From positions 558,001 through 622,000 of the forward strand of contig AP026969.1 of assembly GCA_027923965.1 (NCBI GenBank): a stretch of DNA of 64,000 bases, written 5' to 3'. Made by a program: the position numbers and the translations under genes. The notes beneath the pieces are model-generated. The model searched no databases. It was not told the DNA's origin and saw only the letters and a program-made list of their open reading frames with translations. Position 1 is the stretch's first letter. Each line of letters begins with the position of its first letter. The DNA is from Comamonadaceae bacterium OS-1 (GTDB taxonomy: Bacteria; Pseudomonadota; Gammaproteobacteria; Burkholderiales; Burkholderiaceae_C). Positions 1 to 64,000 of the stretch are shown in pieces.

Positions 1-3697
<3,697 letters not shown>

Positions 3698-3718
3698 GCC
3701 GTATTTGGAGTTGTAACC

Positions 3719-4195
3719 ATGTCTACCCTACCTATCACCAAACGCGGCGCGGAATCCCTCAAAGCCGAACTGCACAAGCTCAAGACGGTGGAGCGCCCCT
3801 GGGTGATCAACGCCATCTCCGAGGCCCGTGCCCAGGGCGATTTGAGCGAAAACGCCGAATACGAGGCCGCCAAAGACCGCCAGGGCTTTATCGAAGGCCG
3901 TATCCAGGAGGTTGAAGGCAAGTTGTCGGTGGCCCAGATCATCGACCCCGCCACGCTGGATGCCGGTGGCCGTGTGGTCTTCGGTGCCACGGTCGACCTG
4001 GAAGACGAAGACAGCGGCCAGGCCGTGCAGTACCAGATCGTGGGCGAAGACGAGGCCGACCTCAAGCTGGGCCGCGTCAACGTCTCCAGCCCCATTGCCC
4101 GCGCCCTGATCGGCAAGGAAGTGGGCGACACCGCCGAGGTGAACGCACCCGGCGGTATCAAGCGCTACGAAGTGATCGCCGTCAGCTACATCTGA
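3719..4195 (+). CDS. greA: Transcription elongation factor GreA
   Basis: GreA rescues backtracked RNA polymerase by stimulating cleavage of the nascent transcript through the secondary channel. The 158-residue length is standard. The N-terminal antiparallel coiled coil (residues 1-75) carries the diagnostic [17 protein letters not shown] stretch with the acidic tip residues. The C-terminal FKBP-like domain ends in a GIKRYEV segment. A GGAG ribosome-binding site sits about 9 bases before the ATG. It follows carB by 21 bp and precedes a DUF4149 gene by 5 bp, an arrangement common in Burkholderiales. Identification is secure. Confidence 0.96.
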
Positions 4196-4200
4196 TCACC

Positions 4201-4614
4201 ATGCGCCAACGCCTGCCCGTGCTTTTGGCAGCCCTCTGGTGGGGCAGCCTGAGCACGCTGGGCTTCATGGTGGTGCCCATGCTGTTTGCGGTACTGCCCA
4301 CCCCGGCGATGGCCGGTGGCATGGCGGCCAAGCTGTTCACGGTGCAGACCTGGTTGTCCATGGCCTGCACGCTGATCCTGTTGATGCTTTCCAGATCAAA
4401 ACAAGGGCTTGTGCTTGCTGGACAAGCGCAAGCAGCTACTATTTTCGTAGCATTCGGGTTTTTGGCGGCAGTGTTGGTGGAATTTGCTGTCTCGCCGCAC
4501 ATCGTGGCGCGGGAGAACTTGAAACTGTGGCACGGCCTGGGCAGTGCCTTGTACCTGCTGCAGTGGCTGGCAGCGGGCGCGACACTGTGGAAAGTGTCGG
4601 CCCAGCGAAACTAG
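4201..4614 (+). CDS. DUF4149 family inner-membrane protein
   Basis: This is a 137-residue protein of unknown function with about four predicted membrane segments (roughly residues 7-29, 48-66, 78-100 and 108-130). Its layout matches the DUF4149 family usually found next to greA and yhbY in Burkholderiales. The start lies 5 bp after the greA stop, so it is probably in the same operon. The cytoplasmic loop between helices 2 and 3 (about residues 65-82) is encoded by a copy of the dispersed palindromic repeat (4407-4437), which appears to have been accepted in frame. It converges on yhbY, with only one base between the two stop codons. The family call is good; the function is not known. Confidence 0.8.
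   Translation: MRQRLPVLLAALWWGSLSTLGFMVVPMLFAVLPTPAMAGGMAAKLFTVQTWLSMACTLILLMLSRSKQGLVLAGQAQAATIFVAFGFLAAVLVEFAVSPHIVARENLKLWHGLGSALYLLQWLAAGATLWKVSAQRN
4407..4437. repeat. Dispersed palindromic repeat, copy within the DUF4149 gene
   Basis: The arms GCTTGTGCTT and AAGCGCAAGC flank a 7-base loop and are followed by AGCTACTATTTT, the usual tail of this repeat family in the window. The copy lies in coding sequence and is read through in frame as a loop between two membrane helices. Confidence 0.75.
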
Positions 4615-4615
4615 A

Positions 4616-5098
4616 TCAGGTCTGGCTGCGCTTTTTCAGGCTGGTTTTGGGCTTCGGCTTGGCGCGTTTTACCGTGCCGCCTGCGGTCAGACGCTGGTTG
4701 CCCAGCACGCGCAGCGTTTTCACTTCAGGGCGTTGGCCACCGCGGGTGCTGTGCTTGAGCACCTTGAAATCGCGCGGACCGGCCATGCGGTCTTCATCCA
4801 CCCGGCGCTCCTTGGTGATTTCGGGTTGCGGGCGCCACAGCACCAGCAGTTTGCCGATGTGCTGGATGGGGGCCGCGCCGAGTTCGTCGGCCAGGGCCAG
4901 GAACATGGCTTCGCGGGCGACGCGGTCGTCCGAGAAAACGCGGACCTTGATCAGGCCGTGGGAGTTCAACGCGAGGTTGATTTCCTTGGTGACAGCGGGG
5001 GTCAGGCCGTCGCTGCCCACCATCACCACAGGGTTTAAATGGTGGGCTTCGGCGCGGTGCACCTTGCGCTGGGCAGGGGTAAGTTGTATTTGAGACAT
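4616..5098 (-). CDS. yhbY: YhbY-type CRM-domain RNA-binding protein
   Basis: This is a 160-residue protein with an N-terminal CRM (CRS1-YhbY) domain over about residues 1-95, including a VGSDGL version of the GxxG RNA-binding loop. It has a longer, lysine/arginine-rich C-terminal tail. YhbY homologues associate with pre-50S ribosomal particles. I chose the ATG at 5098 (MSQIQLTPAQR) because homologues begin there; a longer open frame upstream would run through rlmE on the other strand. It is divergent from rlmE with only about 21 bases between start codons, so the two promoters must overlap coding or leader sequence. The pairing with rlmE and ftsH is conserved in proteobacteria. Confidence 0.9.
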   Translation of the reverse strand: MSQIQLTPAQRKVHRAEAHHLNPVVMVGSDGLTPAVTKEINLALNSHGLIKVRVFSDDRVAREAMFLALADELGAAPIQHIGKLLVLWRPQPEITKERRVDEDRMAGPRDFKVLKHSTRGGQRPEVKTLRVLGNQRLTAGGTVKRAKPKPKTSLKKRSQT

Positions 5099-5119
5099 GT
5101 GCGTATTATCAAGGCCAAG

Positions 5120-5839
5120 ATGAAAGTTAAAACACAAAGTAAAAAAGTCAACAAGGCGTGGTTGAACGACCACGTCAACGACCCCTATGTCGTGTTGGCC
5201 AAACGCGAGGGCTACCGGGCCCGCGCGGCCTATAAATTGAAGGAGATTGACGAGACTTTCCACCTCATCAAGCCCGGCCATCTGGTGGTCGATCTGGGCT
5301 CCACGCCCGGGGCCTGGTGCCAGTACGTGCGGCGCAAGCTGTCGCCCAAGACGGCGGCGGGCGGCGGTGCGGCGGTGGGTGCGCTCAACGGCAGCATCAT
5401 CGCCATCGACCTGCTGCCCATGGAGCCGGTGGAGGGGGTGGTGTTTTTCCAGGGCGATTTTCGCGAAGACGAGATGCTGGGCAAATTGACCCAGGCCATG
5501 GACGGTCGGCTGGCCGACGTGATCCTGTCGGACATGGCCCCCAACCTGTCGGGCATCCACGCCGCCGATGCTGCGCGCATCGAGGGGCTGGTCGAACTGG
5601 CGGTGGATTTTTGCCAGGGCCATTTGAAGCCCCAGGGGGCGCTGGTGGTCAAGCTGTTCCACGGCGGGGCTTACGACCCGCTGGTGAAGCTGTTCAAGCA
5701 GACTTTCCACATGGTCAAGCCCATCAAGCCCAAAGCGTCGCGCGACAAATCCACCGAAACCTTTTTGGTGGGCGTGGGCTTGAAAAACGCACCCAAAACC
5801 GCACAAATAGAGCCTGAAAACAGCCCGGGAACGCCCTAA
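5120..5839 (+). CDS. rlmE: 23S rRNA (uridine-2'-O-)-methyltransferase RlmE
   Basis: RlmE (FtsJ/RrmJ) 2'-O-methylates a universally conserved uridine of the 23S A-loop using S-adenosylmethionine. The protein has 239 residues when started at the ATG at 5120 (MKVKTQSKKVNKAW). SAM motif I reads VVDLGSTPGAW. The K-D-K-E catalytic tetrad is visible: Lys in RAAYKLKEID, Asp in SDMAPNLSG, Lys in VVKLFHGG and Glu in KSTETFLVG. A short Ala/Gly-rich insertion follows the SAM motif (around residue 77). An in-frame start further upstream at 5039 exists but would overlap yhbY. ftsH follows, as in E. coli. Confidence 0.95.
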   Translation: MKVKTQSKKVNKAWLNDHVNDPYVVLAKREGYRARAAYKLKEIDETFHLIKPGHLVVDLGSTPGAWCQYVRRKLSPKTAAGGGAAVGALNGSIIAIDLLPMEPVEGVVFFQGDFREDEMLGKLTQAMDGRLADVILSDMAPNLSGIHAADAARIEGLVELAVDFCQGHLKPQGALVVKLFHGGAYDPLVKLFKQTFHMVKPIKPKASRDKSTETFLVGVGLKNAPKTAQIEPENSPGTP

Positions 5840-5946
5840 ACCCTTGCTGCTGCAATGGCCGCCATAGTCAAGAATTGCCGTGCGTGCACTTGAAACGCCT
5901 AAAATAGTACGCACTTACGTTGAAGTCTTTCCTACCGGAGCCTTGC

Positions 5947-7869
5947 TTGAAAAATCCGTGGTTTTCCAAAATTGCCGTCTGGCTCGTCATTGCGATGGTG
6001 CTATTCACGGTTTTCAAACAGTTCGACACCCGCGCGGGTGTGAGTTCTGGTTATGTGGGCTATTCGGACTTTTTGGACGAAGTACGCAGCAAACACATCA
6101 AATCCGTCACCATCCAAGAGGGCCAGGGCGGCACGGAGATTGTGGCCGTCACCAATGACGACCGCCGTATCCGCACCAACGCCACCTACCTCGACCGCGG
6201 CCTGGTGGGCGACCTGATCGCCAACAACATCAAGTTCGATGTCAAGCCCCGCGAAGAAGGCTCCCTGCTCATGACCTTGCTGGTCAGCTGGGGCCCGATG
6301 CTGCTGTTGATCGGCGTGTGGGTGTACTTCATGCGCCAGATGCAGGGCGGCGGCAAGGGCGGGGCGTTCAGCTTCGGCAAGAGCAAAGCCCGCATGATGG
6401 ACGAAAACAACAACGTCGTGACCTTTGCCGACGTGGCCGGTTGCGACGAAGCCAAGGAAGAAGTCAAGGAAGTCGTCGATTTCCTGAAAGACCCGGCCAA
6501 GTTCCAGAAGCTCGGTGGCCGCATCCCCCGCGGTCTGCTGCTGGTCGGCCCTCCCGGCACCGGTAAAACCCTGCTGGCCAAGAGCATTGCCGGCGAGGCC
6601 AAAGTGCCTTTCTTCAGCATCAGCGGCTCTGATTTCGTGGAAATGTTCGTCGGCGTGGGCGCTGCCCGGGTCCGCGACATGTTCGAGAACGCCAAAAAGA
6701 ACGCACCCTGCATCATCTTCATCGATGAAATCGATGCCGTGGGCCGCCAACGCGGTGCCGGCCTGGGTGGTGGTAACGACGAGCGCGAACAAACCCTGAA
6801 CCAGATGCTGGTCGAGATGGACGGCTTTGAAACCAACCTCGGCGTGATCGTGGTGGCTGCCACCAACCGCCCCGACATCCTGGACGCGGCTCTGCTGCGC
6901 CCCGGCCGCTTTGACCGCCAGGTCTACGTGACGCTGCCCGATATCCGCGGCCGCGAGCAGATTCTGGTCGTCCACATGCGCAAGATCCCGGTCAGCCAGG
7001 ACGTGAACCCCAATGTGATTGCCCGCGGTACGCCCGGCATGTCGGGTGCCGATCTGGCCAACCTGTGCAACGAAGCCGCGCTGATGGCGGCCCGCCGCAG
7101 CGCCCGCGTGGTGGAGATGCAAGACTTCGAAAAGGCCAAGGACAAGATCCTGATGGGCCCCGAGCGCAAGAGCATGGTCATGCCTGAGGAAGAGCGCCGC
7201 AACACGGCCTACCACGAGTCCGGCCACGCCCTGATCGGCAAGCTGCTGCCCAAGTGCGATCCGGTGCACAAGGTTACCGTGATCCCCCGTGGCCGCGCCC
7301 TGGGTGTCACCATGAGCCTGCCCGCCCAAGACCGCTACAGCTACGACAGCGAATACATGCTGAGCCAGATCAGCATGCTGTTCGGTGGCCGTATCGCCGA
7401 AGAAGTGTTCATGAACCAGATGACCACCGGTGCCAGCAACGACTTCGAGCGCGCCACCTCCATTGCCCGCGACATGGTCACCCGCTACGGCATGACCGAT
7501 GCGCTGGGCCCCATGGTGTATGCCGAGAACGAAGGTGAAGTGTTCCTGGGCCGCTCGGTCACCAAGACCACCAACATGAGCGAGCAGACCATGCAAAAGG
7601 TCGACAGCGAAGTGCGCCGCATCATCGACCAGCAATACGCCCTGGCGCGCAAGCTGATCGAAGACAACAGCGACAAGATGCACGCCATGGCCAAGGCCCT
7701 GCTCGAATGGGAAACCATCGATGTGGAGCAGATTGATGACATCATGGCCGGCCGCGAACCCCGTCCACCGAAAGACTGGACACCCCGCACGCCCACTGGC
7801 GGCGGTAGCAACGGTGGCAGCGGCGGCGCCCCTGTGGTGGCGGTAGAACCTGCACACACTGCCGCATAA
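5947..7869 (+). CDS. ftsH: ATP-dependent zinc metalloprotease FtsH
   Basis: FtsH is a membrane-anchored AAA+ protease that degrades misfolded membrane proteins and short-lived regulators. With the TTG start at 5947 it is 640 residues, the usual size. A GGAG sits 6 bases upstream, which is why this start is preferred over the in-frame TTG at 5920. Two membrane segments (about residues 5-25 and 100-122) flank a periplasmic domain. The AAA module shows Walker A GPPGTGKT (near residue 200), Walker B IIFIDEID and the second region of homology [19 protein letters not shown]. The zinc site is HESGH near residue 422, with the third ligand in the NDFERAT segment. The C-terminus is Gly/Pro-rich. A strong hairpin follows. 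Confidence 0.97.
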
Positions 7870-7887
7870 GCGGTTGTGATCTCGATA

Positions 7888-7915
7888 ACGGGGCCTTTTA
7901 GGGCCCCGTTTCCGT
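7888..7915 (+). terminator. Rho-independent terminator-like hairpin after ftsH
   Basis: A perfect 8-bp stem (ACGGGGCC / GGCCCCGT) with a 6-base loop is followed by TTTCCGTTTCCC. It lies between ftsH and folP, genes often cotranscribed elsewhere, and would at least attenuate read-through. Confidence 0.75.
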
Positions 7916-7937
7916 TTCCCTTCATTTCGCATCTTCC

Positions 7938-8786
7938 ATGCTCTGGCAAACCACCCGCTTTCGCATCGACCTGGCCCAGCCCCAGGTGATGGGCATCGTC
8001 AATGCCACCCCCGACTCCTTTTCCGACGGTGGGCAACACGCCAGCACTGCGGCCGCCCTGGCGCACTGCGAGCAGCTGCTGCGCGACGGGGCCCATATCC
8101 TGGACATCGGCGCGGAATCCACCCGCCCCGGTGCCCAGCCGGTGCCGGTGGAGGAGGAACTGGCCCGCCTGCTACCCGTGCTGCGGGCCGCCACCACGCT
8201 GGGCGTGCCGATCTCGGTGGACACCTACAAGCCCCAGGTCATGCAGGCCGCGCTGGATGCCGGTGTAGACATCCTCAACGACATCTGGGCGTTGCGCTGG
8301 ACCGACCCGGCCCATCCACTGGCCGCCACCGATGTGGTGGCGCAGCACCCGTCGTGCGGCGTGTGCCTGATGCATATGCACCGTGAACCGCAAACCATGC
8401 AGGCCGAACCCATGCAGGGCGATGTGGTAGCAGAGGTGCTATTATTTTTAGAGCAACATGCGCAGATGCTATCAGCACAAGGCATAGAAAAGACCCGCAT
8501 CGTGCTGGACCCCGGCATTGGCTTTGGAAAAACCGTGGCCCAAAACTTCGCCCTGCTGGCGCGGCAACAGGCGCTGTTGGCCCTGGGCTACCCGCTGCTG
8601 GTGGGGTGGTCGCGCAAATCCTCACTGGCCGGTATGTCCGATATCCCCCTGGGCCCCACCGAGCGCCTGGTGCCCAGCGTGGCTGCGGCCTTGCTGGCGG
8701 TGGAACGGGGTGCGCGCGTCGTGCGCGTCCACGACGTGGCCGCCACCGCGCAAGCCCTCAAGGTATGGGCTGCGGCGGGCGGGTAA
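7938..8786 (+). CDS. folP: Dihydropteroate synthase
   Basis: FolP condenses p-aminobenzoate with dihydropterin pyrophosphate in folate synthesis and is the sulfonamide target. The 282-residue TIM-barrel protein shows the signatures MGIVNATPDSFSDGG, DIGAESTRPGA, SVDTYKPQVM and LDPGIGFGKT, and the pterin/pABA end motif VGWSRKSSL. The start at 7938 begins MLWQTTRFRIDL. Its position between ftsH and glmM is the conserved order. About 60 bases (8427-8487) encoding the helix before LDPGIGFGKT resemble the dispersed repeat in reverse orientation and are AT-richer than the rest, yet the protein length is unchanged. Confidence 0.96.
   Translation: MLWQTTRFRIDLAQPQVMGIVNATPDSFSDGGQHASTAAALAHCEQLLRDGAHILDIGAESTRPGAQPVPVEEELARLLPVLRAATTLGVPISVDTYKPQVMQAALDAGVDILNDIWALRWTDPAHPLAATDVVAQHPSCGVCLMHMHREPQTMQAEPMQGDVVAEVLLFLEQHAQMLSAQGIEKTRIVLDPGIGFGKTVAQNFALLARQQALLALGYPLLVGWSRKSSLAGMSDIPLGPTERLVPSVAAALLAVERGARVVRVHDVAATAQALKVWAAAGG
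8427..8487. repeat. Degenerate copy of the dispersed repeat inside folP
   Basis: On the minus strand the segment reads CTTGTGCTGATAGCATCTGC, then a TTGCTCTAAAAATAATAGCA stretch, resembling other copies of the family. It is in frame with folP and AT-richer than the flanks. The similarity is weaker than for intergenic copies. Confidence 0.45.
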
Positions 8787-8886
8787 GCTCGAGCATTTCT
8801 CAAAGATGCCGCAGGCTGCGGTGTAATCTCTCTCCTGCCTCTTCAGCGTGCGCTGGTCAGGCCGTGTACACATAAAAAGGAAAACA

Positions 8887-10242
8887 ATGTCCCGTCAATA
8901 TTTCGGCACCGATGGCATCCGCGGCACCGTAGGCAAGCACCCCATCACCCCCGACTTCGTTTTGCGCCTGGCCCATGCGGTGGGCCGCGTGCTCAAGCAA
9001 ACCGAAGCCCGCCCCACGGTGCTGATCGGCAAAGACACCCGTATCTCGGGCTACATGCTGGAAAGCGCGCTGGAATCCGGCTTCAACTCCGCCGGGGTGG
9101 ATGTGGTACTGCTCGGCCCCCTGCCTACGCCCGGCGTGGCCTACCTCACCCGCGCGCAGCGCGCTAGCCTGGGCGTGGTCATCAGCGCCAGCCACAACCC
9201 CTACCCCGACAACGGCATCAAGTTCTTCAGCGCCGAAGGGGCCAAGCTGCCTGATGCTTGGGAGCTGGCCGTCGAAGCTGCGCTGGACACACCGCCCGTC
9301 TGGGCCGACTCCGCCTCGCTGGGCAAGACCCGCCGCCTGGAAGATGCGTCTGGCCGCTATATCGAGTTCTGCAAAAGCACTTTCCCCAACGCGCTTACGC
9401 TCAAGGGCGTGCGCATCGTGGTCGATGGTGCCCATGGCGCGGCCTACCAGATCGCACCCAAGGTGTTCCACGAGCTAGGTGCCGAAGTCATCGCCATCGG
9501 CTGCGCGCCCGACGGCATCAACATCAATGAAAACGTCGGTGCCACCCATCCCCAGGCCCTGGTCGATGCCGTCAAGGCCCACCGCGCCGACTTCGGCGTG
9601 GCGCTGGACGGCGATGCCGACCGCCTGCAGATGGTCGATGCCGATGGCCGCCTGTTCAACGGCGATGAAATCCTGTACCTGATGGTCAAGGAGCGCCTGT
9701 CGCGCGGCGGCAAGGCGGCCAGCAAGCGCGCGGGCGATGCCGTGCCCGGCGTGGTCGGCACGCTGATGACCAATATGGCCGTCGAGCTGGCGCTGAAAGA
9801 CAAGGGTGTGGAGCTGGTCCGCGCCAAGGTGGGCGACCGCTACGTGCTGGAAGAGCTGGAAAAGCGCGGCTGGCTGCTGGGCGGCGAAGGCTCCGGCCAC
9901 CTGCTGGCCCTGGACAAGCACACCACCGGCGACGGCCTGGTGAGTGCCCTGCAGGTGTTGCAAGCCTGCGTACGCACCGGCCAGACCCTGGGCGAGCTGC
10001 TGGCCGACCTGACCCTGTTCCCGCAAACCCTGATCAACGTGCGCCTGCAGCCCGGCCAGGACTGGAAAGCCAATACCCAGCTTCCCCTGGCCACGAAAGC
10101 CGCCGAAGCCGAGCTCGGCAACAACGGCCGCGTACTGATCCGCGCCAGCGGCACCGAGCCCCTGGTCCGCGTGATGGTGGAAGCCCGGGATGCCGCCCAG
10201 GCCAAGTCCTGCGCCGAGCGGATTGCGGCCACGCTGCGTTAG
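8887..10242 (+). CDS. glmM: Phosphoglucosamine mutase
   Basis: GlmM interconverts glucosamine-6-phosphate and glucosamine-1-phosphate on the way to UDP-GlcNAc for peptidoglycan and LPS. The 451-residue protein has the phosphoserine loop [15 protein letters not shown] with Ser at residue 102, the same number as the E. coli enzyme. The Mg-binding loop is LDGDADRLQ, the sugar-binding segment is GGEGSGH, and the phosphate-binding loop near the C-terminus is [12 protein letters not shown]. The start at 8887 is supported by AAGGA six bases upstream. A hairpin at 10252-10271 separates it from the convergent histidine kinase gene. Confidence 0.97.
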
Positions 10243-10251
10243 GTTCCCTGG

Positions 10252-10271
10252 GGCGGGGCTGTCACCCCGCC
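10252..10271. terminator. Hairpin between convergent glmM and histidine kinase genes
   Basis: A 7-bp perfect stem (GGCGGGG / CCCCGCC) with a 6-base loop spans the end of the histidine kinase coding sequence. It lacks a clear T-run in either direction, so termination is plausible but not certain. Confidence 0.5.
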
Positions 10272-12400
10272 TGCAAGCGCAGTTCCAACCGCACCCCATC
10301 GCCGGTGTTCTGCGCCGCAATCGTCCCGCCCATTTTGGCCATGTAGGTCTTGGCGACGAACAGGCCCTGGCCGCGGCTGCCCAGGGCGGCGGTGTCGGCC
10401 TGGCTGGACACACCGTATTCAAAAATTTTGCCCAGCAGCTCTGCGGGGATGGGCGGGCCCTGGTTGTCGATGCCTACCTGCACTTCGTGGCCTATGCGCT
10501 CCAGCGTCAGCACGATGGGGCTGCCTGCCGTGCGGTGGCGCTGGGCATTGGTCAGCACGTGGGTGACCACGTCTTCCAGCGAATGGGCATCGGCCTTGGC
10601 CCACAGCGGGACGGGCAGGGGGGTGAACTGCACACCGCTGATGCCCGCGCTGGCGGCGTTGTCGGCCACCTGGGTCAGGAACGCATTCACGTCCAGCCGC
10701 TCGGTGTCCAGCAGGCTGGCCTCAAAGGCTTCGCTGGGCGAAGCGCTGCCGTACAGCACCTGGATGGCCCGCTGCATGCGCTGGATGTAGCGGTTGCTGG
10801 GGTCCTGGGCCGTGCCGTGCAAGGCCTTCAGGGACTGCAGGGGCGACATGATTTCATGGCCCACGGCGTGCCACATGTCTTTTTCCTGGGCGGTGCGGAT
10901 GCGCTCGCGTTTCAGGTCGTCGTGCACCCGCTGCAGCAGCTCGGCCAGCGCGGCGGCCAGTACGCCCAGCTCGTCGTGGCCGCGCACGTCCACCAGGTCC
11001 AGTGCCAGTACGCCGTTCGCGCTGCGCATGCTGTGCGACACGGCGGCAGAGCGCTTGGTCAGCAGGGTGATGCGGCGGATGATGCGCAGCTCGATCGCCA
11101 GCCAGGTGAGCGCAATCGCCAGCAGCATGGCCCCCACAAACCACGACATCCGGGTGGCCACGCGTGCCAGGTTCTGGTTGACGCTGCGCAGGTCGCCATG
11201 CAGCGTCAGTGCGAAGCTACCCAGGCTGGTGGTGATGGTTTCCGAAGCCTGCAGCGGGATGTCGTAATCGGCCACCGGCAGCCGGGCGACCAGGCGGTCC
11301 AGCCAGCGCGGGGCAGGCTCGGTGGCGGCGGGGGCCTGCAGCGTGGCCAGGGTTCGCGCCGCCTGAGTGCCCGCACCCAATTGGCGGATCTGCAAGGTTT
11401 CGCCGGGCTGGAGCTGGGGCACCAGGCTGGCCAGGGTGAACGGCGGGGTGGCACCGGTTTGTAGGCTGTCGAACACGCGGGTGGCGCTGCCGGAGGCCAG
11501 CATCTGCAACTGCACCCGCACCTGGTCCAGGTCCGGCGGCGGCCAGGCCGGGGCGGTCTTGCTGGCGCTGCGGCTGGCGGTAAACACGGCATCGCGCCAC
11601 AGGTCTATGGGCAGGCGTACCGAGAAAAACACCTGCTTCCTGCAGGCGCTAGCCGTGCTGGGTGTGTCTGCAGGCAGGCAGCGCCCGTCTTGCCACAGCC
11701 AGCCCCGAAAGTCGCGCACCGGGCGGCCATTGGTCTGGCCTTGCGCGTCCAGCGCAAAGCCGGTCAGGCGGCCGCGCACGGTGGGCACACCCGAGGCGCT
11801 TTGCGGCCCGGCATCGGCATCGGTTTCAAACGGGGCCAGCCACTGGGTGCTGCTGCCCCCGGGCAGTTGCACGGCGACCTGCAGGCGGTGGGCCTGGTCC
11901 AGCGCCGGGTCGCCCCGGCTGTGGGCGACCAAGGGCTCGGCGCTGGCGTAGCTGCCTACCAGGTAGATGAAGCCGCCCGCCCAGGGGTTGTTGCCCACGG
12001 CCACGCACAGGCTGGAGCCGTCGGGGTACTGCACGCCGCAGCCCGCCATCTCCACCGCCTGCTGTACCTTGCTGCGGTCGTCAAAGTCGATGGCGGCAAA
12101 CGGCAGCACCAGCGGGTACAGGGGCTGGTCGGGGCTGCTGCCCAGGCCGGGGTTGAGCAAGGCCAGTTGGCCGGTGGGGTGGCGCAGGCGCTGGGCGATC
12201 TGGGCCAGGTTTTGCTGAAAGCTGTTTTGGTAGCTGCGCAGGCCGCGTTGCTTTTCTTCCTGCAGCACGCTCAGGGCCAGGGCCAGGGTGGCCAGGGCCA
12301 GCAGGGCAAAGGCAGTGCGAAAGAAGAACCGCAGGCCAAATGGAATGCGGAATGGCACCTGAAAAGGCACCTGGAACGGCAGCCGCCCCAAGGGCTTCAC
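10262..12400 (-). CDS. Membrane sensor histidine kinase with large periplasmic domain
   Basis: This 712-residue kinase starts with GTG at 12400, overlapping the stop of the upstream response regulator gene (GTGA), so the pair is translationally coupled. A first membrane helix (about residues 25-45) precedes a ~360-residue periplasmic domain of unrecognised type. A second helix (about 412-435) and a HAMP-like linker follow. The H-box reads AVGHEIMSPLQSLKAL (His near residue 514). The ATPase domain has an N-box with LTNAQRHR, a DNQGPPIP G1 box and a GSRGQGLFVAKTYMAKMGG G2 box. The extreme N-terminus carries a small repeat (PFQVPFQVPFRIPFG). The ligand is unknown. It probably phosphorylates the adjacent OmpR-like regulator. 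Confidence 0.88.
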   Translation of the reverse strand: MKPLGRLPFQVPFQVPFRIPFGLRFFFRTAFALLALATLALALSVLQEEKQRGLRSYQNSFQQNLAQIAQRLRHPTGQLALLNPGLGSSPDQPLYPLVLPFAAIDFDDRSKVQQAVEMAGCGVQYPDGSSLCVAVGNNPWAGGFIYLVGSYASAEPLVAHSRGDPALDQAHRLQVAVQLPGGSSTQWLAPFETDADAGPQSASGVPTVRGRLTGFALDAQGQTNGRPVRDFRGWLWQDGRCLPADTPSTASACRKQVFFSVRLPIDLWRDAVFTASRSASKTAPAWPPPDLDQVRVQLQMLASGSATRVFDSLQTGATPPFTLASLVPQLQPGETLQIRQLGAGTQAARTLATLQAPAATEPAPRWLDRLVARLPVADYDIPLQASETITTSLGSFALTLHGDLRSVNQNLARVATRMSWFVGAMLLAIALTWLAIELRIIRRITLLTKRSAAVSHSMRSANGVLALDLVDVRGHDELGVLAAALAELLQRVHDDLKRERIRTAQEKDMWHAVGHEIMSPLQSLKALHGTAQDPSNRYIQRMQRAIQVLYGSASPSEAFEASLLDTERLDVNAFLTQVADNAASAGISGVQFTPLPVPLWAKADAHSLEDVVTHVLTNAQRHRTAGSPIVLTLERIGHEVQVGIDNQGPPIPAELLGKIFEYGVSSQADTAALGSRGQGLFVAKTYMAKMGGTIAAQNTGDGVRLELRLQAG

Positions 12401-13101
12401 GCAGGCACCGTCCAGCGAAAACCGCGCATTGGTACGTTTTCTATCGCGTCAAATTCCGGGTCCAGCTCGCGGAAGGCCTCGCGGATGGTGCTGACATGTT
12501 TGCGCACGTTGTCCCGGTTGCGGCCACTTTTCACCACCTGGTACAGATCGTCGTACGACACCACCTGGCCCCGGCGCTGGTACAGCGTGGCCAGAATGCG
12601 CTGCGCCGTCAGCGGCAGGTTGATGCGCTGGCCGCGCCACAGGGCGGAGTTTTGCCGCAGCGGGTCCAGCGACAAGGCATCGGCATCCGCCGCCAGCGCC
12701 TGCACCGGGGCTTTGGCCGTGGCCCGACCCGCCCGCAGGATTTCCAGAAACGTATCGATGAAGTCGGCCTCTTCGAACGTGGTTTTTTGCAGGTAGTCCC
12801 AGGCATCCAGCGCCTTCATGATGCTGCGGTAGATGGTGGCGGGCATGGCCGACACCACCAGCACCGGCGTGCCGGGCCGGGTTTTGTTGATGGCGTTGAT
12901 GATGGCCACACCCGCATGCCGCTCGCGGCCCAGCTCGATGTCGAGCACCACCAGGTCGTACTGCTCGCGGGCAATGGCGGCCTCGGCGCTGTCGCGGGTA
13001 AACCACTGCTCCACCCTAATGCCCGGTTGCGCGGCCTCGATCCAGCCGCGCAACAGCTGGCTGGTGGGTTGGTCGTCTTCGATGACAGCCACTTTTTCCA
13101 T
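12397..13101 (-). CDS. OmpR/PhoB-type response regulator
   Basis: This 234-residue regulator has a receiver domain (about residues 1-120) and a C-terminal winged-helix DNA-binding domain ending VPMRGFRWTV. The receiver shows the acidic pair in AVIEDDQP, the phosphoacceptor Asp in LVVLDIELG and a switch residue in VLVVSAMP. The usual Lys appears in the LQKTTFEEAD segment rather than in a KPF motif. The start ATG at 13101 (MEKVAVIEDD) is preferred over an in-frame TTG 15 bases upstream. The stop overlaps the GTG of the sensor kinase. Targets are unknown. Confidence 0.88.
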   Translation of the reverse strand: MEKVAVIEDDQPTSQLLRGWIEAAQPGIRVEQWFTRDSAEAAIAREQYDLVVLDIELGRERHAGVAIINAINKTRPGTPVLVVSAMPATIYRSIMKALDAWDYLQKTTFEEADFIDTFLEILRAGRATAKAPVQALAADADALSLDPLRQNSALWRGQRINLPLTAQRILATLYQRRGQVVSYDDLYQVVKSGRNRDNVRKHVSTIREAFRELDPEFDAIENVPMRGFRWTVPA

Positions 13102-13287
13102 GGTGCAGATTCTCAAGCGTTGGTATGGGCTGATTATCCAAGCCCGCCCTGGCCGCCGGTGTGAGTGTTTCTTCCGCCGCCGGAAGCAACTGCCACCGGG
13201 GCTGCATTGTTTGCTCCAGGGGGTGCAGAAAAGAATTCAGCCACACCCCCACCGGGTGGCCTGATTCAACAACCTCTGGAGCCCGCC

Positions 13288-14541
13288 ATGTCTTTGCACC
13301 CCTCTCGCCTCGTCCGTTCCGTCACCCTTGCCCTGCGCCGCCTGGGGCGCAATACGGCCCACGGCCTGGGTAAGGTCGCCACACCCCGCGCTGGCCGCAC
13401 TGTGTTGGCAATAGCGGTACTGGCCGCAGCGGGCGCGCTGGTCTGGAGCCACCCGCCGCTGCAAACCGTGGCACGCGGCGAGGTGGGCATCCGCAGCAAC
13501 CGCTTTACCGGCGAGACCAGCCAGTGGACTGCAGGGCCGGTGCTGGTGCTGCCCGGCATCCACACCCTGCGCCAGTACAACCTGCGCGACCAGCTTTACC
13601 GCCCCGTGTCCGCCGACGGCAGCGCCCAGTTCCAGTCGGTGGAAGGCCTGTCGGTGGGGGTGGATGTGGGGGTGCGTTATGCCTTGGACCCACGCCGCCT
13701 GGCCAGCCTGTCGCAAGACATGCCCGGCGATATCCGCCAGGACATCGTCCAGCCCGCCGTGCAGGGCGTGGTCTACAAGACCTTTACCCGCTACACCGTG
13801 CGCGAGATTTTCTCCAGCAAGCGCGGCGAGATCCAGCAGCTGATCGAAGCCGAGCTCAAGCCCAAGCTGGCCGCCGACGGCATCCTGCTGCGCTCGGTAG
13901 AGATCGGCAAGGTGGACTTGCCCGCAGATTACAAACGCGGCATGGAGCGCCTGCTGTCCGAAGAGCTGGAATCCGAAAAAATGCGCTACACGCTGGAGCT
14001 GAAAGGCAAACGGGTGCAAGAAGCTGCGCTGGATGCCGATGCCGAACGCGTGCGCCGCGAAAAATCCGCCGAGGCCGCCGGTTCCGAGCAGGTCATTGCC
14101 GCCAAGGCCCAGGAAGAAGCCATGCGCCACGTGCTGCCGTTCAAGCAAAAGCAGATCGAGCAGCGCCAGCTGGAGGCCGAGGCCGACAAGGTCTCGCGCA
14201 TCCGCACCGCCGAAGGCAGCGCCGCCGCCCGCCGCATCGAAGCCCAGGGCGAGGCCGATTCGCGCCAAAAGCTGGCCGATGCCGAAGCCTACCGGCTCGA
14301 CCGCGTGGGCAAAATCACCAGCGAACAAATGGCCCGCGATGGCGCGCTGGTCACCCGCCACCCGCTGCTGATCCAGAAAATTATGGCCGACAAGCTGTCC
14401 GACAAGATCCAGGTCATCATTGCCGCACCGCCCACCGACGGCGGCTTCATCGGCTCCGCCCTGCTGGGCGCGGGCAAGAACGGCAACCCGGCGGCACCCG
14501 AGATGGACTCCGCTGAAGCTGCCGACAAGGGAGCCGAATAA
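13288..14541 (+). CDS. SPFH/band-7 (prohibitin-like) membrane protein
   Basis: This 417-residue protein has a single N-terminal membrane helix (about residues 38-55), then an SPFH/prohibitin domain (about 60-260) with GEVGIRSNRFTGE and an RYALDPRRL segment. A long, charged Ala/Glu/Lys/Arg-rich coiled coil (about 230-365) and a C-terminal tail follow. Family members oligomerise into membrane microdomain scaffolds and often modulate FtsH-type proteases. The start at 13288 has GGAG 8 bases upstream; longer in-frame starts would run into a Pro/Ala-rich leader. The stop overlaps the next gene (TAATG), so the two products are probably made together. Confidence 0.85.
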   Translation: MSLHPSRLVRSVTLALRRLGRNTAHGLGKVATPRAGRTVLAIAVLAAAGALVWSHPPLQTVARGEVGIRSNRFTGETSQWTAGPVLVLPGIHTLRQYNLRDQLYRPVSADGSAQFQSVEGLSVGVDVGVRYALDPRRLASLSQDMPGDIRQDIVQPAVQGVVYKTFTRYTVREIFSSKRGEIQQLIEAELKPKLAADGILLRSVEIGKVDLPADYKRGMERLLSEELESEKMRYTLELKGKRVQEAALDADAERVRREKSAEAAGSEQVIAAKAQEEAMRHVLPFKQKQIEQRQLEAEADKVSRIRTAEGSAAARRIEAQGEADSRQKLADAEAYRLDRVGKITSEQMARDGALVTRHPLLIQKIMADKLSDKIQVIIAAPPTDGGFIGSALLGAGKNGNPAAPEMDSAEAADKGAE

Positions 14542-16034
14542 TGCGCGCCGCCTCTGTGGTGTTCGCCTTGGCATCCCTGTGTGCCAAGGTGGCGATCGCC
14601 GCCTCACCCTTGCTGGCCATCGTGGTGCAAGACCAGGTGGCGCTGCGCGGTGCCGCGCGGGATGCCGCCCCGGTGCAGGCCGTGCTGACGCAGGGCGACA
14701 CGCTGGAGATCCGCGGCCAGCGCATGGACTACCTGCAGGTCTACGACTACCGCCGCGAGCGGGCGGGCTTTGTGCGGCAGTCGCAGGTCCGCACCACCCG
14801 GGTCACCCCGCAAGACGCGCCCGAGCTGCTGGCCGTGCTGCGCTTTGTGCGCGACACGCCGGGCTCGGAGGCGCTGGGCGTGGCCTATGCCGTCGCCTAC
14901 CTGCAAGCCGCTCCGGCAGGCAGCAACACCGCCGAGGCGCAAGACGCACTGGGGCAGATGGCCGACCGCCTGGCCCGCCGCGCCACCAGCCGCCAGGGCA
15001 GCAGCGCTGGTGCCGCGCCTACCGCAGCAGACACCCGGCTGGCTGCGCAGCTCGAAGCCGTGGCCGCCTACGGCATGCAGATGACCAGCACCGAGCGCGA
15101 CGGCAGCATGCAGATCTGCTACGACGGCGATGCCTTTGCCCGCGTACTGGCCCAACCCGCCGCCAGCCCGGAGCAACGCGCCCGCGCCGCCCTGGCCCTG
15201 AGCCGCAGCGACTGCCAGGACCCGAATCTGTCGCCCACGCTGCAAACCCGACAAGACCAGCAGCGGGCCCGGCTGCTGGAGCAAATCGACACCGCCACCC
15301 TTAGCCCCGTGCTGGCCAACCGCATCCAGTTGCGCCGCGCTGCCGTGCAGTCGGCGCTGGCCTTTGCCGCCGCCCGCCGCCAGGAGACCCCCCAGGCCCT
15401 GGCTGCGGCCCAGCGCGCCGTTGATGCCCTGGCCGTACTGAACCGCGCCGAGCTGGCCGACGAAGACCTTGCCGCCGAGAGCGAGGCCGCCATCCGCGTC
15501 AGCGCCTCCCGCTGGGCTGCCGTGCCCGCTGCCGATGCCAGCGCCGCAGGCTCCCGTCCGCGCATCGTCACCCAGCCGGGCGAGCCGGGGCAGACCTGTG
15601 TGCTGCTGGTCGATGCCCAGCACCCCGCCGCCCATCCTCTGCACCAGCGCTGCACTTTTGGCGTGGCCTGGACGGCATCGGCCAGCACCAGCCCCAACGG
15701 CAAGGCCGTGGCCCTGGCGGTGCAGCCGCTGGCGGGCTGGCGCGAGCTGTGGCTGTACCGCCAAACCGCAGAGGGCTGGACGCTGGACACCGTACCCCCC
15801 GGCAGCAACGCACCCGGCCTGGGCACACTGGAATTTGCCGGCTGGGTGCCCGGTGGCGAGCGCCTGCTGGCCCTGCGCGAAGCAGTGGTGGAGGGCCGCG
15901 CCAAGCGCAGCTTTGAAGTCTGGAAGCTCGACACCCTGGCGGTGGAAAAACAGGCCAGCAGCCCCGGTCTGCTGGTCTTGTTCGGCAAATGGCAAGACCC
16001 GGTGTGGAAGCAGATGACCGTCGCGCTGCGCTGA
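14541..16034 (+). CDS. Exported protein of unknown function, SH3-like N-terminus
   Basis: I do not recognise a family with certainty. The 497-residue product has a likely Sec signal peptide (residues 1-20, ending AKVAIA/AS). A segment resembling bacterial SH3 domains follows (about 25-85), with QGDTLEIRGQR and RAGFVRQSQV. The middle is a long Ala-rich helical region. The C-terminal half (about 345-497) looks like a beta-rich WD/propeller-type fold with GWRELWLYRQ and GFAGWVPGGERLLALRE-like segments. It overlaps the SPFH gene by one base, suggesting a functional link: a periplasmic partner of the membrane scaffold. Nothing further can be claimed. Confidence 0.65.
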   Translation: MRAASVVFALASLCAKVAIAASPLLAIVVQDQVALRGAARDAAPVQAVLTQGDTLEIRGQRMDYLQVYDYRRERAGFVRQSQVRTTRVTPQDAPELLAVLRFVRDTPGSEALGVAYAVAYLQAAPAGSNTAEAQDALGQMADRLARRATSRQGSSAGAAPTAADTRLAAQLEAVAAYGMQMTSTERDGSMQICYDGDAFARVLAQPAASPEQRARAALALSRSDCQDPNLSPTLQTRQDQQRARLLEQIDTATLSPVLANRIQLRRAAVQSALAFAAARRQETPQALAAAQRAVDALAVLNRAELADEDLAAESEAAIRVSASRWAAVPAADASAAGSRPRIVTQPGEPGQTCVLLVDAQHPAAHPLHQRCTFGVAWTASASTSPNGKAVALAVQPLAGWRELWLYRQTAEGWTLDTVPPGSNAPGLGTLEFAGWVPGGERLLALREAVVEGRAKRSFEVWKLDTLAVEKQASSPGLLVLFGKWQDPVWKQMTVALR

Positions 16035-16044
16035 AGCATGTGAG

Positions 16045-16098
16045 CGTTTTAGGCCCCTGGCGCTGATGGAATGGGCGTGAGGCGCTATAAATTTAAAA
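16045..16098. repeat. Dispersed repeat copy upstream of olsB
   Basis: The stretch GGCGCTGATGGAATGGGCGT followed by GAGGCGCTATAAATTT matches the copy at 48016-48065 (GATGGAATAAGCGCGAGAAG then CTTATAAATTT). It lies in the leader between the exported-protein gene and olsB. Confidence 0.65.
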
Positions 16099-16181
16099 GC
16101 ACTGTCACACAAGCGCCACGCAAGCTTCACATCCGCGTCACACCGCACTTTCAGACTCTGCCGCATACACAGGAGAAGTCC

Positions 16182-17060
16182 ATGAAAGAACTGCCCACCC
16201 CCACCTTCGCGCTGTCGCCTATTTCGCTGGTGTCGGCGTTCAACCCGGCCCATTTGCTGCGCGGGGCGCTGCACCGGCGCGACGAGCGGGTGGCGCTGCC
16301 CATCCCCCGTGTCGAGGCCCAGCCTGTGGCCGCTGCGGGCGGCATTGCCGTGTCCTGGGCGCGGCACCAGGACGAAGTGCGCGAAGCCCAGCGCCTGCGT
16401 TACCAGGTGTTTGCCGTGGAGATGGGCGCGCGCCTGTCCACCCGGCTGCCCGGGCACGACGTGGATTTGTTTGACGACTTTTGCGAACACCTGCTGGTGC
16501 GCGACGTGGCCAGCAACGCGGTGATCGGCACCTACCGGGTGCTCACCCCGGTGCAGGCCAAGCGCGTGGGCAGCACCTACAGCGACATGGAATTTGACCT
16601 GGTGCGCCTGCGCAACCTGCGCAGTCGCATGGTGGAGCTGGGCCGCAGCTGCGTGCACGCCGACCACCGCCACGGCGGCGTGATTCTGGCCCTGTGGGGG
16701 GCGCTGGCCGAGTTCATGCAGCGCAACCAGCTCGACACCATGGTCGGCTGCGCCAGCATTCCCATGCTGCACAACGGCGTGGTGGGCGGCGACGCGGCGG
16801 CCAGCATCTGGCACCAGTTGCAAAAAACCCACATGGCCCCGATCGAATACCACGTGCAGCCCCGCCTGCCGCTGCCCATCGAGCAGTTCGACAGCACGTT
16901 GGCCATCGAGCCACCGGCCTTGATCAAGGGCTATCTGCGCCTGGGTGCCAAGGTGCTGGGTGCGCCCGCCTGGGACCCGGACTTCAACACCGCCGACCTG
17001 CCCATGCTGCTGCGCATTGCGGACTTACCCGCCCGCTACCGCAAGCATTTTGGTGGCTAG
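16182..17060 (+). CDS. olsB: L-ornithine N-alpha-acyltransferase (OlsB-type GNAT)
   Basis: The 292-residue protein belongs to the OlsB/hemolysin-like acyltransferase family, which transfers a 3-hydroxyacyl group to ornithine as the first step of ornithine-lipid synthesis. Diagnostic segments are REAQRLRYQVFAVEMGA, a DLFDDFCEHLLV stretch, IGTYRVL, and a VELGRSCVHADHRHG motif that matches the GR(S/A)CV core of the family. The start at 16182 has AGGAGA spaced correctly, so the in-frame upstream codons are not used. It converges on scpA with stop codons sharing a CTAG palindrome. No olsA acyltransferase is adjacent. A plain GNAT acyltransferase of other specificity cannot be excluded. Confidence 0.8.
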   Translation: MKELPTPTFALSPISLVSAFNPAHLLRGALHRRDERVALPIPRVEAQPVAAAGGIAVSWARHQDEVREAQRLRYQVFAVEMGARLSTRLPGHDVDLFDDFCEHLLVRDVASNAVIGTYRVLTPVQAKRVGSTYSDMEFDLVRLRNLRSRMVELGRSCVHADHRHGGVILALWGALAEFMQRNQLDTMVGCASIPMLHNGVVGGDAAASIWHQLQKTHMAPIEYHVQPRLPLPIEQFDSTLAIEPPALIKGYLRLGAKVLGAPAWDPDFNTADLPMLLRIADLPARYRKHFGG

Positions 17061-17881
17061 GTAGCCGAGACGGGCGAGTAGGCCAGGCGCACGTAAATGG
17101 GTGCGAAGGCCTCGGCCTGCACGATCTCTACCAGCGTCTCCTTGGCCAGCTCCAGCAGGGCGATGAAGGTCACCACCAGCACCGACATGCCCTTGGCGGC
17201 ATCGAACAGCTCTTCAAACTCCACAAACTTGCGGCCTTGCAGGGTCTTGAGCAGGTAGCTCATGTGCTCGCGCACCGACAGCTCCTCGCGGGTGATGGTG
17301 TGGTGCTGGACGAGTTTGGCCCGGCGCAGGATGTCGCGCCAGGCCTCTTGCAGGTCGGCCACGTGTACTTCGGGCAGCCGCGGCTGCAGCGCCTGCTCGA
17401 TGAACACCTGGGCCTTGAGGAAATCGCGGCCAAACTGGGGCAGGGCGTTGAGCCGGGCTGCGGCCAGCTTGATCTGCTCGTACTCCAGCAGGCGGCGCAC
17501 CAGGGCGGCGCGCGGGTCTTCGGCCTCTTCGCCCTCGGCCACCTTTTTGGGCGGCAGCAGCATGCGCGACTTGATCTCGATCAGCATGGCCGCCATCAGC
17601 AGGTAGTCGGCCGCCAGCTCCAGGTTGCGGCTGCGGATCTCGTCCACGTACACCAGGTACTGGCGCGTCAGCGCCGCCATGGGGATGTCGAGGATGTTGA
17701 AGTTTTGCCGCCGTATCAGGTACAGCAGCAGGTCCAGCGGGCCCTCGAACGCGTCGAGAAACACCTCCAGCGCGTCCGGCGGAATGTACAAGTCCACCGG
17801 CATGGCAAACATCGGTTCGCCGTACAGGCGGGCCCGTGCCACCGGGTCCAGTGTGTCGGGAAGTGCTAACGCTTCAACCAC
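17057..17881 (-). CDS. scpA: Segregation and condensation protein A
   Basis: ScpA is the kleisin subunit of the Smc-ScpAB complex that compacts and segregates chromosomes. The 274-residue protein has the N-terminal FEGPLDLLLYLIRRQ Smc-head-binding helix, the YLVYVDEIRSRNLELAADYL segment, and LLMAAMLIEIKSRMLLP. The C-terminal winged helix is around residues 200-260. The open frame begins with GTG at 17881, just beside a dispersed repeat copy. The true start could be an internal Met (residues 24 or 27), since homologues often begin near there. Its stop overlaps the olsB stop. Confidence 0.92.
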   Translation of the reverse strand: MVEALALPDTLDPVARARLYGEPMFAMPVDLYIPPDALEVFLDAFEGPLDLLLYLIRRQNFNILDIPMAALTRQYLVYVDEIRSRNLELAADYLLMAAMLIEIKSRMLLPPKKVAEGEEAEDPRAALVRRLLEYEQIKLAAARLNALPQFGRDFLKAQVFIEQALQPRLPEVHVADLQEAWRDILRRAKLVQHHTITREELSVREHMSYLLKTLQGRKFVEFEELFDAAKGMSVLVVTFIALLELAKETLVEIVQAEAFAPIYVRLAYSPVSAT

Positions 17882-17890
17882 TGCATTTAC

Positions 17891-17945
17891 TATAAATTAA
17901 ATAGCTACTTGTGCTTATGGAATGGGCGTTAGCTGCCAATTTGGC
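17891..17945. repeat. Dispersed repeat copy between scpA and the DUF3460 gene
   Basis: TATAAATTAAATAGCTACTT then GTGCTTATGGAATGGGCGTT and AGCTGCCAATTT. It occupies nearly the whole gap between the DUF3460 stop and the scpA start, so it forms the scpA leader. Confidence 0.75.
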
Positions 17946-17948
17946 TAC

Positions 17949-18155
17949 TTACTTGTTGTTGGTCTGGTAGACGTAGGGGTTTTGTGGCACGCGGCCTTCG
18001 CGGTACTCTTCCTGGGCGCTACGGTCTACCTTTTGCTCCCACAGCAGGGCGCGGCCTGCGAGCTGCTGGGCTTCGAGCTCGGGCTTCTGGGCCTTGAGCT
18101 GGTCGATGAACAGCGTGGTATCGGATTGGTAGTGGGGGCGGGCGAAGATGGACAT
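17949..18155 (-). CDS. DUF3460 family small protein
   Basis: This is a 68-residue, highly charged soluble protein (MSIFARPHYQSDTT... ending YVYQTNNK) matching the DUF3460 family of Burkholderiales. No catalytic motif or membrane segment is visible. The ATG at 18155 has AAGG 9 bases upstream on the minus strand. A longer open frame upstream runs antisense to the lipoprotein gene and is not credible. It lies upstream of scpA on the same strand, separated by a dispersed repeat, and is divergent from the BamE-like lipoprotein gene. Function unknown. Confidence 0.75.
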   Translation of the reverse strand: MSIFARPHYQSDTTLFIDQLKAQKPELEAQQLAGRALLWEQKVDRSAQEEYREGRVPQNPYVYQTNNK

Positions 18156-18201
18156 AGACTTGGAACCTTTGGTTGGGTTGATTTTACGGGGGCGGCAAGC
18201 G

Positions 18202-18699
18202 ATGTTGAAAAAATGGGCAGGTTTAGTGTGTTTCGTAGGTATCGCGCTGGCTTTGGCGGCCTGCGACCCGCAGCGCATTGACAAACTGGAAGAGGGCGTG
18301 GCCACCGAGGCCGATGTGCGGGCCCAGTTTGGCGAGCCCGAGAAAATCTGGGACGCACCCGAAGGTGGCCGCACCTTCGAGTACAACCGCCAGCCTGCGG
18401 GCCACCAGAACTACATGATCACCATCGGCGCTGACGGCAAGATGAGCGCCCTGCGCCAGGTGCTGACCCCACAGAACTTCGCCAAGGTCCAGCCCGGCAT
18501 GATGATGGAAGAGGTGCGCAAAATGCTGGGCAAGCCCATGAAGGTCACACCCTTCCAGCTGAAGAAAGAAGTGGACTACGACTGGCGCTACCTGGAGCCG
18601 CCCAACACCTCCAAGGTCTTCACCGTGGTGTTCGACCCCGACTACCGCGTGTTGCGCACGATGTCGGTGCCCGACCCCGAGGCCGAACACAACCGGTAA
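18202..18699 (+). CDS. BamE/SmpA-like outer-membrane lipoprotein
   Basis: This 165-residue lipoprotein has a signal sequence with lipobox LAAC (Cys at residue 21), so it is probably sorted to the outer membrane. Two tandem BamE/SmpA-OmlA-like motifs follow: EGVATEADVRAQFGEPEKIW (about 30-50) and VQPGMMMEEVRKMLGKP (about 95-112). Each is followed by beta strands such as YDWRYLEP. BamE proteins support the beta-barrel assembly machinery. This one differs from canonical single-domain BamE and may be a paralogue with another envelope role. It is divergent from the DUF3460 gene. Confidence 0.8.
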   Translation: MLKKWAGLVCFVGIALALAACDPQRIDKLEEGVATEADVRAQFGEPEKIWDAPEGGRTFEYNRQPAGHQNYMITIGADGKMSALRQVLTPQNFAKVQPGMMMEEVRKMLGKPMKVTPFQLKKEVDYDWRYLEPPNTSKVFTVVFDPDYRVLRTMSVPDPEAEHNR

Positions 18700-18724
18700 G
18701 GGCATCCGCCTGAACCCGTGTTCC

Positions 18725-19702
18725 TCAGGGCATCCGTGGAACTGGCTTTGCCAGGCCACTGGATGCGCCCCCTGCAAGGGGGTTGGCGGAAAGCGCTTGC
18801 GCTGTAGCCTGGGGGTGTGAGAAATGCTCTGCCACATAGTCCAGAAAGCAGGCGATGCGCGACACCAGGGCGGTGTTGCGGTAGTACACGGCGTGGATGG
18901 GCTGGCGCACTTCCACCGTGGCGCTGGGCAGCAGCTGCACCAGATCGCCGCGCGCGCGGTCGCCCTCGGTCAAGAAATCGGCCAGGCACACCGCGCCCGC
19001 ACCCGCCAGGGCCAGTTGGCGCAGGCTCTCGCCGCTGGAAGCACGCAGCGACGGCGAAATCACCAGCCGGTCGCCTGTGGCGTTACGCAGCGGCCAGGCG
19101 TTCAGGCTGTCGGGCTGGGTAAAACCCAGCAGGCTGAGTTTTTCCAGGTCTTCCACCGTGCGGGGCCGTCCTGCGGCCTTCAGGTAGGCCGGGCTGGCCA
19201 GCACGCGCAGCAGGCAACTGCCTAACGGGCGGGCGTGCAGGCTGGAATCGACCAGCGGGCCGATGCGGATGGCCACGTCGGTGCGGTGCTCCAGCAGGTC
19301 GATGATCTGGTCGCTGCTATTGAGCTCCAGCGTGATGTCGGGGTATTCCGCCCGAAAGCCCGCCACCAGCGGCACCAGCACGTGCAGCATGAAGGGCGAT
19401 GCGGCGTTGACCCGCAAGCGCCCGGCGGGCCGCTTGCGGCGCTGGGCCATTTGCTCCTCGGCCTGCTCCACCGCGCCTAGGATCTTGCGGGCCTGGGCCA
19501 GGAACATGGCCCCTTCTTCGGTGAGTTCCAGGCGGCGGGTGGTACGGCGCAGCAGGGTCACGTCCAGCTTTTTCTCCAGGCGGCCCAGCGACCGGCTGAT
19601 GGCTGACACGGTTTGCCCCAGTTGCTCGGCCGCCGCGGTGATGGAGCCCGCGTCGATCACGGTGGCAAAGGCCTGCAGTTCATCTAGCGTGGTTTTCATC
19701 AT
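18725..19702 (-). CDS. LysR-family transcriptional regulator
   Basis: This 325-residue regulator has an N-terminal winged helix-turn-helix (about residues 3-62, with FATVIDAGSITAAAEQLGQT and AISRSLGRLEKKL) and a periplasmic-binding-like effector domain (about 90-295). The start MMKTTLDELQAF overlaps the left arm of a 19-bp inverted repeat, which supplies its ribosome-binding region. It is divergent from an MFS exporter gene 335 bp away, the usual arrangement for a regulator controlling an efflux pump. The C-terminal ~20 residues (ANPLAGGASSG) are encoded by a terminator-like hairpin and are probably a non-conserved extension. Confidence 0.9.
   Translation of the reverse strand: MMKTTLDELQAFATVIDAGSITAAAEQLGQTVSAISRSLGRLEKKLDVTLLRRTTRRLELTEEGAMFLAQARKILGAVEQAEEQMAQRRKRPAGRLRVNAASPFMLHVLVPLVAGFRAEYPDITLELNSSDQIIDLLEHRTDVAIRIGPLVDSSLHARPLGSCLLRVLASPAYLKAAGRPRTVEDLEKLSLLGFTQPDSLNAWPLRNATGDRLVISPSLRASSGESLRQLALAGAGAVCLADFLTEGDRARGDLVQLLPSATVEVRQPIHAVYYRNTALVSRIACFLDYVAEHFSHPQATAQALSANPLAGGASSGLAKPVPRMP
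18766..18788. terminator. C5/G5 hairpin between lipoprotein and LysR genes
   Basis: CGCCCCCTGCAAGGGGGTTGGCG forms a 5-bp G/C stem extendable by flanking bases. It overlaps the 3' end of the LysR gene, 67 bases past the lipoprotein stop. It could be a bidirectional terminator; there is no T-run. Confidence 0.4.
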
Positions 19703-19719
19703 CCTAGATTCCGCAGTTG
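19701..19719. repeat. Left arm of a 19-bp perfect inverted repeat
   Basis: ATCCTAGATTCCGCAGTTG; its exact reverse complement lies at 19921-19939. This arm contains the leader and start region of the LysR gene. Confidence 0.95.
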
Positions 19720-19920
19720 GACACATCCGAGTGTGCCGCTGGGGGCGTGGCTGGGTAGGCGCGACAACGCAGCGGGCTCATGCCCGCCAGGCGGAGTAAC
19801 AACCCCAGACGCGGCTCCAGTGGTGCAATCGGGTGTGTAGCGTGGTGCACCCAAGAGGTGGGCGATTAGAGGATCACGAAATTCAATGGCCATGCGGTGT
19901 TCCAAGTGATAACAAGCGGT
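19720..19920. other. 201-bp segment enclosed by inverted repeats
   Basis: This intergenic segment between the LysR and MFS genes is bounded on both sides by the 19-bp inverted arms. I see no credible gene. One minus-strand open frame (from an ATG at 19893) runs through it and ends in TGA overlapping the LysR ATG, but its composition is not protein-like. GGTGCA...TGCACC arms at about 19833-19861 could be an operator. Confidence 0.6.
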
Positions 19921-19939
19921 CAACTGCGGAATCTAGGAT
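19921..19939. repeat. Right arm of a 19-bp perfect inverted repeat
   Basis: CAACTGCGGAATCTAGGAT, exact reverse complement of 19701-19719. It lies about 100 bp before the MFS gene start. Confidence 0.95.
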
Positions 19940-20037
19940 TTTTGCATCATAAGCAAGTATCTTGTGCGGATACAGCGCTTTTTCTGCAAGGGTAAGGCAT
20001 CCAGAATCCAGGCTTCTGTGACTATTTGAGGTGCTTT

Positions 20038-21225
20038 ATGCCACTTGCTCTCCTCGCGCTGACTATCAGCGCCTTCGCCATCGGCACGACCGAGTTCGTG
20101 ATCGTCGGCCTGATCCCCACCATGGCGGCCAACCTGGGCGTCAGCATCCCCTCGGCAGGCCTATTGGTCAGCCTGTACGCGCTGGGCGTGGCCGTGGGCG
20201 CGCCGGCGCTGACGGCGTTGACCGGCAAAGTGCCGCGCAAGATGCTGCTGCTGGGCCTGATGCTGCTGTTCACCATCGGCAACCTGGTGGCCTGGCAGGC
20301 ACCCGGCTACACCTCGTTGGTGGTGGCGCGTGTGCTGACCGGCCTGGCCCACGGTGTGTTCTTTTCGATCGGCTCCACCATCGCCACCAGCCTGGTGCCC
20401 AAGGAGAAAGCCGCCAGCGCGATTGCTACCATGTTCTCGGGCCTGACCGTGGCGCTGGTCACCGGCGTGCCGCTGGGCACCTTCATCGGCCAGCACTTTG
20501 GCTGGCGCGCCACGTTCCTGGCGGTGGCCGCGCTGGGCGTGGTGGCGATGCTGATCAGCCTGTTTTTCATCCCGTCTACGCTCAAGCACAACAAACCCGC
20601 CAGCGTGCTGCAGCAGTTGCAGGTGCTGAAGCAGCCGCGCCTGCTGCTGGTCTACGCCATGACGGCGGTGGGCTACGGCGGTTCGTTTGTGGCCTTTACC
20701 TACTTGGCGCCCATCCTGCAGGAGCTGTCGGGCTTTGGCACCAATGCGGTGAGCCTGGTGCTGATGGTCTACGGCGTGTCGGTGGCGTTTGGCAATATCT
20801 GGGGCGGTAAGCTGGCCGACAAGCATGGCCCCATCACCGCCTTGAAGATTTTGTTCCTGGGCCTGGCCGCAGTGCTGCTGGTGCTGTCGCTCACCGCCTC
20901 CAGCCCCTGGCTGGCCGTGGCCACCGTGCTGGTGTGGGGTGCCTTTGCCTTTGGCAACGTGCCGGGCTTGCAGGTCTACGTGGTGCAGCAGGCCCAGCGC
21001 GTGGCACCGCAGGCGGTGGACGTGGCCTCGGGCCTGAACATCGCGGCCTTCAACCTCGGCATTGCCGGGGGTGCCTGGGGCGGCGGCTGGGTGGTCAGCC
21101 ACCTGGGCCTGGCCCATACACCCTGGATTGGCGGCCTGGTGGTGCTGGGCGCAGTGGCCCTGACGGCCTGGAGCGGCAGCCTGGACCGCGCCCGGACTCA
21201 GAGCGCCGCTGCTGCGCTGGTCTGA
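20038..21225 (+). CDS. MFS transporter, DHA1 (AraJ/YdhP-like) family
   Basis: This 395-residue protein has twelve predicted membrane helices throughout. It begins directly with a helix carrying the family signature AFAIGTTEFVIVGLIP, a hallmark of AraJ/YdhP/Cmr-like DHA1 exporters. The A-motif between helices 2 and 3 reads LTGKVPRKMLLLG, and motif C-like Gly-rich helix 5 includes VTGVPLGTFIG. The ATG at 20038 has GAGG 6 bases upstream. The substrate is unknown; such pumps export sugars or drugs. It is divergent from a LysR gene that probably regulates it. Its last 28 bases overlap the end of the convergent SulP gene. Confidence 0.88.
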   Translation: MPLALLALTISAFAIGTTEFVIVGLIPTMAANLGVSIPSAGLLVSLYALGVAVGAPALTALTGKVPRKMLLLGLMLLFTIGNLVAWQAPGYTSLVVARVLTGLAHGVFFSIGSTIATSLVPKEKAASAIATMFSGLTVALVTGVPLGTFIGQHFGWRATFLAVAALGVVAMLISLFFIPSTLKHNKPASVLQQLQVLKQPRLLLVYAMTAVGYGGSFVAFTYLAPILQELSGFGTNAVSLVLMVYGVSVAFGNIWGGKLADKHGPITALKILFLGLAAVLLVLSLTASSPWLAVATVLVWGAFAFGNVPGLQVYVVQQAQRVAPQAVDVASGLNIAAFNLGIAGGAWGGGWVVSHLGLAHTPWIGGLVVLGAVALTAWSGSLDRARTQSAAAALV

Positions 21226-22856
21226 AAGTCTTTGAGCCGCCCCGCAAAGCCGGAGCGCTCCATCAGCCCCCGGGGCTGGTCGTTCAGGTCGTTGATGTAG
21301 AGCTGGCCGCCGCGGTGGGTGATGGCCTTGAACAGCTGCTCCAGCGCGTCCAGCCCGCTGGCATCGAGCGAGATGAGCTGGGACGCGTCCAGCACCACGC
21401 GGGTGCCGTGGTGGCGGCTTTCCACGGCCTGCACGATGGGGTCGATCTTGGCCACTGCGCCAAAGAACAGCGCGCCGTAGAGTTTGTAGACCAGCGCGCC
21501 GTCGGCCTCATTTTCGTTATCTTTCACCGCATCCACATGGAACAGCGTGCTCATGCGGCGGATGAAGAAGGCGCAGGCCAGCAGCATGCCCACCTCCACC
21601 GCCACCGTCAGGTCGAACACCACGGTCAGGAAAAAGGTGCCCAGCAACAGCATGCGGTAGTGGTTGCTGAACTGCCGCAGGCGCACAAACTCGTGCCATT
21701 CGCCCATGTTCCAGGCCACAAACAGCAAGATGCCCGCCAGCACCGCCAGCGGGATGTACAGCGCCAGCGGAGCCGCCACCAGCACCACGGCGGCCAGCAC
21801 CAGGGCGTGCACGATGCCCGCGATGGGCGAGGTGGCGCCAGAGCGGATGTTGGTCACGGTGCGGGCAATCGTGCCGGTGGCCGGCATGCCGCCGAAGAAG
21901 GCCACCACAAAATTCGCCACGCCCTGGGCCATCAGCTCCTGGTTGGGGTTGTGCTTCATGTGGTGGGGGTCGCTGGCGAGCTGGTCGGCCACGCGGGCGC
22001 ACAGCAGCGACTCCACCGCGCCCAGCAGGGCAATGGTGAGTGTGGGCGTGACCAGCAGGCGCACCGTGTCCCAGCTGAAGGCGGGCAGCTCGAACACCGG
22101 CAGGCCGCTGGGAATACTGCCGAATTTGGTACCCAGCGTCTGCACCGGCAGGTCCAGGGCCCAGGCCAGCAGCGACAGCGTGACCAGGGCCACGATGGGG
22201 CCGGGCACCCGGGCAAAGGTGCGCACCGAGCGGCCTTCCAGCAGGCGGATCAGGGGCGAGCCCTGCACAAACACCTTGGGCCACACAAACAGCCCCAGCA
22301 CGCACATCGTGCCCAGCGCCAGCGCAAAAAAGTTCAGGGTGTGGATGTGGGCGGCCAGGGTCTTGAGCTGCGAGAAGAAGTCGCCCGGCATCTTGGCGAT
22401 CTCCAGCCCCAGCAGGTCTTTCACCTGCGACAGCGCAATCAGCACCGCGATGCCGTTGGTAAAGCCAATCACGATGCTCACCGGCACGTAGCGCACCAGC
22501 GTGCCCAGCTTGAACAGGCCCAGCGCAAACAGCAGCACGCCCGCGCAGGCGGTGGAAATCAGCAGGTTGGCCACGCCGTAGCGTTCGACGATGCCGTAGA
22601 CGATGACGATGAAGGCCCCTGCCGGGCCGCCGATTTGCGCCGTGGTGCCGCCCAGCGCCGAGATGATGAACCCGGCGATGATGGCCGTCCACAGCCCGGC
22701 TTCGGGCTTGAGGCCGCTGGCAATCGCAAACGCCATGGCCAGCGGCAGGGCGACGATGCCCACCGTCAGGCCCGAACCCACATCCTTGCCTAGCCGCTCC
22801 CGGTTGTAGCCCTTGAGTGCATCGATCAGGCGGGGGTGGAAGCGGGCGAGCGACAT
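21198..22856 (-). CDS. SulP-family anion permease with STAS domain
   Basis: This 552-residue permease has an N-terminal SulP membrane core (about residues 20-410) with the VGIVALPLAMAFAIASGL and GFTNGIAVLIALSQVKDLLG segments. A cytoplasmic STAS domain (about 440-545) includes VVLDASQLISLDASGLDALE, where the serine is the usual STAS phosphorylation or binding-loop position. Members carry sulfate, bicarbonate or dicarboxylates; specificity cannot be read here. No carbonic anhydrase or sulfate-reduction gene is adjacent. It ends overlapping the MFS gene and starts 8 bp downstream of the metG stop, so it may be transcribed with metG. Confidence 0.88.
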   Translation of the reverse strand: MSLARFHPRLIDALKGYNRERLGKDVGSGLTVGIVALPLAMAFAIASGLKPEAGLWTAIIAGFIISALGGTTAQIGGPAGAFIVIVYGIVERYGVANLLISTACAGVLLFALGLFKLGTLVRYVPVSIVIGFTNGIAVLIALSQVKDLLGLEIAKMPGDFFSQLKTLAAHIHTLNFFALALGTMCVLGLFVWPKVFVQGSPLIRLLEGRSVRTFARVPGPIVALVTLSLLAWALDLPVQTLGTKFGSIPSGLPVFELPAFSWDTVRLLVTPTLTIALLGAVESLLCARVADQLASDPHHMKHNPNQELMAQGVANFVVAFFGGMPATGTIARTVTNIRSGATSPIAGIVHALVLAAVVLVAAPLALYIPLAVLAGILLFVAWNMGEWHEFVRLRQFSNHYRMLLLGTFFLTVVFDLTVAVEVGMLLACAFFIRRMSTLFHVDAVKDNENEADGALVYKLYGALFFGAVAKIDPIVQAVESRHHGTRVVLDASQLISLDASGLDALEQLFKAITHRGGQLYINDLNDQPRGLMERSGFAGRLKDFQTSAAAAL

Positions 22857-22863
22857 AGAGTGG

Positions 22864-24948
22864 TCAGCCTATGCGCATGCCGGGTTGTGCGCCGGGGAAG
22901 GGCTCCAGCACGTAGATACCCGGCTGGGCCTTTTCGTCCGCGTGGCTGGCGGCCAGCACCATGCCTTCGCTGAGGCCGAATTTCATCTTGCGCGGGGCGA
23001 GGTTGGCCACCATGACGGTGAGTTTGCCTATGAGTTGGTCCGGTTGGTAGTGTGCGGCGATGCCGCTGAATACGTTACGGGTGGAACCCTCGCCCACGTC
23101 CAGCGTCAGGCGCAGCAGCTTGGTGGAGCCCTCTACCGCTTCGCAATTCAGGATCTTGGCGATGCGCAGGTCGATCTTGGCGAAGTCGTCGATGGTGATG
23201 ACGGGGGCGATGGCCTCGCCACCGGGTACTACAGTTTCTGTAGCTGCTTGTGCTGATTCCGTGGGCGCTGGGGGCTCAAACAATGCATCAAGCTGCTTGA
23301 TATCCACGCGCTGCATCAGGTGCTTGTAGTCGCCAATCGCGTGGCCAGCGCCCAGCAAGGTGTCGGCATCGGCAAAGCCCAGGGGCGCGACGTTCAAGAA
23401 CGCCTCCACCTGCGCCGCCAGCGCGGGCAGCACGGGCTTGAGGTAGATGGTCAGCAGGCGGAAGGCTTCGATGCAGGTGCTGCACACGTCTTGGAGGCGC
23501 GCGTCGGCACCCTCGAGCTTGGCCAGTTCCCAGGGCTTGTTGGCATCCACGTAGGCGTTCACGCGGTCGGTCAGCAGCATGGTTTCGCGCAAGGCCTTGG
23601 CGTATTCGCGTTGCTCGTACAAACTGGCAATGCTCTCTTTTTGAGAGCTTATTGCGCCGATCAGATCAGCGCTGGAGGCCGATAAGGCACTTAACTTTCC
23701 GGCAAAGCGCTTGGCCAGGAACCCCGCCGCCCGGCTGGCGATGTTCACGTACTTGCCGATCAAGTCGCTGTTCACCCGGGCCATGAAGTCGTCGGCGTTG
23801 AAGTCGATGTCTTCGTTGCGCGCCGAGAGCTTGGCGGCGATGTAGTAGCGCAGCCACTCGGGGTTCATGCCCAGGCCCAGGTATTTGAGCGGGTCCAGGC
23901 CGGTGCCGCGGCTCTTGCTCATCTTTTCGCCGTTGTTCACGGTCAAAAAGCCGTGCACAAAGATCGAATCCGGCGTTTTGCGGCCACTGAACTTCAGCAT
24001 CGCGGGCCAGAACAGGGTGTGGAAGGTGACGATGTCCTTGCCGATGAAGTGATACTGCTCCAGCGCAGGCTGGGCCATGTAGGCCTCGAAGTCTTCACCG
24101 CGCTGGTCCAGCAGGTTTTTCAGCGATGCCAGGTAGCCCACGGGCGCGTCCAGCCACACGTAGAAGTATTTGCCCGGTGCGTCGGGGATTTCGATGCCGA
24201 AGTAGGGCGCGTCGCGGCTGATGTCCCAGTCGCCCAGGCCTTCGCTGGTGCTGCCGTCGGGGTTGGTGCGCACGGTGAACCATTCCTTGACCTTGTTGGC
24301 CACCTCGGGCTGCAGGCGGCCGTCTTGCGTCCACTCTTCCAGAAATGCCACGCAGCGCGGGTCGGAGAGCTGGAAGAACAGGTGTTCCGAGCTCTTCAGC
24401 TCGGGCGTGGCACCGGACAGGGTGGAGGTGGGGTTGATCAGGTCGGTGGGCGCGTAGACCGAGCCGCAGACTTCGCAGTTGTCGCCGTACTGGTCCTTGG
24501 CGTGGCACTTGGGGCATTCGCCCTTGATGAAGCGGTCGGGCAGGAACATGTTCTTGGCGGGGTCGAAAAACTGCTCGATCACCTTGCTGGAAATCAGCCC
24601 GTTGGCCTTCAGGTCGCGGTAGATCTGCTGCGCCAGCGCATGGTTTTCGGGCGCGTCGGTGCTGTGCCAGTTGTCAAAGGCGATGTGGAAGCCGTCCAGG
24701 TAGGGCTTGCGCCCGGCGGCGATGTTGGCCACGAACTGCTGGGGCGTGATGCCGGCCTTTTCGGCCGCAATCATGATGGGCGCGCCGTGCGTGTCGTCGG
24801 CACCCACGAAGTTCACGGCATTGCCCTGCATGCGCTGGAACCGCACCCAGATGTCGGCCTGGATGTACTCCATGATGTGGCCGATGTGGAAGTTGCCGTT
24901 GGCGTAGGGCAGGGCGGTGGTGACGAAGAGTTGGCGGGGGGAGGTCAT
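22864..24948 (-). CDS. metG: Methionyl-tRNA synthetase
   Basis: MetG charges tRNA-Met with methionine. The 694-residue protein is the long, dimeric type. The class I signature is FHIGHIMEY, the zinc-binding knuckle is [18 protein letters not shown] (about residues 145-162), and the KMSKS loop is [12 protein letters not shown]-terminal EMAP/Trbp111-like tRNA-binding domain (about 585-694) follows a flexible linker. Two segments resemble the dispersed repeat: one in that linker (23238-23280) and one in the anticodon-binding region (23622-23672). The ATG at 24948 overlaps the stop of the upstream PIN toxin gene (ATGA), an unusual coupling. Confidence 0.97.
23238..23280. repeat. Dispersed repeat copy in the metG linker
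   Basis: CTGTAGCTGCTTGTGCTGAT followed by TCCGTGGGCGCTGGGGGCTC. It encodes part of the Ala/Thr/Pro-rich linker before the tRNA-binding domain, where an insertion is easily tolerated. Confidence 0.7.
23622..23672. repeat. Probable degenerate dispersed repeat copy in metG
   Basis: CTCTTTTTGAGAGCTTATTG, then CGCCGATCAGATCAGCGCT, resembles on the minus strand the copy at 42008-42090 (CCCATCAGATCAGCGCAAGC and TTTTTGACTATCAAAAGAG). It is in frame within the anticodon-binding domain. Confidence 0.5.
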
Positions 24949-25352
24949 AAACGGTCTATCAGCTCGCGGGCAGTCAGTATGGGGTAATTGTTTTTCAGGG
25001 CCAACACATCGTTGTCACCCGAAATAATCCAGTCGGTGTGGCCTTGGTCGACCAGGGCAAATAAAAAATCATCTCTCGGGTCGCGGCAGATGGCAGGTAG
25101 GGGGCGGGTCAGCGTCTGGATGCGGCAATCGCGCTGCATTTCTTGCAACAGCTGGTTCACCAGGGCTACGCCGCCGTCCGCGCGGGCTAGCACTTTGGGC
25201 CGCATCAGGGCCACGCTGACTTCGTTGATCTGGTCGGCGCAGCTCACCCATTCGATGCGGCGCATGCGCCATGCGGCCACTACCAGCGAAGGGGGCGAGT
25301 GCTGCTTGAAGGTCGATGAAATCAGCAGGTTGGAATCAATGGCACATCTCAT
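24945..25352 (-). CDS. PIN-domain toxin (putative RNase) of a Phd/PIN module
   Basis: This 135-residue PIN-domain protein probably acts as a Mg-dependent ribonuclease toxin. The first conserved acid is in [10 protein letters not shown]. Later acids lie in [11 protein letters not shown], in the [13 protein letters not shown] segment and in [12 protein letters not shown], matching the PIN_3 (COG1569-like) pattern. Its ATG overlaps the antitoxin stop (ATGA at 25349-25352). Its own TGA overlaps the metG start (ATGA at 24945-24948). The gene is therefore sandwiched in a tight three-gene unit with an essential synthetase. Which tRNA or mRNA it cuts, if any, is unknown. Confidence 0.82.
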
Positions 25353-25648
25353 GCCGCCTTGGCCTGCTTGCTAGCGATTTCAGCACGGGCTTCTTGCAGA
25401 GCCTCGTCGGCGAGGGCTTGGGCCTGCTCGTCGGTGAGGTCGTCAAAACCTTTGGCAAACTCAGCCCACAGGCGCTCAAATTCACCACTTTCTTTGCGCC
25501 GCATGCGCTCGTAAGTGGCCATATCGACCATCGCCGCCACGGGCTTGCCCGCTTTGGTGATGACGATGCTGTCGTGCCGGTACTGCACCTCGTTGAGCAG
25601 CTCGCCCAGGTTTTGGCGCACGGTCATGGCGGTGGCTTCGCGTTGCAT
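25349..25648 (-). CDS. Phd/YefM-type antitoxin
   Basis: This 99-residue protein has an N-terminal Phd/YefM DNA-binding fold (about residues 8-60: VRQNLGELLNEVQYRHDSIV, then KAGKPVAAMVDMATYERM) and an acidic, helical C-terminus that would wrap the PIN toxin. It precedes the toxin with a 4-base overlap, the normal antitoxin-first order. An alternative start is Met8. Autoregulation is likely through the near-palindrome just upstream. The module is intact, with no frameshift. Confidence 0.85.
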   Translation of the reverse strand: MQREATAMTVRQNLGELLNEVQYRHDSIVITKAGKPVAAMVDMATYERMRRKESGEFERLWAEFAKGFDDLTDEQAQALADEALQEARAEIASKQAKAA

Positions 25649-25659
25649 GGTCAGACTCC

Positions 25660-25701
25660 TACAGTTGGGGTAATTCTATCAATTGACCCAATTGGGGTGG
25701 T
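25660..25701 (-). promoter_or_regulatory. Putative operator/promoter of the Phd/PIN-metG unit
   Basis: The near-palindrome ACCCAATTGGGGT and a nearby second CAGTTGGGGTAATT half lie 10-50 bases upstream of the antitoxin start. The spacing suits a Phd dimer operator. This is inferred from position and symmetry only. Confidence 0.4.
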
Positions 25702-26915
25702 CACTGCGGGGCATCGGCCCAGCCAAAAAACCGGCATACCTCCGCCTGTTGCGCCTGTGCGTCGGCATAGCCCAGCGCCATCAGTTCGCGGGTGAAGCTG
25801 GCTTCAAACAGCAAATAGCTGGCCAGGGCCGAGCCCTTGGCGGCATCGGTGCGGGGGGCACCGCCCAGGCCGCCGAGCAGGGTGCGGATGGTGGGCGGCA
25901 GGCGGTGGGCGTGGCGGGCGGCGATGGTGTCGATGCGCTGCGAGGGGGCAATCAGCAGCAGATCGACCGGGCGCAGCGGGCTGTTGTGGCGCAGCTCGGG
26001 CGGTATCAGGGACAGGGTGGTGTTGATGCGGCGCACCCGCTCCACGTCCACCGCCAGCGCGTCCAGAAAGATGCTGGACAGGGCGTGGCCCGCGATCTGC
26101 GCCAGCGAGGGGTAGCTGTCTGCCGCCAGGGTGGGGGCTTCGCCTTTGGGCTCCGCCATGCGCCCTGCGCCGATCACCAGGACTTTTGTAGCTCCTAAAT
26201 GGATAGCGGCGGCCACCGGGGCCGATTGCCGCATGGAGCCGTCGCCAAAGTATTCCTGGTGGCCGTTCAAGGGCAGCGGCATGGCCGGAAACACAAAGGG
26301 AATGGCGGACGAGGCCAGCAGATGCTCCAGCGTGAGCGGGTGGCGCAGGCCCTGGCGCTGGGTGCGGGTCCAGGGCTGCAAGGCCTCGCTGCCCTGGAAG
26401 AAGGTCAAGTGCTCGCCCGAGCTGTAGCTGGACGCAGTGACGGCCAGCGCCTGCACATGGCCTTGCTGGATGAGGCCGGGTAGGCGCTCCAGCGGCACCA
26501 TATGTTCGAGCAGTTCGCGCAGCGGGCGGTTGTCCAGCAGGGAGCGGGGCTGCACCTTGCGCCACTTGGCCAGCATCCAGCCCACCGACAGCAGTGTGAG
26601 CCAGCGCGCGCCGCTGCGCATCACCCCGATGGGGTCGGTGCGGTAGACCTGTCCGGCTTCCATGTTTTGCCACACCCCCACAATGCGCCGCACTGCGGTG
26701 TCGAAGTCGTCCGCCCCGCAGGCCAGGGCGGCGGCGTTCAGCGCGCCTGCCGAGGTGCCGGTGATGATGGGGAAGGGGTTGCCCCCAGCGCCAACTTCGC
26801 CCGCGCCGCAGGCCAGGCGCAGGTCGGCAATGGCTTCGAGCACCCCCACCTGGTAGGCGGCGCGGGCACCGCCGCCGGTGAGCAGGAGTGCGGTGGGGGG
26901 AGGTGTATCCGGCAT
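25701..26915 (-). CDS. Patatin-like phospholipase
   Basis: This 404-residue patatin-fold hydrolase has the oxyanion loop [18 protein letters not shown] at the N-terminus, the nucleophile elbow GTSAGAL (G-x-S-x-G) and the catalytic Asp in YFGDGSMRQ. That is the Ser-Asp dyad of bacterial patatins (RssA/YlbK-like phospholipases). No signal peptide is visible, so it is probably cytoplasmic or peripheral. The start is taken at ATG 26915, with AAGG 5 bases upstream; a TTG 15 bases earlier is possible. It starts 7 bases after the stop of the MocR-type gene and is likely cotranscribed with it. Confidence 0.88.
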
Positions 26916-26922
26916 GGTGGCC

Positions 26923-28356
26923 TTATGCAAGCGGGCTGCCGCGCTGGCGCAGCTGCTCCAGGGCGGTGGCCAGCCAGGCCAGCATGCCGGGGTCCTGGCT
27001 GGTGGCGATGTTGATGCCCATCCACGGGCTGGGGGTCTGCCGCATGGAAAACAGCGCGCCTGGGCGCAGCAGGTAGCCCGCCTCCAGCCCCAGGGCGGCC
27101 AGGTGGTTGGTGTCCACCCCGGTGTTGAACCAGCCCAGAAAACCGGCCTGCGGCTGGCAAAAAGCCTGCAGCCCCAGGTCTTGCATGCGTTTGAAGGCGG
27201 GCTCGCGCAGGCTGTCCAGGGTGGCGTGCACGCGCTGGCAGTGCTTGCGGTAGCTGCCCTCGGTCAGGGCCTTGTAGACGATGCGCTCGTTGATCTCGGG
27301 GGTGGTCAGCGCGGTCAGCAGCTTGTGGGTGGTCAGGGTGTCCACCAGCTCGGCCGGGCCCGCCAGGTAGCCCACGCGGATGTTGGGCGCGAGCATCTTG
27401 GAATAGCTGTTCACGTAGATCACCCGACGCAGCTGGTCCAGGCTGGCCAGCCGGGTCACGGCCATGCCCTGGGGCAGAAAGTCGGAATAGATGTCGTCTT
27501 CGATGACCAGGAAGTCGTGGGCCTCGGCCAGCCGCAGGATCTGGTAGGCCGCGGCGGCGCTCAGCAGGGTGCCGGTGGGGTTGTGCAGCACGGGGTTGAG
27601 GAAGATCAGCTTGGGTTTGTGCTGCTCCACCAGCGCGGTCAGGGCCTGCAGGTCCGGCCCTTGCGGGGTGTAGGGCACGCCCACCACCTCCACCCCGCGC
27701 AGCCACAGCAGCGGGTTGCACCAGCCAGGTTCGCCCACCAGCACGGTATCGCCCGGGCGCAGCACCATGCGAAACACCAGGTCGATGGCCTGGGCTGCGC
27801 CGGTGGTGGTGAGGATTTGCGACGGGTGGGCTTCGATGTCGCGCTCGGCCAGCGTGCGCTGGATTTGCGCCCGCAGTGGCGCATAGCCCTGGGCCGAAGC
27901 CCCCTGTGCCAGCTGCTGGCTGGTGCTGTGGTTGGCAAGCGCCCGCAGGCCCAGCTTGAGCAGGTCGCCACCGCACAGGTCGGGCGGCAGATAGCCCGAA
28001 CCCGGCGACAGGTGGGCCGGAATGCCGCTGGTCATGTTGCGCACCATCCAGCCCATGTTGATGGGCTGCTGCGGTTTGGCGCGGGCCGGGGAAGACTTGG
28101 CACGGGTGCTGGCTGCTGGCGCGGCTTCGCGCACAAAAAACCCCGCGCCCCGCCGCGCCAGCAGGTGCCCGCGCGCCACCAGCCGCTCGTAGGCGGCCAC
28201 CACGGTAAAACGCGACACCCCGCGCTCCTGCGCCAGCTCCCGCACCGAGGGCATGCGCATGCCGGGGCGAAACACCTGCTGCTGGATGCGCTGCTCTGCC
28301 CACTGCACCAACTGGTCTACCAGGGTGGTCTGTGCGCCTAGTGTCGTGTCACGCAT
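26923..28356 (-). CDS. MocR-type (GntR-HTH/aminotransferase) transcriptional regulator
   Basis: This 477-residue regulator fuses a GntR winged helix (about residues 10-75, with [20 protein letters not shown]) to a fold-type I aminotransferase-like domain (about 100-470). The PLP-binding Lys is visible in [16 protein letters not shown], and [10 protein letters not shown] and [14 protein letters not shown] are aminotransferase landmarks. Such proteins use PLP or a PLP-amine adduct as effector and bind direct repeats near their own promoter. ATG at 28356 is the first credible start (MRDTTLG). It is divergent from a DUF2917 gene, with two direct repeats in the gap. Confidence 0.9.
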
Positions 28357-28536
28357 GATGTGTCGAGTTTGTGCAAAGCTATCGGCGTGCAGTGCTAGGC
28401 GTGGGCCGCAGCGCAGGCAGATGCCTGGGCAAGGAGCACAACGACGCAATGCGCGTCGAGAGCAAGTGCAAACCGACAGATCGTGTGTGGCACGGCACTC
28501 GGGTGGCGCTTTGGTCGATGGCAAGGTTCGGCATGG

Positions 28537-28594
28537 ACTGTATTGGTGGCTTCAGCAGGCCAGTGGCAGCATCTATTCGGTCAACTGTATTGGT
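28537..28594. promoter_or_regulatory. Direct repeats, putative MocR-regulator binding sites
   Basis: ACTGTATTGGT occurs twice, at 28537-28547 and 28584-28594 (47 bp apart), in the 313-bp gap between the MocR-type and DUF2917 genes. A further CTGTACAG palindrome follows at about 28596. MocR/PdxR regulators commonly bind paired direct repeats of this kind. The remainder of the gap shows no gene. Confidence 0.55.
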
Positions 28595-28669
28595 ACTGTA
28601 CAGGTAGCAAGATTACAGTGAATACCACTCCACCGCAAGCTGTGGTGGGGGATTTTTCAGGAGATGGCC

Positions 28670-28969
28670 ATGGTCCGCATTGAACATTTCGAGCTGCGCA
28701 CACCGGAGGTGGTGGCGCTGCATTTGCCTGCCGGTGCAGTGCTGCGCGTCAGCACCGGCCGCCTGTGGTTGACGCAGGAGGGCCGCAGCGAAGACGTGTG
28801 GCTGCAGGCCCATGGCAGCTGGACCGCGCCGCAGGCGGTCCGCGTGCGGCTGAGCGCCGAGCCGTCGGTGGATTTCCAGATTGCGCAGCCTGCTGCGGTA
28901 CGCCGGGCCCCGCGCATCCGCTTGGTGCGGACGGTGCCGAACATGGCCGGAGCCCTGGGCGCGGCCTGA
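28670..28969 (+). CDS. DUF2917 domain protein
   Basis: This is a 99-residue protein. The segment LPAGAVLRVSTGRLWLTQEG is characteristic of DUF2917, a small beta-rich domain of unknown function common in Burkholderiales and often beside MocR-type regulators. I chose ATG 28670 because AGGAG lies 6 bases before it; ATG 28664 directly abuts that motif. Probably controlled by the divergent MocR-type regulator through the direct repeats upstream. It is convergent with the NhaR-like gene, with stop codons adjacent. Confidence 0.78.
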   Translation: MVRIEHFELRTPEVVALHLPAGAVLRVSTGRLWLTQEGRSEDVWLQAHGSWTAPQAVRVRLSAEPSVDFQIAQPAAVRRAPRIRLVRTVPNMAGALGAA

Positions 28970-29854
28970 TCAGGTCCGGTTGGGCAGCAGCCGCTGCACC
29001 AGCGGGTGCTGCACCTTCTTTTCGGTGCCAATCGCGTAGAAGCGCTCTTCCACCCCATCGCAGGGGGCGATGTACACCACGCCGTAGCGGGCGGTGAGTT
29101 GCTCGTGCACCCATTCGGCGGCGGCAAACACGCCCATGCCGCCCGCGCCAAACGTGACCAGCAAGGCGCTGTCTTCAAATTCGCCCACGATGTTGGGCTT
29201 GACCCCCACCCGCTCAAACCACTGGTCCAGCCGGGGCCGCACCGCCGCATGGGTGGTGGGCAGCAGCACGGGCACGCGGGCCAGGGAACGGGGAAAGTCC
29301 TGCTGCACCGCCTCTGCCAGGTGCGGAGGGGCGTACCAGCCCATGGCCGACGCCCCCAGGGAGTGGCTGTAGACCTTGATATTGGGGTTGGGCGCGGCGG
29401 GGCGGTCGGCCAGCACCACGTCCAGCCGGTGCAGGGCCAGGTCGCCCAGCAGATCGTCGAATTCGTCTTCGTGGCAGAGCAGGCGCAGGTGCGGCTCGGC
29501 CATCACCGGCTGCAGCAGGCGGTGCACCACCAGCTTGGGCAGGCCCTCCGAAATACCCACGGCCAGCCGCACCGACGGCGCGCTGATGGCATCGCGCACC
29601 ACGCTGGGCAGCTCTTCGCCCAGCTGGAAGATAAGGTCGGCCTGGCGCATGGCCGCCACCCCGGCTTCGGTCAGCACCAGGCCGCGCCCCACGGGTTTGA
29701 GCAGGGTTACGCCCAGCGAGCGCTCCAGTTCGCGCACCTGGGTGCTCACGGTCTGTACCGCCATCCCCAGGCGGTCGGCGGCGCGGGCCATGCCGCCTTC
29801 GCGGGCAACGACCCAGAAGTAGTGCAGGTGGCGGTAGCTGAAGGCTTCGGTCAT
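28970..29854 (-). CDS. NhaR-like LysR-family regulator
   Basis: This 294-residue LysR-type protein resembles NhaR, the sodium-responsive activator, more than typical LysR proteins. The N-terminal HLHYFWVVAREGGMARAADR, the QTVSTQVRELERSLG helix-turn-helix, GRGLVLTEAG, and a C-terminal FGAGGMGVFAA segment with VQRLLPNRT match that subfamily. ATG 29854 is chosen over a TTG two codons upstream. The divergent neighbour is a BI-1/YccA membrane protein 96 bp away, a plausible target. No Na+/H+ antiporter gene is nearby, so the inducing signal is open. Confidence 0.83.
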   Translation of the reverse strand: MTEAFSYRHLHYFWVVAREGGMARAADRLGMAVQTVSTQVRELERSLGVTLLKPVGRGLVLTEAGVAAMRQADLIFQLGEELPSVVRDAISAPSVRLAVGISEGLPKLVVHRLLQPVMAEPHLRLLCHEDEFDDLLGDLALHRLDVVLADRPAAPNPNIKVYSHSLGASAMGWYAPPHLAEAVQQDFPRSLARVPVLLPTTHAAVRPRLDQWFERVGVKPNIVGEFEDSALLVTFGAGGMGVFAAAEWVHEQLTARYGVVYIAPCDGVEERFYAIGTEKKVQHPLVQRLLPNRT

Positions 29855-29950
29855 TGTCAATTTTTAAGAGATGAATACTTCACGATTCTCTGCTTTTTTA
29901 GTAGCCGTGGCGCGCGTATGGTTGGGTTTTCTGCCACTTAGGAGCCTTCC

Positions 29951-30640
29951 ATGGAACATGTTTCCCCCTCCGGTCGCCCGGACTCGACGCTGATCACCCA
30001 GGCACCTTCCACGCTGCCCAGCGCCGCCCACCGCGTGCTGCGCAACACCTATGCGCTGCTGTCGATGACGCTGCTGTTCAGCGCCGCCGTGGCCACCGCG
30101 GGCATCGTGCTGCAAGCCCCGGCCCCCGGCCTGATCGTGATGCTGGTCGGTATGTTTGGCCTGCTGTTTGCGGTGCACAAGCTCAAAAACAGCGCCTGGG
30201 CCATCCCTGCCGTGTTTGCCTTCACCGGCTTCATGGGCTACACGCTGGGCCCCATCGTGGCGCGCTCGCTGTCCATGCCGGGTGGTGCACAGGTGGTGAT
30301 GCTGGCGCTGGCCGCCACGGGCGCAACCTTTTTGGCCTTGTCGGCCTGGGCGGTCACGTCCAAGCGCGACTTCAGCTTCATGGCGGGCTTTTTGTTTGCC
30401 GGTATGGTGATCGCGATTCTGGCCGGTCTGGCCGCCGTGTTCATGGAGATCCCCGCGCTGAGTCTGGCGGTGTCGGCCATGGTGGCCTTGCTGTCGGCCG
30501 GTTTGATCCTGATGGACACCAGCCGCATCGTCAACGGTGGTGAAACCAACTACGTGATGGCCACGGTGGGCTTGTATTTGTCGATCTTCAACCTGTTCAC
30601 CAGCTTGTTGAGCCTGTTCGGTATGGGCGGCGACGAATAA
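29951..30640 (+). CDS. Bax inhibitor-1/YccA family membrane protein
   Basis: This 229-residue protein has about seven predicted membrane helices after a ~30-residue soluble N-terminus (NTYALLSMTLLFSAAVA starts helix 1). The conserved BI-1 features GYTLGPIVA and, near the C-terminus, LILMDTSRIV(N)GGETNYVMA and YLSIFNLFTSLLSLFG are present. In E. coli, YccA binds and inhibits FtsH, and BI-1 homologues can conduct calcium or protons. An AGGAG lies upstream of the ATG at 29951. It is monocistronic by appearance, followed by a hairpin. Confidence 0.88.
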   Translation: MEHVSPSGRPDSTLITQAPSTLPSAAHRVLRNTYALLSMTLLFSAAVATAGIVLQAPAPGLIVMLVGMFGLLFAVHKLKNSAWAIPAVFAFTGFMGYTLGPIVARSLSMPGGAQVVMLALAATGATFLALSAWAVTSKRDFSFMAGFLFAGMVIAILAGLAAVFMEIPALSLAVSAMVALLSAGLILMDTSRIVNGGETNYVMATVGLYLSIFNLFTSLLSLFGMGGDE

Positions 30641-30641
30641 G

Positions 30642-30674
30642 CCTGCATTCCCCCAAAAGGATGGGGGGCGCAGG
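30642..30674 (+). terminator. Hairpin after the BI-1/YccA gene
   Basis: CCTGC...CCCCC pairs with GGGGG...GCAGG around an AAAAGGAT loop, starting two bases after the stop codon. It is followed by TTTGGG rather than a full T-run. Confidence 0.5.
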
Positions 30675-30710
30675 TTTGGGCATAGACTACGCGCCCCATA
30701 GGAGTTATGC

Positions 30711-31802
30711 ATGCCTTTCTCAGAACAACAGGTGCTGGACGCGGTCAAAAGCGTCATTGATCCCAACACCGGCACCGATTTCGTATCCACCAAAGCCATC
30801 CGCGGCCTGAGCGTGCAGGGGGCCGATGTGTCATTCGGCATCGAGCTGGGCTACCCCGCCCAAAGCCAGCACGCCGCCCTGAAAGCTGCGCTGGTGGCTG
30901 CGGTGCAGGCATTGCCCGGTATTGGCCAAATCAACGTCAACATCACCACCAAAATCTCCGCCCACGCCGTGCAGCGTGGTGTGCAGCTCCTGCCCGGTGT
31001 GAAGAACATCGTGGCCGTGGCTTCGGGCAAAGGCGGCGTGGGCAAGAGCACCACCGCCGTGAACCTGGCGCTGGCCCTGGCGGCCGAAGGTGCCCGCGTG
31101 GGCCTGCTGGATGCCGACATCTACGGCCCCAGCCTGCCCATGATGCTGGGCATCCAGGGCAAGCCCGAGAGCCTGGATGGCAAGAACATGGAACCCATGC
31201 AAAACCACGGCGTACAGGCCATGTCGATCGGTTTCCTGGTAGACCAGGACCAGGCCATGGTCTGGCGCGGCCCCATGGCCACCCAGGCGCTGGAGCAGTT
31301 GCTGCGCCAGACGAACTGGAAGGATCTGGACTACCTGGTCGTAGACATGCCGCCCGGCACCGGCGACATCCAGCTCACCCTGAGCCAGCGCGTGCCCATG
31401 ACCGGCGCGGTCATCGTCACCACGCCGCAAGACATTGCCCTGCTGGATGCGCGCAAGGGCATCAAGATGTTTGAGAAGGTCGGCGTGCCGATCCTGGGCA
31501 TCGTGGAAAACATGGCCGTGCACGTGTGCAGCCACTGTGGCCACGTGGAGCACATCTTCGGGGCCGATGGCGGCAAGAAGATGGCCGCCGAATACGGCAT
31601 GGACTACCTGGGCGCGCTGCCGCTGAACATGCAGATCCGCGTGCAGGCCGACGGTGGCCAGCCCACCGTGGTGGCCGAGCCCGACGGCGAGATCGCCGCC
31701 CTGTACAAGGCCATTGCTCGCCAGGTGGCGGTGTCGATTGCGGGGAAAAACAAAGACTTTTCGTCGAAATTCCCAACGATTTCCATCAGCAAAGATACGT
31801 GA
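30711..31802 (+). CDS. apbC: Iron-sulfur cluster carrier protein ApbC (Mrp/NBP35 family)
   Basis: This 363-residue protein has an N-terminal MIP18/DUF59 domain (about residues 1-85) and a deviant-Walker P-loop ATPase domain with GKGGVGKSTTAVNLA, LLDADIYGPSLP, and DMPPGTGDIQLTL. The CxxC motif CSHCGH (about residues 270-275), where dimers bridge a [4Fe-4S] cluster, is intact. ApbC delivers Fe-S clusters to apo-enzymes in the cytoplasm. The downstream formate dehydrogenase is rich in Fe-S clusters, although a hairpin and a LysR gene intervene. Identification is secure. Confidence 0.95.
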   Translation: MPFSEQQVLDAVKSVIDPNTGTDFVSTKAIRGLSVQGADVSFGIELGYPAQSQHAALKAALVAAVQALPGIGQINVNITTKISAHAVQRGVQLLPGVKNIVAVASGKGGVGKSTTAVNLALALAAEGARVGLLDADIYGPSLPMMLGIQGKPESLDGKNMEPMQNHGVQAMSIGFLVDQDQAMVWRGPMATQALEQLLRQTNWKDLDYLVVDMPPGTGDIQLTLSQRVPMTGAVIVTTPQDIALLDARKGIKMFEKVGVPILGIVENMAVHVCSHCGHVEHIFGADGGKKMAAEYGMDYLGALPLNMQIRVQADGGQPTVVAEPDGEIAALYKAIARQVAVSIAGKNKDFSSKFPTISISKDT

Positions 31803-31841
31803 AACCAATAGCCCCCACGCTCCGCACTGCGTGTCTGCGCT

Positions 31842-31857
31842 GCCCCCCAAGGGGGCC
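31842..31857 (+). terminator. C-run/G-run hairpin after apbC
   Basis: GCCCCCCAAGGGGGCC forms a compact G/C hairpin between apbC and the LysR gene; no T-run follows. Confidence 0.4.
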
Positions 31858-31875
31858 GTTGCCTAGCGGCAAGCC

Positions 31876-32832
31876 ATGAACCTCATGGCCGCCATGCGCT
31901 ACTTCTCGGCGCTGCACGAGCACAAGCACTTTGGCCGCGCGGCCCTGGCCTGCCACATCACCCAGCCCGCGCTGTCCAACGCGCTCAAGGCGCTGGAAGA
32001 CGAGTTTGGCGTGGTCATCGTGCGCCGGGGCCGCAGCTACGAGGGGCTGACCCCCGAGGGCGAGCAGGTGCTGCTCACCGCGCACCGCATGCTGCACGAG
32101 CACGAGGTGTTGCAGCAGGCGCTGAAAAGCGAGGCCGATTACCCCCGGGGCCGCCTGCGCATGGGCGCGATTCCCACGGCCGTGCCCGTGCTGTCGCGGT
32201 TTGCGGCCATGCTGCAGGCGCGGCACCCGGGCATCCAGCCGATGGTGCTGTCGCTGAGCTCGCTGGAGCTGGAGACGCGGCTGGAAGACCTGTCGCTGGA
32301 CCTGGCCCTGGGCTATACCGACCGCATGCACCAGCGCGCCGTCAAGCTGCAGGCCTGGCCGCAGTACGTTGAATACTATTTTCTGGTGCGCCGCGCCGCG
32401 CAACCGTACCCCGACGGCCTGCAGATGCGCGACCCGGTGGCCTGGCAGACCCTGGCCGATCTGCCGCTGTGCCTGCTGACCCCCGAGATGCACAACCGGA
32501 CCATCATGGACGCGGCCTTTGCCGCCGCGGGCATCCAGGTGGTGCCCGCCATCGAGACCAATTCCATCTTCTCGCTGGTGCTCAGCGTGGTGGACGGCAG
32601 CGTGTGCAGCGTGCTGCCTGGCGGTTTGCTGGCCGCCGTGCTGGCCTACCGTGAACTGGAAGCGCTGCCGTTGGTGGCGCCCGAGGTACGCACCCCCATC
32701 GGCTTCATGGCCCCCACCGTGGTGCGCCCCTCGCGCGCCATGCAGGCGGCCCTGGCGCTGGCCGAGTCGCCCGACTGGCTGCGCCACGTGGGTGCCCACA
32801 GCGGGCAGCTGGCCGGGGCCTGGCCGCTGTAG
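31876..32832 (+). CDS. LysR-family regulator of the formate module (FdsR-like)
   Basis: This 318-residue LysR protein has its helix-turn-helix in the first 60 residues (KHFGRAALACHITQPALSNALKALEDEFG) and an effector domain thereafter. It sits immediately upstream of, and on the same strand as, an OFA-type transporter and fdsGBA. In other betaproteobacteria, fds operons are accompanied by a LysR regulator, so control of formate oxidation is the natural inference from position. No fds-specific residue can be pointed to. The start MNLMAAMRYF follows a GC-rich hairpin; Met4 is an alternative. Confidence 0.82.
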   Translation: MNLMAAMRYFSALHEHKHFGRAALACHITQPALSNALKALEDEFGVVIVRRGRSYEGLTPEGEQVLLTAHRMLHEHEVLQQALKSEADYPRGRLRMGAIPTAVPVLSRFAAMLQARHPGIQPMVLSLSSLELETRLEDLSLDLALGYTDRMHQRAVKLQAWPQYVEYYFLVRRAAQPYPDGLQMRDPVAWQTLADLPLCLLTPEMHNRTIMDAAFAAAGIQVVPAIETNSIFSLVLSVVDGSVCSVLPGGLLAAVLAYRELEALPLVAPEVRTPIGFMAPTVVRPSRAMQAALALAESPDWLRHVGAHSGQLAGAWPL

Positions 32833-32842
32833 TTGGGGTGGA

Positions 32843-32917
32843 TGATTGCTATTGTTTTTAACTATAAAAATAGTAGCTTCTCATGCTTATTGAATAAGCA
32901 CAGGCTGCCGATTTAAT
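32843..32917. repeat. Dispersed repeat copy after the LysR gene
   Basis: GATTGCTATTGTTTTTAACT and AAAAATAGTAGCTTCTCATG, then CTTATTGAATAAGCACAGGC and a CCGATTTAA tail. This is one of the most complete copies. It fills the first part of the gap before the MFS gene and could act as a terminator hairpin. Confidence 0.8.
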
Positions 32918-33006
32918 GCCTGAGAAAAAGCCCTGAAATGCCCAGCCCACCGGGGGCTGCTGCGCTGCACCATTCGCACTTTGAATCACCCCATGTAGAG
33001 ATTCCA

Positions 33007-33036
33007 TTGGACCCAGCCGGACCGCGCCTGTACAAA
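33007..33036 (+). promoter_or_regulatory. Possible sigma-70 promoter of the OFA-fds operon
   Basis: TTGGAC and TACAAA are separated by 18 bases, about 65 bp upstream of the transporter start. A LysR-type activator site would be expected just upstream. Prediction by eye only. Confidence 0.35.
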
Positions 33037-33099
33037 CCGCTCCGACACGATGAAATCCGCCGCATACCCGGTGGATATAAAAAAACGGAGACACATCCC

Positions 33100-34731
33100 A
33101 TGGCAGGATTCCTGGACAAAGAGGGCACCATCGCGGGCCCTGGATTCAACCGCTGGCTGGTGCCCCCCGCAGCACTGGCCATCCATCTGTGCATCGGCAT
33201 GGCTTATGGTTTTTCGGTCTTCTGGCTGCCTTTATCCAAGGCGCTGGGGATCAAGGAAAGTATCAAATGTGGACCCGAAATTGGCTTCTTCCAGGAGCTG
33301 TTTGTCACCAACTGCGATTGGAAAATCTCGACCCTGGGCTGGATGTACACCCTGTTTTTCGTGCTGCTGGGTTCGTCTGCGGCGCTGTGGGGCGGCTGGC
33401 TGGAGCGCGCCGGTCCGCGCAAGGCCGGTGTGGTGGCCGCGCTGTGCTGGTGCGGCGGCATGCTGATTTCGGCCCTGGGCATCCACCTGCACCAGTTCTG
33501 GCTGATGCTGCTGGGCTCGGGCGTGATCGGCGGCATCGGCCTGGGGCTAGGCTACATCTCCCCCGTGTCCACGCTGATCAAGTGGTTCCCTGACCGGCGC
33601 GGCATGGCCACTGGCATGGCCATCATGGGCTTTGGCGGCGGCGCGATGATCGGCAGCCCGCTGGCGGCGGATTTGATGAAGCATTTCGCCAGCGCGACCG
33701 ACGTGGGCGTGATGCAGTCCTTCATCGTGATGGCGCTGGTGTACTTTGTGTTCATGATGGCCGGAGCCATGGGCTACCGTGTGCCCGAAACCGGCTGGAA
33801 ACCCGCCGGTTGGACCCCGCCCGCACCCAGCGCCAGCAACAGCATGATCACCCAGCGCCACGTGCACGTCAGCAAGGTCTGGAGCATTCCCCAGTTCTGG
33901 CTGGTGTGGATGGTGCTGTGCATGAACGTCAGCGCCGGTATCGGCGTGATCGGCATGGCCTCGCCCATGCTGCAAGAGGTGTTTGGCGGCTCGCTGATCG
34001 GCCTGACGCAGAAGTACGGCGAGCTGGACAAAACCCAGCTGGCAGCGATTGCCACCGTGGCGGCGGGCTTTACCGCGCTGCTGAGTCTGTTCAACATCGG
34101 TGGGCGCTTTGTGTGGGCCAGCCTGTCCGACAAGCTGGGCCGCAAGATCACCTACGTGGTGTTCTTTGTGCTGGGCGGTGCCATGTACTTCAGCGTGCCC
34201 GGCAGCGCCGCCGCCGGCAGCATCCTGTTGTTTGTGGCCGCGCTGTGCGTGATTCTGAGCATGTACGGCGGCGGCTTTGCCACCGTGCCCGCCTACCTGG
34301 CCGACCTGTTTGGCACGCAAATGGTGGGTGCCATCCATGGCCGCCTGCTGACCGCCTGGGCCACCGCCGGCGTGCTGGGCCCTGTCGTGGTGAATTACAT
34401 GCGGGAATACCAGCTGGGCCTGGGCTTGCCGCGCGAACAGGTTTATAACCAGACCATGTACATCCTGATGGGCATGCTGGCGGTGGGCCTGGTGTGCAAC
34501 CTGCTGATCCGCCCGGTGGCCGACAAGTACTTTATGACCGATGCCGAACTCGCCGTAGAAAAACGCCTGGCGCATGAAAAAGCCGCCGGTTCCGAGCTGC
34601 GCGGCAGTGGCACCGGCAGCCGCACTGCGGTGAATCCGGCCTTCGTGGCGATGGCTTGGATGGCGGTGGCCTTGCCCCTGGGTTGGGGCATCTACCGCAC
34701 GCTGCTTAGCGTGGCCAAATTTTTCCATTGA
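33100..34731 (+). CDS. OFA-family MFS transporter (oxalate/formate antiporter-like)
   Basis: This 543-residue protein has twelve or more predicted helices. It carries OFA-like features: GMAYGFSVFWLPL in helix 1, LGYISPVSTLIKWFPDRRGMATGMAIMGFG (quoted in part) in the middle, and WASLSDKLGRK, an A-motif, in the second half. A ~35-residue insertion with two cysteines (C57 and C71 region) lies between helices 1 and 2. CGGAG precedes the ATG at 33100. Placement directly before fdsG suggests formate or oxalate/formate exchange supplying the dehydrogenase. Such long OFA proteins are frequent in betaproteobacteria. Substrate inferred from context. Confidence 0.82.
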   Translation: MAGFLDKEGTIAGPGFNRWLVPPAALAIHLCIGMAYGFSVFWLPLSKALGIKESIKCGPEIGFFQELFVTNCDWKISTLGWMYTLFFVLLGSSAALWGGWLERAGPRKAGVVAALCWCGGMLISALGIHLHQFWLMLLGSGVIGGIGLGLGYISPVSTLIKWFPDRRGMATGMAIMGFGGGAMIGSPLAADLMKHFASATDVGVMQSFIVMALVYFVFMMAGAMGYRVPETGWKPAGWTPPAPSASNSMITQRHVHVSKVWSIPQFWLVWMVLCMNVSAGIGVIGMASPMLQEVFGGSLIGLTQKYGELDKTQLAAIATVAAGFTALLSLFNIGGRFVWASLSDKLGRKITYVVFFVLGGAMYFSVPGSAAAGSILLFVAALCVILSMYGGGFATVPAYLADLFGTQMVGAIHGRLLTAWATAGVLGPVVVNYMREYQLGLGLPREQVYNQTMYILMGMLAVGLVCNLLIRPVADKYFMTDAELAVEKRLAHEKAAGSELRGSGTGSRTAVNPAFVAMAWMAVALPLGWGIYRTLLSVAKFFH

Positions 34732-34780
34732 CACTGCAACCAGAAGAGAGCGTCCATCGCCCCCATAGGCTAGCCCCACC

Positions 34781-35260
34781 ATGACACCTGACAACACCTT
34801 CGAAGCCGTTGCGACGGCAGTGGCTGCCCACCAGCACCTGCCCGGCGCGCTCATGCCCATGCTGCACGCGGTGCAGGATGCCGTGGGCTACATCCCCGCC
34901 GATGCGGTGCCCACCATCGCCAAGGCGCTGAACCTGTCCACCGCCGAGGTACACGGTGTGGTCACCTACTACCACCACTTCCGCTCTGCGCCTGCGGGCC
35001 GCCAGGTGGTGCAGATCTGCCGGGCCGAGTCCTGCCAGTCCATGGGGGGCGAGCAGCTGTGGGCCCACGCCTGCGTGCGCCTGGGCCTGCATGGCGACCA
35101 CCCCGGCACCACGCCAGACGGCGCGGTGACGCTGGAGCCCGTGTACTGCCTGGGCCTGTGCGCCTCGTCCCCGGCCATGGTGGTCGATGACAAGCTGCAT
35201 GCGCGCATGAATATCCAAAAATTCGACCGCCTGGTCGCCCAGGCCGGGAGCGCAGCATGA
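34781..35260 (+). CDS. fdsG: NAD-dependent formate dehydrogenase gamma subunit
   Basis: FdsG is the 159-residue NuoE-like thioredoxin-fold subunit carrying a [2Fe-2S] cluster, part of the soluble FdsABG(D) complex that oxidises formate with NAD+. The four ligand cysteines are at residues 80 and 85 (CRAESC) and 123 and 127 (CLGLC), the exact NuoE spacing. VHGVVTYYHHFR is a further family motif. It starts 49 bp after the transporter stop and its stop overlaps fdsB (ATGA), placing it first in the dehydrogenase operon. Confidence 0.93.
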   Translation: MTPDNTFEAVATAVAAHQHLPGALMPMLHAVQDAVGYIPADAVPTIAKALNLSTAEVHGVVTYYHHFRSAPAGRQVVQICRAESCQSMGGEQLWAHACVRLGLHGDHPGTTPDGAVTLEPVYCLGLCASSPAMVVDDKLHARMNIQKFDRLVAQAGSAA

Positions 35261-36798
35261 TTATTTACGTCCCCTGTGATTCGGCCTCGCTGGCCGTGGG
35301 CGCCGACGAAGTGGCCCTGGCCGTCCAGGCCGAGGCCGACCGGCGTGGCCTGGCCATCGAGTTGCGCCGCAACAGCTCGCGCGGCCTGTTCTGGCTGGAG
35401 CCGCTGGTCGAGGTGGTCACGCCCGCAGGCCGTATCGCCTTTGGCCCGGTGGCCGTGGAAGACGTGGCCAGCCTGTTCGATGCCGATTGGTCGTCCAGCC
35501 ACCCGCTGCACCTGGGCCGCCCGGAAGACATGCCCTTCCTGCAAAAGCAGGAGCGGCTGACTTTCGCCCGCATGGGTATCACGCGCCCGCTGTCGCTGGC
35601 CGACTACGAGGCTTTTGAGGGCTTTGCCGGTTTGCGCAAAGCCCTGCAGGTCAGCCCCGCCGAGGTGGTGCAGCAGGTGCTGGACTCGGGCCTGCGGGGC
35701 CGGGGCGGAGCGGCCTTTCCGGCGGGCATCAAATGGAAGACCGTGGCCGCCGTCCAGGCTACGAACAACCAGGCCGCGCAAAAGTACATCGTCTGCAATG
35801 CCGACGAGGGCGATTCGGGCACCTACTCGGACCGCATGACCATGGAGGGCGATCCCTTCATGCTCATCGAGGGCATGGCCATTGCGGCGGTGGCCACCGG
35901 GGCCACGCAGGGCTACGTGTACATCCGCTCCGAGTACCCGCACGCCGTGGCCACCATGCGCCGCGCGATTGAATTGGCCACTGCCGCAGGCTTTTTGGGC
36001 GACAAGCTGCTGGGCAGCGCGCACAGCTTCCACCTGCACGTGCGCATGGCCGCCGGTTCGTATGTGTGCGGCGAAGAAACCGCCATGCTGGAGAGCCTGG
36101 AGGGCAAGCGCGGCATCGTGCGCGCCAAGCCGCCGCTGCCCGCGCTCAGCGGCCTGTTTGGCAAGCCCACGGTGATCAACAACGTGATCACGCTGGCATC
36201 TGTGCCCATCATCCTGGCGCGCGGCGCGGCCTTCTACCGCAACTATGGCGTGGGCCGTTCGCACGGCACCTTGCCCATCCAGCTGGCGGGCAATATCAAA
36301 CACGGCGGCCTGGTGGAAAAAGCCTTTGGCGTGACCCTGCGCGAGCTGATGTTTGATTTTGGCGGTGGCTCGGCCAGTGGCCGCCCCATCAAGGCGGTGC
36401 AGGTGGGCGGGCCGCTGGGCGCGTACGTGCCCGAATCGCAGTGGGACATTCCACTGGACTACGAGGCCTACGCAGCGGTAGGCGCGGTGGTGGGCCACGG
36501 CGGCATCGTGGTGCACGACGACCGGGCCAACATGGCGCGGCTGGCCCGCTACGCCATGGAGTTCTGCGCCATCGAGTCCTGCGGCAAGTGCACGCCCTGC
36601 CGCATTGGCTCCACCCGCGGGGTCGAGGTGATAGACCGCATCCGCGACGGTGAAAACCGGCCCCAGCAGGTGGCCCTGCTGCGCGACCTGTGCGACACCA
36701 TGGTCCACGGCTCGCTGTGCGCCATGGGCGGCATGACACCGTTCCCGGTGCTGTCGGCACTGAACCACTACCCCCAAGACTTCGGTCTGCCCGTTTAA
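35257..36798 (+). CDS. fdsB: NAD-dependent formate dehydrogenase beta subunit
   Basis: FdsB (513 residues) is NuoF-like and passes electrons from the Fe-S chain through FMN to NAD+. An N-terminal thioredoxin-like domain (about 1-110) is fused to the flavin/NAD module with GLRGRGGAAFPAGIKW and CNADEGDSGTYSDR. A SLBB-like segment follows. The C-terminal [4Fe-4S] site has Cys 442, 445 and 448 in SCGKCTPCRIG, with the fourth Cys at 488 (GSLCAMGG). The start overlaps the fdsG stop; 16 bp separate it from fdsA. Complete and typical. Confidence 0.95.
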   Translation: MIIYVPCDSASLAVGADEVALAVQAEADRRGLAIELRRNSSRGLFWLEPLVEVVTPAGRIAFGPVAVEDVASLFDADWSSSHPLHLGRPEDMPFLQKQERLTFARMGITRPLSLADYEAFEGFAGLRKALQVSPAEVVQQVLDSGLRGRGGAAFPAGIKWKTVAAVQATNNQAAQKYIVCNADEGDSGTYSDRMTMEGDPFMLIEGMAIAAVATGATQGYVYIRSEYPHAVATMRRAIELATAAGFLGDKLLGSAHSFHLHVRMAAGSYVCGEETAMLESLEGKRGIVRAKPPLPALSGLFGKPTVINNVITLASVPIILARGAAFYRNYGVGRSHGTLPIQLAGNIKHGGLVEKAFGVTLRELMFDFGGGSASGRPIKAVQVGGPLGAYVPESQWDIPLDYEAYAAVGAVVGHGGIVVHDDRANMARLARYAMEFCAIESCGKCTPCRIGSTRGVEVIDRIRDGENRPQQVALLRDLCDTMVHGSLCAMGGMTPFPVLSALNHYPQDFGLPV

Positions 36799-36814
36799 TC
36801 GCCTGGAGCAAACC

Positions 36815-39685
36815 ATGCACACCCATACAGAAATTGACTTCGGCACCCCCCTGCGCACCTCCACGCAAGAGGTCACGCTAGAGATCGACGGCGAATCCGT
36901 CACCGTGCCCGCAGGCACCTCGCTGATGCGCGCGGCAGTGGACGCGGGCATCAACGTGCCCAAGCTCTGCGCCACCGACAGCCTGGAGCCGTTTGGCTCT
37001 TGCCGCCTGTGCCTGGTGGAAGTGGAGGGCCGCAAGGGCTACCCGGCATCCTGCACCACGCTGGTCGAATCCGGCATGAAAGTGCGCACCCAAAGCCCCA
37101 AGCTGCAGGAACTGCGCAAGGGCGTGATGGAGCTGTACATCTCTGACCACCCCCTCGACTGCCTGACCTGCGCCGCCAACGGCGACTGCGAGCTGCAGGA
37201 CATGGCGGGTGTGACCGGCCTGCGCGAAGTGCGTTACGGCATGGAGGGTGCCAACCACTTCCATGCCAAGAAGGACGAGTCCAACCCGTACTTCACCTAC
37301 GACCCGGCCAAGTGCATCGTCTGCAACCGCTGCGTGCGCGCCTGCGAAGAAACCCAGGGCACGTTTGCGCTGACCATCTCGGGCCGGGGTTTTGAGTCCC
37401 GCGTGTCGGCCGGGCAAGACCAGCCGTTCATGGAATCGGACTGCGTGAGCTGCGGGGCCTGCGTCTCGGCCTGCCCCACCGCCACCCTGCAGGAAAAAAC
37501 CGTCATCATGATGGGCCAGCCCGAGCACAGCAAGATCACCACCTGCGCCTACTGCGGCGTGGGCTGCGCCTTCAAGGCCGAAATGAAGGGCAATGAAGTC
37601 GTGCGCATGGTGCCGTGGAAAGACGGCAAGGCCAACGACGGCCACTCCTGCGTCAAAGGCCGCTTCGCCTGGGGCTACGCCACCCACAAGGACCGCATCA
37701 CCACCCCGATGATCCGCAAGAGCATCACCGACCCCTGGCAGGTGGTGGGCTGGGACGAAGCCATTGGCTACGCCGCCAGCGAGTTCCGCCGCATCCAGGC
37801 CAAGCATGGGCGCGACTCCATCGGCGGCATCACCTCGTCGCGCTGCACCAACGAAGAAACCTACCTGGTGCAAAAGCTGGTGCGCGCCGCCTTTGGCAAC
37901 AACAACGTGGACACCTGCGCCCGGGTTTGCCACTCGCCCACCGGCTACGGCCTGGGCCAGACCTTTGGCACCTCGGCCGGTACCCAGACCTTCAAGTCGG
38001 TAGAGCAGGCCGACGTGATCATGGTCATCGGTGCCAACCCCACCGACGGCCACCCGGTGTTTGCCTCGCGCATGAAAAAGCGCCTGCGCGAAGGTGCCAA
38101 GCTGATCATCGTGGACCCGCGCACCATCGACATGGTGCGTTCGCCCCACGTGCAGGCCGACTACCACTTGAAGCTCAAGCCCGGCACCAACGTGGCGGTG
38201 ATTTCCGCCCTGGCCCACGTGGTGGTCACCGAGGGCCTGCTGGCCAGCGCCTACATTGCCGAGCGCTGCGACGACAAGTCCTTCCAGCAGTGGCGCGACT
38301 TTGTGGCCAAGCCCGAGAACTCGCCCGAGGCTCTGGAAGAGGTGACCGGCGTGCCCGCTGCCGACCTGCGCGCTGCCGCCCGCCTGTACGCTACCGGCGG
38401 CAATGCCGCCATCTACTACGGCCTGGGGGTCACCGAGCATTCGCAAGGCTCCACCATGGTGATGGGCATTGCCAACCTGGCCATGGCCACCGGCAATGTG
38501 GGCCGCGAAGGCGTGGGTGTGAACCCGCTGCGCGGCCAGAATAATGTGCAGGGCGCGTGCGACATGGGCTCGTTCCCGCACGAGCTGCCAGGCTACCGCC
38601 ATATCTCCGACTCCACCGTGCGCGGCGAATTCGAGGCCGCCTGGGGCGTGTCGCTGCAGGCCGAACCCGGCTTGCGCATCCCCAATATGTTCGATGCCGC
38701 GCTGTCGGGCAGCTTCATGGGCCTGTACTGCGAAGGCGAGGACATCGTGCAGTCCGACCCCAACACCCAGCACGTGGTGGCGGCACTAAGCGCTATGGAA
38801 TGCATCGTGGTGCAAGACATCTTTTTGAACGAAACCGCCAAGTACGCCCATGTGTTCCTGCCCGGCGCGTCCTTCCTGGAAAAAGACGGCACCTTCACCA
38901 ACGCCGAGCGCCGCATCTCCCGCGTGCGCAAGGTCATGCCACCCAAGGCTGGCCTGGCCGACTGGGAAGTCACCGTCAAATTGGCCAACGCCCTGGGCTA
39001 CCCCATGGCCTACAAGCACCCCCGCGAGATCATGGCCGAAATTGCCTCGCTGACCCCCACCTTCCACGGCGTGAGCTACGAAAAGATCGACCAGCACGGC
39101 AGCGTGCAGTGGCCCTGCAACGAAGACACCGCCGAGCTGGGCACCGAGACCATGCACCGCGACAAGTTTGTGCGCGGCAAGGGGCGCTTCATCATCACCC
39201 AGTACGTGGCTACCGAAGAGAAGGTCACCCGCAAGTTCCCACTGCTGCTGACCACCGGGCGCATCCTGTCGCAGTACAACGTGGGCGCGCAAACCCGCCG
39301 CACCGAAAACGTCCAATGGCACAGCGAAGACCGGCTGGAAATCCACCCGCACGACGCCGAAGAGCGGGGCATCCGACCAGACGACTGGGTGGGCATCCAA
39401 AGCCGTGCGGGCACCACCGTGCTGCGCGCCCTGGTCACCGAGCGCATGCAGCCCGGCGTGGTCTACACCACCTTCCACTTCCCCGAGTCGGGGGCCAACG
39501 TCATCACCACCGACAACTCCGACTGGGCCACCAACTGCCCCGAGTACAAGGTCACCGCCGTGCAGGTGATGCCGGTGGCGCAGCCGTCCGAATGGCAAAA
39601 ATCCTACGCCACGTTCAACCAGAACCAGCTGGACCTGCTACAGGCAGCCTCCCACAAGCCGGTGCTGGCCGACGCGATCAAATAG
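36815..39685 (+). CDS. fdsA: NAD-dependent formate dehydrogenase alpha subunit (Mo/W)
   Basis: FdsA (956 residues) holds the molybdenum bis-MGD centre where formate is oxidised to CO2. The N-terminus is NuoG-like: a [2Fe-2S] ferredoxin domain (CATDSLEPFGSCRLC) and a His/Cys3 site (HPLDCLTCAANGDC). Two ferredoxin-type clusters (CIVCNRCVRAC and CVSCGACVSAC) follow, then the proximal cluster CAYCGVGC. The Mo-ligand is Cys372 in CARVCHSPTG, a cysteine rather than selenocysteine, followed by the conserved His373. The C-terminal molybdopterin-dinucleotide domain includes NVGAQTRRTENVQWHSE. Expression requires FdhD, encoded next. Confidence 0.96.
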   Translation: MHTHTEIDFGTPLRTSTQEVTLEIDGESVTVPAGTSLMRAAVDAGINVPKLCATDSLEPFGSCRLCLVEVEGRKGYPASCTTLVESGMKVRTQSPKLQELRKGVMELYISDHPLDCLTCAANGDCELQDMAGVTGLREVRYGMEGANHFHAKKDESNPYFTYDPAKCIVCNRCVRACEETQGTFALTISGRGFESRVSAGQDQPFMESDCVSCGACVSACPTATLQEKTVIMMGQPEHSKITTCAYCGVGCAFKAEMKGNEVVRMVPWKDGKANDGHSCVKGRFAWGYATHKDRITTPMIRKSITDPWQVVGWDEAIGYAASEFRRIQAKHGRDSIGGITSSRCTNEETYLVQKLVRAAFGNNNVDTCARVCHSPTGYGLGQTFGTSAGTQTFKSVEQADVIMVIGANPTDGHPVFASRMKKRLREGAKLIIVDPRTIDMVRSPHVQADYHLKLKPGTNVAVISALAHVVVTEGLLASAYIAERCDDKSFQQWRDFVAKPENSPEALEEVTGVPAADLRAAARLYATGGNAAIYYGLGVTEHSQGSTMVMGIANLAMATGNVGREGVGVNPLRGQNNVQGACDMGSFPHELPGYRHISDSTVRGEFEAAWGVSLQAEPGLRIPNMFDAALSGSFMGLYCEGEDIVQSDPNTQHVVAALSAMECIVVQDIFLNETAKYAHVFLPGASFLEKDGTFTNAERRISRVRKVMPPKAGLADWEVTVKLANALGYPMAYKHPREIMAEIASLTPTFHGVSYEKIDQHGSVQWPCNEDTAELGTETMHRDKFVRGKGRFIITQYVATEEKVTRKFPLLLTTGRILSQYNVGAQTRRTENVQWHSEDRLEIHPHDAEERGIRPDDWVGIQSRAGTTVLRALVTERMQPGVVYTTFHFPESGANVITTDNSDWATNCPEYKVTAVQVMPVAQPSEWQKSYATFNQNQLDLLQAASHKPVLADAIK

Positions 39686-39687
39686 CC

Positions 39688-40524
39688 ATGCAGCGCACCG
39701 AGCCTAACCACCCCGTACCCGGTGGCCGCCCCGCCGCCGTGGTGGGTGTGCGCGCGGGCCAGGTGTTTGCCGCGACTGACTGGGTGGCCCTGGAGGTGGC
39801 CGTGGCGCTGGAATACAACGGCATCTCGCACGCGGTGATGATGGCCAGCCCCACGGACCTGGAAGACTTTGCCCGCGGCTTCTCGCTCACCGAGGGCATC
39901 GTGGACACGGTGGACCAGATCCGCGGCATCGAGCTGGTGGAGTCGCCGCTGGGCCACACGCTGCAGATCGAAATGGCCGCCGCCTGCTTCGCCCGCCTCA
40001 AAGACCGCCGCCGCAGCCTCACCGGCCGCACTGGCTGTGGCCTGTGCGGCACCGACAGCCTGGCCCACGCCGTGCGCCGCCCCGCGCCGGTGGCCGCGCC
40101 TGCCACCCCCTTCGCCATCGCGGCAGTCGCCCGCGCCCTGGCCGCCCTGCGCAGCCAGCAGCACCTGCTGGATGCCACCGGTGCCACCCACGCCGCCGCC
40201 TGGTGCCATGCCGACGGCAGCATCGCCCTGGTGCGCGAAGACGTAGGCCGCCACAACGCGCTGGACAAGCTGGTCGGCGCTTTGTCGGTTGCCCAACTGG
40301 ATGCCCCCAGCGGCTTCATCGTCGTCACCAGCCGCGCCAGCTTCGAGATGGTGCAAAAAGCCGCCTGCGCCGGTGTCGCCCTGCTGGCCGCCATCTCCGG
40401 CGTCACCGCCCTGGCGATTGACGTGGCCCAGGCCGCAGGCATCACCTTGTTGGGCTTTGCACGCGGCGACAACGCCAGCGTGTACAGCCACCCCGAACAG
40501 ATCCAACTGGAACCGCCCCCATGA
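39688..40524 (+). CDS. fdhD: Formate dehydrogenase accessory sulfurtransferase FdhD (FdsC)
   Basis: The 278-residue protein sulfurates the molybdenum cofactor of FdsA by relaying sulfur from a cysteine desulfurase. The functional CxxC loop is TGCGLCGTDS (Cys117, Cys120). Other family segments are EDFARGFSLTEGIV, REDVGRHNALDKLVG and TSRASFEMVQKAA. The ATG at 39688 comes two bases after the fdsA stop. The open frame continues much further upstream antisense-free within fdsA but is not coding there. Its stop overlaps the fdsD start (ATGA). Confidence 0.95.
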   Translation: MQRTEPNHPVPGGRPAAVVGVRAGQVFAATDWVALEVAVALEYNGISHAVMMASPTDLEDFARGFSLTEGIVDTVDQIRGIELVESPLGHTLQIEMAAACFARLKDRRRSLTGRTGCGLCGTDSLAHAVRRPAPVAAPATPFAIAAVARALAALRSQQHLLDATGATHAAAWCHADGSIALVREDVGRHNALDKLVGALSVAQLDAPSGFIVVTSRASFEMVQKAACAGVALLAAISGVTALAIDVAQAAGITLLGFARGDNASVYSHPEQIQLEPPP

Positions 40525-40757
40525 AAGCCGACAACCTCATCCACATGGCCAACCAGATTGGCGATTTCTTCGAGACCATGCCCGAGCGCGAAGAAGCCCT
40601 GGACGACCTCGCCACCCACATCCGCAAGTTCTGGGAACCCCGCATGCGCCGCGCCCTGCTGGCCGCGCTGGACACCGAAGAGGCCCAAGGCATGCACGAC
40701 ATCGTCCAGGCCGCGCTGCGCAAGCACCGGGCGGATTTGCAGCCTGCTACGAATTGA
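40521..40757 (+). CDS. fdsD: NAD-dependent formate dehydrogenase delta subunit
   Basis: This is a 78-residue helical protein (MKADNLIHMANQIGDFFE... with LATHIRKFWEPRMRRALLA) matching FdsD, a small non-cofactor subunit of fds-type formate dehydrogenases that binds the alpha subunit and aids maturation or protection. It overlaps fdhD by 4 bases and ends the operon. A dispersed repeat copy begins at its stop codon and may provide the terminator hairpin. Confidence 0.92.
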   Translation: MKADNLIHMANQIGDFFETMPEREEALDDLATHIRKFWEPRMRRALLAALDTEEAQGMHDIVQAALRKHRADLQPATN

Positions 40758-40800
40758 GTAGCTGGTTGCGTTGATGGGATGGGCGGTGGGGGCTGATTGG
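40756..40800. repeat. Dispersed repeat copy after fdsD
   Basis: GAGTAGCTGGTTGCGTTGAT then GGGATGGGCGGTGGGGGCTG. It starts at the fdsD stop codon; a degenerate copy with a reduced stem. Confidence 0.6.
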
Positions 40801-40823
40801 GCTTAGAGCGGCGGCAGCCAATG

Positions 40824-41222
40824 GGGGTCGGATCCCAATTGCGCGCAGCTAGCTGGCGGTGCGAGAGGGCTGTGGCCCGCATTTGGGCTCCGACCCCTAT
40901 TGGCGGGTTGGCGTTGACGTTTTCTGGGTGCCTGCCAGCATCGTCGGCCGGGATGTGCGCCCGGCGGCGCAGTCACCTTTCTTTGAACGCCAAAGAAAGG
41001 TAACCCAAAGAAAGGCGCCCCCACTGCCAGCGCCCCGTCGCTCTCGCGCCGGGGAACCTGCGGTGCTCGCCCCACGGGGGCATGACGCAAACTCGCTGCG
41101 CTCAAACACGCGTCCTGCTGATCCCCGTGGGGCTGCGCTCCTCGGCGCTTTGCAGAGGGGGACCCCGGGGAGCGGGATCGGCCCGGCGGTGCCGGGCATC
41201 GCGCCTAGGGCGCGAGGCTGGG
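40824..41222 (+). repeat. Long repeat, copy 1 (inverted relative to copy 2)
   Basis: A ~400-bp non-coding block matches the reverse complement of 42102-42521 along its whole length. Shared landmarks in order are GGGGTCGGATCCCAATTGCG, a CATTTGGGCTC-GACCCC inverse of it, GACGTTTTCTGGGTGCCTGC, a CAGT-ACCTTTCTTT / AAAGAAAGGT hairpin, GGGAACCTGCGGTGCTCGC, GGACCCCGGGGAGCGGGATC and GCCGGGCATCGCGCC. No credible coding frame exists. The GGGGTC/GACCCC pairs and the CTTTCTTT...AAAGAAAG hairpin suggest REP/BIME-like structure. Confidence 0.85.
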
Positions 41223-41254
41223 GCGTTTGGCGCGGGGGTGGTTTATCTGGCTAT

Positions 41255-41340
41255 TTTCTAGGTGCCCAATCGACCTCTTGTGCTTATTCCATGGGCACGA
41301 GCAGCTCTTATTTTTTACTATCAAAAACGAAGCCTAGTTC
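41255..41340. repeat. Dispersed repeat copy 5' of the SGNH gene region
   Basis: GGCTATTTTCTAGGTGCCCA, CCTCTTGTGCTTATTCCATG, GGCACGAGCAGCTCTTATTT and TACTATCAAAAACG. Same orientation as the copy at 42003-42090; the two flank the SGNH hydrolase gene directly. Confidence 0.8.
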
Positions 41341-41396
41341 CGCAGGTACCTAGGCACGAGGCTATGGGTGCTGGTCTGCACCTGGATGTCTGCTGG

Positions 41397-41987
41397 CTAG
41401 CTTGGCTGGTTGCCACCATGGAGGACGTTTCGCACAGCGTTGACAACGGCCTGGGTCAGCAAGGCGCTGCCGTCCTCCGTGAAATGCACCCCATCGGGGC
41501 CCAGTAGCCGAGACGCACCCGCATGCAGGACCGCAGCATGGAGGTCGTTCACGACAGCGCCGTATTGGCGAGCGACGGCGAGCCCCGCCTGGTTATAGCG
41601 TGCGACATCGGCCTCGTACCGGCGCGACTGCCGGGATTGCTGGTGCCGGTCTTCGATCAGCGGCGTGGTCGTGGCCCAGATGAGCGTGCGCCTGCCGCTG
41701 GAGGCGACTAGGTTGAATATCGCTTCCAGATTCTCTGCGTATGCGTCGATTGGCACGCGGTGGGTACTGGCTCCGGCATCCATCCTCAGGTCATGCAGGC
41801 CGCAGTTCAGGTGAACAATATCGGGGTTGGCGGCGACTATCCATGCGTGTGCATTTGCCCGGACTTCGACGCTCGACTGGCAATTTTCTGCCGGAGCCGT
41901 CACCACCGCCTCGTGCCGTAACGCAAGGGTGACGGCGTCCTGGTAACCCAGGCGAATGGAATCGCCAATCAGCACAATTTTTTTCAT
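41397..41987 (-). CDS. SGNH/GDSL-type hydrolase
   Basis: This 196-residue esterase-like protein has SGNH block I IVLIGDSIRLGYQ (Ser9), a Gly/Asn block HLNCGLHDLR and block V DGVHFTEDGS with the Asp-x-x-His dyad. There is no signal peptide, so it is cytoplasmic; substrates could be acyl or acetyl esters, but none can be named. The gene appears lower in GC than the neighbouring housekeeping genes by eye. It lies alone inside a repeat island: direct short repeats on both sides and, outside them, ~400-bp inverted repeats. This suggests the gene arrived as, or sits in, a mobile cassette. Confidence 0.82.
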   Translation of the reverse strand: MKKIVLIGDSIRLGYQDAVTLALRHEAVVTAPAENCQSSVEVRANAHAWIVAANPDIVHLNCGLHDLRMDAGASTHRVPIDAYAENLEAIFNLVASSGRRTLIWATTTPLIEDRHQQSRQSRRYEADVARYNQAGLAVARQYGAVVNDLHAAVLHAGASRLLGPDGVHFTEDGSALLTQAVVNAVRNVLHGGNQPS

Positions 41988-42002
41988 CGAGTTGTTTCAG
42001 AT

Positions 42003-42090
42003 AGGTAGGCTTATTTTCAGGTGCCAAAATGACCATCTGCGCCCATCAGATCAGCGCAAGCAGCTCCTATTTTTGACTATCAAAAGAGCA
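42003..42090. repeat. Dispersed repeat copy upstream of the SGNH gene start
   Basis: GGCTTATTTTCAGGTGCCAA, CTGCGCCCATCAGATCAGCG, CAAGCAGCTCCTATTTTTGA and CTATCAAAAGAG. Aligns directly with 41255-41340. Confidence 0.8.
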
Positions 42091-42101
42091 GCATCTACGT
42101 C

Positions 42102-42521
42102 CACCCCACTCGCGCCGTGGGCGCGATGCCCGGCGCAGCCGGGCCGATCCCGCTCCCCGGGGTCCCCATCTGTGTGCGCCGAGGAGCGCAGCTTTGGGCG
42201 GATCAGGGCTGGCGTCTGTCTGAGCCGCAGGCGAGTTTAGCCAGACCCCGCCCAAAGCGAGCACCGCAGGTTCCCGTAGCGCCAGCGGAGGGCGCAGACA
42301 GTTGGGGTGGCCTTTTCTTTGGTGCCTTTCTTTTGGCCACGCAAAAGAAAGGTACTGCGCCGCCGGGCGCAACTCCCGGCCGGGGATGCTGGCAGGCACC
42401 CAGAAAACGTCATTCCGCCACCGTCCGTCACGGAGAACCGCCCGGAGGGGTCAGAGCCCAAATGCGGTGGGGGACCGCCTTTTTACCGCCAGCACCCGTC
42501 GCGCAATTGGGATCTGACCCC
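42102..42521 (-). repeat. Long repeat, copy 2 (inverted relative to copy 1)
   Basis: The reverse complement matches copy 1 at 40824-41222, with landmarks in the same order: GGGGTCAGATCCCAATTGCG at the outer end, GACGTTTTCTGGGTGCCTGC, the CTTTCTTT/AAAGAAAGG hairpin, GGGAACCTGCGGTGCTCGC, and GGGCATCGCGCCCAC at the inner end. Together with copy 1 it brackets about 880 bp that contain the SGNH hydrolase gene. No gene is seen in this copy. Confidence 0.85.
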
Positions 42522-42527
42522 ACCGAG

Positions 42528-43451
42528 CTACACGCCCTGCACTCCCACATACAGCGCATACACCGACTGGCTGGCCGCCATGAAGAGCCGGTTGCGGGCC
42601 GGGCCGCCGAAGCAGAGGTTGGCGCAGCGCTCGGGCAGGGCGATGTGGGCTAGGGGGGTGGCATCGGGGGCGAAGACCATCACGCCGTCGCGGCCGGGTG
42701 CTCCGCCCCAACCGGCCCACAGGTTGCCGTCCACATCGCAGCGAAAGCCGTCGGGGCTCTCGCCGTCGGCGCAGGTCACAAACACCCGGTCGTTGACCAG
42801 GCGCGTGCCGTCTACACCAAACACCCGGATGCGCCGGGGCGTGGCGCCGGACTCGACCACGTACAGCAAGCGCTCGTCGGGCGAGAAGCACAGGCCGTTG
42901 GGCCGGTCCACCGCGTCGGTGGCCACGCTGCACTGGCCGGTGGCGGGGTCGAAGCGGTAGACGCAGGTGGGCTGCTCGGGCGTGGCGTGATAGCCTTCGT
43001 AGTGGCCCAGGATGCCAAAGGGCGGGTCGGTAAACCACACACTGCCGTCGGTGTGGACCACCACGTCGTTTGGCGAGTTCAGCGGCTTGCCGTTGAACTG
43101 GTCCACCAGCACGGTGAGGCTGCCGTCGTACTCGGTGCGCACCACGCGGCGGCCGCCGTGCTCGCAGCCCACCAGGCGGCCCTGGCGGTCGCGGGTGTGG
43201 CCGTTGGCAAAGTTGGACGGCTGGCGGAACACGCTGACTGCGCCGGTCTGCTCCTCCCATTTCATGATGCGGTTGTTGGGGATATCGCTCCACAGCAGGT
43301 AGCGGCCGTCGCCAAACCACACCGGCCCCTCGGCCCAGCGCATGCCGGTGGCGATGCGTTCCACCGCGGCGTTGAAGAGAAAGTAGGGTTCACCGCGCGG
43401 GTCCAGCACGGTGATGGCCGGGTCGGGGTAGCGTTCACTGGCTTGCCACAT
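42528..43451 (-). CDS. SMP-30/gluconolactonase-family protein
   Basis: This 307-residue protein has a six-bladed beta-propeller pattern of the SMP-30/gluconolactonase/LRE family, calcium- or zinc-dependent lactonases of sugar catabolism. Metal ligands can be placed at Glu in RWAEGPVWF, Asn in NSPNDVVVHTDG and Asn/Asp in DRPNGLCFSPDE. GSVWFTDPPFGI and GNLWAGWGG are typical blade motifs. No signal peptide, so probably cytoplasmic. No sugar operon surrounds it, and the natural lactone is unknown. Its stop lies 7 bases from the outer edge of long repeat copy 2. Confidence 0.85.
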   Translation of the reverse strand: MWQASERYPDPAITVLDPRGEPYFLFNAAVERIATGMRWAEGPVWFGDGRYLLWSDIPNNRIMKWEEQTGAVSVFRQPSNFANGHTRDRQGRLVGCEHGGRRVVRTEYDGSLTVLVDQFNGKPLNSPNDVVVHTDGSVWFTDPPFGILGHYEGYHATPEQPTCVYRFDPATGQCSVATDAVDRPNGLCFSPDERLLYVVESGATPRRIRVFGVDGTRLVNDRVFVTCADGESPDGFRCDVDGNLWAGWGGAPGRDGVMVFAPDATPLAHIALPERCANLCFGGPARNRLFMAASQSVYALYVGVQGV

Positions 43452-43614
43452 GGAGATCTTTCGAGGGCGGTGAAAAGGGTGTGTCGGAGCAGGCGCAGTA
43501 TGCCTGCGGTAGGACGTTGACCGGCATCAATTTCTCAGCAAAAGCCGGGTGTTTTTACTATCGCCAAAAGGCATTTCCTGTTGAAATCATTTATTACAGA
43601 CTCAGATCTTTTTT

Positions 43615-45405
43615 ATGAGCCCTATGGTTTCTGTTGCCACACGGTACCGCATTCGCCACTGGATGGGCGTGTGGGTGATCGCCTGGATGTGCGTGTGGAG
43701 CAGTGCGGGGTGGGCGGCCGAGGTGCCCGTCGTTGTTTTGGCCGATGTGGCGGGCGGCATGCCGCTGGTGGGCCGCACGGGCCTGCTGGTAGACGAGGAG
43801 GGCGGAATGGACATCACCCGGGTGCGAACGCCTGCCGGCGATGCCCTTTTTACCGTGCCGGGCTGGCTGATCCAGCAGTCCGGTCTGGACGGGCACGCAC
43901 GCTGGTTCAAGTTCCGGCTGCGCCACACGGGCGGGGCGGGCCAATGGTTGATTGACAGCAACCAGTCTGCCGTCCGGGATATCCGGGCGTTTGGCCCGTA
44001 CGACACCCAGGGCCAGGCGCTGGCAGCGCCTGTGGATATTGGCCTCCTGTCGCCGTTGGCCAGGTCTACTTTGGGGGGGAACCGGACCATCTTTCGGTTC
44101 GACCTGGACCGGCCTGGCGATTACACGGTGTACCTGCGGGTGGCATCCGACTTTCCGGAATATTTTGCGTTCACGGCCTGGGATGCCGCGGAATTTGGGC
44201 AGTCCGAGCAGGGCTGGTCTTTGTTCCACGGGGTCTGTTACGGCTTCTTGATCGCCATGGTGACCACCAATCTGGTGCTGTTGTCGGTGTTTCGCGAGTC
44301 CATGTACAGCCACAACTTTCTGGCGAGTACGTTCGCACTGCTGACGCTGACGGCGATCAATGGCCATTTAGGGCGGTATTTTCTGCCGGAGGCCCGGGCC
44401 CTGCTGCCCTACATCCTGGCAGCGGTGATTCCGATGTGGGTATTTTTTGCGGGGCTGTTCAGCCTGCGCTTCCTGGGATTGGAGAACTATGCCCCGCGCC
44501 TGGCCCGGTGGACCCGGCGTACGCTGATGCTGGGGCCCTTGGCTGCGGTACTGGGCCTGATGGGGCAGTTTCACCTGGCGTTGCCCTTGACCCAGTGCAT
44601 TGGTGTGGCGGTGCCCTGCCTGATGCTGCGGGGTGGCACGATTGTTTTGCGCCGCGGGGGCGCACCTGCACGCTGGTATTTCGCGGGTCTGGCCTTGCTT
44701 GATCTTTCGGCGGTGGGCACGGTGCTGAACAACTATGGGGTGCTCAAGCTGTCGTTTCCCTACCTGCTGCTGCAAATGGGTGCCGTGGTGGAGACCCTGG
44801 TGTTTGCCATCGCGATCGGTAGCCGGATACTGCGCATCCACAGGCTCAACGGTGAACTGGGCCTGCGCACCCAGCAGCTCAGCGCGGCCGCGCACACCGA
44901 CCCCATGACCGGCATCTATAACCGCGCGGGCTGGTCCCAGCATGCGCCACGGGTGATCGCCAACGGCGGCAGTGCGGCGGTGTTGCTCATCGACCTGGAC
45001 CATTTCAAGCCGGTGAACGACCACTATGGCCACGCGGCGGGTGACGAGGTGCTGTGCAGCATTGCGAAGCGGCTGGACACCGAGGTGCGGGGCCGGGGCA
45101 TCGTGGCCCGCCTGGGGGGCGATGAATTTGTGGTGCTGTTGTCGGGCACCCACGACACGGGCAAGCTGGCGCGGCAGGCCGAGAACCTGATTCTGCTGAT
45201 GTCCCAGCCGGTGCCGTACCAGGGGCAGCTGCTGCAGGTGGGAGCCAGTGTGGGTATCGCCTGCTACCCGCAGGACGGTGTGGCACTGCCCGATTTGATG
45301 AACGCAGCCGACCGCGCCATGTACCACGTCAAAGAGCGTGGCCGGGCGGGCTATGCCTTTATGGCCGACGTGAACGCCACCGCGCCCGTGCCTGTGCCGG
45401 TTTGA
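43615..45405 (+). CDS. 7TMR-DISM receptor diguanylate cyclase
   Basis: This 596-residue protein has a signal peptide (ending SAGWAA), a periplasmic 7TMR-DISMED2-like beta domain (about residues 40-190) and seven membrane helices (about 205-405). A cytoplasmic GGDEF domain follows (about 425-585), preceded by a short coil. The active site RLGGDEFVVLLSG is intact, as are DPMTGIYNRAGW and LIDLDHFKPVNDHYGH, so it should make cyclic-di-GMP. The inhibitory I-site position upstream of GGDEF reads RGRG rather than RxxD, so product inhibition may be lost. Alone in its transcription unit; the ligand is unknown, probably carbohydrate-like. Confidence 0.9.
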   Translation: MSPMVSVATRYRIRHWMGVWVIAWMCVWSSAGWAAEVPVVVLADVAGGMPLVGRTGLLVDEEGGMDITRVRTPAGDALFTVPGWLIQQSGLDGHARWFKFRLRHTGGAGQWLIDSNQSAVRDIRAFGPYDTQGQALAAPVDIGLLSPLARSTLGGNRTIFRFDLDRPGDYTVYLRVASDFPEYFAFTAWDAAEFGQSEQGWSLFHGVCYGFLIAMVTTNLVLLSVFRESMYSHNFLASTFALLTLTAINGHLGRYFLPEARALLPYILAAVIPMWVFFAGLFSLRFLGLENYAPRLARWTRRTLMLGPLAAVLGLMGQFHLALPLTQCIGVAVPCLMLRGGTIVLRRGGAPARWYFAGLALLDLSAVGTVLNNYGVLKLSFPYLLLQMGAVVETLVFAIAIGSRILRIHRLNGELGLRTQQLSAAAHTDPMTGIYNRAGWSQHAPRVIANGGSAAVLLIDLDHFKPVNDHYGHAAGDEVLCSIAKRLDTEVRGRGIVARLGGDEFVVLLSGTHDTGKLARQAENLILLMSQPVPYQGQLLQVGASVGIACYPQDGVALPDLMNAADRAMYHVKERGRAGYAFMADVNATAPVPVPV

Positions 45406-45468
45406 AATCGTTGCCCCGATAGCCCCCACACTGCGGGGTCGGTGCAAAATCGACTAAGGTACTGCCCC

Positions 45469-48000
45469 ATGCATACCCCCTTCTGGCGCCTTGGCTGGCG
45501 CACCCTTTGGCGCGACCTGCGCTCTGGCGAGTTGCGCCTGCTCATCGTGGCCGTCACCCTGGCCGTGGCCGCGCTCAGCGCCGTGGGCTTTTTTGCCGAC
45601 CGCCTGCAAGGCGGCCTGCAGCGCGATGCCCGCCAACTGCTGGGCGGTGACGCGGTGGTCTCCAGCGACAACCCGACTCCTGCTGCGTTCCTGGCGCAAG
45701 CTAAAGGGCAGGGCCTGCAGGCCGTGGGCACGCTGACTCTGGCCACCATGGGCCGGGCGGACGACGCGCAGGGCGGGGCTAGCAAGCTGGTGGCGCTCAA
45801 AGCCGTGGTGCCCGGCTACCCGCTGCGCGGCAGCCTGCGCATTTCCGAGGTGGCCGATGTATCTGATGAAGCCGCTGCCCACCCCACGCGTGACATTCCC
45901 GCGCCGGGCACGGCCTGGGTCGATCCATCGCTGCTGGAGTCGCTGGACCTGAAGATCGGCGACAGCCTGCTGCTGGGCGACAGCCGTTTGCGCATCACCC
46001 AGACCATCATCACCGAGCCCGACCGGGGCGGCGGCTTCATGTCGTTTTCGCCGCGGGTGATGGTCAACCAGAGCGACATGGCCGCCACCGGCCTGATCCA
46101 GCCCGCCAGCCGCGTCAACTACCGCTTTGCCGTGGCCGGGGCCGACCCCGCCGTGCAGCGCTACGTGCAGTGGGCCACCGAAGAGGTCAAGAAGCCCGAC
46201 AGTCACGGCGTGCGCATCGAATCCCTGGAAACCGGCCGCCCCGAGATGCGCCAAACCCTGGACCGGGCCAACAAGTTCCTCAACCTGGTGGCCCTGCTGT
46301 CGGCCCTGCTCAGCGCGGTGGCCGTGGCCCTGGCGGCGCGCGGCTTTGCGGCCAACCACCTGGATGACTGCGCCATGCTGCGTGTGCTGGGCCTGAGCCA
46401 GCGCACCATCGCGCTGAGCTACGCCTTCGAGTTCGCGCTGGTCGGCATCTTCGCCAGCGCGCTGGGTGTGGCGATCGGCTACGGCGTGCACAACCTCTTC
46501 GTGCTGCTGCTGGCCGGCCTGGTGGACGCCAGCCTGCCTGCGGCGACCCTGTGGCCGGCGGCGCTGGGCATGGGCATGGGGCTGACGCTGCTATTCGCCT
46601 TTGGCCTGCCGCCGGTGCTGCAACTGGCCGCGGTGCCGCCGCTGCGGGTGATTCGCCGCGACGTGGGTGGCCTCAAACCCGCCTCGGTGGGCGTGCTGGG
46701 CCTGGGCGTGCTGGGTTTTGCCGCGCTGCTGCTGGCGGCCAGCAGCGATGTCACGCTGGGCCTGATTGCGGTAGGCGGGTTTGCCGCCGCCGTGCTGGTG
46801 TTTGCGGGCCTGGGCTGGGTGGCGGTGAAGCTGCTGCGCCGCAGCGTGAACGAGGCCACGGCCCCACGCTGGCTGGTGCTGGCCACGCGCCAGGTATCTG
46901 CCCGACCGGCCTACGCCGTGGTGCAGATCAGCGCGCTGGCCGTGGGCCTGCTGGCGCTGATTCTGCTGGTGCTGCTGCGCACCGACCTGATCCAGAGCTG
47001 GCGGCAGGCCACGCCGCCGGATGCACCCAACCGCTTCGTCATCAACGTCATGCCCGACCAGGCCGCAGACTTCCGGCAGAACCTGGCCACGGCGGGGGTG
47101 CAGAACTACGACTGGTACCCCATGTTCCGGGGCCGCCTAGTGGCCGTCAACGGCAAAACGGTGGCCCCCGAGAACTATGTGGACGACCGCGCCAAGCGCC
47201 TGCTGGACCGCGAATTCAACCTGTCCTACAGCGCCACCCGGCCCCCGCACAACCCGCTGGTGGCAGGCAGCTGGACACCCGAAGAAAAAGGGGCTGTCAG
47301 CGTGGAGGAGGGCATTGCCAAATCCCTGAACCTGAAGATGGGCGACAGCCTGCGCTTCGACATCGGCGGCGTGCAGAGTGATGCCAAGATCACCTCGCTG
47401 CGCAAGGTGGACTGGGGCTCGATGCGGGCCAACTTCTTCGTCATCTACCCCGTGGGCCAGATGGCCGAGGTGCCGGTCACCTTCCTGGGCGCGTTCAAGG
47501 CCCCCAGCACCAAGGGCTTCGACAACCAATTGGTGCGCCAGTTTCCCAACATCACCGCGGTGGACCTGAGCAGCACCCTGGGCCAGTTGCAGCGCGTGCT
47601 GGACCAGGTGATCCGGGCGGTGGAATTTTTGTTTGGCTTCACCCTGGCCGCCGGGCTGGTGGTGCTGTTTGCCGCCATCACCGCCACCCGCGAAGAGCGC
47701 GCCCGCGAATTCGCCATCATGCGGGCCCTGGGTGCGCCCGGCAGCCTGCTGCGCCAGGTGCAGCGCGCCGAGTTGGCGGGTGTGGGTCTGCTGGCGGGCT
47801 TTTTGGCCAGCATCGTGGCCGTGGCCGTGGGCTGGGCGCTGACCCGTTTTGTGTTCGAGTTCGAGTGGCACGGCTCGCTGTGGGTGCCGCTGTTCGGTGC
47901 CATCGCCGGTGCCCTGCTGGCCCTGGCCGCAGGCTGGTGGGGGCTGCGCGATGTGCTGCGGCGGCCGGTGGTGGAGACGCTGCGGCGGGCTACGGCTTAG
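45469..48000 (+). CDS. FtsX-like ABC transporter permease (YbbP family)
   Basis: This 843-residue MacB/FtsX-type permease has an N-terminal helix (about residues 20-42), a periplasmic domain and three helices at about 255-400. A central pair around 420-510, a second periplasmic domain and a C-terminal FtsX three-helix core (about 715-835, with REERAREFAIMRALGAPGSLLRQVQRAE) complete it. This layout matches YbbP, the partner of the YbbA ATPase and linked to lysophospholipase TesA in other bacteria. No ATPase gene adjoins it here. AAGG lies 9 bases before ATG 45469. A repeat-derived hairpin follows the stop. Confidence 0.86.
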   Translation: MHTPFWRLGWRTLWRDLRSGELRLLIVAVTLAVAALSAVGFFADRLQGGLQRDARQLLGGDAVVSSDNPTPAAFLAQAKGQGLQAVGTLTLATMGRADDAQGGASKLVALKAVVPGYPLRGSLRISEVADVSDEAAAHPTRDIPAPGTAWVDPSLLESLDLKIGDSLLLGDSRLRITQTIITEPDRGGGFMSFSPRVMVNQSDMAATGLIQPASRVNYRFAVAGADPAVQRYVQWATEEVKKPDSHGVRIESLETGRPEMRQTLDRANKFLNLVALLSALLSAVAVALAARGFAANHLDDCAMLRVLGLSQRTIALSYAFEFALVGIFASALGVAIGYGVHNLFVLLLAGLVDASLPAATLWPAALGMGMGLTLLFAFGLPPVLQLAAVPPLRVIRRDVGGLKPASVGVLGLGVLGFAALLLAASSDVTLGLIAVGGFAAAVLVFAGLGWVAVKLLRRSVNEATAPRWLVLATRQVSARPAYAVVQISALAVGLLALILLVLLRTDLIQSWRQATPPDAPNRFVINVMPDQAADFRQNLATAGVQNYDWYPMFRGRLVAVNGKTVAPENYVDDRAKRLLDREFNLSYSATRPPHNPLVAGSWTPEEKGAVSVEEGIAKSLNLKMGDSLRFDIGGVQSDAKITSLRKVDWGSMRANFFVIYPVGQMAEVPVTFLGAFKAPSTKGFDNQLVRQFPNITAVDLSSTLGQLQRVLDQVIRAVEFLFGFTLAAGLVVLFAAITATREERAREFAIMRALGAPGSLLRQVQRAELAGVGLLAGFLASIVAVAVGWALTRFVFEFEWHGSLWVPLFGAIAGALLALAAGWWGLRDVLRRPVVETLRRATA

Positions 48001-48015
48001 TGCTATTTTTTTAGT

Positions 48016-48065
48016 AGCTTCTCGTGCTGATGGAATAAGCGCGAGAAGCTGATTTCTTATAAATT
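48016..48065. repeat. Dispersed repeat copy with strong hairpin between convergent genes
   Basis: The arms AGCTTCTCGTGCT and AGCGCGAGAAGCT (13 bp, one G-T wobble) flank a 9-base loop, followed by GATTTCTTATAAATTTTC. It sits between the permease and the convergent PerM-type gene, where the stem plus the T-rich/A-rich flanks would serve as a bidirectional terminator. Best example of the family in the window. Confidence 0.85.
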
Positions 48066-48070
48066 TTCGT

Positions 48071-49252
48071 CTAATTCCCCAGAAACTCCCCTACCGGCTT
48101 GAGGTCGTCAATACGGTCGCATACCGCCTTCACCGCCACCAGAATGGGCACGCCCAGCAGCAGGCCCCACAGGCCCCAGAGCCAGCCCCAGGCCAGCATG
48201 CCCACAAACACCGCTACCGGGTTCATCTGGTTGGCGCGGCTGGTCAGCCAGGGTGTCAACAGAAACCCGGCGATGGCGTGGATCACCAGCGAGCCGCCGC
48301 TTACCAGCAGCACCAGCTCCAACGAGCCGAACTGTAAAAACGCCACCAGCGCCGACCCCGCCGCAATCACCACGCTACCCAGGTAGGGCACCAGGTTCAG
48401 CACGCCTGCGGCAATGCCCCACACGGCCGCATGCTCCAGGCCCATGGCCACGAAGTACAACCACGTCACCCCGCCCACCAGGGCGCTGGTGAACAACTGC
48501 ACCAGCATGTAGCGCTGGATCTGGTCGTTGATCTGGTTCAGTGCCTGCAGGGTGATCTTCTTGCGGCTGAGCGTGGGCCCGGTCAGCTTCACCAATTTGC
48601 GCCGAAAGCTGTCGCCCGATGCCATCAGGAAAAAAGTGATCAGCGCCACGGTGCCCAGTTGCCCCAGCATGCCTACCACGCCCATGCTGCCGTCCCACAC
48701 GTAAGTGCGGATGTCAAACCGCGGCTTGACGATCTGCACGCGCTGCACCCCCGGACCGGTGGGCACGGCGCGGCCCGTCTCCTCAGCCGCCTGCTCCAGC
48801 TGCGAGGCCGCCTGCTGCACCGTGGTGAGCGTGTTGCGCGGCGCACCGGGCAGGGTGCGCAGGGCGCTGCGCAGCTTCTGGGTGGCGGCGGGAAGCTGCT
48901 CGACCAGTTTGCTGGCATCGTCGCTCAGCGAATACGCCAGCCCGCCCATGCCGCCAAGAATGCCCATCAGCAACAGCGCCGCGCTCAACGCGCGCGGCAC
49001 CCGGCGCGCATGGAACCAGTCCACCACCGGCGACAAGGCGTAGCTCGACAGAATGCCCACCATGATCGGGATAAACACCGCCGCTGCCCAGTGCAGGGTG
49101 TAGATGCTGGCCAGCAGGGCCAGCAGCCCCAACGAGAAGCTGCGCACATCCACCGGCATGTGCAGCACCACGCGGCGCGAGCGGTCGGGTTCCGCCGCGG
49201 GGCCGGGTTCTGGAGCGCCTGGGGCCGAAGGCTCCGTGCTGGGTGGGGTCAT
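48071..49252 (-). CDS. AI-2E/PerM family membrane protein
   Basis: This 393-residue protein has eight predicted helices in the TqsA/PerM (AI-2 exporter) pattern: two to three N-terminal helices, a ~110-residue soluble stretch rich in Gln/Ala (about 115-195), then a five-helix block. The C-terminal motifs LNLVPYLGSVVIA and WGLLLGVPILVAVK are family hallmarks. The start is ATG 49252 with AAGGA upstream; the open frame continues far upstream without homology. The function of most members is uncertain (peptide, autoinducer or ion movement). Convergent with the YbbP-like gene. Confidence 0.85.
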   Translation of the reverse strand: MTPPSTEPSAPGAPEPGPAAEPDRSRRVVLHMPVDVRSFSLGLLALLASIYTLHWAAAVFIPIMVGILSSYALSPVVDWFHARRVPRALSAALLLMGILGGMGGLAYSLSDDASKLVEQLPAATQKLRSALRTLPGAPRNTLTTVQQAASQLEQAAEETGRAVPTGPGVQRVQIVKPRFDIRTYVWDGSMGVVGMLGQLGTVALITFFLMASGDSFRRKLVKLTGPTLSRKKITLQALNQINDQIQRYMLVQLFTSALVGGVTWLYFVAMGLEHAAVWGIAAGVLNLVPYLGSVVIAAGSALVAFLQFGSLELVLLVSGGSLVIHAIAGFLLTPWLTSRANQMNPVAVFVGMLAWGWLWGLWGLLLGVPILVAVKAVCDRIDDLKPVGEFLGN

Positions 49253-49553
49253 TGCGGATTCCTTGGGTGGGATGTCTGGTGGCCGTGTCGGCGGGTGCCC
49301 GGGCAGGGCCGGGATTCTGCGGTCGCGATGACCCGACCATGGTAAGGCACACCGCCTGCGTCGATGCGAGGGTATTGCGCCCCAATACCCGGGTGCCCCT
49401 CGCAATTGGAGCGCGGGGGCAGGCCAAACGCGCGCCGTCGCAGTAGTTGAAAGCTCTGAACGACCCCATGTTCTACAAATTGAGGTGTTGGCTTCATAAG
49501 TCATCCTCTATTTGGTGGATGGCTGGCCCGCAAAGTCCCGCTATTCTGGGCCG
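49253..49553. other. Divergent intergenic region, no gene seen
   Basis: The 301 bp between the PerM-type and hybrid kinase genes contain no credible coding frame. A GGGTATT/AATACCC hairpin lies at 49370-49390, a possible operator or attenuator. Promoters for both divergent genes must be here; none can be assigned confidently. Confidence 0.6.
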
Positions 49554-51320
49554 ATGGTCACCACCGCGGATAACGCTCATGACTCCATGGATCCAGCCGC
49601 CCAGGTTGCCCAGCAGGAGTTTGTGCGCGACCAGTTTGTGGCCCTGTTCCTCAAGCAAAACAAGCGTGCGCAGGTGGGATTGCTGTGTTGTGCAGGGCTG
49701 GTCTGCGTACTTTTGCTGTACAGAGTGCCAGGGTACTTTGCCCAGTTCTGGATGGCTGGGGTGCTGGTGGTGAGCGGTGCGCGGTTTGTGTGGACGGACC
49801 GTATCGTTGGCCAGGGTGGGGCGGCACCGGCCCGCGTGGGCCAACTCTTGCTGCTCAACGGGGTGTGCCTGATGCTGCCCGTGGCGGCATTCAATTGGTT
49901 TAACGATGTCGACCGGGCCTTTGTCACCATCGTACTCATGGCCACGGCTACGGCATCGGTGGTGACCACCAGCGGGTACCGAGGGATTTTTTTATGGTTT
50001 GCCTCGCCGCTGCTGGTGTCGTTGAGTATTGCATGGGGGGTGGCGGCCGATGTGGGTGATTCTGCTTGGGCCGGCCCCGGCATGGGTGTATTGATTACGT
50101 TGTATTTGGGATTTCTGGTCGGCCTGGGGCGGGATGCGTTTCGCCTGTTTGACAGCTCGTGCCGCATCCGGTTTGCAGAAAACTCGCTGAACCACCGGTT
50201 GACCCTGGCGCTGGAAGAAGCACGGTTGGCCGGGCAGGCCAAAACCCGTTTTCTGGCGGCGGCCAGCCACGATTTGCGCCAGCCCTTGCACACCATTGGC
50301 GTGCTGCTGGCGGCGATGGGCTTGCGCAAACTGGATACCCGCAGCCAGGAGATTGTGCAGATGCTGGGGGTGGTGAGCCAGTCGCTGTCCGGGCAACTCG
50401 ATGGCCTGCTGGATATCTCCAAACTGGATGCGGGCATCGTCCAGCCCGAGCTGAAAGTCCAACGCCTTGACCAACTGGTGCAGGCCCATGTGGCAGTGCA
50501 GGCGGCCATCGCCGAGGACAAGGGCTTGTACATGCGCGCACATTGCAACGCACCGGTGCTGGTGATGACGGATGCGCACCTGGTCCAGCGGGTGCTGGGT
50601 AACCTGACCAGCAACGCGCTGAAGTTCACGACCAGCGGCGGTATCGATGTGGCCCTGACCACCCAGGATGGCCGCGCGGTTCTGGAGGTGGCCGATACCG
50701 GCATCGGCATTGCCCCCGAGCACCAGGTACTGGTGTTCCAGGAGTTCTACCAGATTGGCAACGCGGAGCGCGACCGTTCGCAGGGCCTGGGCTTGGGCCT
50801 GGCTATCGTCCAGCGGATGTGCGGTTTGCTGGGCATCCAACTGCACCTGGAATCAAAGCCCGGACAGGGCAGCCGTTTTACCTTGAATTTGCCGCTGGCC
50901 GAGGCGCCGCCGGTGGAGGCATTGCCTGCGGGTCCGCCGCTGGCCGTGGTGCAGCCGGGCATGGCTGTGCTGGTGGTGGACGACGAGGTGGGTATCCGCC
51001 AGGGCATGCGCTTGCTGCTGGAAGAGCTGGGCTGTTATGCCCTGTTGGCCGACGGAGTGGCGCAGGCGCGGGAGCATGCCCACACGCACAAGATCGACAT
51101 GGTGATTTCAGACTGTCGGCTACGCCATGCCGACACCGGGTTTGACGTAGTGCGCCAGGTGCGTGATGTGCACCCTTGCGCCTACGCCTTGCTCATCAGC
51201 GGTGATACCGCTCCCGACCGGCTGCAGCAGGCGCAGGCCGAGGGCATCCCCATGTTGCACAAACCCGTGACACTCGCTGCGCTGTTGGCGCACATCCACC
51301 AAGCAAGGCCACTCTCATGA
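49554..51320 (+). CDS. Membrane hybrid histidine kinase with C-terminal receiver
   Basis: This 588-residue sensor has about six membrane helices (residues 40-205) without a sizeable periplasmic domain, which suggests sensing within the membrane. The dimerisation helix carries ASHDLRQPLHTIG with phosphoacceptor His239. The ATPase domain has NLTSNALKFT, DTGIGI and a SQGLGLGLAIVQRM lid. A C-terminal receiver (about 475-588) has the phosphoacceptor Asp520 in VISDCRLR and Lys in LHKPVT. There is no HPt domain, so signal relay needs another protein. Its stop overlaps the start of the 1933-residue fusion enzyme (ATGA), implying a dedicated sensing role for that enzyme's substrate or product. The start could alternatively be ATG 49587. 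Confidence 0.88.
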   Translation: MVTTADNAHDSMDPAAQVAQQEFVRDQFVALFLKQNKRAQVGLLCCAGLVCVLLLYRVPGYFAQFWMAGVLVVSGARFVWTDRIVGQGGAAPARVGQLLLLNGVCLMLPVAAFNWFNDVDRAFVTIVLMATATASVVTTSGYRGIFLWFASPLLVSLSIAWGVAADVGDSAWAGPGMGVLITLYLGFLVGLGRDAFRLFDSSCRIRFAENSLNHRLTLALEEARLAGQAKTRFLAAASHDLRQPLHTIGVLLAAMGLRKLDTRSQEIVQMLGVVSQSLSGQLDGLLDISKLDAGIVQPELKVQRLDQLVQAHVAVQAAIAEDKGLYMRAHCNAPVLVMTDAHLVQRVLGNLTSNALKFTTSGGIDVALTTQDGRAVLEVADTGIGIAPEHQVLVFQEFYQIGNAERDRSQGLGLGLAIVQRMCGLLGIQLHLESKPGQGSRFTLNLPLAEAPPVEALPAGPPLAVVQPGMAVLVVDDEVGIRQGMRLLLEELGCYALLADGVAQAREHAHTHKIDMVISDCRLRHADTGFDVVRQVRDVHPCAYALLISGDTAPDRLQQAQAEGIPMLHKPVTLAALLAHIHQARPLS

Positions 51321-54300
51321 ACCCCACCCCGCCTGACACCCCAGCAGCAGATTCGATGGACACCAACCGCCGCACGCGATCGCTGTCCCAGGGGCTGGTC
51401 GATCTGCAAGACCGTGTATGTGAAGACCCGAAGCTGGTATTTGACGTGGTGATCGTCGGTAGCGGCTACGGCGGCAGTGTGGCGGCCCAGCAGTTGGCGG
51501 GTTTGCGGCACGGCAATAAGAACCGCGAGCTCCATGTCTGCGTGCTGGAGCGGGGCAGCGAGTACCTGCCGGGCATGTTTCCCACCAGCTTTGCCGATCT
51601 GCCAGGCCATGTGCGCTGGGGTGCGCAAGGCACGGGCCAGGTATCGGGTACGCCGGAAGGCCTGTTGGACGTACGTGCCGGTGGCGATGTGTCCGCCCTG
51701 GTGGCCAACGGATTGGGTGGTGGGTCTTTGGTGAATGCCGGCGTACTGCTGGCCCCCGAGTTTGCCCAGTTTGACAGTCGGATGCCGCCAGAGGTGGTGA
51801 CGGACTTGCAAAACACCTACCTTGGGGCTGCACGGCAACTGCTGCTGCAAGACCCTCTGCAGAGCGGCGGCGGTCCTAACACGGTTCAGAGCGATGCCTG
51901 CTTTTCCCCCGCCTACCCATTAAAGTACCACCGATTGGCAGAGTTGGCCGAACGGCAAAGCCCGCAATTGGACCACGGCGCTGCCGAAATCACGGTGGCC
52001 ATGCAGGACATTGCCCCCCACGCGCACAGCGTGGGCCTGGCCAAGTGCAATGGCTGTGGCGACTGCATGACCGGCTGCAACGTCGGGGCCAAAGCCTCTT
52101 TGGACACCAATCTGTTGGCACAGGCCAAGCGCGGTGGAGTGCATATCTACACCGGTACCAGCGTGGTGGGCATGTCGCGCATAGACGACCGGTGGATGCT
52201 GGAGTTGGTCCACACCGCACCGGCTTTGCGGGCCCGCGAAGCCCAGCCGTTTTGCCTGTTGTCGGAAAATGTGATCTTGGCGGCGGGTACGCTTGGCTCT
52301 ACCGAAATTTTGCTGCGGTCTCGGCGCGAGGATTTGGTGTTTTCCAGCATGCTGGGGCAGCGCTTTTCTTGCAATGGCGACAACATTGCCGCCGTGCATC
52401 GGCTAAAAGATCCGGCCCACAGCACGGACGAAGAACACAAGGCGCTGCACCTGCGCAAAGTGGGCCCCACCATCACCCACATGGTGGAGGTACCCCCGCA
52501 GCAAGTGCCTAAAACGCAGGTCAAGGCATTGGGTTTTTGGGTGCAGGAGTTTTCGGTGCCCGCGCCGCTGCAGCGTCTGTTTGCCGAACTGGTGACCACT
52601 GGCCACACCATAGCGCAACTACCCAAGCCCGATACCACGCGCCACGGCGGCGAACCTGCTGGTCACACCGACCCCTGCGCTGTGGATGCGCGAGCCATGG
52701 AGCGCACATTGCTGGTGGGGCTGATCGGCCACGACAGTTCGGACGGGGCGTTGCATTTGCCTCTGGCAGCCGCCAAGCGGGACGGGTGGGGTGTCCAGGA
52801 AGGGGTGCTGCAAATCGTTTGGCCCCAGGCCCGCGATGGGCAGCAACTGGATGCTGCGCATGATCTATTGAAGTATTACTGCACCAAGGCATTTCCTGGC
52901 GCAAATGTGATCCCCAACCCTCTGTGGCGGCTGTTGCCGACCGAATTGGCCGACTTGGTAAACCAACCGCGTGGCCCCGTGCTGACGGTGCACCCCCTGG
53001 GGGGCTGCCCGATGGGCAAGAACAAGAATGAAGGTGTGGTGGACGACCTGGGCCGTGTCTTCAACTGCGGTAACGCCAATGAGGACGATTGGCAGGGCAG
53101 TTTGGTGGTACTGGATGGCTCCATCGTACCCGGCTCCCTGGGGGCCAACCCGGCCCTGACCATCAGCGCCCTGGCCCTGCGCGCCATACAGGCATTGGCG
53201 CAGAAGTGGAACTATGTGAAAAAGCCGATTGACAGTAGCGGTCCACTGCACCGTCCCCGCTTTGCGCCAGCCCAGCCCGCGACTACACAGGTACCCGAGC
53301 CGACCCAGGTCGAGGTGGTCGAGCGCCTGGTGGGCGAGGTATTTCTACATGCGGAAACAGACAAGCCCACGCCCTGGGTGGTGGAACTCACCTTGTACTA
53401 CGAGCAGGTGGCACTGCGGCAACTGATGGATACCTGGGGTGGCCGCTGCATAGCGCTGGATGAAAAAAGATCGTGCATCCGCCTGTTTCGCGCTGATCAG
53501 TGGCACCAAAAATTGTTGCGCGTGCAAGACGATGTCGCCAAGGCGCAGTATGTGGTGTGGACCGCGCCGCTCTCGGGCACGCTGAAGTTTTTGCACCGCG
53601 AGCGCTCGGGGCCGTTGTTGCGCAGGCTGCGGGCGCTGCGGGCCTACCTGTGCAACCGGGGCAAGCGGGACATATGGCAAAAATATGCCCCCAAAATTGC
53701 AGACTACTTCCGTCCTTCGGTGCCCCAAACCCGCCCGCGTGGGGCCCGAACCGGCGAAAACACACCCTATATGTTTACCAACGCATGGAACCTTGCTTCG
53801 CGTGCGGGCGAAGTTCGGCGGTTTGACTATGCCCTGAGGGTCGAGCCACCCGGCGAAGGACTCGTGTTTACGCTGGGCAGCGGGGGCGCAATCCTTCGGG
53901 GCCACAAGCGCCTGACCTATGGCCGCCGGGCCAACCCCTGGAACCAACTGACCCAGCTCACGCTGACCCAAATGCCCTTCATGCCCGCAGGGCACACCGC
54001 CGTGCTGAAGCTGGATACCCGATTCCTCGCGAATCAAGGCGTACCCTTGGTGCGGGTAGTAGGGCAAGCCAACCAGGTTCGTGCGCTGCTGGACATGGCC
54101 TCGTTTGGCATCTTCATGGCGCGGCTCATGCTGAGCATCCATTTGTGGACCTTTCGCAAACCCGATACGCCGCCGACCCGCAAGCCGCAACGTTTGCCCA
54201 TGGCCATACCGGGCCTGCCCGCACCCGAGATCACCGAGCTGGTCGTATCCGTCAAGTACCTGCGCACCGACGCCGTTGTGCGGCTAACCCGCTACCCCCA

Positions 54301-57118
54301 CCACGGCAGCGCGCTGCCCCCCTTGGCCATGGTGCACGGCTACAGTGTCAGCGGCACCACTTACACCCACCCTTCGCTCCAGCCCAGTGCGGCAGAGTTC
54401 TTTTGGCGGCAGGGGCGTGATGTGTGGGTGATTGACCTGCGCACCAGCGCGGGCATGCCCACCGCCAAACGCCCCTGGGCGTTTGAAGATGCGGCCCTGG
54501 TGGATATTCCGACAGCCTTGCTGCACATCAAAAACGTCACCGGGCAACGGGTCGACGTGCTGGCCCATTGCATAGGCGCTGCCATGTTGAGTATGGCCAT
54601 CCTGACCGAAGCAGCCAAAGTGCGCAACGACACGATCCAACTGGGTGTGAATTCATGGCTTACGGCGCAACATCTGGGCACCCTGGCGGCCTTCAATGGC
54701 GACGGCAACGGCAATGCGCAGCACCCTACGATCCGCAGTATCGTGCTCAGCCAAAAAGGGCCCTTGTTGCGCTACACCGAAGCCAACATCTTCCGCACCT
54801 ACCTCCTGCAGACCCTCAGGCGTTGGTTTTTCCAGGACGGCTACCAGTTCCAGGCCTCTGAAACCCCCAAGGTTGCCGAGCAACTGATGGACCGCCTGCT
54901 GAGCTCCGTACCGTACGAAGACGATGAATACGATGTCGAAAACCCTGGCTGGCCCTGCGATACCGCGTCCTGGACCAGTACCCGCCACCGCATGGACATC
55001 TTGTATGCGCGCGATTTTCAGGCGAAGAACCTGCGCCCCGCCACGTTGGACGCGCTGGATGACCTGTTTGGGCCCATCCACCTCGACACCGTGGCACAAA
55101 CCATGCACTTTGTGCGCTTCAACTGCATCACCAACCAGCGAGGCCGGGGCGAATTCGTAACGCTGGAAAGCTTGACGCAGCGTTGGCGCGGTATTCCCAC
55201 CTTGGCCATCCATGGCCAGAAAAACGGTCTGGTCGATGTATCCACCCAAGACCTGTTGCAGGCTAATTTCGAGGCTGCGGGCATTCCATTTGATCGCAAG
55301 ACCTATGAAGGCATGGGCCACCAGGACGTGATCATCGGGAAGGATTCGGAACGGGTTTTTAAAGACATTCAGGACTTCCTGGCAAACCCACCTACTGTCG
55401 CCTCATCGCCCGCCACCGCCCTGGCCAGGTCATCGGGCGCGTGGGTCCTGGCGCGTCCCTGGATCGGTCCACGCATCGTTCCCACATTGGGTAACTTGCA
55501 TGTCTACGCCATGTCTACGCCGCGATTTGGCAATGCGCGGCTTATCTTGGTGCCGGTGTGCGGCTTTCCTGGCAGGCCGAGCCGCTGCGGTGCAGTGGAA
55601 TATTCGCCCCTAGGGTGCCGTAGTAGCGACTGGCTCAATTTGAAATTACCGCTCCCTTCGTTAGATCCATCCTTCCAGGGCTGGCTGGCTGTTGTGGCCT
55701 ATGGCCTCAGCCAGACCAGCATGCGTGAAGTTGATGCACCGGATCACCGTGCCCGCCGCGACGCGGCGCCTGCGCCGGTCGGCAAAGTGGACAGGGCATA
55801 TTCCCCCGTGGGCCCGAACGATGTCACTCTGAACTACCATTTGACGCTGGGTGATGGCCATAAGACGGGCGTGGGGGCATTTTTGGCGCACATGGCCACC
55901 AGGAATGTGCAGGATGCTGCGGTGGAACAACCCACCTTTAAAGATGTGGACACCTGGCTGGAAAAAACAGACGAGGACTTGCCCAGCTGCTTCATCGCGA
56001 ATGCCGATGTTGTCCGCTACCGCCGCACTGGGAAAGCCGCGTTTGACTTCACGCTCGGAAGTTGCCAGTTTCCCCCGGGCCTGGTGGACAAACAGGTGGC
56101 CGAACAGTCGCTCAAGCAATTGGCAGAAGGCCTGGACCACTACGACTTCGCCATTTTTGCAGGTGACCAGATCTACGCCGATGCCAGCGCGGGGCTGGTC
56201 GATCCGGTGCGCAGCGACGAGCGTTTCGATCTACCGTATGAGCGGGCGTTGCGGGCCCAACCCATGCGTGAAATCATGCGCCGCGCGCCCGTTTACATGC
56301 TGCTGGACGACCACGAAATACGTGACAACTGGGAGCCGCGTTTTGAGAACGACGTGACGGAGTATCGGCGCGACGGGGCGCTGAAAGGCCGCCACAACTC
56401 CAAGGCCTTCAAGGAGGCGATGGCGGCCTATTGGAAGTACCAAAGGCCGGGAAGCCCGCCCCAGCCCAGTGCCTCCTACACCTTCGCGCATGGCCAAACT
56501 GCGTTTTACCTGCTGGACACCCGCTCGCAACGGGCTTACCGCAAACCCGCCGAATCGCAGTGCGCTGAGTTGTTTCCGAAAGCGGAAATGAAAAAACTGA
56601 AGGCCTGGATACGTACCAACCGGTCCGCGCTGAAGTTCATTGTCTCGCCCTCCATGCTGGTGCCACGCGGCTTGGCGCAGCGCAACCTGGGCCTGGACGC
56701 TGCCGCACGGGCTGATGCCTGGGATGGCTACCCTGCCACCATGGGATTGCTGCTGGATGCGGTTGTGGAGAGCGGTGCGGACAACATCGTTTTTCTGTCG
56801 GGTGACGAACACGTGTCGTGCGTGGTGCAGGCCACTCTGTGCAAGCCCGGGTGCCCGTCGCGCAAGATCGTCTCCATCCATGCGTCTGGCCTGTATGCCC
56901 CATTTCCCTTTGCCAATTCAAAAGCCGAGGATTTTGTTGACGGTGTGGACAGCTTTGTATCGGGTGCGGTGACCTGCCAGACGATAACCCGGTTCGTTCC
57001 GCCGGGCAACATGTTCGCCCAGCTGTCGGTGTACTTCGACCCCTTCGTCCCCCGCCTGGACGTGCGATTTTTGGGGCAACACACCGATGTGTCGCACCAA
57101 AACCTGTTTAACTTCTGA
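51317..57118 (+). CDS. Three-domain fusion: GMC oxidoreductase, alpha/beta hydrolase, PhoD-like phosphatase
   Basis: This single uninterrupted 1933-residue protein has at least three enzyme modules. Residues ~40-630 are a cholesterol-oxidase-like GMC flavoprotein: FAD loop VGSGYGG (48-53), GGGSLVNAG, the active-site region HPLGGCPMG (559-567), and a cysteine cluster C244-x2-C247-x2-C250-x3-C254. Residues ~665-995 form an unrecognised, partly beta-rich connecting region. Residues ~1000-1355 are an alpha/beta hydrolase with oxyanion MVHGYS, an AHCIG elbow (Cys1085 replacing Ser), Asp1307 and His1335. Residues ~1570-1925 are a PhoD-like metallophosphatase (LGSCQF, AGDQIYAD, LLDDHEIRDNW, LSGDEH). 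No signal peptide or clear membrane helix is seen. It is translationally coupled to the kinase upstream. Separate two-domain relatives are known to me; the substrate and the logic of the triple fusion are unknown. Confidence 0.87.
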   Translation: MNPTPPDTPAADSMDTNRRTRSLSQGLVDLQDRVCEDPKLVFDVVIVGSGYGGSVAAQQLAGLRHGNKNRELHVCVLERGSEYLPGMFPTSFADLPGHVRWGAQGTGQVSGTPEGLLDVRAGGDVSALVANGLGGGSLVNAGVLLAPEFAQFDSRMPPEVVTDLQNTYLGAARQLLLQDPLQSGGGPNTVQSDACFSPAYPLKYHRLAELAERQSPQLDHGAAEITVAMQDIAPHAHSVGLAKCNGCGDCMTGCNVGAKASLDTNLLAQAKRGGVHIYTGTSVVGMSRIDDRWMLELVHTAPALRAREAQPFCLLSENVILAAGTLGSTEILLRSRREDLVFSSMLGQRFSCNGDNIAAVHRLKDPAHSTDEEHKALHLRKVGPTITHMVEVPPQQVPKTQVKALGFWVQEFSVPAPLQRLFAELVTTGHTIAQLPKPDTTRHGGEPAGHTDPCAVDARAMERTLLVGLIGHDSSDGALHLPLAAAKRDGWGVQEGVLQIVWPQARDGQQLDAAHDLLKYYCTKAFPGANVIPNPLWRLLPTELADLVNQPRGPVLTVHPLGGCPMGKNKNEGVVDDLGRVFNCGNANEDDWQGSLVVLDGSIVPGSLGANPALTISALALRAIQALAQKWNYVKKPIDSSGPLHRPRFAPAQPATTQVPEPTQVEVVERLVGEVFLHAETDKPTPWVVELTLYYEQVALRQLMDTWGGRCIALDEKRSCIRLFRADQWHQKLLRVQDDVAKAQYVVWTAPLSGTLKFLHRERSGPLLRRLRALRAYLCNRGKRDIWQKYAPKIADYFRPSVPQTRPRGARTGENTPYMFTNAWNLASRAGEVRRFDYALRVEPPGEGLVFTLGSGGAILRGHKRLTYGRRANPWNQLTQLTLTQMPFMPAGHTAVLKLDTRFLANQGVPLVRVVGQANQVRALLDMASFGIFMARLMLSIHLWTFRKPDTPPTRKPQRLPMAIPGLPAPEITELVVSVKYLRTDAVVRLTRYPHHGSALPPLAMVHGYSVSGTTYTHPSLQPSAAEFFWRQGRDVWVIDLRTSAGMPTAKRPWAFEDAALVDIPTALLHIKNVTGQRVDVLAHCIGAAMLSMAILTEAAKVRNDTIQLGVNSWLTAQHLGTLAAFNGDGNGNAQHPTIRSIVLSQKGPLLRYTEANIFRTYLLQTLRRWFFQDGYQFQASETPKVAEQLMDRLLSSVPYEDDEYDVENPGWPCDTASWTSTRHRMDILYARDFQAKNLRPATLDALDDLFGPIHLDTVAQTMHFVRFNCITNQRGRGEFVTLESLTQRWRGIPTLAIHGQKNGLVDVSTQDLLQANFEAAGIPFDRKTYEGMGHQDVIIGKDSERVFKDIQDFLANPPTVASSPATALARSSGAWVLARPWIGPRIVPTLGNLHVYAMSTPRFGNARLILVPVCGFPGRPSRCGAVEYSPLGCRSSDWLNLKLPLPSLDPSFQGWLAVVAYGLSQTSMREVDAPDHRARRDAAPAPVGKVDRAYSPVGPNDVTLNYHLTLGDGHKTGVGAFLAHMATRNVQDAAVEQPTFKDVDTWLEKTDEDLPSCFIANADVVRYRRTGKAAFDFTLGSCQFPPGLVDKQVAEQSLKQLAEGLDHYDFAIFAGDQIYADASAGLVDPVRSDERFDLPYERALRAQPMREIMRRAPVYMLLDDHEIRDNWEPRFENDVTEYRRDGALKGRHNSKAFKEAMAAYWKYQRPGSPPQPSASYTFAHGQTAFYLLDTRSQRAYRKPAESQCAELFPKAEMKKLKAWIRTNRSALKFIVSPSMLVPRGLAQRNLGLDAAARADAWDGYPATMGLLLDAVVESGADNIVFLSGDEHVSCVVQATLCKPGCPSRKIVSIHASGLYAPFPFANSKAEDFVDGVDSFVSGAVTCQTITRFVPPGNMFAQLSVYFDPFVPRLDVRFLGQHTDVSHQNLFNF

Positions 57119-57131
57119 ATAGGTGGTGGGA

Positions 57132-57776
57132 CTACCCCGGTGCGTGCACCAACCCCAAAAACGCCGATCGGTACACCGCTTCGGTGCGGTTGTGTACGCC
57201 CAAAGCGCCCATCACTGCCGCCACATGGCTACTGACGGTGGTATCGGAAATGCCCATCTCGCGCGCAATCACCTTGTTGGGCTTGCCCTGGATGACCCTG
57301 GCTAGCACCTCCCGCTGGCGTGGCGACAGATGCACCGGCAGTGGTCTGGACGGGCGCGTGCCGGTGCCCAGATCCATGATGCTGCTCGGGGGCAGGTAGG
57401 TTTGGCCACTCAACACCTTTTGCATTGCCTCGAACAATGCGGCCATGGAGGAGGCTTTGGGCACAAACGCCATGGCGCCATGCTGGATGCACTCGCGGAT
57501 ATGCATGGCATTCTCCTCGGCAGACACCACTACCACCGGCACCGCTTCATGGAGTTGCTTGATGCGTTGCATGCCGTCAAAGCCCTGGGCATCGGGCAAA
57601 TGCAGGTCCAGCAGTACCAGGTCAAAGGGCCCACTGGCCGCCAAAGCCCGCGCCACGGTGGTGGCGGTGGTAATCTGCGAACCGGGGGACAGTTCGTGTA
57701 ACAACATGCATAGCCCGTCGCAGAAAAGCTGGTGGTCATCCACCAAAAGAATGCGCATGGTGCTAGAGGTTTGCAT
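57132..57776 (-). CDS. NarL/LuxR-type response regulator
   Basis: This 214-residue regulator has a receiver domain (about residues 5-122: ILLVDDHQLFCDG, phosphoacceptor Asp in VLLDLHLPDA, VVVVSAEE, FVPKAS) and a LuxR helix-turn-helix (about 145-210: LSPRQREVLARVIQGKPNKVIAREMGIS, quoted in part). It is convergent with the giant fusion gene, 13 bp from its stop, and is the only free regulator beside the hybrid kinase. It is therefore the likely output partner, inferred from position. The ATG at 57776 has a GGAGA 7 bases upstream; Met7 is an alternative. Confidence 0.88.
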   Translation of the reverse strand: MQTSSTMRILLVDDHQLFCDGLCMLLHELSPGSQITTATTVARALAASGPFDLVLLDLHLPDAQGFDGMQRIKQLHEAVPVVVVSAEENAMHIRECIQHGAMAFVPKASSMAALFEAMQKVLSGQTYLPPSSIMDLGTGTRPSRPLPVHLSPRQREVLARVIQGKPNKVIAREMGISDTTVSSHVAAVMGALGVHNRTEAVYRSAFLGLVHAPG

Positions 57777-57860
57777 TGCTATTCTCCGTGCGGGAATCGT
57801 GGACCTGATCCGTTGCATTGTGCCCGTATTCGCTGGCTTTCTGGGCGTATGGTGATCGGT

Positions 57861-57925
57861 GATTGCTATCAAATATGTAGCTCATCATGCTCGTAGAATA
57901 AGCGCTAGAGCCATATTTAATCTAA
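57861..57925. repeat. Dispersed repeat copy upstream of the truncated haemoglobin gene
   Basis: GATTGCTATCAAATATGTAG, CTCATCATGCTCGTAGAATA, AGCGCTAGAGCCATATTTAA. It occupies the gap between the divergent regulator and haemoglobin genes, so it lies in the promoter region of both. Confidence 0.7.
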
Positions 57926-57940
57926 ATTCTGATTCCCCTC

Positions 57941-58345
57941 ATGCAGATCCAAGAAAAAGCCCCCGCCGCCACCCCGTTTGAATGGATCGGTGGCGAGGCC
58001 CCGGTGCGGGCGCTGGTGGAACGGTTTTACGACCTGATGGAACTGGAGCCCGGCTATGGCGCGCTACGAGCCGCCCACGGCCCGGAGCTGGAGAACGCGC
58101 GCCAGCGCTTGTTCTGGTTTTTATGCGGCTGGCTGGGCGGGCCGCAGTACTACACCGAGCAGTTTGGCCACCCGCGCCTGCGCGCGCGGCACCTGCCGTT
58201 CAAGATCGGCATTCTGGAGCGCGACCAGTGGCTGGCCTGCATGGACCAGGCGATGGGCGAAACCGGTGTGGATGATGCCCTGCGCGCCCGGCTGCGCGAC
58301 AGCTTCTTCCAGACCGCTGACTGGATGCGCAACCAGAACGTGTGA
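57941..58345 (+). CDS. Group II truncated haemoglobin
   Basis: This 134-residue haem protein of the trHbO (group II) class is involved in oxygen or nitric-oxide chemistry in the cytoplasm. Visible landmarks are the B-helix VERFYDLMELEP (Tyr at B10), the FLCGWLGGPQYY segment, the proximal His in RARHLPFKIG and the Trp of the G-helix in DQWLACMDQAM, which is diagnostic for group II. Length is standard. The stop overlaps the start of the rhomboid gene (TGATG), a conserved type of coupling in betaproteobacteria. Confidence 0.92.
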   Translation: MQIQEKAPAATPFEWIGGEAPVRALVERFYDLMELEPGYGALRAAHGPELENARQRLFWFLCGWLGGPQYYTEQFGHPRLRARHLPFKIGILERDQWLACMDQAMGETGVDDALRARLRDSFFQTADWMRNQNV

Positions 58346-59535
58346 TGGTGCCGCGATTGCAGCCCTCCGCTCCCGCCCACCCCGCCGCAGGGGAAGAGCA
58401 CCAGCTCCACCATTGGCTGCACGCCCTGGCCCCCGCCACCTGGGTGACCTATGGGCTGATCGTGCTGAATGTGGCGGTGTGGGTGCTGATGGTGTCCCTG
58501 GGGGTGAACGTGTTCAGCCCTCCGGCCGAGTTGCTGTTGCACTGGGGGGGCAATGCGGCCTCCGAGGTGCAGCGCGGCCAGGTGTGGCGGCTGCTGAGTG
58601 CTACTTTCTTGCACAGCGGCATCGTGCACCTGGTGATGAACATGCTGGGCCTGTGGGCCATCGGCCAAACCGCCGAGCGCATCTACGGGCACCGGGTGTA
58701 TTTGGGTATTTACCTGGCGTCGGCCTTGGCCGGGAGCGCCCTGAGCCTGCATTTTTCGGCCCAGCAAACCGTCTCGGTCGGGGCTTCGGGCGCGGTGTTC
58801 GGGTTGGCGGGGGTGGTGCTGGTGGCCGTGCTGCGGCACCGCGACAGCATGCCCCGGCTGTTTGGCAAGCCCATGCTGCGGGGGATTGGTTTTTTTGTGG
58901 TGTATTCGCTGGCGCAGGGCTTTTTGCAGACGGGGGTAGACAACGCGGCCCACGTCGGCGGCCTGCTGGCAGGGGCGCTGATGGCCTGCATTTTGCCGGT
59001 GCGGCCCGATCTGCTGCAGTCGCGCGCCCATGCGCGGGGCCGTGAGCTGCTGGCCCTGGCGGCCATAGCGGCTCTGGTGGGCGGGCTGGTGGCGCTGGCC
59101 CCGCCAGCGGCGGTGGACTTTCAGCGCAAGTACACGGGCGCGGCGGCCTATGACCAGGGTATGCGCAGCTTCAATGCGGCGATGCGGCAACTGGGCCTGG
59201 AGTCCCAGTGGCAGCGGGCTGGCAAACTGACCGCGCAGCAAGCGGACGAACGCAGCCGCAGCGTGCATGCCCCGGCGTTCCGCAAAGCGCAGGCCGAACT
59301 GGCTGCCGCCTGGTTGCCCCCTGGCGACCCGCGCAATGCGCTGCTGCACGCGGTGCGGCTGCAGGCTGGCTGGATGGCCGAAATGCAGGCCATGGAGTCG
59401 GTGACCCCGCCCGGCAGCAGCCAACCGCAGCCTGTCGATCCAGCCCGCATGGCCGAGCTGCAGGCTGCAATACAGCGCTCGGCCCAGCGCTTTGCGCTAC
59501 CACCCGCACCGCTGCCTCCACCTTCTCGCCGTTGA
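58345..59535 (+). CDS. Rhomboid-family intramembrane serine protease
   Basis: This 396-residue protein has a six-helix rhomboid core (about residues 38-225) followed by a helix at about 232-250 and a ~140-residue soluble C-terminal tail, Gln/Ala/Pro-rich and of no recognised fold. The catalytic serine is in VSVGASGAVFG (GxSG), and the histidine is in NAAHVGGLLAG. The loop-1 HSGIVHLVMNMLGLWAIG contains the conserved His-x-x-x-Asn pattern. It should cleave membrane proteins within the inner membrane; substrates are unknown. The ATG at 58345 is one base into the haemoglobin stop; a GTG one codon earlier is possible. Confidence 0.9.
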   Translation: MVPRLQPSAPAHPAAGEEHQLHHWLHALAPATWVTYGLIVLNVAVWVLMVSLGVNVFSPPAELLLHWGGNAASEVQRGQVWRLLSATFLHSGIVHLVMNMLGLWAIGQTAERIYGHRVYLGIYLASALAGSALSLHFSAQQTVSVGASGAVFGLAGVVLVAVLRHRDSMPRLFGKPMLRGIGFFVVYSLAQGFLQTGVDNAAHVGGLLAGALMACILPVRPDLLQSRAHARGRELLALAAIAALVGGLVALAPPAAVDFQRKYTGAAAYDQGMRSFNAAMRQLGLESQWQRAGKLTAQQADERSRSVHAPAFRKAQAELAAAWLPPGDPRNALLHAVRLQAGWMAEMQAMESVTPPGSSQPQPVDPARMAELQAAIQRSAQRFALPPAPLPPPSRR

Positions 59536-59624
59536 GCCAGATGTACGCATAACAGTGTTTAATTCTGTATGCAAGGCGGAGCCCAGGTTGGACTAAGCTG
59601 GTTACACATCATGAGGTACAGCGC

Positions 59625-61763
59625 ATGGAAATGGGCAGCACGGGGGAACGTAGGGATGGCACGGCGGTCTGGTCCCAGACCCTGCAGCGCCTGCGCCTGT
59701 GGTTGCAAGCGATTAGGGAAGCCTACGTAGCCCTGCTGCCGGTCACGGTGCTGGGCGTCATGGGCAACACCTTGGCGCAGATGCCGTACCCGCCATATGT
59801 GCAATGGATGAATGCCCAGTTTGGCCCGGGCTGGCACGCCACGGCCATGCTGCTGTACTACGCCACCCTGGGCACGATGGGACTGATGGGCACGGTGGTG
59901 ATTGCCGCCCGCACCACCACCCTGAGCCGGGCCCAGGACCGGCGGGTGGACCGCTCCATCGTCACCGTGTCCATGGTGGCGGCCAGCGCTTTTTTGCTGG
60001 TGGTGCTGCGCGACCCGCCCGATTTTCAGGTGTTGGGCTATGCCAGCGCGTTCCAGAGCATCATTGTGGGTGTGGCCGCCGCCGAGCTGATGCGCCTGCT
60101 GGGCCGCTGGCTGCCCAGCCATACCACCATGGCTGGGGTGGACGGTGGCGTGTCGCTGCAGAGCGCCCTGCACATGACCGGCACGGCGGCCCTGACGCTG
60201 CTGGCCGTCTGGCTGGCCCATGGGCTGTGGCGGGGTTTGTCGGACGCGGTGGTCTGGCCGCTGCTGGGGCAGGGGTGGCAATGGTTTTTGCAGCTGGGGC
60301 CGAGTGGAGACGTGCTCAATTTCGGCATGGTGCTGCTCAACCAGCTGCTGTGGATGGTGGGTGTCAATGGTGGGCAGTTTTTGTATGCAGTGTCCAGCGC
60401 CTCGGGTTTGGTGGCCCCGGCCACTGCCCTGCATTCCGATCAACTGATCTCGCTGATGTTCCTCAACACCTTCGTGCACAACGGCGGGGCGGGTGCCACC
60501 TGGGGCCTGATCCTGTACTGCGTCACCCAGGGCAAAGATACGTCGTTACGGCGGCTGGCCTGGTACTCGGTGCTGCCCGCCCTGCTGAACATGAACGAGC
60601 TGCTGCTGTTCGGTATTCCGCTGGTGCTCAGCCGCACGCTGCTGCTGCCGTTCATCGCCGCGCCGCTGCTGAACTGCCTGATTGCCACCCTGGCCTATTC
60701 GGTGTTTGGCATGCCGTTGGACGGCCAGCCGGTGATCTGGTCCACGCCGGTGTTCGTGTCCGGCTACCTCATGTCCGGTGGCTGGAGCGGCGTGGGCGTG
60801 CAAGCCCTGTGTTTGCTGTGCAGCACCCTGGTGTACGCCCCGTTTGTGCGCCAGCTGGAAAACGCGCGCATGCAGCGCAACCAGGCGTTTTTCAAGTCGG
60901 CGCTGGACGTGCTGATGTCCCCCGAGGTAGAAACCCAGACCGGGGCCCTGGACCGGGCGGACGCGGTGGGTGAGGTGGCCCGCTGCCTGGTGCGCGACTT
61001 CCGGGCCGACATCGGCTCCTCGCGCGTCACCCTGGCCTACCAGCCCCAGCACGACGCCCAGGGCCGGGTGGTCGGGCTGGAGTCGCTGCTGCGCTGGACC
61101 CACGCCAGCCACGGCCCGGTGCCCACCGCCGCCCTGATCAACGTGGCCGAAGAATGCGACCTGATCCACCACATCGGAGCCTGGGTGGTGCAGCGGGTGT
61201 GCGAAGACCTGGCCGTGTGGCAAAAGGCGGGCTGCATCGCAGACACGGGCTTCACCGTGTCGGTCAACATGTCGCCGGTGCAATTGCAATCCGCCACCTG
61301 GGTGCAAACCGTGGCCGATGCCCTGCGCACCCACGGCATCCAGAGTAAAGACATCGACATCGAAATCACCGAAGGTCGCACCATCGCCAACACCGCCCAG
61401 GCCGACAAAACCCTGGCCGAGCTCCAGGCCATGGGCTTGTCGCTGTCGATGGACGACTTCGGCATGGGCTGTACCTCGCTGCTGTACATGCACCGCTTCA
61501 AGGTCCACGCCATCAAGCTCGACGGCGTGCTCACCCGCAATGTGCTGCACAACCCGGTAGACCAGGACATCATCCGCTGCGTTTGCCGCCTGGGCCATTC
61601 CCAGGGCGTGTACGTGGTGGCCGAATTCGTCGAACAAGCCGCCCAGCGCGACATGCTGCAAGCCCTGGGCTGTGACTTCTTCCAGGGCTGGCTATACAGC
61701 CCGGCCATGCCCGCGGACAAGGTGCCGATGTACCTGAAGGCCTGGCACAAGGCGACGCAGTGA
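59625..61763 (+). CDS. PTS EIIC-like membrane domain fused to EAL phosphodiesterase
   Basis: This 712-residue protein has N-terminal residues ~30-425 resembling a cellobiose-type PTS EIIC permease, about ten helices with LLNQLLWMVGVNGGQFL and LMFLNTFVHNGGAGATWG. C-terminal residues ~455-705 form an EAL domain. The EAL signature is ESLLRW (Glu486), and the other catalytic residues are present: NMSPVQL, EITEGRTI, MDDFGMG, IKLDG, AEFVEQ and FQGW. It should therefore hydrolyse cyclic-di-GMP. No EIIA or EIIB is fused or adjacent, so the permease part may act as a sugar sensor rather than a phosphotransferase. GAGG lies 8 bases before the ATG. Confidence 0.88.
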   Translation: MEMGSTGERRDGTAVWSQTLQRLRLWLQAIREAYVALLPVTVLGVMGNTLAQMPYPPYVQWMNAQFGPGWHATAMLLYYATLGTMGLMGTVVIAARTTTLSRAQDRRVDRSIVTVSMVAASAFLLVVLRDPPDFQVLGYASAFQSIIVGVAAAELMRLLGRWLPSHTTMAGVDGGVSLQSALHMTGTAALTLLAVWLAHGLWRGLSDAVVWPLLGQGWQWFLQLGPSGDVLNFGMVLLNQLLWMVGVNGGQFLYAVSSASGLVAPATALHSDQLISLMFLNTFVHNGGAGATWGLILYCVTQGKDTSLRRLAWYSVLPALLNMNELLLFGIPLVLSRTLLLPFIAAPLLNCLIATLAYSVFGMPLDGQPVIWSTPVFVSGYLMSGGWSGVGVQALCLLCSTLVYAPFVRQLENARMQRNQAFFKSALDVLMSPEVETQTGALDRADAVGEVARCLVRDFRADIGSSRVTLAYQPQHDAQGRVVGLESLLRWTHASHGPVPTAALINVAEECDLIHHIGAWVVQRVCEDLAVWQKAGCIADTGFTVSVNMSPVQLQSATWVQTVADALRTHGIQSKDIDIEITEGRTIANTAQADKTLAELQAMGLSLSMDDFGMGCTSLLYMHRFKVHAIKLDGVLTRNVLHNPVDQDIIRCVCRLGHSQGVYVVAEFVEQAAQRDMLQALGCDFFQGWLYSPAMPADKVPMYLKAWHKATQ

Positions 61764-61810
61764 GCTTGCCGTGGTGTACGCTGGGGGAATAGACAACCCC
61801 CAAGAACACC

Positions 61811-62902
61811 ATGACCCACATCCATTCGCTCACCGCCCCCATCCGCGTCGCCGTCATCGGCTATGGCTTGGCGGGCCGCGTTTTCCATGCGCCGCTGATC
61901 GACGGCGTGCCCGGCCTGGAACTGGCCTGCATCTGCTCCAGCAAACCCGAGGCGGTGCACGCCGATTGGCCGCAGGTACGCGTGGTGCCCACCCCCGAGG
62001 CCGCATTTGCCGACCCGGCCATCGACCTGGTCATCATCGCCACCAGCAACGCCAGCCACCACGCCCTGGCCCGGGCCGCACTGCTGGCGGGCAAGCACGT
62101 GGTGGTGGACAAACCCTGCACCGTGACCCTGGCCGAGACCGAGGATTTGCTGGCCGTGGCCGCACAGCAGAACCGCATGCTCACCGTCTACCAGAACCGC
62201 CGCTATGACGGCGACTTCTTCCTGCTACAGCAGGTGCTGGCCAGCGGGCAACTGGGGCGTATTACGCACTTCGAATCGCACTTTGACCGCTTCCGCCAGG
62301 TCATCCCCGGCCGCTGGCGCGAGCAGGACATTCCCGGGTCGGACCTGTGGATGGACCTGGGCGCGCACCTGGTAGACCAGGCCCTGCAACTCTTCGGCGT
62401 GCCCGACGGCCTGCTGCTCGACGTGGCCCGCCAGCGCGAAGGCACGCAAACCAACGACTACTTCCACGCCCAGTTGCGCTACCCCTCCCGCCACCCCGGC
62501 CTGCGCGTGGTGTTGCACGCCAGCTCCTGCGTGGCCGCCAGCGGCCCGCGCTTTGTGCTGCACGGCACGGGGGGCTCGTTCACCAAGTTCGGGCTGGACA
62601 CGCAAGAAGACACGCTCAAGGGCGGGGCCCGTCCACAGCTGGCCAACCTGGAAGATTGGGGCGGCGACCCGCTGCCCGGCCAACTGCTGCGCGTCAAAGA
62701 TGGCCAGCACATCAGCTCCACCACGCCCGACACGCCCGGCAACTATCTGCAGTACTACGCCGGTGTGCGCGACTACCTGCTGGGCCAGTCCAGCGCCGCC
62801 CCGGTGCCCCCGCAGCAGGTACGCCAGGTGATGGCGATGCTGGAGCGTGGCACGCAGAGCGCGGTGCAAGGCGGCTGGGTGACCACGGGCGACCTGGCTT
62901 AA
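61811..62902 (+). CDS. Gfo/Idh/MocA-family NAD(P)-dependent oxidoreductase
   Basis: This 363-residue dehydrogenase has an N-terminal Rossmann domain (VAVIGYGLAGRVFHAP, with GxGxxG) and the KHVVVDKPCTVTLAE motif, whose Lys is catalytic. The C-terminal alpha/beta dimerisation domain (about 135-345) includes FESHFDRFRQVIPGRWRE and LWMDLGAHLVDQALQLFG, where Asp and His complete the active site. The layout resembles the YdgJ/YvaA (inositol or gluconate dehydrogenase) branch. The substrate cannot be fixed from sequence. It is convergent with the ribbon-helix-helix gene, sharing a TTAA palindrome at the stops. Confidence 0.88.
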   Translation: MTHIHSLTAPIRVAVIGYGLAGRVFHAPLIDGVPGLELACICSSKPEAVHADWPQVRVVPTPEAAFADPAIDLVIIATSNASHHALARAALLAGKHVVVDKPCTVTLAETEDLLAVAAQQNRMLTVYQNRRYDGDFFLLQQVLASGQLGRITHFESHFDRFRQVIPGRWREQDIPGSDLWMDLGAHLVDQALQLFGVPDGLLLDVARQREGTQTNDYFHAQLRYPSRHPGLRVVLHASSCVAASGPRFVLHGTGGSFTKFGLDTQEDTLKGGARPQLANLEDWGGDPLPGQLLRVKDGQHISSTTPDTPGNYLQYYAGVRDYLLGQSSAAPVPPQQVRQVMAMLERGTQSAVQGGWVTTGDLA

Positions 62903-63165
62903 ACCTGTTCGGAGTTGCCCTCAACCTCGTCGCCTGTGCGTGGTGCCTCACCCGTTGGGCGGGCCATCAACTGGTCAAACGCGGCCAGGTCGGCCCGTGC
63001 GCTGCGCTCGGGAAAGTAGACCTCGGCTTGCATCATGGCCAGTTTTTCTGCCACGGCAATGCTGACAAACTGGTTGATGCTGGTGCCGTCCTGTTTGCTC
63101 ATGCGCTCCACACCCGCGCGGATGGAGCGGGGCAAGCGCAAGGGGTAAGTGCTCAAACTGCTCAT
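62899..63165 (-). CDS. Ribbon-helix-helix antitoxin-like protein
   Basis: This 88-residue protein begins with an Arc/MetJ-like ribbon (SSLSTYPLRLPRSIRAGVER) and a helix pair (GTSINQFVSIAVAEKLAMM), then an acidic disordered tail (about 55-88). It resembles CopG/HicB-type antitoxins. The gene follows a PIN toxin gene with a 4-base overlap (ATGA at 63162-63165), so the order is toxin first, antitoxin second. It probably binds the palindrome upstream of the toxin gene to autoregulate. Confidence 0.78.
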   Translation of the reverse strand: MSSLSTYPLRLPRSIRAGVERMSKQDGTSINQFVSIAVAEKLAMMQAEVYFPERSARADLAAFDQLMARPTGEAPRTGDEVEGNSEQV

Positions 63166-63581
63166 GGCACACTCCTTAAAAATAGACCGGGTGGGGCCAA
63201 GCGCAGATGAAAGCGGCTGGCAGCATCGGCAAAATGCCGAAGATTGAAGTTGACCAAGGCATCGGCACTGGCATTGACTGCCGCCTCCAGCAACAGTTCA
63301 TCGGCGGGGTCACGCAACTGGGGTCGCCATAAAAAGTGCACCGCGACCGGCTCGGTAAAGCTGGCCAGCGCATCCAGAAAAATACCCACCTGCCTCAAAT
63401 CCAGGCCGGATGCCAAGACATGCTCTGGCCGCGTGCAAACCGCCTCGTATTCCATAAACAGGCTCACGCTGGCCGCCATGCGGATGTGGCCTGCCCGTGC
63501 CATGCGCACCAGTTCGGCGGATGCACCTGTCGGGCTGCGCAACGCGGCAACCACAACATCGGTGTCGAGCACAACTTTCAT
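63162..63581 (-). CDS. PIN-domain toxin (COG1569-like)
   Basis: This 139-residue PIN-domain putative RNase starts KVVLDTDVVVAALRS (first acid), has a middle acid in FMEYEAVCTRPEH and late acids in RDPADELLLEAAVN, and a final NFNLRHF segment, matching the PIN_3 pattern. ATG 63581 is close behind a palindromic operator (63593-63604). It pairs with the downstream ribbon-helix-helix protein. Distinct from the PIN toxin beside metG: the two share only the family pattern and have different antitoxin types. Confidence 0.8.
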   Translation of the reverse strand: MKVVLDTDVVVAALRSPTGASAELVRMARAGHIRMAASVSLFMEYEAVCTRPEHVLASGLDLRQVGIFLDALASFTEPVAVHFLWRPQLRDPADELLLEAAVNASADALVNFNLRHFADAASRFHLRLAPPGLFLRSVP

Positions 63582-63592
63582 CCGTAAATAAT

Positions 63593-63617
63593 ATCACTAG
63601 TGATGTGATGTGATACT
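63593..63617 (-). promoter_or_regulatory. Palindromic operator of the PIN/RHH module
   Basis: A perfect 12-bp palindrome ATCACTAGTGAT is followed by GTGATGTGATAC, giving three GTGAT half-sites in tandem, 11 bases upstream of the toxin start. Repeated short half-sites are typical for ribbon-helix-helix dimers. Confidence 0.6.
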
Positions 63618-63674
63618 TTCCATGCGGATGTGCTTTTGTTTCTGATTTTTGTAAGAAATAAGGCTTTATCGCTC

Positions 63675-63715
63675 TATTTATAAGCGCAACTAGCTACTAA
63701 ATAAATAGCAAAAAA
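63675..63715. repeat. Dispersed repeat copy, partial
   Basis: TTTATAAGCGCAACTAGCTA then CTAAATAAATAGCAAAAA matches the right half of the family. Located in the gap between the PIN and DUF6502 genes. Confidence 0.6.
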
Positions 63716-63740
63716 TACACCAAGATACATGTTTGTTAAA

Positions 63741-63761
63741 ATATGGGAAATATTCCCATAT
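63741..63761 (+). promoter_or_regulatory. Palindrome upstream of the DUF6502 gene
   Basis: ATATGGGAA and TTCCCATAT, 9-bp perfect arms around a 3-base centre, end 11 bases before the ATG. Position and symmetry suggest a repressor site overlapping the promoter or leader. Confidence 0.5.
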
Positions 63762-63772
63762 AAACTCCAAAC

Positions 63773-64000
63773 ATGTCCGAAGCCTCCATTTCATCCCCCG
63801 GCCAGCCGGTGCTCACCCAGGTGCTGGCCATGCTGCAGCCGCTGGTGGTGTGGCTGCTGCGCTCGGGGGTGGGGTATACCGATTTGACGGCGGCGCTGAA
63901 GCCGGTGTTCCTGGAGGCGGCGCGGGCCGAACTGGCGCGTACCGGGGCCAAGCAGACGGATTCGGCCATCAGCCTGCTGTCGGGCGTGCACCGCAAGGAC
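63773..64000 (+). CDS. DUF6502-like protein, 5' part
   Basis: The first 76 codons of a gene cut by the window end. The product begins MSEASISSPGQPVLTQ and continues with LLRSGVGYTDLTAALKPVFLE and TDSAISLLSGVHRKD. This pattern, a helical segment resembling a degenerate helix-turn-helix with a final 'SLLxGVHRKD', fits the DUF6502 family as I recall it. Function unknown. A palindrome just upstream suggests regulated expression. Confidence 0.55.
   Translation, partial: MSEASISSPGQPVLTQVLAMLQPLVVWLLRSGVGYTDLTAALKPVFLEAARAELARTGAKQTDSAISLLSGVHRKD

What the first reader, a model, noticed from the sequence alone, without database searches (positions are those of the whole stretch)
51317..57118. 1933-residue fusion of three different enzymes in one polypeptide
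One open frame joins a GMC flavin oxidase (FAD loop at 48-53, HPLGGCPMG at 559-567), an alpha/beta hydrolase (elbow at 1083-1087) and a PhoD-like metallophosphatase (AGDQIYAD, LLDDHEIRDNW, LSGDEH). Oxidation, ester or thioester hydrolysis and phosphoester hydrolysis on one chain suggests processing of a complex lipid such as a sterol ester or phospholipid-like substrate, with channelling between domains. I do not know a described pathway for this architecture. The linker domain at ~665-995 is also unassigned.
Basis: partly seen in the sequence, partly recalled or inferred. Interest (0 to 1): 0.85.

Follow-up and report, generated by a model that had tools for sequence, protein, structure and literature searches.

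The report
Three-enzyme protein beside a sensor kinase
A bacterial gene really does join three different enzymes (an alcohol-oxidising, a lipase-like and a phosphatase enzyme) into one protein; many relatives keep the three together, fused or as neighbouring genes, usually right behind a sensor kinase gene, and I found no description of what this unit does.

Summary
The 1933-aa frame is real and carries the domains named. It is not unique: 986 relatives scored E<=1e-3 and 117 of the 120 listed are 1870-2140 aa. (2) The hydrolase is closest in fold to lysosomal and gastric acid lipases but its nucleophile is cysteine (120 of 120), not serine. (3) No signal-like N-terminus by hydropathy, so the enzyme is probably cytoplasmic. 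(4) Among 48 loci PhoD is fused in 18 and the next gene in 18; in 30 of those 36 a hybrid histidine kinase lies directly upstream or in frame. Fused and split forms alternate on the tree. Best reading: a cytoplasmic, sensor-linked enzyme unit that oxidises, de- or trans-acylates and dephosphorylates a hydrophobic substrate. Domains and linkage are shown; chemistry is inferred; the substrate is unknown; channelling was not tested. Nine text searches on the architecture found no description.

The parts
51317..57118 (+). GMC - linker - alpha/beta-hydrolase - PhoD fusion, 1933 aa
51437..53224 (+). GMC FAD oxidoreductase domain (residues 41-636)
   Evidence: Pfam; model; fold
52046..52078 (+). C244-x2-C247-x2-C250-x3-C254 motif, probable Fe-S cluster site
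   Evidence: all four Cys in 120 of 120 listed relatives; aligns with a Cys-free stretch of cholesterol oxidase
53294..54196 (+). unassigned folded inter-domain region 'LNK' (about residues 660-960)
   Evidence: beta-rich model, mostly high pLDDT; no credible Pfam or PDB sequence match; weak profile match to the linker of short GMC-hydrolase proteins
54209..55396 (+). acid-lipase-like alpha/beta-hydrolase domain (about residues 965-1360)
   Evidence: fold; profile match to gastric and lysosomal lipases
54563..54577 (+). nucleophile elbow AHCIG, Cys1085
   Evidence: Cys in 27 of 27, 120 of 120 and 116 of 116
55436..55996 (+). N-terminal part of the PhoD-like unit (about residues 1374-1560), with a low-confidence stretch at about 1472-1534
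   Evidence: model; the B. subtilis PhoD chain aligns from model residue 410 onward
56042..57076 (+). PhoD-like metallophosphatase catalytic domain (residues 1576-1920)
   Evidence: Pfam; conserved motifs; fold
49512..51320 (+). hybrid histidine kinase (hydrophobic sensor - HisKA - HATPase_c - REC); its stop overlaps the fusion's ATG by 4 nt; probable ATG start about 49554
   Evidence: Pfam; five hydrophobic peaks in the N-terminus; overlap
57132..57872 (-). NarL/FixJ-type (REC + LuxR HTH) response regulator, convergent with the fusion
   Evidence: Pfam; relatives beside the unit elsewhere

Best explanation
The gene encodes a cytoplasmic, multi-step enzyme of a conserved but uncharacterised unit: [sensor kinase +/- LuxR-type regulator] + GMC oxidoreductase + Cys-type acid-lipase-fold acyl enzyme + PhoD-like phosphatase. 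Shown: the architecture, conservation of the three sets of active-site motifs, the repeated fused/split states with PhoD kept next door, and the close linkage to one kinase type. Inferred: the GMC part oxidises a hydroxyl of a bulky hydrophobic alcohol and passes electrons through an Fe-S cluster to an acceptor rather than straight to oxygen; the Cys1085-His1335 pair forms an acyl-thioester intermediate that is hydrolysed or handed to another acceptor; the PhoD part removes a phosphate or opens a phosphodiester on the same or a linked lipid-like molecule; the two-component system controls, or is informed by, this chemistry. The substrate is not known.
Against: No substrate, no activity and no cluster has been measured. 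The putative catalytic Asp1307 is Asp in 117 of 120 close relatives but only 51 of 116 in the more distant set; PhoD His1855 is His in 118 of 120 but only 19 of 116. Fe-S Cys247 is replaced in 5 of 116. Of the 28 proteins only 8 hold the Cys motif; these are the 8 listed with GMC_oxred_N, the others appear to lack that part. One clade of 12 GMC-hydrolase rows has PhoD beside it in only 1, and the kinase nearby in only 1. The kinase is absent from five loci with PhoD (L063, L088, L090, L096, L097; L088 starts inside the gene) and from the split pair L117. The same kinase type also occurs without the enzyme: 9 of 29 genomes had no enzyme hit at E<=1e-50. Three same-genus genomes had no hit at that limit.
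Confidence: 0.55

Rival explanations
1. Sterol-ester or steroid catabolic enzyme: the lipase part frees a sterol from its ester, the GMC part oxidises the 3-hydroxyl, and PhoD acts on a phosphorylated form.
For: [quoted passage not shown] Several relatives carry the source name 'cholesterol oxidase'.
Against: NCBIfam cholesterol oxidase score is 119.7 against a cut-off of 850. The lipase Ser is replaced by Cys in every row counted. No signal-like N-terminus. No squalene-hopene cyclase N domain was found in the genome, so no sign of a home-made hopanoid substrate. Steroid-degradation genes were not searched.
Confidence: 0.17
2. Signal module: the enzyme makes, destroys or reports a lipid-like signal, and the adjacent membrane kinase is its receptor or partner, as an enzyme co-sensor or a synthase/receptor pair.
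For: Kinase directly upstream or in frame in 30 of 36 loci with PhoD; 20 genomes with both among 35 with the enzyme and 29 with the sensor domain, of 299 (Fisher p 2.9e-15, relatedness not corrected); one natural kinase-enzyme open frame of 2443 codons in a single-contig genome, deposited as a 2377-aa protein of Aquabacterium sp. J223. The kinase is most like the NahK/ErcS type; for PP_2683 (ErcS homologue) and NahK a partner protein (YiaY, NosP) is thought to modulate the kinase (PMC12997753, passages).
Against: The fused case is one protein among the 120 listed; its nearest relative there (88% identical over 59% of the region) is an 1808-aa protein without kinase domains, so an indel in the record is possible. 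Kinases of this type also sit beside other genes. Linkage fits ordinary transcriptional control just as well.
Confidence: 0.2
3. Acyltransferase or polymer-type enzyme: the Cys hydrolase works like a PHA synthase, transferring acyl groups, with the other domains shaping or trimming the product.
Confidence: 0.08

Closest known systems
Cholesterol oxidase (GMC family, e.g. Streptomyces 1b4v, 3gyi)
   Different: No Cys quartet at the aligned place; single enzyme; curated score not reached
Fe-S GMC dehydrogenases (Burkholderia cepacia FAD-GDH alpha, Gluconobacter fructose dehydrogenase)
   Different: BcGDH binds 3Fe-4S with Cys212, 218 and 222, another spacing, beside a hitchhiker and an electron-transfer subunit; here CxxCxxCxxxC, and such partners were not looked for
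Lysosomal acid lipase and gastric lipases
   Different: Catalytic Ser replaced by Cys; bacterial, fused, no signal seen
Bacillus subtilis PhoD (2yeq)
   Different: PhoD is known as a secreted enzyme (recalled); no signal-like N-terminus here
NahK/ErcS hybrid kinases and ErdR-type regulators
   Same: Best NCBIfam matches of the kinase (259.3 bits) and of the regulator (ErdR 116.9)
   Different: Both below the curated cut-offs (400, 390); three sensor N-termini matched no NCBIfam model and five matched no Pfam model credibly

Membership tests
GMC oxidoreductase superfamily | GMC_oxred_N and GMC_oxred_C above curated cut-offs | tested here: met
   30.9 (23) and 42.1 (24.6) bits
Cholesterol oxidase (NF058674) | score above the curated cut-off | tested here: not met
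   119.7 against 850 bits
Cholesterol oxidase (NF058674) | oxidation of cholesterol | not testable with these tools
   needs an assay
Fe-S GMC dehydrogenase | Cys-rich loop at the structural place of the BcGDH cluster loop | tested here: inconclusive
   four Cys in 120 of 120 rows, but the place was fixed only by alignment to cholesterol oxidase, not by superposition on BcGDH
Fe-S GMC dehydrogenase | a bound cluster | not testable with these tools
   the model holds no metals
Acid lipase family | acid-lipase fold | tested here: met
Acid lipase family | catalytic serine in the elbow | tested here: not met
   Cys in all rows counted; aligned with the lipase Ser
PHA synthase (PhaC) | curated profile score | tested here: not met
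   14.6 against 622.65 bits
PhoD phosphatase | Pfam PhoD above cut-off | tested here: met
   80.4 against 27 bits
PhoD phosphatase | export signal (Tat, recalled) | tested here: not met
NahK/ErcS hybrid kinase (NF041832) | score above the curated cut-off | tested here: not met
   259.3 against 400 bits

The most novel reading that the evidence does not exclude
A self-contained sensing-and-processing module in which a three-step, lipid-acting enzyme is the working partner of its own membrane kinase: the enzyme's turnover, substrate or product sets the kinase, and in at least one genome the two have become a single kinase-oxidoreductase-acylhydrolase-phosphatase polypeptide.
Probability: 0.18. 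Interest if true: 0.82.

Novelty: new variant of a known kind. Interest (0 to 1): 0.57.

Why it matters
Each domain is of a known kind, but three catalysts kept together through several fusions and splits, next to one kinase type, point to an unrecognised pathway whose steps can be read off the gene order. It offers a Cys version of the acid-lipase fold and a GMC enzyme with a probable Fe-S relay on one chain, and databases currently file it under single names (cholesterol oxidase, alkaline phosphatase D family, alpha/beta fold hydrolase). If the kinase responds to the enzyme, it would be a testable case of an enzyme acting as a sensor.

Tried and rejected
Chance frame or gene-caller artefact: rejected. 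Defence system: PADLOC gave nothing for the fusion and only weak matches for the neighbours. Linker as a known domain: Pfam and PDB sequences gave nothing credible; an internal repeat was not supported. The fold list was filled by the GMC domain (spanned 21-634), so the linker's fold is untested, not new. Hopanoid link: no SQHop_cyclase_N match in the genome. A kinase exclusive to this enzyme: rejected, since 9 of 29 genomes with the sensor domain had no enzyme hit at E<=1e-50; ten stretches were fetched (those nine and G067, where enzyme and kinase lie apart) and none showed the enzyme, though L100 and L104 reach a contig end just behind or inside the kinase and L106 has only a short kinase frame near a contig end. 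Genome contigs gave one full-length relative (L002) and two partial ones. Steroid-degradation genes, promoters and transcripts were not tested. Papers that held the searched words but turned out unrelated in the passages seen: PMC12542777 (its GMC oxidoreductase is a separate glucose-oxidising subunit enzyme), PMC10710014, PMC10607838, PMC5371717.

Full report
Observation. The frame 51317-57118 codes 1933 residues from ATG to stop with the motifs at the places stated. Pfam confirms GMC_oxred_N, GMC_oxred_C and PhoD above their cut-offs; the hydrolase is below cut-off for this protein, though precomputed Pfam marks it in some relatives and most. The window lies in a single-contig 5.12-Mb genome with one copy.

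Relatives. 986 proteins of 7985 scored candidates reached E<=1e-3; of the 120 listed, 117 are 1870-2140 aa and 118 are listed with PhoD. In genomes of the same family 35 of 299 matched at E<=1e-50; in the class sample 10 of 369 and in the phylum sample 6 of 299 at E<=1e-30 (each sample includes the query genome, and some genomes recur). Many of the class and phylum hits are GMC-hydrolase proteins without PhoD. Three other genomes of the same genus had no hit at that limit. Named carriers include Polaromonas, Roseateles and Rubrivivax, Massilia and Aquabacterium, and Ensifer plasmids (7 of the 14 plasmid records matched).

Linker. Residues about 660-945 form a mostly well-predicted beta-rich region with long helices. 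It is in the split proteins too. A profile comparison with the linker of short GMC-hydrolase proteins gave E 0.00085 but a probability of only 9.6%, with a shared G-x-K ... W ... T-L pattern by eye: suggestive of an old common domain, no more. Its fold was not tested.

Location. No signal-like N-terminus in 120 of 120 listed relatives by a hydropathy rule; the window protein's hydrophobic peaks are modest. The rule is crude; it argues for a cytoplasmic enzyme.

Fused and split. I fetched stretches for all 34 other genomes hit (37 stretches) and others (L002, L086-L093, L096-L099). Of these 51 loci with the window, 48 had a usable core (L052, L053 and L070 did not): 18 carry PhoD in frame, 18 have it as the next gene, 12 have none, of which L069 ends at a contig edge. 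Some are near-copies or paralogues in one genome. One split case (L039) has PhoD in two frames. The fused label needs 5 changes and the split label 6 on a quick tree (strongly supported branches force at least 4 and 6); shuffled labels average about 15 (root unknown). A further split pair lies in another class of the phylum (L117), and L118 and L119 have no PhoD match; these three were not in the count. Keeping PhoD beside the oxidoreductase-hydrolase gene through these changes is good evidence for a shared pathway.

Regulators. A hybrid kinase with hydrophobic N-terminus, HisKA, HATPase_c and REC ends 4 nt into the fusion's start. Among the 36 loci with PhoD, this kinase type is directly upstream on the same strand (frames within about 300 nt) in 29 and in the same frame in 1; elsewhere nearby in 1; absent from 5, one of which starts inside the gene. 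Among the 12 without PhoD it is upstream in 1 (L069, contig edge), nearby in 1, absent from 10. In 299 family genomes 35 have the enzyme, 29 the sensor domain, 20 both (Fisher p 2.9e-15, not corrected for relatedness). The kinase is not exclusive to this enzyme. A NarL/FixJ-type regulator lies convergent here (57132-57872) and beside the unit in several others. In Ensifer the neighbour is instead a cyclase-AAA protein. In one single-contig genome kinase and enzyme share one 2443-codon frame, deposited as a 2377-aa protein of Aquabacterium sp. J223; it was the only such fusion among the 120 listed hits, and its nearest relative there is listed without kinase domains.

Meaning. The kinase and regulator are most like the NahK/ErcS and ErdR types, below cut-off. 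In the Pseudomonas ped cluster such kinases are tied to alcohol oxidation, and partner proteins are thought to modulate them: YiaY with PP_2683, NosP with NahK (PMC12997753, passages seen). This makes both plain control of an alcohol-oxidising pathway and enzyme-as-partner sensing reasonable; I put the latter at about one in five.

Literature. Nine searches on the architecture in one open-access full-text library and one on the kinases were run. Papers holding the words were opened at the matching passages: PMC6719666, PMC12542777, PMC10710014, PMC10607838, PMC5371717, PMC12997753 and PMC9603970; none describes this architecture in the passages seen. PMC5812489 and PMC9549215 were seen as listings only. 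Subscription papers and preprints are not covered.

Verdict. It is an uncharacterised but widespread enzyme unit rather than a lone oddity. Chemistry and substrate remain inference.

Noticed in passing
window:59625-61763 (+): One protein joins a PTS EIIC membrane domain to an EAL c-di-GMP phosphodiesterase domain.
   Followed up: no
window:43615-45405 (+): 7TMR-DISM sensor joined to a GGDEF diguanylate cyclase, a few genes upstream.
   Followed up: no
L038:6003-13331: Histidine kinase and all three enzyme domains in one open frame of a single-contig genome (Aquabacterium sp. J223 by the matching protein record).
   Followed up: partly
L097:7657-11667: Divergent neighbour of the Ensifer fusion joins a class III cyclase domain and an AAA_16 domain.
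   Followed up: no
L039:11217-13107: PhoD-like sequence spread over two frames behind a GMC-hydrolase gene; decayed or a sequencing error.
   Followed up: no
L105:7476-9761 and L109:9429-11003: The same kinase type is followed by a CYTH-CHAD protein instead of the enzyme in two genomes.
   Followed up: no
L119:2309-7598: A single GMC protein directly in front of a GMC-hydrolase fusion, two GMC domains in tandem genes.
   Followed up: no
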